This document shows positions 1 through 34,740 of a stretch of 34,740 nucleotides of DNA, piece after piece (the first letter of the stretch is position 1; the number at the start of each line of letters is the position of its first letter). A program made the position numbers and the translations under genes. Source of the stretch: Pseudomonadota bacterium (lineage in GTDB: Bacteria; Pseudomonadota; Alphaproteobacteria; Acetobacterales; Acetobacteraceae); contig JAJZBH010000003.1 in assembly GCA_021799015.1 (NCBI GenBank), positions 1-34,740 of the forward strand. Reading direction: 5' to 3'. The notes below the pieces were generated by a model that worked only from the letters and a program-made list of their open reading frames with translations, did not search any database and was not told the DNA's origin.

Positions 1-429
1 GTCGGGAAGAAATATTCCCTCGGGTGGAACGCCGGTCTGCCAGAATACATCGATCGGGATGCCTCCGCGGGGATACCAGTAAGCACCAATACGAAGCCAG
101 ACCGGTGCGACGGCCGTGACGACGCGTTCGGCAATTGTCACCGTGCAGGTTTCGTGAAAGGCGCCATAATTTCGGAAAGAGTTAAGGAAAAGTTTGAGGG
201 ATTTGCTTTCAACGATCCATGCGTCGGGAATGTAGTCGATGACAATGTGGGCAAAATCAGGTTGCTTGGTAATAGGACAGAGCGACGTGAATTCTGGGCT
301 TGTGAAACGGATAACGAGATTCTTTTGGTCAGGTGCTGCGACGCGTTCGAGTACGGCAAGATCGGGAGATTCAGGTATGGCCGATTTCGCTCCAAGCGCA
401 TGCAGCCCTGCGTAACGTTCGTCAGTCAT
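1..429 (-). CDS. queF: NADPH-dependent 7-cyano-7-deazaguanine (preQ0) reductase QueF, 3' end cut by window edge
   Basis: Manual translation from ATG at 429 gives [24 protein letters not shown]...[51 protein letters not shown]..., with the QueF motif and active-site Cys. Open to position 1. Overlaps the tgt stop (422-424). Not in the supplied ORF track. Confidence 0.93.
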
Positions 430-1537
430 GCCGGTTCACCCATTCTTTTCGTGTCAATCGTACAAATTCCGCGAAGCGGCCATCCAGAATCGCACCACGC
501 GCACCTTTCATCAGCTTTTGGTAGTAGGTAAGGTTGTGCGCAGTCAGCAACATTGGGCCGAGCATCTCCCCGCAGCGGAACAGATGGTGCAAATAGCCGC
601 TGCTATGGCGTGAACAGGCGATGCAGCTGCACGCGTTGTCCAGAGGGTCTACTTCTTTGGCAAACTTTGCGTTGCGCAGATTGCGAACTCCTCGTGATGT
701 GTATGCACGGGCGGTACGGCCTGCTCGAGTTGGAATTACGCAGTCGAACATGTCCATTCCACGCGCAATGGCGGCGAGGAGATCATCAGGGGTTCCAACC
801 CCCATGAGGTAACGCGGCAGGTTATCTGGCAGATAGGGCACGGTTGCTTCGACGGTTTCAAGCATCGCTGTTTGACCTTCGCCGACGGCCAGCCCACCAA
901 TAGCGTAGCCTTCAAAACCTAACTGCGTAAGGGCTTCGGCAGATTCTGCTCGCAGATCAGCGTAGACGCTGCCTTGGACGATGCCAAACTGAGCATACCC
1001 TTTACGGGGCACGAATGCAGCGCGGGATCGCTTCGCCCACCGCATTGATCGGCGCATCGATGTCGCGGCCTGCTCGTACGATGCTGGAAATTGGATGCAT
1101 TCGTCGAACGCCATTGTAATCGTCGCGTCAAGCGCGTGCTGGATTTCAGTCGAAAATTCGGGAGTGAGGTGGTAGGCAGAACCGTCAATGTGTGAACGGA
1201 ATGTCGCTCCGGTTTCGTCGATTGAGCGCAGTCGTGCCAACGACATGACCTGAAACCCACCGGAATCGGTGAGTATGATCCCGGGCCAATCTGTCATGCG
1301 GTGTAATCCACCTAGTGCTGCGACACGTTCGGCACCTGGCCGCAGCATCAGGTGATATGTGTTTCCGAGGATGATCTCGGTACCTGTGGCGCGTACGCCA
1401 TCTGCAGTTATCGCCTTGACTGCACCAACGGTGCCTACAGCCATGAAGGCGGGCGTCTCGGCGGTGCCGTGGGCGGTGTGGATGCGACCGCAGCGCGCCC
1501 GGCCGTCACTCGCAAGCAGCGAAAACGAAAACGTCAT
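422..1537 (-). CDS. tgt: tRNA-guanine transglycosylase
   Basis: [33 protein letters not shown], and zinc-binding [18 protein letters not shown] motifs. Confidence 0.96.
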
Positions 1538-1609
1538 GATTGTGCGGGCGTCGACGGGTCAAGCACGGGAGATAATGCGCCTTTATGTCGGGCCGTAGAT
1601 CTCATGGCC

Positions 1610-2650
1610 TTAGAACGCGCGCTCCAAAAGGGTTGCATCACCGTAAGAATAGAACCGGTAGTTTTCCCTGATCGCGTGGCTGTAAGCTGAGCGGATGCGG
1701 TCCAGCCCCGAAAATGCGGCCACCAGCATCAGCAAGGTCGAGCGAGGTAGGTGAAAATTGGTCAAAAGTAGATCAGCTGAACGAATTTGTACGCCCGGAC
1801 GAAGGAAAATACCGGTTTCTCCGTCAAATTCCGAGATTCTACCATCCCCGTCGACAGCCGATTCCAGAAGGCGCAGCGAGGTGGTTCCTACGGCGATAAT
1901 TCTGCCGCCTTGCGCTCGAGCAATGTTGACCTGTGCGGCTGCTTCAGCGCCGATAACGCCGTATTCGGCGTGAATCTTGTGAGCTGAGATGTCGTCAGTC
2001 CTTACGGGGAGAAACGTTCCGGCTCCTACGTGGAGTGTCACTCGCGCGATGCCGATCGATTTCTCTTCGAGGCGGTTGAGCAACGTCGGCGAAAAATGGA
2101 GACCGGCGGTGGGTGCTGCAACGGCGCCTGGACGTTTGGCGAAAATCGTCTGGTAGTCGGCTGCGTCTTGAGGCGTGGGGCCGTGATCCCGAGGAATGTA
2201 AGGTGGAAGCGCCAGAACACCACTAGAAGAGAGAGCCGCTTCGAAATCTGCATCGTCCCGGTTAAACTGCAGCTGCGCCGAACCATCGTCGAATCGGGCG
2301 ATGACCTTGGCTGTGAAGCTGTCGGGTCCGTCGATGGCGATGGTATCACCCGGACGGGTACGGCGAGCATTTCGCAGCAAGACGCGCCATGTTCCATTTG
2401 GCATAGGACGGTCCAGCGTTATGCCTATGTGGGCGTCACCCCGGCGGCCGGTGAGTCGAGCCGGAATTACTTTGGTGTCGTTAACGACCAGGCAATCTCC
2501 AGGACGCAGCAAATCCGGAAGATCCGAAATTCGGTAGTCCTCTAGGCTCTGACGGGCAACATGCAGCAAACGAGCTGAATCCCTAGGGCGGGAAGGTTCA
2601 ACTGCGATACGTTCCGGTGGAAGAAAATAATCGAAATCGCTGAGATTCAT
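1610..2650 (-). CDS. queA: S-adenosylmethionine:tRNA ribosyltransferase-isomerase
   Basis: MNLSDFDYFLPPERIAVEPSRPRDSARLLH...APTAGLHFSP...TNFHLPRSTLLMLVAAFSG. Likely ATG at 2650, overlapping the upstream gene's stop (ATGA); the ORF track extends to 2713. Confidence 0.96.
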   Translation of the reverse strand: MNLSDFDYFLPPERIAVEPSRPRDSARLLHVARQSLEDYRISDLPDLLRPGDCLVVNDTKVIPARLTGRRGDAHIGITLDRPMPNGTWRVLLRNARRTRPGDTIAIDGPDSFTAKVIARFDDGSAQLQFNRDDADFEAALSSSGVLALPPYIPRDHGPTPQDAADYQTIFAKRPGAVAAPTAGLHFSPTLLNRLEEKSIGIARVTLHVGAGTFLPVRTDDISAHKIHAEYGVIGAEAAAQVNIARAQGGRIIAVGTTSLRLLESAVDGDGRISEFDGETGIFLRPGVQIRSADLLLTNFHLPRSTLLMLVAAFSGLDRIRSAYSHAIRENYRFYSYGDATLLERAF

Positions 2651-3201
2651 GCCGGGGTGGGAGCGAGCCGCCGAGTAAGAATGATTAGCGGCATGGCGAA
2701 GAAAATTGACCAAAGTTTACCAATAACCTGCCCGGGAAGAAAGGCAAGGGAATGAAAGGCCAGTGTCAGGAACACCATAGAGTCGATGACAATGCCAAGA
2801 GACGATGACGCTAGGGCTGCAGCTATAAGGCCTCGGCGCTGCAGCGGCGAAAAAATTGCAAAATCCGCAAATTCGGACAGTACAAAAGCGGTTGTGGATG
2901 CAATCACAAGACTGGCAGGTACAACGAGTACGGAGAGCAACGCTCCGGCTACAATGGCAAAAAGCCCGTATCTGGCACCGAGGCAGCGCTGCACAATATC
3001 GCGCAGAACCAGCGCGGCCCCCGCCGTCAGAACCCCGGAGGGCGCCATCACGCCGGGGGCTACGGGAATCAGGCAGGCTTCCTGGGGTACGCAAACCAAG
3101 CCGACGTGACCGATCATCCAGTTGGCAACTGGGATGGACAGCATGAACATGAGAAAGGCTGCTACGCCGAGTTTGCGGGCTACGGAACGATCCATATTCA
3201 T
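2647..3201 (-). CDS. Queuosine precursor transporter, YhhQ/VUT family
   Basis: Multi-TM protein with the family-like segment LSEFADFAIFSPLQRRGLIAAALASSSLGIVIDSMVFLTLAFHSLAFLPGQVIGKLW; first gene of the que block. Confidence 0.85.
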   Translation of the reverse strand: MNMDRSVARKLGVAAFLMFMLSIPVANWMIGHVGLVCVPQEACLIPVAPGVMAPSGVLTAGAALVLRDIVQRCLGARYGLFAIVAGALLSVLVVPASLVIASTTAFVLSEFADFAIFSPLQRRGLIAAALASSSLGIVIDSMVFLTLAFHSLAFLPGQVIGKLWSIFFAMPLIILTRRLAPTPA

Positions 3202-3204
3202 TTC

Positions 3205-3450
3205 TCAAAAAATTGCAATCTCGATCAGATTGCCATGCGGATACCGGAAACAGGCCGGAGGGGTCAGGGGCAGAATGCCAGTGATTCGCACAGCGGATTT
3301 GGCTATTAGCGTGCATACCTTACGCATACAGGCAACTATGTCATTGGGGATAGGATTGGAGATCACGCATAGGTGCAATGCACCTGGCTAAGGAAGGGCT
3401 TCCGTCCATAGAGCCTCGATCTCTGGGTTCCATTCGGCACCCACGAGCTG
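3205..3450 (-). pseudogene. Decayed VOC/glyoxalase-like protein, C-terminal part readable
   Basis: Minus frame ending at TGA 3205-3207 reads PGALHLCVISNPIPNDIVACMRKVCTLIAKSAVRITGILPLTPPACFRYPHGNLIEIAIF, resembling the VOC tail GSADLC...VAHL...GPV.RTGA.GPI.S.YFRDPDGNLIE. In-frame TAG at 3388-3390; upstream same frame reads LVGAEWNPEIEALWTEALP. The 3450 boundary is approximate. Confidence 0.55.
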
Positions 3451-3688
3451 GCCGGGGAAGTGAGATTCGGCGTTTTTGTCGGAGCGGGATTCACGGCGCG
3501 CAATAAAGCATACGCTAGGTTCCGCAGCTCGTTTTATTTTTAAACTTGAACGGCTCGTTAAGCATACTGTCAGTGGGATGCCTAATAAAGCGTGCAGGTG
3601 CCCCCGTTCCGCTAGACAGAATTACGCTCCAGCTCCGGAATAACAAGCCATCTGGTACCGGCAGGACTCGTTCTCTCGACATGGCTCA

Positions 3689-5332
3689 TCAGGCAAGGCC
3701 CGCAAAAAAATCGTTACCTTTGTCATCGATTACAATGAACGATGGAAAATCGACCACATCAATCTTCCATACGGCCTCCATTCCAAGTTCGGGATATTCG
3801 AGGAGTTCGACCGATCTGATGTTTTCCTGAGCAAGAAGAGCAGCGGGGCCGCCGATCGAGCCAAGATAGAAGCCACCGAACTTCTTACAAGCATCACGCA
3901 CCGCCTGCGAACGGTTGCCTTTGGCGAGCATGATCATTGAGCCGCCAGCCGCTTGAAACTCGGCAACATACGAATCCATACGTCCGGCCGTTGTTGGACC
4001 AAAGCTGCCGGTAGGGAGACCCTTCGGGGTTCGCGCGGGTCCGGCGTAGTACACTGGATGGTTTTTGAAATAATCCGGGAGGCCTTCGCCTCGATCCAGG
4101 CGCTCTTTCAGTTTTGCATGTGCGATATCCCGGGCCACGACAATGGTACCGCTGAGGGCAACGCGGGTCTTGACTGGATGCTTCGACAGTTCCGCCAAGG
4201 TCTCGTTCATCGGGCGATTAAGGTCGATATGTATGACTTGGCCGCTAAGCCGGTCTTCGGCGATATCGGGCAAGTATTTGGCGGGATCGGTTTCCAGCCG
4301 TTCAAGGAAAATACCGGCCTTGGTGATTTTTGCGCGAATTTGGCGGTCGGCCGAGCAAGATACCCCGAGGCCAATTGGGAGGCTGGCCCCGTGACGGGGC
4401 AGGCGAATGACGCGGACGTCGTGGCAAAAATATTTTCCGCCAAATTGCGCGCCTATGCCCACTCGACGCGTTATGGCGAGGATCTGCCTTTCGAGCTCGA
4501 TATCACGAAATGCATTACCCCCCCTTGATCCCTCCAGGGGCAGTGCGTCGAGATATCGGGTGGAGGCGAGTTTGACGGTCTTCATTGTCGTTTCGGCGGA
4601 TGTACCACCAATCACGACTGCGAGATGGTAAGGGGGGCATGCCGAGGTACCGAGACTCTTCACTTTGGATTCGATTAGCTCAAGAAGCTTGTCGGGATTC
4701 AGGATCGCCCGGGTTTCCTGATAGAGGAAGGTCTTGTTCGCGGATCCGCCGCCTTTCGCGACGAACATCAGTTCGAATTCCTCGGCGTGCGCGTCCCCGG
4801 AGGCTGCATAAATATCAAACTGGACTGGCAAGTTGCTGCCGGTGTTCAACTCCTCGTACATCGAGAGTGGCGCCATCTGGGAATAACGCAGATTCGTTTC
4901 AGTATAAGTGCGAGCCACGCCGAGCGACAAAGCAGCCTCTTCGTCACCTTCCACCCAGATGCGTTGGCCCTTTTTTCCAAAGATGATGGCGGTGCCGGTG
5001 TCTTGGCACATGGGCAGCATGCGCCCCGCCGCGATGTTCGCATTCTTGAGCAGCGCCATGGCGACGAACCGATCATTTTCTGACGCATCTGGGTCGTCAA
5101 CGATTGCGCGAAGCTGGGCGAGATGGCTAGGGCGGAGTAGGTGCGAGACGTCATGAAATGCTTCGAAAGCAAGAGCAGACAGAGCTTCGGGGGCGATTTT
5201 CACGATGGTTTTTCCATCCGCGTGGATGGTCGAGACCCCAGTAATGTCGAGTTTACGGTAAGGCGTGGTGTCGGGGCCGAGCGGGAACAGCGGACGATAT
5301 TCAGAGTCGTTGTTGGGAGTTGCGTCCATCAT
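3689..5332 (-). CDS. Class I (Fe-S) fumarate hydratase
   Basis: 547 aa; [74 protein letters not shown]-type segments, [11 protein letters not shown]. Confidence 0.95.
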
Positions 5333-5380
5333 GATATTCCTGCAGCAGCGAACACTAAGTCAGCTGGGTATTTGACAAGG

Positions 5381-5914
5381 TCAGGTTTTGGTTGGCGGGC
5401 GCCGACGGAAGGCATCAAGGCTGACAACAGGAGCCATACCTCCGCTTTTGTTATCCGGTTCGCCGTCGCCAGGGTGAAGTGCTTCGGCCTCAGGTTCAGG
5501 TCCTTCTGCGGTTTCGCGTTCGGATTCATTGTCGCCCGGCAAAAATTGTAGTGCGAACTGCACCTCGGGATCGACAAAGCGCGTGACTGCGTCAATGGGA
5601 ACCGTTAACATGCTCGGAATGCCGCCAAAGGACAACTTGACCGAAAAACGACGGGCCGCTTTGTCTACTCTTAGATCACCAAACTGGTGCTGCAAGACGA
5701 TGGTCATCTCTGAGGGATAGGTTTCACGCAGCCGGTCTGGAATTGCCACACCATGCGCATCTGTCCGGAATGTGATGAAGAAATGATGTCCACCTGGTAG
5801 GCCTTCGCCGGCGACGTGCTCCAGGGCACGTAAAACGACAAGGCGTAATGCTTCCACCGTCCATTGATCATAGGGAAGCATGCTTTCGAGGGGCGGGATG
5901 TCATCGTCGTCCAT
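5381..5914 (-). CDS. sspB: SspB-family protein (ClpXP adaptor)
   Basis: HHFFITFRTDAHGVAIPDRLRETYPSEMTIVLQHQFGDL...FSVKLSFGGIPSMLTVPIDAVTRFVDPEVQFALQF, with an acidic tail. Confidence 0.88.
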   Translation of the reverse strand: MDDDDIPPLESMLPYDQWTVEALRLVVLRALEHVAGEGLPGGHHFFITFRTDAHGVAIPDRLRETYPSEMTIVLQHQFGDLRVDKAARRFSVKLSFGGIPSMLTVPIDAVTRFVDPEVQFALQFLPGDNESERETAEGPEPEAEALHPGDGEPDNKSGGMAPVVSLDAFRRRPPTKT

Positions 5915-5973
5915 ATATATGACTTACCGTGCGTTTGCTGAGAGGCCAAGTCTCAGGCCTCCGGTCTGGCCGA

Positions 5974-6783
5974 TCAGCGTACTTGCCGTTCGTAGTGACG
6001 ATAGTACTTTTCGGTCACAAGGTCGGTTTGTACCACGACAGCGATGTCCGTCGTGTTGAACTGCCAGTCGATTACGGCACCGTCGCCAACGAAACCGCCC
6101 AGACGAAGATAGCCTTTAATGAGCGGCGGTAGTTCGGCCAATACCCGCTTTGGGTCGATCGCACTATCCGGAAGGCGCCGCATCTCGACATAGCGCGATG
6201 GCACGGCGCGCGGGCGGATTGCCTCTGGAGCGAGGTGATGCGTTGCAAGATAAGTCAGATCTGCCGCGAGCGCGTCCGGATCAGTACCTTGCAGGCTGGC
6301 GCAACCGAACATCAGATCAATCTGGTGATGGAACACGTAAGCAGCAATGCCGCGCCAGAGCATTTGCATAACTGCTCGAGAACGATATGCTGCATCCACA
6401 CAGGAGCGGCCGAGTTCAAGCAGGCGGCCCGGGAAACGCTCAAGAGCCGAGAGGTCAAACTCATCCGCCGAGTAGAACTGGCCAATACGTGCGGCGGCAT
6501 CCTGCCGGATCAGCCGATACGTCCCCACGATGGCCCTACGACTGTCACCGAGATCGTGGTCAATCACGATTAAATGATCCGCAACTGGGTCAAAGCGGTC
6601 GCGATCACGCCGGCTCAATTGCGCTTCGGCACTGGGTTTTGCCCCCATTTCGTCATAGAAAATCCGATAGCGAAGCGCCTGAACGGCATCGAGATCGGCT
6701 TGGTCGTGGCCGAGCCGGACGCCAAGGTTGCCGGACCGTATCTCGCCGAAATCAATAGCGTCAGTGATTGTCGACTGTACCAT
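5974..6783 (-). CDS. GNAT / hemolysin-like acyltransferase, OlsB-type (ornithine-ACP acyltransferase)
   Basis: LDAVQALRYRIFYDEMGA...DHLIVID...VGTYRLIRQ...LELGRSCVDAAYRSRAVMQMLWRGIAAY...LMFGCASLQGTDP. Confidence 0.82.
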   Translation of the reverse strand: MVQSTITDAIDFGEIRSGNLGVRLGHDQADLDAVQALRYRIFYDEMGAKPSAEAQLSRRDRDRFDPVADHLIVIDHDLGDSRRAIVGTYRLIRQDAAARIGQFYSADEFDLSALERFPGRLLELGRSCVDAAYRSRAVMQMLWRGIAAYVFHHQIDLMFGCASLQGTDPDALAADLTYLATHHLAPEAIRPRAVPSRYVEMRRLPDSAIDPKRVLAELPPLIKGYLRLGGFVGDGAVIDWQFNTTDIAVVVQTDLVTEKYYRHYERQVR

Positions 6784-7259
6784 CAGCGCACTTGGTCGCC
6801 CTTATTTGTGGTAGAGGAGGAGCCTTGGGAGGGGGAGCGTGATTCGGTATCGCGCCGGGCCCGGCGACCAAAAAGTTCAATTCGCAGCGAAACAAGGTTG
6901 AAGCCGTAGCGGGCAGCGACACGGTGCATCAGGGCTTCGGTTTCTGGTTCGTCGAATTCAATCACTTTGTCGCTATCCAGGTCCACGAGATGAAAATGAT
7001 CGTGCTCGCCTGAGGGTTCGTAGCGTGCTCGCCGGCTACCGAGGTTCCGTCTCTCCAGAATTCCTGACTGCTCGAACAGACGGACAGTGCGGTAGAGGGT
7101 GGCGAGTGAAATCCTCGGATCCACTGCCCGAGTTCGTTGGTAAAGCTCGTGAACGTCGGGGTGATCGGGAGCTTCGGACAATATGCGCGCTATGACCCGG
7201 CGAGGGTGGGTCATCCGTAGCCCACTAGCTGTGCATAAACGCTCGATGTGGCTCTCCAT
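6783..7259 (-). CDS. Fur-family transcriptional regulator
   Basis: MESHIERLCTASGLRMTHPRRVIARILSEAPDHPDVHELYQRTRAVDPRISLATLYRTVRLFEQSGIL...HDHFHLVDLDSDKVIEF. Internal ATG at 7259 preferred over the 7376 track start. Stop overlaps the olsB-like start by 1 nt (TGATG). Confidence 0.9.
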   Translation of the reverse strand: MESHIERLCTASGLRMTHPRRVIARILSEAPDHPDVHELYQRTRAVDPRISLATLYRTVRLFEQSGILERRNLGSRRARYEPSGEHDHFHLVDLDSDKVIEFDEPETEALMHRVAARYGFNLVSLRIELFGRRARRDTESRSPSQGSSSTTNKGDQVR

Positions 7260-7487
7260 GAGAGCGGGTTGTGGACCATCTCGGCGATCCGGTCTACCCC
7301 ATTGGCTTATCACACGCCTATGGCCGAGCAGGAGATGTTTTAGGCTCACACTAGTGGCAATTGAGGAGCCTGCCAAACCGCCCGACCGCGCAGTTCGGTC
7401 TTGTTTCGGATCTGACCGATGCTGCCCGTCATATCCGGGCCGCTGATTTATTTTGGCGCGTCTTGAGAGATGAGACCGGACCGGCGG

Positions 7488-8183
7488 CTACTGGCTGATC
7501 CAGATAATCCTGTGTAGCACAACGACCTGGGCCGTTGGGACGGCGCGCGATCCGTGTGCGGGGCAGAGGCACCCTAATTCTATTTGGCGCCCCGACAGCT
7601 TTATAAGAGGTCTGATCATGGCTTCACCGTTACGCAGGCAGACAACGACCCGATCACCGATGCGGGGGGCTTGTTGAGGGGCGGCGATGACAAGATCGCC
7701 ATCGCGATAAACCGGCTCCAGCGAACTGCCGCGAATCCTCAGCCCGTACGTGTTTGGATCAGGCGCCCACGGCAGACTGATCCGTTCCCACCGACCGCCG
7801 GCGGGATGACCCTTATCGCCGAAATAATTGTCCATTCCCGTAGAAGCGAGGCAGGTCACTGGAATTCGGACGCCTGCCTCAAAAGGCGTTGCACATGCTT
7901 GAATGGACACGTTTGGGTCCTGACCGCTGCCGCGAATGCTATGCGGGAGGGCTCGGGCACCCGCCATCAGTTCGGCGAAGACGTTGAACGGGACGCCGGT
8001 GACAGCGAGGACCTTGGCGATACTCTCTGTCGAGGGCCAACGCGGGTGCCCATTGCGGCTGCGGCGCTTGGAGGGATTGAAGCTGGTTGGGTCGAGGCCA
8101 GCAGCTCGTGCCAGACCGGATACCGAGAAACCGCGTTCGGCGGCAAGCGTATCAATGGCTCGCCAGATATCTTCATGACCCAT
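7488..8183 (-). CDS. HTH transcriptional regulator with S24 (LexA/CI-like) C-terminal domain
   Basis: N-terminal HTH (FSVSGLARAAGLDPTSFNPSKR...WPSTESIAKVLAVTG) plus GLRIRGSSLEPVYRDGDLVIAAPQQAPRIGDRVVVCLRNGEAMIRPLIKL. Confidence 0.88.
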   Translation of the reverse strand: MGHEDIWRAIDTLAAERGFSVSGLARAAGLDPTSFNPSKRRSRNGHPRWPSTESIAKVLAVTGVPFNVFAELMAGARALPHSIRGSGQDPNVSIQACATPFEAGVRIPVTCLASTGMDNYFGDKGHPAGGRWERISLPWAPDPNTYGLRIRGSSLEPVYRDGDLVIAAPQQAPRIGDRVVVCLRNGEAMIRPLIKLSGRQIELGCLCPAHGSRAVPTAQVVVLHRIIWISQ

Positions 8184-8387
8184 TCTTTTTCTTCTACGCG
8201 AAAACTGCTAAATCGCTAAGAGCAAATGGAGCGCGAACAACTAGGGGCTCTCATCGAACATCGACGAGTCGTTTGGGTGTTCGCCTGGACGGAATGTCAG
8301 AAGCCCGTAGCCGTGGGCGATCAGTTCGAAAGTGACGACTGCGGGCCCGAATTCTAATAATGGCACTGAAAAAGATTCGCTCTGCCA

Positions 8388-9845
8388 TCAATGAGTTATT
8401 TGTTCGGGCTCAACAGCAAGGGTGTCGCGTAGGGCAGTATCCGCGATTGTCAGAGACAACGAGAGTGCCAGGGCACTGAGACCGGCGGTAAGAAGAAAGG
8501 CAGTGTGGAATGCTGTCGTCGCCGCTAGGGTCAAAGAGTCGGCTGCACGCCCCTGAACTTCTGCCGGATTCCAATCCATTGTGCCGAGATGGAGCGCAAC
8601 GGCGGAGCCGGCGAGAGTTGCACCAAAAGCCCCGCCCATTGCGCGAAGCAACAGAAGGCTAGCGGTTGCTGCACCAATATCGTCATGCGCTGCTGCATTC
8701 TGGACCGCAACGAGCGACGAGGGCATGACGAAGCCGACGCCGATGCCTATAAGGAATGATACAGTGACGAACACCGTTTGGGGCATATCGGTAGGCATCG
8801 TGCCGATGAAGGCAAGCCCGGCAGTGGACGCCGTTAGGCCACTTCGGAGCAGCCAGCGGGTGCGACCGCTCCGGCGTGCCCATTGACCGGACAGGTACGA
8901 ACCAACCGTGGTCGACGCCAGAAACGGCATGACCTCCCATCCCGATTTGGCGGCGTTGGCATGAAAGATCAGCTGGAAAAAGAGGGGCAGAAGAAAAATG
9001 GCAGCGAACAGTACGAGGGACGCCAGGAAACCAATAGCCACAAGGCGGCTGAATGACGGATCAGCAAACAGCCGCATTGGCAATAGAGGCAGCGCCGGGC
9101 GGTGTTCCCAGTACCAGAGCGCCACAATAAGCATGGAGCCAAGTGCAAACGCGCCAAGCACATGAGCCGAGATCCAGGAAAACTGCTTTCCTCCCCAAGA
9201 CAGGCCGACCAAAACGAAGGTGACGGCCAATGTCAGCAAGGCGGCTCCACCGAAATCAATCGAGCCGCCACGCGGCGTACTATTGAGCAGCCGCAACCCG
9301 CGTTGGCTGAGAATGAGGGCAGCAAGGCCGAGCGGTAAGTTGAACCAGAATATCCAGCGCCAAGAGAGATGATCCGTGACATAACCACCGATTACGGGGC
9401 CGAAAATCGAGGCCACAGCCCACGTGCCTGCAAGCCAGCCCTGATATTTTCCCCTTTCCCGTGGGGACACGACGTCGGAAATCGCCGCTTGAGAAATTGC
9501 CAGAAGACCACCGCCGCCAGCACCCTGCAAGGCGCGGGCGGCAATCAACTGGTTCAGGCTCTGGGCAATCCCGCACAAGCATGCGGCGATCACGAACAGA
9601 GCGATTGCTGGGATCAAGGTATGACGGCGCCCGAACTGGTCGGATAGCCTTCCGTAGATCGGCGTTGTGGCGGTAGATGTTAGCAAATAGGCGGTCACGA
9701 TCCAGGACAGGTGGCCGAAGCCTTTTAGGTCGCGACCGATCGCCGGAACCGCTGGGATCACGACAGTCTGGTCGATTGCTGCCAGCATAATGCAGAGCAA
9801 AATGCCCGTAATTACCTTGGTGCGTTGTTGGTGTGTGTATTCCAT
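8388..9845 (-). CDS. MFS drug transporter, EmrB/QacA (DHA2)-type
   Basis: MEYTHQQRTKVITGILLCIMLAAIDQTVVIPAVPAIGRDLKG...WIVTAYLLTSTATTPIYGRLSDQFGRR, followed by many TM segments. ATG at 9845 preferred over the track start at 10106. Confidence 0.93.
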   Translation of the reverse strand: MEYTHQQRTKVITGILLCIMLAAIDQTVVIPAVPAIGRDLKGFGHLSWIVTAYLLTSTATTPIYGRLSDQFGRRHTLIPAIALFVIAACLCGIAQSLNQLIAARALQGAGGGGLLAISQAAISDVVSPRERGKYQGWLAGTWAVASIFGPVIGGYVTDHLSWRWIFWFNLPLGLAALILSQRGLRLLNSTPRGGSIDFGGAALLTLAVTFVLVGLSWGGKQFSWISAHVLGAFALGSMLIVALWYWEHRPALPLLPMRLFADPSFSRLVAIGFLASLVLFAAIFLLPLFFQLIFHANAAKSGWEVMPFLASTTVGSYLSGQWARRSGRTRWLLRSGLTASTAGLAFIGTMPTDMPQTVFVTVSFLIGIGVGFVMPSSLVAVQNAAAHDDIGAATASLLLLRAMGGAFGATLAGSAVALHLGTMDWNPAEVQGRAADSLTLAATTAFHTAFLLTAGLSALALSLSLTIADTALRDTLAVEPEQITH

Positions 9846-10052
9846 GCGAGTCGATGGGTTCTGGTCTGGCCGGGAGTGTGCCTGAGCCGGATTATCCTGC
9901 AAGGCTCCCCGGGAGGCGACACGAACGTAGCTGCCATGCAGCTGCTCAAACATCGCGGACAGGTGCGTCACCTCAATGTTGCACCGCAGCGGCGCACCGA
10001 GTTTAGCAGGCGAAGGGCAAGGATGTCCGCCTCCATCACCTGGCATTGACAG

Positions 10053-10838
10053 GTGTTCGAAGCAAATTCCAACCACCGCTTTGCGAAAGCTGCTGAAAAA
10101 AGGCATAGACCATCGCGGTCTGGACCAGGTTTGACGCTTGATGCAGAAAGGAGGCGTGAGCAGATTGCAAGGAAACGGATCGGAACGTGCGGCACCTTTG
10201 GACCGACGGGTATTATACCGCTGTACCGAATCGAGGTTCCGCTGGAAGTTAGCGGGAACGCTGACAAATGTGATCCGGTCGTGCTTTCCATCATTCTAGA
10301 TCCAAAATTCGTTCGGCTAGGCGTTTGCGGTGAAGGGGCGCTGGCATTGCGGCGTTTACGGCTTTTGCGATCGGGAGGAGCAACCGAGACATTATTGTTT
10401 GCGGAGAGGCCGATAGAGGATCTGCGGAGCGAGAGCGGGCAATACTTACGGCAGCAACTTCCGGACGCTGAGACACTGGAATCGCTGCATGCGTTATGGA
10501 TTGCCGACGTTGATCCGGACTTAAAGCATATACTGGCTGAACGGGCGAGGACTGCAAAGGTTCTGGTCAATGTCGAGGATGTGCCGGCATTTTGCGATTT
10601 TCATTCTGCGGCCGAGGTCCGCCGCGGTGAGCTGTTGATCACAATCTCTACGGCGGGTGCAGCGCCAGGGCTGGCTAGTGTGATAAGAAAGCGCCTGGAG
10701 GAGATTTTTGGTCCGGAATGGGCAGCGCGCGTGGCGTCGTTGCGGAGCTTGCGCGCCGAATGGCGGTGTAAGGGAATTTCCATGCCGGAAATCGCCAGAC
10801 GGATTGAGGTCTTGGTCCGGGAGAATGATTGGCTGTAG
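10053..10838 (+). CDS. Precorrin-2 dehydrogenase / sirohydrochlorin ferrochelatase-like protein (CysG N-terminal domain family); start uncertain
   Basis: IIPLYRIEV...GVCGEGALALRRLRLLRSGGA...LHALWIADVDPDLKHILAERARTAKVLVNVEDVPAFCDFHSAAEVRRGELLITISTAGAAPGLASVIRKRLEEIFGPEW, with Rossmann-like and VNVxDxPxxCDF / ISTxGxxPxLA signatures. Confidence 0.8.
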   Translation: MFEANSNHRFAKAAEKRHRPSRSGPGLTLDAERRREQIARKRIGTCGTFGPTGIIPLYRIEVPLEVSGNADKCDPVVLSIILDPKFVRLGVCGEGALALRRLRLLRSGGATETLLFAERPIEDLRSESGQYLRQQLPDAETLESLHALWIADVDPDLKHILAERARTAKVLVNVEDVPAFCDFHSAAEVRRGELLITISTAGAAPGLASVIRKRLEEIFGPEWAARVASLRSLRAEWRCKGISMPEIARRIEVLVRENDWL

Positions 10839-10858
10839 CGTCATGATCAAGTCACTTA

Positions 10859-10873
10859 GAACATTATGAGAAC
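10859..10873 (+). promoter_or_regulatory. Alphaproteobacterial LexA/SOS box upstream of recA
   Basis: GAAC-ATTATGA-GAAC, exact GAAC-N7-GAAC (direct-repeat SOS box type known in Alphaproteobacteria), about 110 bp before the recA ATG. Confidence 0.82.
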
Positions 10874-10982
10874 ATTTTAGCTGTAAATCCGCTCTGTTTG
10901 TGTTGCTGTTATGTTCTCGCCGTGCCATGGTTGGCGGATAGCCACGATTCGCCGATTCGGTCAGATCTGAACAAGGAGTTTC

Positions 10983-12023
10983 ATGATGGAAAAGAATAAG
11001 GCCCTTGATGCGGCATTGTCTCAGATTGAACGGGCGTTTGGCAAAGGCTCGATTATGCGCATGGGGGCTAGAGCTGGCGATGAGCAGGTCGAAACGGTAC
11101 CTTCGGGTTCTCTGGGGCTTGATCTCGCCTTGGGAATAGGGGGATTGCCCCGAGGGCGCGTGATTGAAATCTACGGCCCGGAATCTTCAGGGAAGACGAC
11201 CTTGGCGTTGCATGCCATTGCCGAGGCGCAGAAGCGCGGCGGTACGTGTGCTTTCATCGATGCCGAACACGCGCTCGATCCTGTCTATGCCCGGAAGTTG
11301 GGGGTTGACGTCGACAATCTATTAATTTCGCAGCCTGATACCGGAGAACAAGGACTTGAGATAGCGGATACGTTGGTACGATCAGGCGCTGTTGATGTGC
11401 TCGTGATTGACAGCGTTGCGGCGCTGGTGCCGCGGGCCGAACTTGAAGGTGAGATGGGGGACTCGCATGTCGGTTTGCATGCCAGGCTTATGAGCCAAGC
11501 GCTGCGCAAGATCACGGGCTCCGTCTCGCGCTCAAACACGATGATGATCTTCCTCAACCAGATCCGGCTGAAGATCGGCGTCATGTTCGGCAATCCGGAA
11601 ACAACCACCGGCGGGAATGCATTGAAATTCTACGCCTCAATCCGGATGGAAATACGGCGTATCGGTGCCATCAAGGATCGTGAGGAAGTGATAGGTAATC
11701 AGACCCGCGTTAAGGTGGTGAAGAATAAACTGGCCCCACCATTCCGCCAGGTTGAGTTTGATATCATGTATGGTGAAGGGATCTCGAAGGTCGGCGAGTT
11801 GATTGATCTTGGCGTGAAAGTCGGGATTATCGAGAAATCGGGGGCTTGGTTCTCGTACGACAGCCAAAGAATTGGGCAAGGACGCGAAAATGCCAAGCAG
11901 TTTCTGCGTGATCACAAGGATATAGCCGCGGCGATCGATGCGCGTATCCGTGAGCAGGCGGGTGTCGTAGCGAATGCATTAATGGCGGATTCTTCAGAAA
12001 GCGAGATTGAAGCTGCGGAGTAA
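10983..12023 (+). CDS. recA: Recombinase RecA
   Basis: [28 protein letters not shown]...[39 protein letters not shown]. Confidence 0.99.
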
Positions 12024-12166
12024 TGTCGTCTGCGCCGACTCTTTCCGGAGTGGGATGTGCCACGACTTTCTACTCCGGGACCCAATCGGCTTTCTACAAG
12101 ATGACAGGAGCGAGTGCCTAGGGTATTCGGGATCAAACCCTAATCTTTAGGACTCTGCTCCACCCC

Positions 12167-14827
12167 ATGATTTCCAGCAACGATATCCGTGCGACGTTCC
12201 TCGATTATTTCCATCGTGCAGGGCACGAGGTCGTGCCCAGCGCGCCATTGGTGCCACGCAACGATCCGACCCTGCTGTTCGTTAATTCCGGTATGGTTCC
12301 GTTTAAGAATCTTTTCACCGGCGTTGAGACGCGGCCATACAAGCGCGCAGCTTCTGCACAAAAATGCGTGCGGGCAGGGGGTAAGCATAATGATCTCAAC
12401 AATGTCGGGTATACGGCTCGTCATCATACGTTTTTCGAGATGCTCGGCAATTTCTCATTCGGCGACTATTTCAAGGATGTGGCGATCGAGCATGCATGGA
12501 CTCTCCTAACACGAGATTTTGGGCTTGCTAGCGAGAAACTTCTTGTCACTGTTTATCATGAAGACGAGGAAGCGGCCCGACTGTGGCGCAAGGTCTCCGG
12601 GCTGCCAGAGGCACGAATCATCCGTATCGCGACCGATGATAATTTTTGGCGTATGGGCGAGACCGGCCCATGTGGGCCTTGCTCGGAAATTTTCTATGAT
12701 CATGGACCTTCAATTGCAGGAGGGCCGCCAGGCAGTGCTGGGGAAGAAGGCGACCGGTTCGTCGAAATATGGAACCTAGTCTTCATGCAGTATTTTGAGA
12801 CCGAAAGCGGTGCACGCACACCGCTGCCTTGTCCGTCGATCGACACTGGTCTCGGGCTGGAACGCTTTGCCGCTATTTTGCAGGGCAAGCATGACAATTA
12901 CGACACTGACACACTTCGGGCTTTAATCTTGGCTTCTGCGGAGATTTCTCATACCGATCCGGATGGGGCTCAAAGGGTGAGTCATCGGGTGGTCGCGGAT
13001 CATCTGCGGAGCACGGCATTCCTGATTGCCGATGGTGTTTTGCCGTCGAATGAAGGGCGAGGTTATGTGCTGCGGCGGATTATGCGAAGGGCGATGAGGC
13101 ATATCCATCGATTGGGAGTACGAGAGCCGATCATGTGTCGTCTCGTTCCCGCATTGACCCGGCAGATGGGGGTGGCCTATCCCGAATTGACGCTTGCGGA
13201 ACCGTTGATCGTCGAGACCATTAAACTGGAAGAACACCGGTTCCAAGTCATGCTTGAGCGTGGTTTGACGCTTCTTGATGAGGCAGTTTCCGGGCTACGG
13301 CCGGACCAGAAATTGCCTGGCGATGTCGCATTTCGACTTTATGATACATTTGGATTTCCGCTTGATCTGACGGAGGATGCACTCCGGGAACAAGGGCGGG
13401 AAGTGGATCAGGCTGGATTTGCTGCGGCGATGAACGAGCAGCGTGTGCGGGCACGGGCGGCGTGGGTCGGGTCGGGAGATACCGCAACCGAGCATGTATG
13501 GTTCGAGCTCAAGGACCGCTTGGGGGGAACTGAATTCCTAGGCTACTCGACCGAAAGCAGCGATGCCAGCGTGCTGGCTATCGTACGAAATGGCGCCAAT
13601 GTTGATTGTGCGGACAAAGATCAGGACATTGCCCTTATCCTGAATCAGACGCCGTTTTATGCCGAAAGTGGCGGTCAGGTTGGAGACACTGGCTTCTGCT
13701 CCGCGCGGGGCCTGCTGGTGGAGATCAGGGACACGCAGAAGAAGGCGGGTGATCTGTTTGTGCATTACGGGCGCGTCGTCGACGGGAAGATGACTGTCGG
13801 TCAGGCGGTACACGCTGAGGTTGATCATAAACGCCGAGCGGCAATCCGCGCGCACCATTCTGCGACACACCTCCTGCATGAGGCGTTGCGTCGTACTTTG
13901 GGCCCGCACGTGACCCAAAAGGGGAGCTTGAACGCACCCGATCGGCTACGATTTGATGTTTCTCAACCTCGACCGATCGCAGCTGAGGAACTGTCGGCGG
14001 TCGTGCGGACCGTCAACGCGCGAATTCGCGAAAACACTGCTGTTGAGACTCGACTTATGGCGCCTGAGGAGGCCGTAGGGCGCGGAGCGATAGCACTCTT
14101 CGGCGAAAAATACGGTGAGGAGGTCCGCGTTGTTTCGATGGGCTCCGGAGATGGTGACCGTTTCGCTTATTCTATCGAGCTTTGCGGCGGTACCCACGTC
14201 GCGCGTACGGGTGAAATTGGGGCGTTTCGGATCGTTTCGGAAACAGGTGTTGCAGCCGGCATCCGGCGGATTGAGGCGGTCGTTGGCGAGGCAGCGCTCG
14301 ACGCGATGGAGGAGGACGCAAAATTGCTGACCGAAGCAAGCTCCGCACTGAAGGTGTCTCCGACGGAGTTGCCAGGGCGAATTGCCGCCATGCTTGAGGA
14401 GCGTAAGCGGCTGGAGCGACAAATCAGCGCGCTGCAGCATAAATTGGCAACAGCGGATAGCTCCTTGGGTCTGGAAATGGTCGAGGGCGTCAAGCTTGCC
14501 GCGCGTAACGTGGGCACGGTTCCGGCGCGAGAGCTAAAATCACTTGCGGAATCGATCGTTGCAAAAATGGGAACGGGAGTGGCAGCTCTGATTTCCACAG
14601 TTGAGAATAAGGCGAGCATTGTTGTTGGCGTGTCAGCTGACCTGACTGGCCGATTGGACGCCGTGGTTCTTGCTCGTGCTGCCGCCCGGGCGGTCGGAGG
14701 CGCGGGCGGTGGCGGCCGGGCAGACATGGCCCAGTCTGGAGGACCCGACGCAAGCCGTGCGGATGCCGCTTTGGCAACGGTGCGCGATGCAATGAAACAG
14801 GCGCTCCGGTCGGGGAGTAAGAACTAG
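12167..14827 (+). CDS. alaS: Alanyl-tRNA synthetase
   Basis: 886 aa; [73 protein letters not shown] tail. Confidence 0.99.
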
Positions 14828-14862
14828 GGTGCTGCTGCTTTTGGCACCACGACCGGAGCGCC
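14800..14862. terminator. Candidate bidirectional stem-loop between convergent alaS and the DUF2892 gene
   Basis: Perfect 13-bp inverted repeat GGCGCTCCGGTCG (14800-14812) / CGACCGGAGCGCC (14850-14862), 37-nt loop with an inner GGTGC...GCACC. Left arm lies in the last alaS codons. No strong U-tract. Confidence 0.55.
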
Positions 14863-14866
14863 GTCA

Positions 14867-15070
14867 CTATTTAAAGGCACAACCGGGTCTTATGCCGAGT
14901 CTTTTGAGGACCATGGCGGCTGGGCAGAAACCCGTAATTCCGGCCTGGGTCAAGTTTAGGCCAGCGAAGGCCGAGATAAGAAAGAAGTATGGGCTCACAA
15001 GCCACCCCAACAGCAAGCCCAGTAAAACGACGAGACCCGCAAAAGAGAGAACCGCGCTATCGATAGTCAT
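14867..15070 (-). CDS. DUF2892 (YgaP-like membrane domain) protein
   Basis: 67 aa MTIDSAVLSFAGLVVLLGLLLGWLVSPYFFLISAFAGLNLTQAGITGFCPAAMVLKRLGIRPGCAFK: two TM segments and the family-type GFCPAAMVLKRLG signature. Confidence 0.82.
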   Translation of the reverse strand: MTIDSAVLSFAGLVVLLGLLLGWLVSPYFFLISAFAGLNLTQAGITGFCPAAMVLKRLGIRPGCAFK

Positions 15071-15099
15071 TTCTGCCTCCTTTTAAATAAATGGTAAAA

Positions 15100-15579
15100 T
15101 CACGCTTCCGCTGCGCCTTGGGCGCGCGCCCAACTGACGATTCGGTCCGCGGGTGCTGCCCCAGCTTGCTGCGCGCGCAAAAAGCCATGATCGAACAGCA
15201 GCAGGGTTGGGATCGAGCGGATTCCGTACCGGCTTAAGATTTCGGGAGCGCCATCAGCATTAAGCTTGAGTAACCGAAATGCCGGCTCAAGGCGGCGCGC
15301 AGCCTCGATGAACGATGGCTCCATCGTTCGGCAGGGGGCGCACCACGGTGCCCAAACGTCGACCAGAACCGGTACTTGATCATGTTTGACATGACGATCG
15401 AAACCTGCGGCGTCGACGTCTACGGGGCGGCCGATATAGATCGCGGCATGGCAGGTTCCGCACCTTGGCGACGCGCCTATTCGCGCGGCGGGGATCCGGT
15501 TAATTGTGCCGCATGCAGGGCATATCAGTGTTAACGTCGCGTCACTCACAAAAAGCTCCGGTTTAGCCGGCCTTCTCAT
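15100..15579 (-). CDS. Thioredoxin 2-like (TrxC) protein with N-terminal zinc ribbon and WCAPC active site
   Basis: LICPACGTINRIP...CGTCHAAIYIGRPVDVDAAGFDRHV...VLVDVWAPWCAPCRTMEP...LLKLNADGAPEILSRYGIRSIPTLLLF. Start overlaps the SQR stop (ATGA). Confidence 0.9.
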   Translation of the reverse strand: MRRPAKPELFVSDATLTLICPACGTINRIPAARIGASPRCGTCHAAIYIGRPVDVDAAGFDRHVKHDQVPVLVDVWAPWCAPCRTMEPSFIEAARRLEPAFRLLKLNADGAPEILSRYGIRSIPTLLLFDHGFLRAQQAGAAPADRIVSWARAQGAAEA

Positions 15580-16859
15580 TGGATTTTCGGAGGGTGTGTC
15601 TTTGGAATATCGAGCTGTTTGAGAAGGTAACGTTCGAAAAATAGTTCGCTTGTTCCTGCCTTTATTTTGCGAAGGAAATATCGCTCAAAGGCAACTTTTG
15701 CGAGGTGCACCCATTTACCTTGTGCGGCCCAGTTGACATTGCGCGGCGGGATTTGAGGCTGGGCCACGAAAGCGACGCCGCTGTCGCCGAAGTCGGCGAG
15801 ACAGATGGCATTCCAAGTTGGTCTGACGTCGGGTTCGCGCCCGCGAAGGAGGAGACCGATATTCTTTGCAGTTGCCGCGACCATGGACTCGATCATGTAC
15901 CCTGTTTTTGGGACGCCGACCGGGACTGGAGTTTTGCCTACCGGAGGAATCGCAACACATACGCCAACCGAAAACACGTCACGGTAGGTCGGATTCCGCT
16001 GGTATGAGTCTGTAAGCATAAAGCCACGCGCGTTAACTAGGCTTTCGATGCCGAATATTGCAGGCACGCCGCGAAACGCGGGCATCATCATGCTGTAGGC
16101 AAAGGGTAGTTCATGGGTGCTTTTGACAGAGCTGTCCTCGTTGAGTTCCTCGATCGCCATTACATTGGGTTCGACACCCGTGACGCGTGCGTTAGTTATC
16201 CACTTTACGTGGCGGTTGCGGAATTCGCTTTCCAGGAGGCCTTTGGTATCTCCCACGCCGTCGAGTCCAAGATGGCCAATATAGGGCTCTGGCGTGACAA
16301 AAGTCATCGGAACCTGGTCACGAATCTTGCGCTTGCGCAGTTCGGTGTCGAGAATCAGCGCGAATTCATAGGCCGGACCAAAACAGGAAGCGCCCTGGGC
16401 GGCGCCAATGATCGCCGGGCCGGGATTTTGACAGAAGCGCTCGAACATTTCAAACGCTGTCTCTGCGTGGGCGGTTTCACAAATGGACTGAGTGTAGCCA
16501 TTCGGGCCGAGTCCGGGAACCTCATCAAACGCAAGTTCGGGGCCAGTAGCGACAACAAGGTAGTCATAACCGTGTTTCGTACCGTCGATAAGTTGGATCG
16601 ACTTTGTCTTAGGATCGACGCGAGCGGCAGGAACGGTAATGAAGTTGATATTTCTGCGTTGCATTGCCGGTTTAAGGTCGATTTCGATCTCCTTACGCCG
16701 ACGCCAACCTATCGCAACCCACGGGTTAGATGGATAGAATTGGTATGTCGCCCCCTTGCTGATGAGGCTAAGGTTGTCTTCAGTGCGGAGTTGGCCTGCC
16801 AACTCATAGGCCATAAGGGTCCCACCCAACCCGGCACCAAGAACGGTGATTTCTGCCAT
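15576..16859 (-). CDS. sqr: Sulfide:quinone oxidoreductase (type I-like)
   Basis: MAEITVLGAGLGGTLMAYELAGQL...FYPSNPWVAIGWRRRKEIEIDL...YTQSICETAHAETAFEMF...IIGAAQGASCFGPAYEFALIL...VTPEPYIGHLGLDGVGDTKGLLESE...IPPVGKTPVPVGVPKTGYMIESMV...TWNAICLADFGDSGVAF. The three Cys positions characteristic of SQR are present. ATG at 16859; the 17264 track start is too long. Confidence 0.95.
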   Translation of the reverse strand: MAEITVLGAGLGGTLMAYELAGQLRTEDNLSLISKGATYQFYPSNPWVAIGWRRRKEIEIDLKPAMQRRNINFITVPAARVDPKTKSIQLIDGTKHGYDYLVVATGPELAFDEVPGLGPNGYTQSICETAHAETAFEMFERFCQNPGPAIIGAAQGASCFGPAYEFALILDTELRKRKIRDQVPMTFVTPEPYIGHLGLDGVGDTKGLLESEFRNRHVKWITNARVTGVEPNVMAIEELNEDSSVKSTHELPFAYSMMMPAFRGVPAIFGIESLVNARGFMLTDSYQRNPTYRDVFSVGVCVAIPPVGKTPVPVGVPKTGYMIESMVAATAKNIGLLLRGREPDVRPTWNAICLADFGDSGVAFVAQPQIPPRNVNWAAQGKWVHLAKVAFERYFLRKIKAGTSELFFERYLLKQLDIPKTHPPKIQ

Positions 16860-16944
16860 GAGCTTCTCCTCCGTTCCAGCTGCGTCTATTGAGCCGCGTT
16901 CTTTGCAGCTGGTGTCGTCGCAGAATGCCCTCCATTTCCACGAA

Positions 16945-16973
16945 TTGACAATATATTCGATAATTTGTATATA
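16945..16973 (+). promoter_or_regulatory. Predicted sigma70 promoter of the ArsR-family repressor gene
   Basis: TTGACA (16945-16950) - 17 nt - TATATA (16968-16973). Start codon at 16981, 7 nt after the -10. Confidence 0.72.
16948..16968. promoter_or_regulatory. Candidate BigR/SqrR-type operator dyad
   Basis: ACAATATATTCGATAATTTGT: imperfect 21-bp dyad (ACAA..TAT.c.ATA..TTGT, 7 of 10 pairs complementary) inside the shared promoter spacer. Confidence 0.5.
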
Positions 16974-16978
16974 CGCAA
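16950..16978 (-). promoter_or_regulatory. Predicted sigma70 promoter of sqr-trxC-DUF2892, overlapping the opposing promoter
   Basis: Minus strand TTGCGT (16978-16973) - 17 nt - TATATT (16955-16950). Confidence 0.6.
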
Positions 16979-16980
16979 GT

Positions 16981-17337
16981 ATGAAATTCGACGCTGATGC
17001 AATGGCCCTGCAGGCATCCGCTGCAACGGATATGTTGAAGGCGCTCGCCAATCCGCATCGGCTGATGATCTTGTGCCAGTTATTTGGAGGTGAGCGGACG
17101 GTCAGTGATCTGGCCACGGGGCTTGGATTGCGGATTTCGACAATGTCCCAGCACCTCGGGCTGTTACGGCGAGACGGACTGGTCGCAACGAGGCGAGAGG
17201 CCCAAACGATCAAGTATCGTTTGGCAGATGATGTGGTCCGACGTTTGCTGGAGACCCTGTTCACAATTTATTGCCCTAACGCGATAAGCGAAAACCCGAC
17301 TGGCGCACATGCCGATGATCCTGAAAGGATTCCATAA
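16981..17337 (+). CDS. ArsR-family repressor of the BigR/SqrR/YgaV (persulfide-sensing) type
   Basis: MKFDADAMALQASAATDMLKALANPHRLMILCQLFGGERTVSDLATGLGLRISTMSQHLGLLRRDGLVATRREAQTIKYRLADDVVRRLLETLFTIYCPN: two Cys at ILCQL and IYCP, as in BigR/SqrR. Stop overlaps the next start (TAATG). Confidence 0.88.
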   Translation: MKFDADAMALQASAATDMLKALANPHRLMILCQLFGGERTVSDLATGLGLRISTMSQHLGLLRRDGLVATRREAQTIKYRLADDVVRRLLETLFTIYCPNAISENPTGAHADDPERIP

Positions 17338-17702
17338 TGACGACCGATAAGAGCGTGTTAAGGGAAATTACGCCGCGCGAATTGGCGGTCATGCTCAGTA
17401 ACAACGAGGTCGTACTCGTCGATGTCCGTGAGCCCGATGAGTTTGCGAGCGCACGCATCCACGGGGCTTTGCTGGCGCCGTTATCCTCGTTCGATCCCGC
17501 CTTCCTGCCACGGAATCCAGGGCAGCCCATCGTTCTGCAATGCGGCTCCGGAAAACGTTCAGCGATCGCGGCAGCCAAATGTATGAAAGCTGGCGTTCCG
17601 ATCGCGGGCCACCTATCCGGCGGCATTGTGGCATGGAGGCAGGCCGCGTTCCCGACGATTACGCTGGATCCTTCCAGCGGCAAGATCGTGGAACGGCGCT
17701 GA
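17337..17702 (+). CDS. Rhodanese-like sulfurtransferase
   Basis: ITPRELAVMLSNNEVVLVDVREPDEFASARIHGALLAPLSSFD...PIVLQCGSGKRSAIAAAKCMKAGVPIAGHLSGGIVAWRQA; CGSGKRS active-site loop. Confidence 0.93.
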   Translation: MTTDKSVLREITPRELAVMLSNNEVVLVDVREPDEFASARIHGALLAPLSSFDPAFLPRNPGQPIVLQCGSGKRSAIAAAKCMKAGVPIAGHLSGGIVAWRQAAFPTITLDPSSGKIVERR

Positions 17703-17721
17703 TGCGTTCCCGCATCGGTAA

Positions 17722-18780
17722 GTGAAAATGTTGCGGCCGTTTCCCGCGCCCGACACTGTGCAGCGCATGGCCCACGGGGCTTTTTGGACGCTTGTCACCG
17801 TGCTGGCATCGATCCATTGTGGCAGCGCTTTGGCGGCCTCGCGGAAATTCATTGTGCTGGAGCGACAGGTTACCGAACTAGCTCCTGTTTTTGGAACGGT
17901 AGAAGGGGTGCGCATCCTGCCAGCGCGTGCGCGGATCGCCGGCACTGTACAGAAACTTGACGTCAAGGAAGGTGACTTCGTAGGCTCAGGCGAAGAACTT
18001 GCCATTGTTGCCGACTCGACATTACTAAGCCGCCAAGCTGCGCTAACCGCGGCGATCAAGGGAGCGGAAGCGCAGCGGCTCGAAGCCCAGCAAAACTTCA
18101 CCCGCGTACGGCGTTTGATTGGCGTGGGGGCCGTTTCGCAATCTGCGTTCGACCAGGCACGGTCGGCGCTGCATGTCGCCGAAAGCACGCTGGCCAGCGA
18201 TATCGCGCAGCACGAGACCATTGCGCGGCAGATCGCGCAAGGCGCGGTGCTGGCGCCGCACGCCGGGCTTGTCATTCACACGCCTGTTTCGGCAGGCAGT
18301 GTGGTGATGCCGGGTGACATCGTCGCCGAGATCGCCGAGGCGCCCTTCCGGATTCGTCTTGCCGTCCCAGAACGTTATACGCGCTTTGTAAAAAGAGGTG
18401 CGTTGATCCGCGTCGACGGTTCGGAACTCGGCATCGATCACACCATGTTCGGCCGGATCGACGAAATCAAACCGGCGATCAGTGATGGACGAGTTATTGC
18501 CTATGCAAGCGTACCCGACCTGCCGGATCGCTTCGTCGGCATCAAGGTAGCGGTCTTGCTTCCTGCGCAGAAGCATCGTGCCATTGTCATACCAGCGTCA
18601 TATATCCTGACGTTGTCCGGCTCGGACTACGTGCTGATGCAGGAAAAAACCGGCGCGGTGATTGATGTGCCCGTTCAGCGGGGGGGCGCCCGGCCGAGCC
18701 CGCAAATGCCGAACGGCATCGAGATTCTCTCCGGATTGCGTCGAGGTGATGTCTTAGTCGAGCCCAAGGCTGAAGAATGA
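17722..18780 (+). CDS. RND efflux periplasmic adaptor subunit (membrane fusion protein)
   Basis: N-terminal signal/TM, ARIAGTVQKLDVKEGDFVGSGEELAIV lipoyl/barrel-sandwich motif, GAVLAPHAGLVIHTPVSAGSVVMPGDIVAEIAE. Confidence 0.88.
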   Translation: MKMLRPFPAPDTVQRMAHGAFWTLVTVLASIHCGSALAASRKFIVLERQVTELAPVFGTVEGVRILPARARIAGTVQKLDVKEGDFVGSGEELAIVADSTLLSRQAALTAAIKGAEAQRLEAQQNFTRVRRLIGVGAVSQSAFDQARSALHVAESTLASDIAQHETIARQIAQGAVLAPHAGLVIHTPVSAGSVVMPGDIVAEIAEAPFRIRLAVPERYTRFVKRGALIRVDGSELGIDHTMFGRIDEIKPAISDGRVIAYASVPDLPDRFVGIKVAVLLPAQKHRAIVIPASYILTLSGSDYVLMQEKTGAVIDVPVQRGGARPSPQMPNGIEILSGLRRGDVLVEPKAEE

Positions 18781-21700
18781 AGTTAGGTATTTCTGGGGCG
18801 ATCACGAGCGCATTTATCCGCTCAAAGCTGACGCCTTTGCTGATCATGGCGTCTTTGCTTGCCGGCTTCCTGGCCCTTGGTTCTATTCCGCGCGAGGACG
18901 ATCCCCAGATCAAGGCGCCGATCGTCGATGTTTCCGTTGTCGCGAACGGCTTGAAGGCCGCGGATGCGGTTGAGTTGGTTACTAAACCTCTGGAGACAAT
19001 TTTAAAATCGATTCCTGACGTCAAACACGTCTATAGCCAGACGCAGGATGATCAGGTGATGGTCAGTGCCGAATTTCATATCGGCACGCGTGAGCAGGAC
19101 GCCGTGCTACAGGTGTCCAATCATATCAACGCCAATATCGCAAGACTGCCGATTGGGATTCCACCACCGATCATTGTCGGACGTGGGATCAACGATGTTG
19201 CGATTGTGGTTGCAACGCTCACCCCAAAGCCTGGGGCAGCGCGGAAATACAATGAAGCCGATCTGTCACGCATTGCACGTAAGGTACAGACGGCGCTCAT
19301 CCGGATTCCGAATATTGGCCTATCCTATATCGTGGGAAATGTTCCGCAGGAAATCCGGGTTGAGCCGGAACCTGCCAAGCTATCTCTGTACGGCGTTACC
19401 TTTCAGCAACTGGTCGCGCGGATCACCGAGGCGAACAAGAGCTTCGATGCGGGAAATATATTTTCAAGTGGCAAGCTAGATGCCGTGGTCGTAGGCCACA
19501 GCCTTGAACCAGGCGCGAACATCGGCCTGCTGCAGCTAACGACACGTCACGGGCGGCCTGTGTACGTCGATGACGTGGCGAAGATCATTACCGGTCCGGC
19601 ACCCACGCAGCACAAGGTTTTCATGGTGGAGCGCTCTACCCGCGGATGGCGGACAGCGCCTGCGGTCACCATCGCCTTCGCCAAACGGCCAGGGTCGAAC
19701 GCGGTCGTCATCGCGCGGACGATTCGTAAAAGGTTGGATGCTCTCCAAGGGAGACTGATACCTGATGACGTTTCCGTTCACATAACCCGTGACGAAGGGC
19801 GAAGCGCAAATGCAAAGGTCAACGAGCTCTTGTTGCATCTTGCGTTGGCCACATTTTCGATCGTTGTTTTAATTGCCTTTGCAATCGGATGGAGAGCAGC
19901 GGCAGTTACCGCTATTGTTATCCCGACCACCGTGTTACTCACGATTTTTGCATCCTGGGTACTAGGATTCTCGATTAATCGTGTAAGTCTTTTTGCCCTG
20001 ATTTTCTCCATCGGCATCCTCGTGGACGATGCGATCGTGGTTGTCGAGAACATCTCGCGTCATTGGGAGATGCACGATGGCCGGGCGCGACTTCAGTCGG
20101 CAGTTGAGGCCGTGGCGGAGGTCGGCAATCCCACCATCATCGCGACGCTGGCCGTGATTGTGGCATTGCTGCCCATGTTGTTCGTCAGCGGCCTGATGGG
20201 ACCGTATATGGCGCCGATACCGATTAATGCGTCTGCGGCAATGGCTTTTTCGTTCTTCGTGGCAACAATTGCTGCGCCCTGGATGATGCTTAAGCTTGCG
20301 CCGGGCCAGAAGGCATTGGGGCCGCATCATGCAGTACGTAACCAGTTGGGAGAGCTTTATTGGCGCATAGCTGAGCCGGTGATCCGCACGCGCCGCCGCG
20401 CGCTGTTTTTCCTTCTCGGTGTCGGCGTTGCGACGCTTGCGGCGCTGTCGCTATTCTATTTTGAGGTTGTTACGGTGAAGTTGCTGCCGTTCGGTAACAA
20501 GCCGCATCTGACTGTGGTGCTTGACCTGCCAGCAGGCGCTTCGTTGGAAGCGACCGAGAGAAACTTGTTCGCACTGGCCCGAAGAGCGGAAAGCGTGCGG
20601 GATGTAAAATCGGTGACGGTTTATGCGGGTACGGCAGGCCCTTTCGATTTCAACGGACTCGTTAGGCATTATTATGCGAGGCAGTCGCCGAACCAGGGGG
20701 AATTGCAGATTCTGTTGAACCCTGACGATCAGCGGCATGAACTAACAAATACGGTTGCGAAGCATCTGCGCGCGGCGATCAGTGCCGTGGCACTGCCGCC
20801 GGGATCCACTCTTCAGATTGTCCAAGAGCCACCGGGACCGCCAGTACTGGCACCGCTCGTTGCCGAGATCTATGCGCCGAACGCGAAACTGCGGCTTGCC
20901 GAGGCGCGGGAAATTGAAAAACTATTTCGCAAGGTGGGTTTCATTGCAGACGTCCATAACTCCTGGGGCTACCGGCGACCGCAGCTGGAGATTGATGTCA
21001 ATCAGAGTGCGTTGAATTTCTACCACGTCCAACAGTCCGACGTGAACCAGACGATCCGTGATCTCGTGGGTGGGGTAGCGGTGGGGTATGCATATCGTGG
21101 GGCAGAGCATCTGCCTATCGACATAGCCGTGGGATTGCCGAACCGCGCGCGAGAGTGGAACGACGACTTGGCGGCAACCCCAATTCCGGCAGCTTCCGTG
21201 CCTGGCGCCAAATCCGTCGTCGAATTGGGTCAAGTCGTCACCGTTCGGCAAACCTTCGGATCCTATTCATTGTATCGCCGTGACGGCCAGGATACTGACA
21301 TGGTTGAGGCCGATCTTGCGGGAAAATTCCAAGCTCCAATCTATGCAATTCTCGCGGTTGATCACCTGATTGCCGAGCATCGCTGGACGAAGGCGCTGCC
21401 AATGCCAAGAATCAGCCTTACGGATCCCCCGTTAACAGAAGCAACGCCGACCGTGCGCTGGGCCGGGGAATGGCGCGTGACGTATGTAACGTTCCGTGAC
21501 ATGGGGGCAGCATTCATCGTGGCACTGCTCGGAATTTATGTTCTCGTCGTCGGCCAGTTCCGCAGCTTCAAGATCCCGCTTGTTATCCTGACTCCCGTGC
21601 CACTGACCTTGATCGGGATCATGCTCGGACATTGGCTGCTCGGGGCGTATTTCACGGCAACGTCAATGATCGGATTTATCGCCCTGGCGGGGATCATCGT

Positions 21701-21977
21701 GCGTAACTCCATCCTCCTAGTAGATTTCATTCGCCACAGGCAGAATGATACAACGCCCCTGCGACGGGTACTGCTGGAAGCCGGAGCGATCCGCATTAAG
21801 CCGATCCTGCTTACGGCCATCGCCGCCATGATCGGGGCCGCGGCAATCCTGCCTGATCCAATTTTTCAGGGACTCGGGGTCTCTCTTCTGTTCGGTCTTG
21901 CGTCGTCAACGGTGCTAACGTTGCTCGTCATCCCGGCCATATACATTGTGCTTCGGGATGATCGTCGGCCGCTCTGA
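18777..21977 (+). CDS. RND efflux transporter permease subunit
   Basis: 1066 aa; SIPREDDPQIKAPIVDVSVVANG, TM4 FSIGILVDDAIVVVENISRHWEM, TM10 GIIVRNSILLVDFIRHR. ATGA overlap with the adaptor. Confidence 0.95.
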   Translation: MKLGISGAITSAFIRSKLTPLLIMASLLAGFLALGSIPREDDPQIKAPIVDVSVVANGLKAADAVELVTKPLETILKSIPDVKHVYSQTQDDQVMVSAEFHIGTREQDAVLQVSNHINANIARLPIGIPPPIIVGRGINDVAIVVATLTPKPGAARKYNEADLSRIARKVQTALIRIPNIGLSYIVGNVPQEIRVEPEPAKLSLYGVTFQQLVARITEANKSFDAGNIFSSGKLDAVVVGHSLEPGANIGLLQLTTRHGRPVYVDDVAKIITGPAPTQHKVFMVERSTRGWRTAPAVTIAFAKRPGSNAVVIARTIRKRLDALQGRLIPDDVSVHITRDEGRSANAKVNELLLHLALATFSIVVLIAFAIGWRAAAVTAIVIPTTVLLTIFASWVLGFSINRVSLFALIFSIGILVDDAIVVVENISRHWEMHDGRARLQSAVEAVAEVGNPTIIATLAVIVALLPMLFVSGLMGPYMAPIPINASAAMAFSFFVATIAAPWMMLKLAPGQKALGPHHAVRNQLGELYWRIAEPVIRTRRRALFFLLGVGVATLAALSLFYFEVVTVKLLPFGNKPHLTVVLDLPAGASLEATERNLFALARRAESVRDVKSVTVYAGTAGPFDFNGLVRHYYARQSPNQGELQILLNPDDQRHELTNTVAKHLRAAISAVALPPGSTLQIVQEPPGPPVLAPLVAEIYAPNAKLRLAEAREIEKLFRKVGFIADVHNSWGYRRPQLEIDVNQSALNFYHVQQSDVNQTIRDLVGGVAVGYAYRGAEHLPIDIAVGLPNRAREWNDDLAATPIPAASVPGAKSVVELGQVVTVRQTFGSYSLYRRDGQDTDMVEADLAGKFQAPIYAILAVDHLIAEHRWTKALPMPRISLTDPPLTEATPTVRWAGEWRVTYVTFRDMGAAFIVALLGIYVLVVGQFRSFKIPLVILTPVPLTLIGIMLGHWLLGAYFTATSMIGFIALAGIIVRNSILLVDFIRHRQNDTTPLRRVLLEAGAIRIKPILLTAIAAMIGAAAILPDPIFQGLGVSLLFGLASSTVLTLLVIPAIYIVLRDDRRPL

Positions 21978-22014
21978 TGCCGCCTTCCCCCACCCCAGGT
22001 ATTATTTTGTCTGG

Positions 22015-22485
22015 TCACAATGTGAACGTGTATTCAGTCTTGATCTCGGAGGCGTTGGGGAGGCCGAGGAGAGTTCGATCAGCCAAGACCCCCTCAGGGA
22101 CCACGAGGCGGACTGCTTGGCAGGCGGCCACTCGCGCGATGCAAACCAGGCCGGCCGCCAAGCTCGCTAGGAATGGGCCGGGATCAAGGATGTCGACCGC
22201 GGTGAACGGATGCGCGGTGAGCAATCGCTTCGCCTCGAAGTCGGGGCCGCAATGGTAGCAGGCCAACCCACTGGGGAAGGTTGCGGTCTTCCGGCGGACG
22301 GTGATGATGCCACGCCGCTCCGGCTTGGCGGCCAAGGTGCGGCGACAGTACTCCTCCCAGCGGCGCTGGTTTGCATGCCGCTGGGTCAGCCTGAGAATCG
22401 CGAAAGTCGGACCAATCTGTTCGTTAGTTAACGCTTCGACCACAAGCCCGGCTTCAGAAGCGACTCTGGATTGATTGATTTTCAT
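22015..22485 (-). CDS. Uncharacterised protein, divergent from the FNR-type regulator
   Basis: 156-aa ORF MKINQSRVASEAGLVVEALTNEQIGPTFAILRL...SGLACYHCGPDFEAKRLLTAHPFTAVDILDPGPFLASLAAGLV... with protein-like composition; no family recognised. Confidence 0.65.
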   Translation of the reverse strand: MKINQSRVASEAGLVVEALTNEQIGPTFAILRLTQRHANQRRWEEYCRRTLAAKPERRGIITVRRKTATFPSGLACYHCGPDFEAKRLLTAHPFTAVDILDPGPFLASLAAGLVCIARVAACQAVRLVVPEGVLADRTLLGLPNASEIKTEYTFTL

Positions 22486-22524
22486 GACTATAGGGCATGA
22501 TCATGCTGCAAAACACTGTTTGCA

Positions 22525-22538
22525 TTGATTCAAGTCAA
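22525..22538. promoter_or_regulatory. Candidate FNR/FixK-type box
   Basis: TTGAT-TCAA-GTCAA, one mismatch from TTGAT-N4-ATCAA, in the divergent intergenic region upstream of the fnr-like gene. Confidence 0.55.
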
Positions 22539-22627
22539 CTTCGAAGGCCTCGCTGCGCTGTTGCGCCCGACTTGACGCGAACTGGCGTCGTGCCTTCACT
22601 CCTTGCCAAATGCTTTTGGCCGCCTGA

Positions 22628-23449
22628 GTGTCTGTTCTAGTGGAGTCTGCTTGGGGAAGGGATCTACAGATGCTGGACCACCGTTATCGGAGTCAACGTG
22701 CGCCAATCAATCTCTCAGAAGCAATAATTCCTGGTCTTTGTGCGGGGTGTGGAGCCCGCCATATTGGCCTTTGCGACGCCCTCTCGGATGAGGATCTGCA
22801 CTTTCTGGCGAGCGTATCCAGACCGCTGACCGTTCAGAAGGGGCAGACCTTTGTTGTTGAAGGTGATGCCGCCCGGTCTTTTTTTAACATCAATTACGGT
22901 GTTGCCAAACTATACAAAGACATGCCGGATGGCCGTAGACAGATCACCGGTTTTGTCAGCGCGGGGGATTTTGTCGGGTTGGCCGCCGACAGTTGCTACG
23001 CGTTCAGCGCCGAAGCAATCCAGGAAGTTCGGATGTGCCGCTTCGATAGGACAGAACTGCGGAATGTGTTTGGTCGGTTTCCGGCGATCGAGCAGCGCTT
23101 GTTCGATTTCGCCTCACATGAACTGGTCGTGGCGCAAGAGCAGATGTTGCTGCTCGGAAGAAAAACCGCGGTCGAGCGCCTCGCGTCTTTTCTTGACGGC
23201 TGGCATCATCGCCTCAGCCACACCGAAGATTCAAATTCGGGACGGGCGCTGCCGATGACCCGTGCGGATCTTGCGGACTACTTAGGCTTGACGATTGAGA
23301 CGGTGTCGCGGGCGTTGTCGTCCCTGCGCAAACTCGGCGTCATATCGGTTGCAGCCGACCACGGTGTGTCCGTGCTGCAGTCGACCCGATTGGCCGAGAT
23401 TGCGCAGGCCGCCGGTTCGAGTTCCGCAAAAATTCAGCCTATGGCCTGA
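22628..23449 (+). CDS. Crp/Fnr-family regulator with FNR-type Fe-S cysteines
   Basis: GLCAGCGARHIGLC (C-X2-C-X7-C) plus a later Cys (ADSCYAFSAEA), cNMP-like domain, HTH MTRADLADYLGLTIETVSRALSSLRKLGVI. Track start is GTG 22628; ATG at 22670 (MLDHRYRSQRAP) is plausible. Confidence 0.9.
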   Translation: MSVLVESAWGRDLQMLDHRYRSQRAPINLSEAIIPGLCAGCGARHIGLCDALSDEDLHFLASVSRPLTVQKGQTFVVEGDAARSFFNINYGVAKLYKDMPDGRRQITGFVSAGDFVGLAADSCYAFSAEAIQEVRMCRFDRTELRNVFGRFPAIEQRLFDFASHELVVAQEQMLLLGRKTAVERLASFLDGWHHRLSHTEDSNSGRALPMTRADLADYLGLTIETVSRALSSLRKLGVISVAADHGVSVLQSTRLAEIAQAAGSSSAKIQPMA

Positions 23450-24593
23450 GAGGCAGTAAGACCGTCGCCACGGCTTGAGCGGCGATCCCTTCGCCCCGGC
23501 CAGTAAAACCAAGCCGCTCGGTCGTGGTAGCCTTGACCGACACACGACAGGGCGGGATCGTCATGAGTTCGCCGAGCCGCGTCCGCATTGCTAAGGCGTA
23601 TGGCCCGATTTTAGGGCGTTCGCAGATGAGCGTAACGTCCGTGTTTACGATTTGTCCGCCTTTCGTGCATACCAGTTCGGCCGCGTGACGGAGAAAGCGA
23701 GCCGAATCTGCGTCCTTCCACGTCATTTCGTTCGGTGGAAAATGGCGGCCGATATCCCCTTCTGCCATAGCGCCATAAATCGCATCGCATAACGCGTGTA
23801 TTCCCACATCGGCGTCCGAATGGCCAACAAGACCGCATTCGAAGGGGATTTCCACGCCACAGAGGATCAAGGGGCGGCCTTTCGCAAGTACGTGAACATC
23901 GAACCCCGTGCCAACATGTGGTAGTCTCGTATCCGAGAAATTTTGTTCCATACGGACAAGGTCCTCCGGGTAGGTGATCTTCACATTTTGTTCCGAACCC
24001 GCGACCAGTGCCACACGATGTCCCGCATTTTCAAGGAGACTCGAGTCGTCTGTGGTAGCTCCACCTTCGGCGTCACGGTGCAAGTCGAGGAGCAGCTGGT
24101 AATGGAATCCTTGCGGCGTTTGGGCGCGGTACAGGTTGTCGCGTGGGACTGTGCCCGTACAGATGCCGTTCTCGCCACGTTTAAGCGTATCGGAGACCGA
24201 CACAGCCGGGATTGCTCCCGCATGCTGCGCAAGGGTGTCGATGATTGCGGGAATGAGACCATGAGGAATGAACGGGCGAGCGGCATCGTGAATCAGGACG
24301 AAATCTGGAGAGAAGGGTTTCAGGGCTTCGAGGCCGGCGCGGACCGAGTCCTGTCGATGTTCCCCTCCCGGAACCGGCCGCAAATGCGGAATCCCGTTGA
24401 GGGCGTCCCCAAGCATCCTGACATCGCCTACCGGTTGAAGCAGATGGGTGTGTTCCGCAAGCTCTTTGGCGGCGTGACGGAGAACGGGTTTCCCCGCAAG
24501 CGGCAGATATTGCTTTGGCTTGGCACCGCCAAAGCGCGAGCCGGTGCCAGCGGCGACAAGGATCACTGCAATTTTGGGCGTTTCTTTCTGCAT
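23439..24593 (-). CDS. ispDF: Bifunctional IspD/IspF (MEP pathway)
   Basis: IspD part VILVAAGTGSRFGGAKPKQYLPLAGKPVLRHA...HDAARPF; IspF part HVGTGFDVHVLAKGRPLILCGVEIPFECGLVGHSDADVGIHALCDAIYGA. Confidence 0.97.
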   Translation of the reverse strand: MQKETPKIAVILVAAGTGSRFGGAKPKQYLPLAGKPVLRHAAKELAEHTHLLQPVGDVRMLGDALNGIPHLRPVPGGEHRQDSVRAGLEALKPFSPDFVLIHDAARPFIPHGLIPAIIDTLAQHAGAIPAVSVSDTLKRGENGICTGTVPRDNLYRAQTPQGFHYQLLLDLHRDAEGGATTDDSSLLENAGHRVALVAGSEQNVKITYPEDLVRMEQNFSDTRLPHVGTGFDVHVLAKGRPLILCGVEIPFECGLVGHSDADVGIHALCDAIYGAMAEGDIGRHFPPNEMTWKDADSARFLRHAAELVCTKGGQIVNTDVTLICERPKIGPYALAMRTRLGELMTIPPCRVSVKATTTERLGFTGRGEGIAAQAVATVLLPLRP

Positions 24594-24656
24594 GCATGCC
24601 GCTTAGGCAAAGGCATCATTGCACGTCAATGGGTTGATCCTGTATCTGCTTAATTC

Positions 24657-25703
24657 ATGAGCATCAGTCAGGTCTACGATCCTTTGATTCATCCGATCAT
24701 TTTGGGTTCAGGCCCTTATCGAGTGACAATTGCGCAGCCCGTGATATTGGCTCCGATGTCCGGCGTCAGCGACATGCCGTTTCGGCGGCTTGCACGCGAA
24801 CTCGGGGCCGGATTAGTCGTTTCCGAGATGATTGCCTCATGGGCCATGGTGCGCGAGAATGCCAAGACATTGCAGATGGCAGAAATTGTTGCCGGACGTG
24901 GCCCGTCATCTTTGCAATTGGCCGGGTGTGATCCGGATGCGATGGCCGAGGCAGCGCGGATCGGCGTAGACCGCGGTGCCGACATCATCGATATCAATTT
25001 CGGCTGCCCAGTAAAGAAGGTGGCCGTGGGCCAAATGGCAGGGTCGGCGCTGATGCGTGATGAGTCCCAGGCTGCCCGTATTCTCCAGAAGACAGCCCAA
25101 GCAGTTCGGGTGCCGGTAACACTGAAGATGCGCATGGGCTGGGATCACCAGACATTAAATGCGCCGCGCCTTGCACGGATCGCAGAACAAAGTGGCATTG
25201 CGATGGTCACGGTGCATGGCCGTACACGCCAGCAGTTCTACCAGGGCACTGCAGACTGGGATTTTGTGGCGGCCGTGAAGGATTCAGTATCGATTCCTGT
25301 CATCGTTAATGGCGATATACGTTCCGAAGCACAGGCGGCAGAGGCCCTCCGCCGCTCACATGCTGATGGCGTGATGATTGGCCGTGGTGCTTACGGCCGA
25401 CCTTGGTTTCTTGGTCAGGTGGCCGCCTTTCTTTCCTCCGGACGGCACATTCCCCCTCCATCTCTCATGGAACAGCGAGGGATCATGATAGATCACTATC
25501 GGGCCATACGGGCCCATTACGGCGAGGCTGCCGGTATCCGGATCGCGAGAAAGCATCTGTCGTGGTATGTGCGCGGACTGCCAGGTGCTGCGGAGTTTCG
25601 AGCGTCTGTCAATCAGCTAGACGACGGTGGAACGGTTGAGACGCTCATCGATGCTTTCTATGACCGCGCATGGGGTGGGCCTTTGCTTTGTGAAGCCGCA
25701 TGA
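24657..25703 (+). CDS. dusB: tRNA-dihydrouridine synthase (NifR3/DusB type)
   Basis: VILAPMSGVSDMPFRRLARELGAGLVVSEMI...DINFGCPVKKV...VTVHGRTRQQFYQGTADW...GDI....DGVMIGRGAYGRPW. Confidence 0.95.
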   Translation: MSISQVYDPLIHPIILGSGPYRVTIAQPVILAPMSGVSDMPFRRLARELGAGLVVSEMIASWAMVRENAKTLQMAEIVAGRGPSSLQLAGCDPDAMAEAARIGVDRGADIIDINFGCPVKKVAVGQMAGSALMRDESQAARILQKTAQAVRVPVTLKMRMGWDHQTLNAPRLARIAEQSGIAMVTVHGRTRQQFYQGTADWDFVAAVKDSVSIPVIVNGDIRSEAQAAEALRRSHADGVMIGRGAYGRPWFLGQVAAFLSSGRHIPPPSLMEQRGIMIDHYRAIRAHYGEAAGIRIARKHLSWYVRGLPGAAEFRASVNQLDDGGTVETLIDAFYDRAWGGPLLCEAA

Positions 25704-26869
25704 GTGGATTGCGCAGTGCTTGGCGCCGGCGGCTGAGGTCGGGCAGCCACCCCGTTGCCGGATCAGATCCGATCGCTGTGCCAGCGACCCCTGATCAACT
25801 GTTCGATGTGTTTCCAAATCCGGTTTTTGAGCTGGATCCGCTGAACCGAGTGCTTACAGCGAATTATGCCGCCGAAGAATTGTTGGGCATGTCCGTATCC
25901 CGGCTGATCGGTCAGCCTCTGCATGAAATCATGCCGGCTGACCTGCCGGTCTTTCTGGCGCTTGATCGGGCGCGGGAGCAAAATACAACGGTTGCCGAAC
26001 ATGACTTGGTGTTGGAAGGCCCTCGCTTGCCTCGGCGATTGGTCGCGTTGCAAGCAGCGACCATAGGAGATCGGCCGGGGCATCTTGTCGTTACGGTGCA
26101 GGACAGTTCGGCGGCGAAGGCGATGGATCAGCAGCTGTCCGCGCGCAGCGTGGCCCGCAGCATTACTGGGATGGCGGCCGTGCTGGCTCATGAGGTGAAA
26201 AATCCACTGTCGGGGATTCGCGGTGCGGCGCAGTTACTCGAAAGTTCGGCGCAGGGCGAGGATCTGCAACTGACTCAGCTGATTTGTGAAGAGGTTGATC
26301 GTATCCGGGATCTCGTCGAGAGAATGGAGATGTTTGGAGAGAAGCCGATCGAACATCGCCCTGTGAATATCCACCGCGTGTTGGAGCATGTGCGAAGATT
26401 GGCGCAATCGGGGTTCGCCGCGCGAATCCGGTTCGTGGAGCAGTACGACCCGTCGCTTCCGCCTGTGCTAGGCCATCGCGATCAACTGGTACAGGTGCTT
26501 CTGAACCTGGTGAAAAATGCTGCGGAGGCGATTGCGGAAACAGAAAGGCCTGACGGCGAGATCGTGTTAATGACCGGGTTCCAACATGGGGTGAGGCTGA
26601 CAACAGCGCTGGCACGCGCACATCGGAACTTGCCAGTATTTATTGCTGTTCGTGACAATGGGCCTGGGATTCCCGAGGATATCAAACGGCATCTTTTCGA
26701 GCCGTTTGTCGGTACAAAGGCATCAGGAAGTGGCCTCGGCCTTGCACTGGTTGCCAAGATTGTCGCTGATCACGGTGGCCTGATCCAAGCCGATAGCTAT
26801 CCTGGACGAACCGAGTTTCGGATTCATTTACCAGTTTTCGAAGACGTGGCTGAAGGAATGCGGGTATGA
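25700..26869 (+). CDS. ntrB: Nitrogen regulation sensor kinase NtrB
   Basis: PAS region, [21 protein letters not shown]-box, [43 protein letters not shown]. Overlaps dusB. Confidence 0.95.
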
Positions 26870-28326
26870 ATCCACTGCCTACTATCTTGATTGCGGATGA
26901 CGATCGATCGATCCGAACAGTATTGACCCAGGCACTTGGCCGCGCCGGGTACCAGGTGCGAACGACTGCCGCTGCTTCCACCCTTTGGCGCTGGGTTGAG
27001 GATGGCGAGGGGGATCTGGTCATCACCGACGTCGTGATGCCGGACGAGAGCGGTCTTGATCTCGTCCCACGCATTAAACGGTTACGGCCAGAACTGCCTG
27101 TGCTCGTGATGAGTGCGCAGTCAACGATCCTGACAGCGGTGCAATCCACCCAAAGAGGTGCCTTCGAATATTTACCGAAGCCATTCGATCTCAATGAGCT
27201 GCTCGGTATTGTTGACCGGGCGCTTAAGCAGGGTGTCGCTCGACCGTCTCCAGCGAGCGCGACCGACGAAACCGAAGATCTTCCGCTGATTGGTCGTGCT
27301 CCGGCCATGCAGGAAATCTACCGAGTGATCGCCCGGCTGACCACGGCGGACCTGACGGTGATGATCACCGGCGAATCAGGTACGGGAAAGGAGCTTGTTG
27401 CGCGAGCATTGCATGACTACGGGAGGAGGCGACAGGGACCGTTCGTGGCCATAAATATGGCAGCGATTCCGCGGGAATTAATCGAAAGCGAATTGTTCGG
27501 GCACGAGAGAGGGGCATTCACTGGGGCAACCAACCGCCATATCGGCCGTTTCGAGCAGGCCGCCGGCGGAACGCTGTTTCTCGACGAGATCGGTGACATG
27601 CCGCCGGAGGCTCAAACACGGCTGTTGCGAGTCCTGCAGGAGGGAGAGTTTACCACGGTCGGCGGGCGCCAACCGATCCGCGCGAATGCGCGTATCGTGG
27701 CCGCAACCCATCGCGACCTGCGGTTGCTCATTCGTTCCGGCCAGTTTCGTGAGGATCTGTTTTATCGGCTGAACGTGGTGCCGATCCGCCTGCCCCCCTT
27801 GCGTGAGCGGCAAGGTGATATTCCGTTGCTTGCCCAGCATTTTCTGGCTCGCGCCCATGGCGAAGGACTGCCGGCGAAAGTACTTGCGCCGGAGGCATTA
27901 GCTAAGCTGACGGCATACCGTTGGCCCGGGAACATCCGTGAACTCGAAAATCTGATGCGGCGTCTTGCGGCCCTGATTCCGCAGCCCGAAATCTCGGCGG
28001 AGATCATCGACCAAGCGCTGGCGGAGATCGCGCCTGTCTCGGAGTTGCGCCAGGGCCCGGCGAGGGAGGACAGCGATACTCAGTCGATTGAGCGGATCAT
28101 CGAGCAGCATATCGGCCAGATAATGGCCGAGCTTCGCGTTACGGGTGAGGAGGGAACCCTTTACGAGCATGTTCTTGCTGCGTTCGAGGCGCCGCTAATT
28201 CGCATGGTTCTGGCCGAAACCCGTGGAAATCAGATTCGAGCCGCATCTTTGCTCGGTCTCAATCGTAACACGTTGCGCAAGAAGATCCGCTTCCATCAGG
28301 TCGGCGTGACCCGCCGCGTTGGGTGA
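26866..28326 (+). CDS. ntrC: Nitrogen regulation response regulator NtrC
   Basis: Receiver [14 protein letters not shown]...; AAA+ [34 protein letters not shown], Fis-type HTH at the C-terminus. Confidence 0.97.
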
Positions 28327-28327
28327 T

Positions 28328-30631
28328 ATGAACCGGATCAGCCCTCCTGATCCGACGCTGAAGCTGCAGCGCGACGGCAACGGGTCCAGACGTCGCGCAT
28401 GGTTGCTCAACATCGTGCTCGGGCGCGTCGCAACTTTGATTCTTGCCGCATTTGCACTGGTGTTGGGAGTGGGTAGCTTTGCCTACCTTGCCGGAGGTAT
28501 CCGGCTAGGTCTGCGCTCGGGCGCGGCGTTTGGTTTGGCGATCGGCGATATTACGATTCTGTTGCTGCTGATCGGGGTTCTTGCAGCGCGGGTCGCTCGA
28601 GTCGTGAGCGAGGCGAGGCGTGGTGCGGCAGGAGCGAGGCTCCACGTTCGGTTGGTGCTGCTATTCGGAGGAATAGCGGCTGTACCAGCAATTCTGGTCG
28701 CGATTTTTGCGTTCGTTTTTTTTAATTTTGGAATCCAAGCTTGGTTCAATCAGCGCGTTCGTACAGCCCTTGCGGAGAGTCAGCAAGTCGCTGTTGGTTA
28801 TTTCGATGCAAAAAAAAACGACATCAGACTTGATGCGTTGTCCATGGCAAACGCACTCAACCAGAATGGACCAATTTTTTACGGTGATCCTCAGAATTTT
28901 TATGACCAAGGGTTTCTGAACGTTCTGGTAGCACAGACTGCGGTACGAGGTCTTACTCAAGCGGCAATTTTCGAACCACTTACTAACAAGGTGATTGCTT
29001 CCGCAGGGTTATTTGCAGGCCCAGAAGTCACGCTACCACCGCAATCAGAGATCGATCAGGCGGAGAAACATCAGGTGGCGGTGTGGAGTACGCCGCATTC
29101 AATGCTGCAGCACGCACTGGTCGAGCTGGAAGCCACGCCGATGCTGATGCTGATGGTTGAGAGGCCGCTAAATCCCAATATATTCAATCACGTGGAGCGT
29201 ACCCGTCAGGCTCTCGCCGAATATAACCGGCTGGAGCATCAGCGGGGCCGCTTTGAGGTGTTTTTTGCGTTAATTTTTGCGACCGTGGCGCTGCTGGTTC
29301 TGTCTGGCGCGGTTCTGATCGGACTCGTCATTGCCAATCAGATTGCGAGACCCATCAGTCACCTGATTCGCGCTGCTGAGCGGGTTCGTGGTGGCGACCT
29401 GGCCGTACGGGTACCGGAAGGTGACAGGGGGGACGATGTCGCAGGATTGTCTCGTGCATTTAACCGAATGACCGGGCAACTGGCGGCTCAACGGGCAGAG
29501 TTGATGAACGCATATGGTCAGCTAGACGAACGCCGGCGCTTTACCGAAACCGTGCTGGCGGGCGTGTCAGCGGGTGTCATCGGGCTCGATCCGCAGGGGC
29601 GCATCGAACTACCGAATAAGGCGGCGGCAGAATTACTTGGTATCGACCTATTTGCTCATTTAGGTGAGCCCCTTGTCGATGTGCTGCCGGAGTTTGGCGC
29701 GTCATTGGCTCGCGCTGGCGCTTCACCGGACAAGCCGGTCACTGTCGAGATAGAATATCGTAGGGGAGCGACCCGAAAAGTATTCCTGGTGCGGATCGGC
29801 GCCGATCGGCTGGGCGAGCGAGCGCCGGGCTTCGTTGTGACATTCGATGATATCACCGAGCTGCAATCCGCGCAGCGTAAGGCGGCTTGGGGTGACGTTG
29901 CACGCCGCATTGCTCATGAGATCAAGAATCCGCTTACGCCGATCCAGCTATCTGCAGAACGGTTGAAGCGTCGATTTGCCCGTGAGATCAAATCGGACCC
30001 CGAGAACTTTACGCAATGTGCCGACACTATTATCCGACACGTCGGCGATATAGGCCGGATGGTCGACGAATTCTCGGCGTTTGCGCGGATGCCGCAACCG
30101 GTTATGCGTAACGAGGATCTTGGACGTGTGATGCGCGAGGCTCTAGTCCTGTTTCGGACGGCTCACCCGACGATTGACTGGGCCGTAGATGTGCCTGATC
30201 CTGCTCCGCGGACGTTTTGCGACGCGCGGTTGATCGGGCAAGCGCTAACGAATCTGCTGCAGAACGCTGCGGACGCAATTTGCATGCGCGAAACAGATCA
30301 GCCACGCGGGCAGGTGATTTTGCGAATCGTGGTGAACGGTGAGCACAATCTAATATCGGTGACCGACAATGGTATCGGTCTGCCGGTTGAAGATCGAGAC
30401 CGGTTAACCGAACCCTATATCACTCATAAGCCGAAAGGAACCGGGCTCGGCTTAGCCATCGTCCGAAAAATTATGGAGGATCATGGTGGAACAGTTGTGA
30501 TGGAAGACCGACCTGGACGAAGCGGTGCGATTGTTTGCCTGGATTTGCCATCCGGGCGTAGACGCGACACTGCTGTGGTAGGTCTGCAGGAACACGCTGG
30601 ACAAGGACATGGATTGGGGTGTGATGACTGA
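28328..30631 (+). CDS. ntrY: Sensor histidine kinase NtrY
   Basis: TM segments, periplasmic region, HAMP, PAS, DVARRIAHEIKNPLTPIQLSAERLKRRF. ATG at 28328 preferred over TTG at 28319. Confidence 0.93.
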   Translation: MNRISPPDPTLKLQRDGNGSRRRAWLLNIVLGRVATLILAAFALVLGVGSFAYLAGGIRLGLRSGAAFGLAIGDITILLLLIGVLAARVARVVSEARRGAAGARLHVRLVLLFGGIAAVPAILVAIFAFVFFNFGIQAWFNQRVRTALAESQQVAVGYFDAKKNDIRLDALSMANALNQNGPIFYGDPQNFYDQGFLNVLVAQTAVRGLTQAAIFEPLTNKVIASAGLFAGPEVTLPPQSEIDQAEKHQVAVWSTPHSMLQHALVELEATPMLMLMVERPLNPNIFNHVERTRQALAEYNRLEHQRGRFEVFFALIFATVALLVLSGAVLIGLVIANQIARPISHLIRAAERVRGGDLAVRVPEGDRGDDVAGLSRAFNRMTGQLAAQRAELMNAYGQLDERRRFTETVLAGVSAGVIGLDPQGRIELPNKAAAELLGIDLFAHLGEPLVDVLPEFGASLARAGASPDKPVTVEIEYRRGATRKVFLVRIGADRLGERAPGFVVTFDDITELQSAQRKAAWGDVARRIAHEIKNPLTPIQLSAERLKRRFAREIKSDPENFTQCADTIIRHVGDIGRMVDEFSAFARMPQPVMRNEDLGRVMREALVLFRTAHPTIDWAVDVPDPAPRTFCDARLIGQALTNLLQNAADAICMRETDQPRGQVILRIVVNGEHNLISVTDNGIGLPVEDRDRLTEPYITHKPKGTGLGLAIVRKIMEDHGGTVVMEDRPGRSGAIVCLDLPSGRRRDTAVVGLQEHAGQGHGLGCDD

Positions 30632-32021
30632 AATCCTGATCGTCGATGACGAGCCCGATATCAGGCTGTTGGTCGACGCAATTCTAAGTGACGAAGGATA
30701 TGAAACACGTAAGGCGGGTTCGGCGGAGGAGGCACTTGCGGCTTTCCAGGAACGCCGACCCGACCTGATGATCCTCGACGTATGGCTTCAGAACTCGACC
30801 ATGGATGGGATCGGCATCTTAGACGCGATCCGCAGCGAGAATCCTGAACTGCCCGTGGTGATGATTTCCGGCCACGGCACGATCGAAATGGCTGTGAGCG
30901 CGATCCAGCGTGGTGCTTATGACTTTATCGAAAAGCCGTTCAAGTCCGACAGGTTGTTATTGGTGGTGCAGCGTGCGTTGGAGGCGGCTCGGCTGGCTGC
31001 GGAAAACGCGGAACTGCGACTCCGGGCAGGTCCAGAAACCAGTCTGACGGGGTCAAGCCCAGCGATCAACGCCCTTCGTCACGCTGTCGAGAAGGCGGCT
31101 CCCACCGGGTCACGAATCTTGCTCAGTGGCGCGGCCGGAGTAGGCAAGGAAGTGGTCGCACGGATGATCCATGCCCAATCAAAACGCGCTTCCGGTCCGT
31201 TCGTGGTATTGAATGGCGCCACTCTGGCGCCCGAGCGTTTCGAGGCTGAGCTGTTTGGCACCGAAATTGGTATTGATGGATCCGGGCAGTCGCGTCGAGC
31301 CGGTGTGCTGGAGCGCGCCCACGGCGGCACGTTACTGCTCGACGAGATTGCTGACATGCCGCTTGAAACTCAGGGGAAAATCGTACGGGTCCTACAGGAC
31401 CAAAGTTTTGAGCGGCTAGGCGGAGGCTCACGTATCAAGGTTGACGTTCGCATTATTGCCAGCTCGACGCGAGATCTCCAGGAACAGATTGCACGAGGAC
31501 GGATGCGCCAGGATCTTTATTACCGGCTGGCGGTTGTGCCCTTGCGCGTGCCAAGTCTACGAGAGCGGCGGGAGGATATCCCAGAACTTGCCGAACTTTT
31601 CCTGCGGCGAGCGGCAGAGACGTCGGGCTTGCCTCCCCGTGTCCTCGCTTCCGACTCGCTCGCGGCATTGCAGGCCCATGATTGGCCAGGCAACGTTCGT
31701 CAGCTTCGCAATGTCATCGACTGGCTGATGATCATGCATCCAGGTAAGGCCGGAGAAGCGTTTCGTGCGGACCAACTACCCAACGATATCAGCTCGCACG
31801 CACCGCGTGCACTTTCCATCGACCCTCTCGCCGACATCATGGCGTTGCCATTGCGCGAAGCACGCGACGTGTTCGAGACGCAGTACCTTCAGGCGCAGCT
31901 ACTACGTTTTGGAGGGAACATCAGTCGGACCGCGCAGTTCGTTGGTATGGAGCGAAGCGCTCTGCATAGAAAGCTCAAGCAGCTAGGCGTTGGGGCTGAA
32001 GACCGAACAAACGAAACCTGA
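30624..32021 (+). CDS. ntrX: Response regulator NtrX
   Basis: MTEILIVDDEPDIRLLVDAILSDEGYETRKAGSAEEALAAF; AAA+ domain; C-terminal Fis-like HTH GNISRTAQFVGMERSALHRKLKQLG. ATG at 30624 preferred; track starts at 30609. Confidence 0.93.
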   Translation: MTEILIVDDEPDIRLLVDAILSDEGYETRKAGSAEEALAAFQERRPDLMILDVWLQNSTMDGIGILDAIRSENPELPVVMISGHGTIEMAVSAIQRGAYDFIEKPFKSDRLLLVVQRALEAARLAAENAELRLRAGPETSLTGSSPAINALRHAVEKAAPTGSRILLSGAAGVGKEVVARMIHAQSKRASGPFVVLNGATLAPERFEAELFGTEIGIDGSGQSRRAGVLERAHGGTLLLDEIADMPLETQGKIVRVLQDQSFERLGGGSRIKVDVRIIASSTRDLQEQIARGRMRQDLYYRLAVVPLRVPSLRERREDIPELAELFLRRAAETSGLPPRVLASDSLAALQAHDWPGNVRQLRNVIDWLMIMHPGKAGEAFRADQLPNDISSHAPRALSIDPLADIMALPLREARDVFETQYLQAQLLRFGGNISRTAQFVGMERSALHRKLKQLGVGAEDRTNET

Positions 32022-32102
32022 TTTTCCGTTCTTGGGTTGAACTGAAAGGCCATCAACCCCACACCTGACTCAAATGTTTCGGATCGTGAAGGAGATGCCG
32101 AG

Positions 32103-32426
32103 ATGAACGAAGATACAGGTAAGTTGGATGGAGCCACCACCGTTGGTCAGCAATTGGACCAGCTCGCTAGTCTGATTAGCGTTCTCCGTGATCGACTTGC
32201 GGGGATGACCGGGGAGGCGGTTGAGCGGGTAGCAGCTGATGAGCGTGTCAAACGACTCAATCAGGAGGTGCGAGAACTGGCTGATCGGCTGAGTAAGGAG
32301 GGAAAGAATGCGGCAGGGCAGGCGACGAGCTTTGTCCAGGAGCAACCGATCACAGCCCTAGGACTTGCCTTCGGTCTTGGTTTCATTCTTGCGAAAATAC
32401 TGCGTCGGTCGCCCGGGGGGTATTGA
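32103..32426 (+). CDS. DUF883/ElaB-like protein
   Basis: Amphipathic helices followed by a C-terminal TM: EGKNAAGQATSFVQEQPITALGLAFGLGFILAKILRR. Confidence 0.7.
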   Translation: MNEDTGKLDGATTVGQQLDQLASLISVLRDRLAGMTGEAVERVAADERVKRLNQEVRELADRLSKEGKNAAGQATSFVQEQPITALGLAFGLGFILAKILRRSPGGY

Positions 32427-32433
32427 GCGCAAC

Positions 32434-32832
32434 ATGAAGCCCCTTGCGGCGATGCTACTTAATCGTGGTGTGGTTACTGCACTGCGCGATCGGTTCGTCA
32501 TGATGTTCATCGCCATTTGTTGCGGCTTTCTTGGCACCTTGTTCCTTTTGGCAGCTGGTTTCATCATAGCTGCACGTGATATAGGCGCCGTGCCCACATT
32601 ATTGGGATTCAGCGCAGGATTTCTGTTGTTAGGGTCGCTTGCGTCCTTCGGTAGTTCGTGCCGCTGGCGTCATCGGCCCCGGCCATTGGTGGACGCCGGA
32701 CGGTTGGCAGTTGCAGCGGAACTGTTTGTTCTGGCACGGCGTTTAGTATCCAAGGAACCTGCCAAGTTGATCCTTGCAGCCTTTGTTCTTGGCGCGATCA
32801 CTGAACATCTGGATCGTACCGAGAAGGAGTAG
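32434..32832 (+). CDS. Small membrane protein of unknown function
   Basis: MKPLAAMLLNRGVVTALRDRFVMMFIAICCGFLGTLFLLAAGFIIAARDIGAVPTLLGFSAGFLLLGSLASFG...; ATG at 32434, 7 nt after the previous stop. Two to three TM segments. Confidence 0.7.
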   Translation: MKPLAAMLLNRGVVTALRDRFVMMFIAICCGFLGTLFLLAAGFIIAARDIGAVPTLLGFSAGFLLLGSLASFGSSCRWRHRPRPLVDAGRLAVAAELFVLARRLVSKEPAKLILAAFVLGAITEHLDRTEKE

Positions 32833-33041
32833 AGTCTTACAAATTTGTCGGCCGATCTGACCAAGCAACGATAGCCTCAGGAGTAATAGGCAAGTTCATG
32901 CGCCGCGCGATTGCGCTCCGGCTTGGTCGGGCCCGACTCTGGGTTAACGGGAGCGAATAGAGGACTTGGCTACTGCGACGAGAGTCGATGCTCGGGATAC
33001 CGATCAGATCAAGGCAAGATGTCGGGTGGCGTCAGCGTTGT

Positions 33042-34433
33042 TCAGGAGGCGAAAGCCGTTAGCATGCGCGCTTCAGCACGCATGCCTCGATGGAAGCAAC
33101 GAAGCTCAAATTTCTCATTTGGCGAATGTACCTGATCGTCATCCAGGCCGAAACCGACCAAGAGTGTCTTTAATCCAAGCTGGCGCTCGAATGCTTCTAC
33201 GACCGGAATCGATGCGCCGCAGCCTGCAAGTACCGGTGGGCGGCCAAACTCCTGTTCGAGCGCTTGGCGAGCGGCCCGTACGAAGGGTGCATCGATAGGA
33301 ACGATGATCCCGGCCGAGGCTGCGTGTATCTTAAAGTGAACTTGTGCGTCGGGCAGCAGGCGTTCATTAGCGAAACGTTTAAAGTTATCAAGAATCCGCT
33401 GCGGCTCTTGCCCGGGAACAAGGCGAAAGGTCAGTTTTGCGCCAGCCTGGCTGGGAATGACCGTTTTGCTGCCATCTCCTTGGTAGCCCCCATAAATACC
33501 GTTGATTTCTGCGGTCGGTCGCCCCCAAATCTGCTCGAGAACTGATTTTCCATGTTCACCGCTAGCCTGGTGTAGGCCGATGGCGCTGAGCCAGGCACTC
33601 TCATCGAATCCTGTTGCTTTCCAGGATCGCAGAACATCTGGTGGGATCTCGAGGATTCCATCGTAAAATTCAGGGATTCGAATTGTGCCGTTTCCGTCAA
33701 AGAGATCTCCTAGAATCTGTGTTAGTGCCCGGATGGGGTTCAGAGATGGCCCACCGAACAATCCGGAATGCAAATCCCGGTTTGGGCCGGTGATGTTCAT
33801 TTCAATTGCAGCTAACCCACGCAAGGAGGTCGTGATCGCTGGCGTGTCGATGTCCCACATGTTTGTGTCAGCGACGACGACGAAGTCTGCGGAAAGCATT
33901 GCGCGTTCTTGTTCCAGCAGCGCATTGAGCGACGGGCTTCCACATTCTTCTTCGCCTTCTATCAGAACGGTGAGATTGACGGGTAGTAATTTATTCACTG
34001 CGAGATGGGCCCGGATTGCCTCGAGGAACAGCATGACCTGGCCTTTGTCATCGACTGCCCCACGGGCCACGACACGTTTGCCGTGAGGGCCATCGACGAG
34101 TTGTGGATCGAATGGGTCAGCGCTCCAAAGTTCGTGCGGATCTGCGGGTTGTACATCGTAATGGCCGTAGAACAGGACACGCGGGGCATGGGCGCCAGCG
34201 TGGTGATGGGTAGCGACTACGCCGGGCAGGCCATCAGTTTCAGATAAGCGTGCAGCAAAGCCAATCTCGGCAAGAACGTTACGTAGATGTTTGGCAGCCC
34301 GTATACAATCGGGTTTGTGGGCACGCTGTGCGCTGACGGATGGAATGCGTAAAAGGTCGAACCAGCGCTCACAGGATTGGCTGATGTTATTATCGATAAA
34401 GCTTAACACTGCATCAATTGGAGAGTTTGTCAT
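33042..34433 (-). CDS. M20-family dipeptidase
   Basis: WFDLLRIPSVSAQRAHKPD...VLFYGHYDVQPADPHELWSADPFDP...RGAVDDKGQVMLFLEAIRAH...LIEGEEECGSPSL. Internal ATG (MTNSPIDAVLSFIDNN) at 34433; track starts at 34469. Confidence 0.93.
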   Translation of the reverse strand: MTNSPIDAVLSFIDNNISQSCERWFDLLRIPSVSAQRAHKPDCIRAAKHLRNVLAEIGFAARLSETDGLPGVVATHHHAGAHAPRVLFYGHYDVQPADPHELWSADPFDPQLVDGPHGKRVVARGAVDDKGQVMLFLEAIRAHLAVNKLLPVNLTVLIEGEEECGSPSLNALLEQERAMLSADFVVVADTNMWDIDTPAITTSLRGLAAIEMNITGPNRDLHSGLFGGPSLNPIRALTQILGDLFDGNGTIRIPEFYDGILEIPPDVLRSWKATGFDESAWLSAIGLHQASGEHGKSVLEQIWGRPTAEINGIYGGYQGDGSKTVIPSQAGAKLTFRLVPGQEPQRILDNFKRFANERLLPDAQVHFKIHAASAGIIVPIDAPFVRAARQALEQEFGRPPVLAGCGASIPVVEAFERQLGLKTLLVGFGLDDDQVHSPNEKFELRCFHRGMRAEARMLTAFAS

Positions 34434-34636
34434 AGCGCTTCCGTTAAAATGCTCGATCCGGGAAATCATGCAACGACATTTTGCGGCGCGGAGACAGTGC
34501 GACGCTATCAGACGTCACGTTTGTGCAAAACGTTAACAGGTCTTGGGAACGGCGGCAATGTTGTCGCACAAGGCAGAAGATGATCTGCAGACCGGCAATG
34601 TATGTATTTAAACTTAACGTCCATCGACGCGAGTGC

Positions 34637-34740
34637 TCACTTATCCACGTAGAACATAATATCCTTCTGCGCTGCTCGTGATGCGGGTAGCGCGTTGTCC
34701 TTGAGCTTATACCAACACTCCCTGATCAGAACCCCTGTGC
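34637..34740 (-). CDS. C-terminal fragment of an unidentified protein, truncated by right edge
   Basis: Minus frame open to the edge, ending TGVLIRECWYKLKDNALPASRAAQKDIMFYVDK*; protein-like but only 33 aa and no family recognised. Confidence 0.3.
   Translation of the reverse strand, partial: TGVLIRECWYKLKDNALPASRAAQKDIMFYVDK

Follow-up and report, generated by a model that had tools for sequence, protein, structure and literature searches.

Around an RND efflux pump encoded by an Acidiphilium-like acidophile, we found a gene grouping that exceeds chance in relatives. Its core is an ArsR-family repressor, a DUF2892 membrane peptide, an RND adaptor and the pump itself, usually with a sulfide:quinone oxidoreductase (SQR); rhodanese and thioredoxin are add-ons. 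Judged from its sequence, the locus would be a self-contained response unit for sulfide and sulfane sulfur, in which the pump exports a sulfur product, and we give this whole model a probability of about 0.55. With the export step set aside, a persulfide-controlled sulfide-defence unit is a reading that we hold with good confidence. Removal of a hydrophobic sulfane-sulfur product by the pump is the least certain step, and we place it somewhat under even odds.

Layout and conservation of the locus

The window, i.e. the whole stretch of DNA analysed, is 34,740 nucleotides long, and the locus occupies positions 14,867 to 21,977. Genes for DUF2892, a TrxC-like thioredoxin and SQR lie on the minus strand, from left to right, opposite a plus-strand series encoding ArsR, rhodanese, adaptor and RND pump. 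All seven open reading frames of the original prediction were found where it had placed them, and the Pfam gathering cut-offs for YgaP-like_TM (PF11127), Thioredoxin, Zn_ribbon_Thio2, Pyr_redox_2, HTH_5, Rhodanese, HlyD_D23 and ACR_tran were exceeded in the locus.

Relatives were gathered with the pump alone as query, and counts were made on 56 non-redundant loci with full flanks. Conservation in relatives, which had been set beforehand as a test, was clear: ArsR and DUF2892 were each present near the pump in 47 of these complete loci, SQR in 40, rhodanese in 19 and thioredoxin in 13, and only 3 loci lacked ArsR, DUF2892, SQR and rhodanese altogether. The first three counts, coming from loci fetched by the pump, support the sulfide-defence model, and the claim that an SqrR/BigR-type repressor, SQR, DUF2892 and the RND pair make up one reactive-sulfur unit is borne out in that they are conserved together. 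The arrangement recurs across Acetobacteraceae and is reordered across Alphaproteobacteria; in rhizobia-like bacteria, ArsR stands opposite an SQR-DUF2892-adaptor-pump series. The unit of Paracoccus adjoins a second sulfur operon (MBL-fold hydrolase, DUF2892, YeeE/YedE transporter and sulfur transferase), which also supports the model. Two observations count against it. SQR was absent near the pump in 16 of the 56 complete loci, so an SQR partner is no fixed requirement for the pump, and a sister group of 7 pumps had no sulfur neighbours, so that part of the pump family does something else.

Pump and SQR co-occurred among 385 genomes of the class with an odds ratio of 54 (p = 7×10−11), and among 120 genomes of the family with p = 2×10−8, genomes being treated as independent in both cases. 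If two unrelated operons had become neighbours by chance, separately transcribed arms, each occurring in reduced form, would be unsurprising, and this is what is seen. But the genes are together in many lineages, elsewhere as one reordered operon, and these conservation data, with the co-occurrence across the class, refute chance neighbourhood, to which we leave almost no probability.

Putative sulfur-handling proteins and their repressor

The product of 15,576-16,859 (minus strand, 427 aa) is, by homology and by its three catalytic-type Cys, a sulfide:quinone oxidoreductase; a probable ribosome-binding site, GGAGGAG, lies at 16,866-16,872 on the same strand. Its best PDB relatives are sulfide-quinone reductases (3sz0 and kin, presumably the A. 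ferrooxidans enzymes; 467 bits over about 420 aa), and the Cys that had been pointed out in QSIC, GASCFG and NAIC contexts were all present, and kept in 54/55, 55/55 and 53/55 ungapped relatives, respectively. Enzymes of this family pass electrons from sulfide to quinone and yield polysulfide or sulfur, and the locus SQR would do likewise.

The thioredoxin (15,100-15,579, minus strand) carries an N-terminal zinc ribbon and a WCAPC active site. Zinc ribbon and thioredoxin fold both pass the Pfam cut-offs, and all six Cys are conserved; the score against the NCBIfam TrxC model NF008229 is slightly under cut-off (117.7 versus 125 bits). The DUF2892 peptide (14,867-15,070, minus strand, 67 aa; PF11127, 38.5 bits for a cut-off of 25.3) has predicted helices at 3-24, 27-46 and 50-57 (mean pLDDT 85), and Cys49 of its TGFCPAA motif was kept in 73/73 relatives. 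The single-domain rhodanese (17,337-17,702, plus strand; PF00581, 59 bits) has a CGSGKRS loop whose catalytic Cys was kept in 33/33. Together, rhodanese, zinc-ribbon thioredoxin and the DUF2892 hairpin, whose Cys is invariant, may handle sulfane sulfur at the membrane.

Rhodanese and DUF2892 had been read in the original prediction as YgaP split in two. Taken as the organising idea of the locus, this split would make them a two-piece membrane sulfurtransferase, with the pump secondary. Both halves are indeed homologous to E. coli YgaP (30% for the rhodanese, 46% for DUF2892), the repressor matches E. coli YgaV at 43%, and ygaV adjoins ygaP in that species. Against this, PDB rhodaneses other than YgaP outscored YgaP with the locus rhodanese, and a fused rhodanese-PF11127 reading frame was found in none of 95 loci, the two being separate here and in all 95. 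Moreover, 32 of the 47 DUF2892-bearing complete loci had no rhodanese, and 4 complete loci had rhodanese without DUF2892. The homology of the halves stands; with no fusion, and DUF2892 usually rhodanese-free, the split was rejected as the organising idea. It is a weak reading of these sequences, and one that we consider improbable.

The ArsR-family repressor (16,981-17,337, plus strand, HTH_5; an alternative ATG start at 17,002 is possible) is of the SqrR/BigR/YgaV type. The SqrR/BigR-type Cys pair attributed to it was recovered as Cys32/Cys98, kept in 75/75 relatives; it fits the α2 and α5 positions, with a spacing of 66, the same as that of Cys50/Cys116 in sHdrR. The best PDB relatives are the ArsR structures 6o8k-6o8o, which we take to be SqrR, followed by HlyU, BigR and YgaV. 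Since it scores 84.6 bits against the NCBIfam BigR equivalog NF040642, under the 155-bit cut-off, the protein is BigR-like and was not filed as BigR itself; NCBIfam and PDB comparisons place it closer to SqrR/HlyU/BigR than to metal sensors. In the ArsR of one cyanobacterial locus the Cys are placed less similarly, and this protein was therefore not counted as a clear Cys-pair sensor. The invariant Cys of sensor, putative carrier (DUF2892) and sulfurtransferase support the model, as does the persulfide-specific sensing published for HlyU.

Going beyond the original prediction, a candidate arsR promoter was read at 16,945-16,973 (plus strand), composed of TTGACA (16,945-16,950), a 17-nt spacer and TATATA (16,968-16,973). 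It went unreported by the consensus scanner because the latter demands a T ending the second hexamer. The promoter sequence TTGACNATATAT was found in 17/41 relatives, versus 0.2 in shuffles. Overlapping it is a candidate operator dyad, TATATTCG-N7-GTATATA (16,952-16,973). With at most one mismatch, ATATATTCG occurred in 22/41 Acetobacteraceae-type upstream regions, versus 1.0 in shuffles, and a dyad overlapping the arsR promoter is recurrent in Acetobacteraceae-type loci. An exact match to the dyad exists at one place in the genome, the arsR upstream region; this conservation and uniqueness also support the model. A TCGA dyad from a first motif search was discarded, being judged to lie inside the sqr coding sequence, and a second search confined to gaps gave mixed operator types. 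The SqrR motif ATTC-N8-GAAT was present in only 1 of 75 regions, and a looser version, ATTC-N8-G(A/T)AT, in 6 of 75 versus 0.3 in shuffles.

In resting cells, an ArsR dimer sitting on the dyad would repress the arsR-rhodanese-adaptor-pump arm, and its control would probably extend to sqr-trx-DUF2892 on the divergent side. Sulfur bridging of the Cys pair has been demonstrated for SqrR, BigR and HlyU; by analogy, persulfide build-up may create a sulfur bridge between Cys32 and Cys98 and release the repressor from DNA.

The RND pump and its possible cargo

The periplasmic adaptor (17,722-18,780, plus strand) scored 117.8 with TIGR01730, for a cut-off of 94.9. The permease (18,777-21,977, plus strand) is above cut-off for ACR_tran (PF00873, 460 bits) and below it for the HAE1 models NF033617, NF000282 and TIGR00915 (387, 316 and 248 bits versus 1250, 1250 and 940). 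Its nearest PDB match reached 211 bits, and a tree placed its subfamily, which spreads across Proteobacteria and at least one cyanobacterial plasmid, at a distance from AcrB, MdtBC and CusA. By these comparisons the pump belongs to a distinct, structurally unsolved RND subfamily, a second feature not covered by the original prediction.

At the positions of AcrB 407, 408, 940, 971 and 978, the pump has DD, R, R and T: the HAE proton-relay residues are kept and the metal-pump pattern is absent, which supports the model. Metals, or metal-sulfide complexes arising under sulfide exposure, have been considered as cargo in Azospira, whose RND genes were proposed by the authors to export metal sulfides (PMC5358917). 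This is quite improbable here, given the score with the CusA/CzcA model TIGR00914 (252 bits versus 701), the Asp and Arg found where CusA has Ala and Glu (AcrB Asp408 and Lys940 positions), and a regulator with a persulfide Cys pair near SqrR/HlyU/BigR rather than metal sensors. Another possibility is a general xenobiotic exporter without sulfur cargo, which would respond to persulfide since other toxic conditions come together with sulfide stress. The relay residues are of drug-pump type, and antibiotic tolerance is under the control of E. coli YgaV according to the title of PMC9774250. However, the AcrB phenylalanine cluster is mostly gone, the subfamily is distant from known drug pumps, and a general drug pump would not be expected to stay so steadily linked to DUF2892, SQR and rhodanese, so that we regard this explanation as unlikely. 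Cys depletion (55 of 95 pumps had no Cys) was considered as the mark of a sulfur pump, and dropped as not distinctive because the remaining RND pumps encoded in this genome carry 0-2 Cys.

In the sulfur-export model, the pump would be proton-driven, work with an outer-membrane channel whose gene lies outside the locus, and clear a sulfane-sulfur product from the inner membrane or periplasm, its hydrophobic cargo being S8, long polysulfide or organic polysulfane. Tentatively, export of zero-valent sulfur, in the form of S8, polysulfide or organic polysulfane, might even be what the subfamily is dedicated to; DUF2892 would then be the membrane sulfur carrier and the persulfide-sensing repressor the switch. 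Bacterial removal of SQR-made sulfur from membranes is poorly known. No relative is known to us as a sulfur carrier, which counts against the model, and the literature searched named no substrate for any pump of this RND subfamily. That a single RND subfamily recurs with SQR, DUF2892 and a Cys-pair repressor makes sulfur efflux directly testable, offers a lead on the widespread small membrane domain DUF2892, and suggests that many bacteria pump out toxic sulfur forms besides oxidising them.

Comparison with known systems

Azospira suillum is a betaproteobacterium. In strain PS, the operon Dsui_3440-3443 (SQR, RND pump and RND adaptor) is H2S-induced with a transposon fitness signal, and the DUF2892 gene Dsui_0042 is induced about 10-fold, in support of the model; counted against it, deletion of the whole operon leaves the H2S oxidation rate unchanged (PMC5358917). 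Sulfur efflux could explain why this operon is induced and fitness-flagged, yet dispensable for sulfide oxidation. The likeness to our locus lies in gene content (SQR, pump and adaptor), and in Azospira DUF2892 lies elsewhere in the genome and the operon has no reported regulator, rhodanese or thioredoxin. In the main text of Li et al. 2025, sqr, rhd and genes for RND efflux pumps are named among the neighbours of two-Cys sulfane-sulfur-responsive ArsR genes (PMC12423496), a survey statement there, with the core undefined, DUF2892 not brought in and the pump unexamined. The combination, which the original prediction did not know as a described unit, has been partly described before, some of its parts having appeared in Li et al. 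2025 and in Mehta-Kolte et al. 2017; neither a link of SqrR to RND efflux nor one of DUF2892 to sulfide and ArsR was found in the literature searched.

BigR and SqrR systems share with the locus a Cys-pair persulfide-sensing repressor over sulfide-oxidation genes, and the Paracoccus locus joins a sulfur operon of this type to the pump unit. In classical descriptions of BigR and SqrR, dioxygenase, SQR or YeeE-type transporters are central, not an RND pump. Finally, E. coli ygaV-ygaP also combines a Cys-pair ArsR, a rhodanese and a YgaP-type membrane domain, but the last two are fused and the annotated neighbourhood has neither SQR nor RND pump. Rather than the template of a split, ygaV-ygaP is more plausibly a reduced cousin of the locus, built around a similar theme.

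Gene layout and conservation of the unit

All seven genes of the original prediction were found in their predicted positions, with identities assigned by curated models and by relatives of solved structure. On the minus strand, the left arm comprises the genes for SQR (16859-15576), a TrxC-like protein (15579-15100) and DUF2892 (15070-14867), and the right arm those for ArsR (16981-17337), a rhodanese (17337-17702), an RND adaptor (17722-18780) and the RND permease, or pump (18777-21977). Gene ends overlap or abut at SQR/Trx, ArsR/rhodanese and adaptor/pump, which suggests two back-to-back transcription units. The host draft genome is 2.43 Mb long, and near-identical loci were found in Acidiphilium-type MAGs (L060 and L063). 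Downstream of the pump, a putative 156-aa ORF (22015-22485, minus strand) without Pfam match is common to three Acidiphilium-type loci only. It is followed by an FNR-like regulator (22628-23449, plus strand) with an N-terminal Cys cluster, CAGCGARHIGLC, also present in the near-identical loci; since most relatives lack this gene, it is probably outside the unit.

To avoid circularity, loci were retrieved by the pump alone (80 named loci; 28 of 120 family genomes), and neighbours were scored afterwards. De novo ORF families beside 94 pumps comprised adaptor (90), ArsR (60), DUF2892 (56), SQR (55), rhodanese (21) and Trx (18), the next-largest family having 8 members. Profile searches on 95 pump loci yielded ArsR at 75, DUF2892 at 73, SQR at 59, rhodanese at 33 and Trx at 23. 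Among the 56 non-redundant loci with complete flanks, ArsR and DUF2892 were each present in 47, SQR in 40, rhodanese in 19 and Trx in 13, and only 3 were devoid of ArsR, DUF2892, SQR and rhodanese altogether. In Acetobacteraceae-type loci, DUF2892-(Trx)-(SQR) stands opposite ArsR-(rhodanese)-adaptor-pump, and in the rhizobia-like order, seen in 16 loci, ArsR stands opposite SQR-DUF2892-adaptor-pump. Pump and SQR are found in the same genomes much more often than expected by chance (p = 7e-11 in 385 class genomes, 2e-8 in the 120 family genomes), by a statistic that ignores relatedness. Based on neighbour counts, gene orders and co-occurrence, we conclude that ArsR, DUF2892 and the RND pair form the constant core, usually accompanied by SQR, and that rhodanese and Trx are optional. 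The unit is real and conserved, and its spread is wider than had been supposed. The idea of an E. coli YgaP "split in two" offers an analogy rather than the principle on which the locus is organised.

Variant loci were observed on plasmids. On the Rhizorhabdus wittichii plasmid pIBU218, typed conjugative, the whole unit is joined by a TolC-family gene (TolC-DUF2892-SQR opposite rhodanese-adaptor-pump-ArsR) and flanked by katG/catalase and cytochrome bd genes. On plasmid 1 of Paracoccus denitrificans PD1222, the pump operon is joined to a further sulfur operon, which encodes an MBL-fold hydrolase, DUF2892, a YeeE/YedE transporter, a sulfur transferase, a Cys-pair ArsR and cytochromes. On a cyanobacterial plasmid, from Pseudanabaena sp. 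ABRG5-3, a single run of genes encodes DUF2892, an FAD/NAD(P)-binding oxidoreductase, ArsR, rhodanese, adaptor and a second-group pump (see below). Across all pump loci, not just those on plasmids, a carboxymuconolactone-decarboxylase/AhpD-like gene, possibly a further thiol-redox part, adjoins the pump or DUF2892 in 12 of the 95 pump loci (e.g. L067, L070, L071).

The pump and the probable sulfur-handling proteins

Against the window pump, the closest relative of known structure reaches 211 bits, pumps of the alphaproteobacterial group about 1100-1400 bits, and a second group, outside the class, about 700-790 bits. In a tree built by a quick method, where several reference branches are long, these two groups and a third, 7-row group are united in a single clade, which a long branch separates from AcrB, MdtB/C, CusA and other pumps of the same genome. 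DUF2892, ArsR, rhodanese or SQR adjoin 10 of the 13 fetched second-group pumps, and none of the 7-row group. The latter, a sister clade (L140, L150, L151, L156-L159) without sulfur-type neighbours, has ∼40% identity to the window pump and 3-6 Cys per protein. In the window pump, the HAE-type Asp pair, Arg971 and Thr978 are retained, Lys940 is replaced by Arg, and most of the AcrB phenylalanine cluster is lost; the CusA residue pattern is absent. Outer-membrane factors are encoded elsewhere in the genome, away from the locus.

DUF2892 is predicted to form two long helices followed by a third, short helix. Cys49, directly before that third helix, is kept in 73/73 relatives; this would suit a membrane-bound sulfur carrier, without proving it. 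The rhodanese Cys is conserved (33/33), as are the zinc-ribbon and active-site Cys of Trx.

The probable ArsR switch and its candidate operators

The ArsR Cys pair is invariant in 75/75 relatives. Upstream of arsR, a candidate promoter at 16945-16973, TTGACA-17-TATATA, encloses a dyad, TATATTCG-N7-GTATATA. If this promoter is used, arsR would be nearly leaderless, or start at 17002. With at most 1 mismatch, ATATATTCG was present in 22 of the 41 upstream regions of Acetobacteraceae type, versus 1.0 in shuffles, many of the 41 being mutually related and hence not independent. Control by the candidate operator looks local, because the genome contains the exact dyad only once, and we infer that the sqr arm is under the same site. 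Among 28 divergent-ArsR loci, mostly rhizobia-like, 10 carry another dyad upstream of arsR, TTGATC-N3-CTCAATT, which does not occur in shuffles and is likely a second operator type.

Comparison with described systems

Part of the unit had been described before. According to Li et al. 2025 (PMC12423496), the neighbourhoods of two-Cys ArsR regulators include sqr, rhd and RND pump genes. Mehta-Kolte et al. 2017 (PMC5358917) described an operon of SQR, RND pump and adaptor that is induced by H2S and was flagged by barcoded transposon fitness data; its deletion left the H2S oxidation rate unchanged, and a DUF2892 gene was about 10-fold induced. HlyU is converted by persulfides to a tetrasulfide form and loses DNA binding (PMC10509353). 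These three reports make it likely that persulfide derepresses the unit. New in the present analysis are the candidate operator, the distinct pump subfamily, and the defined core with DUF2892 as a member.
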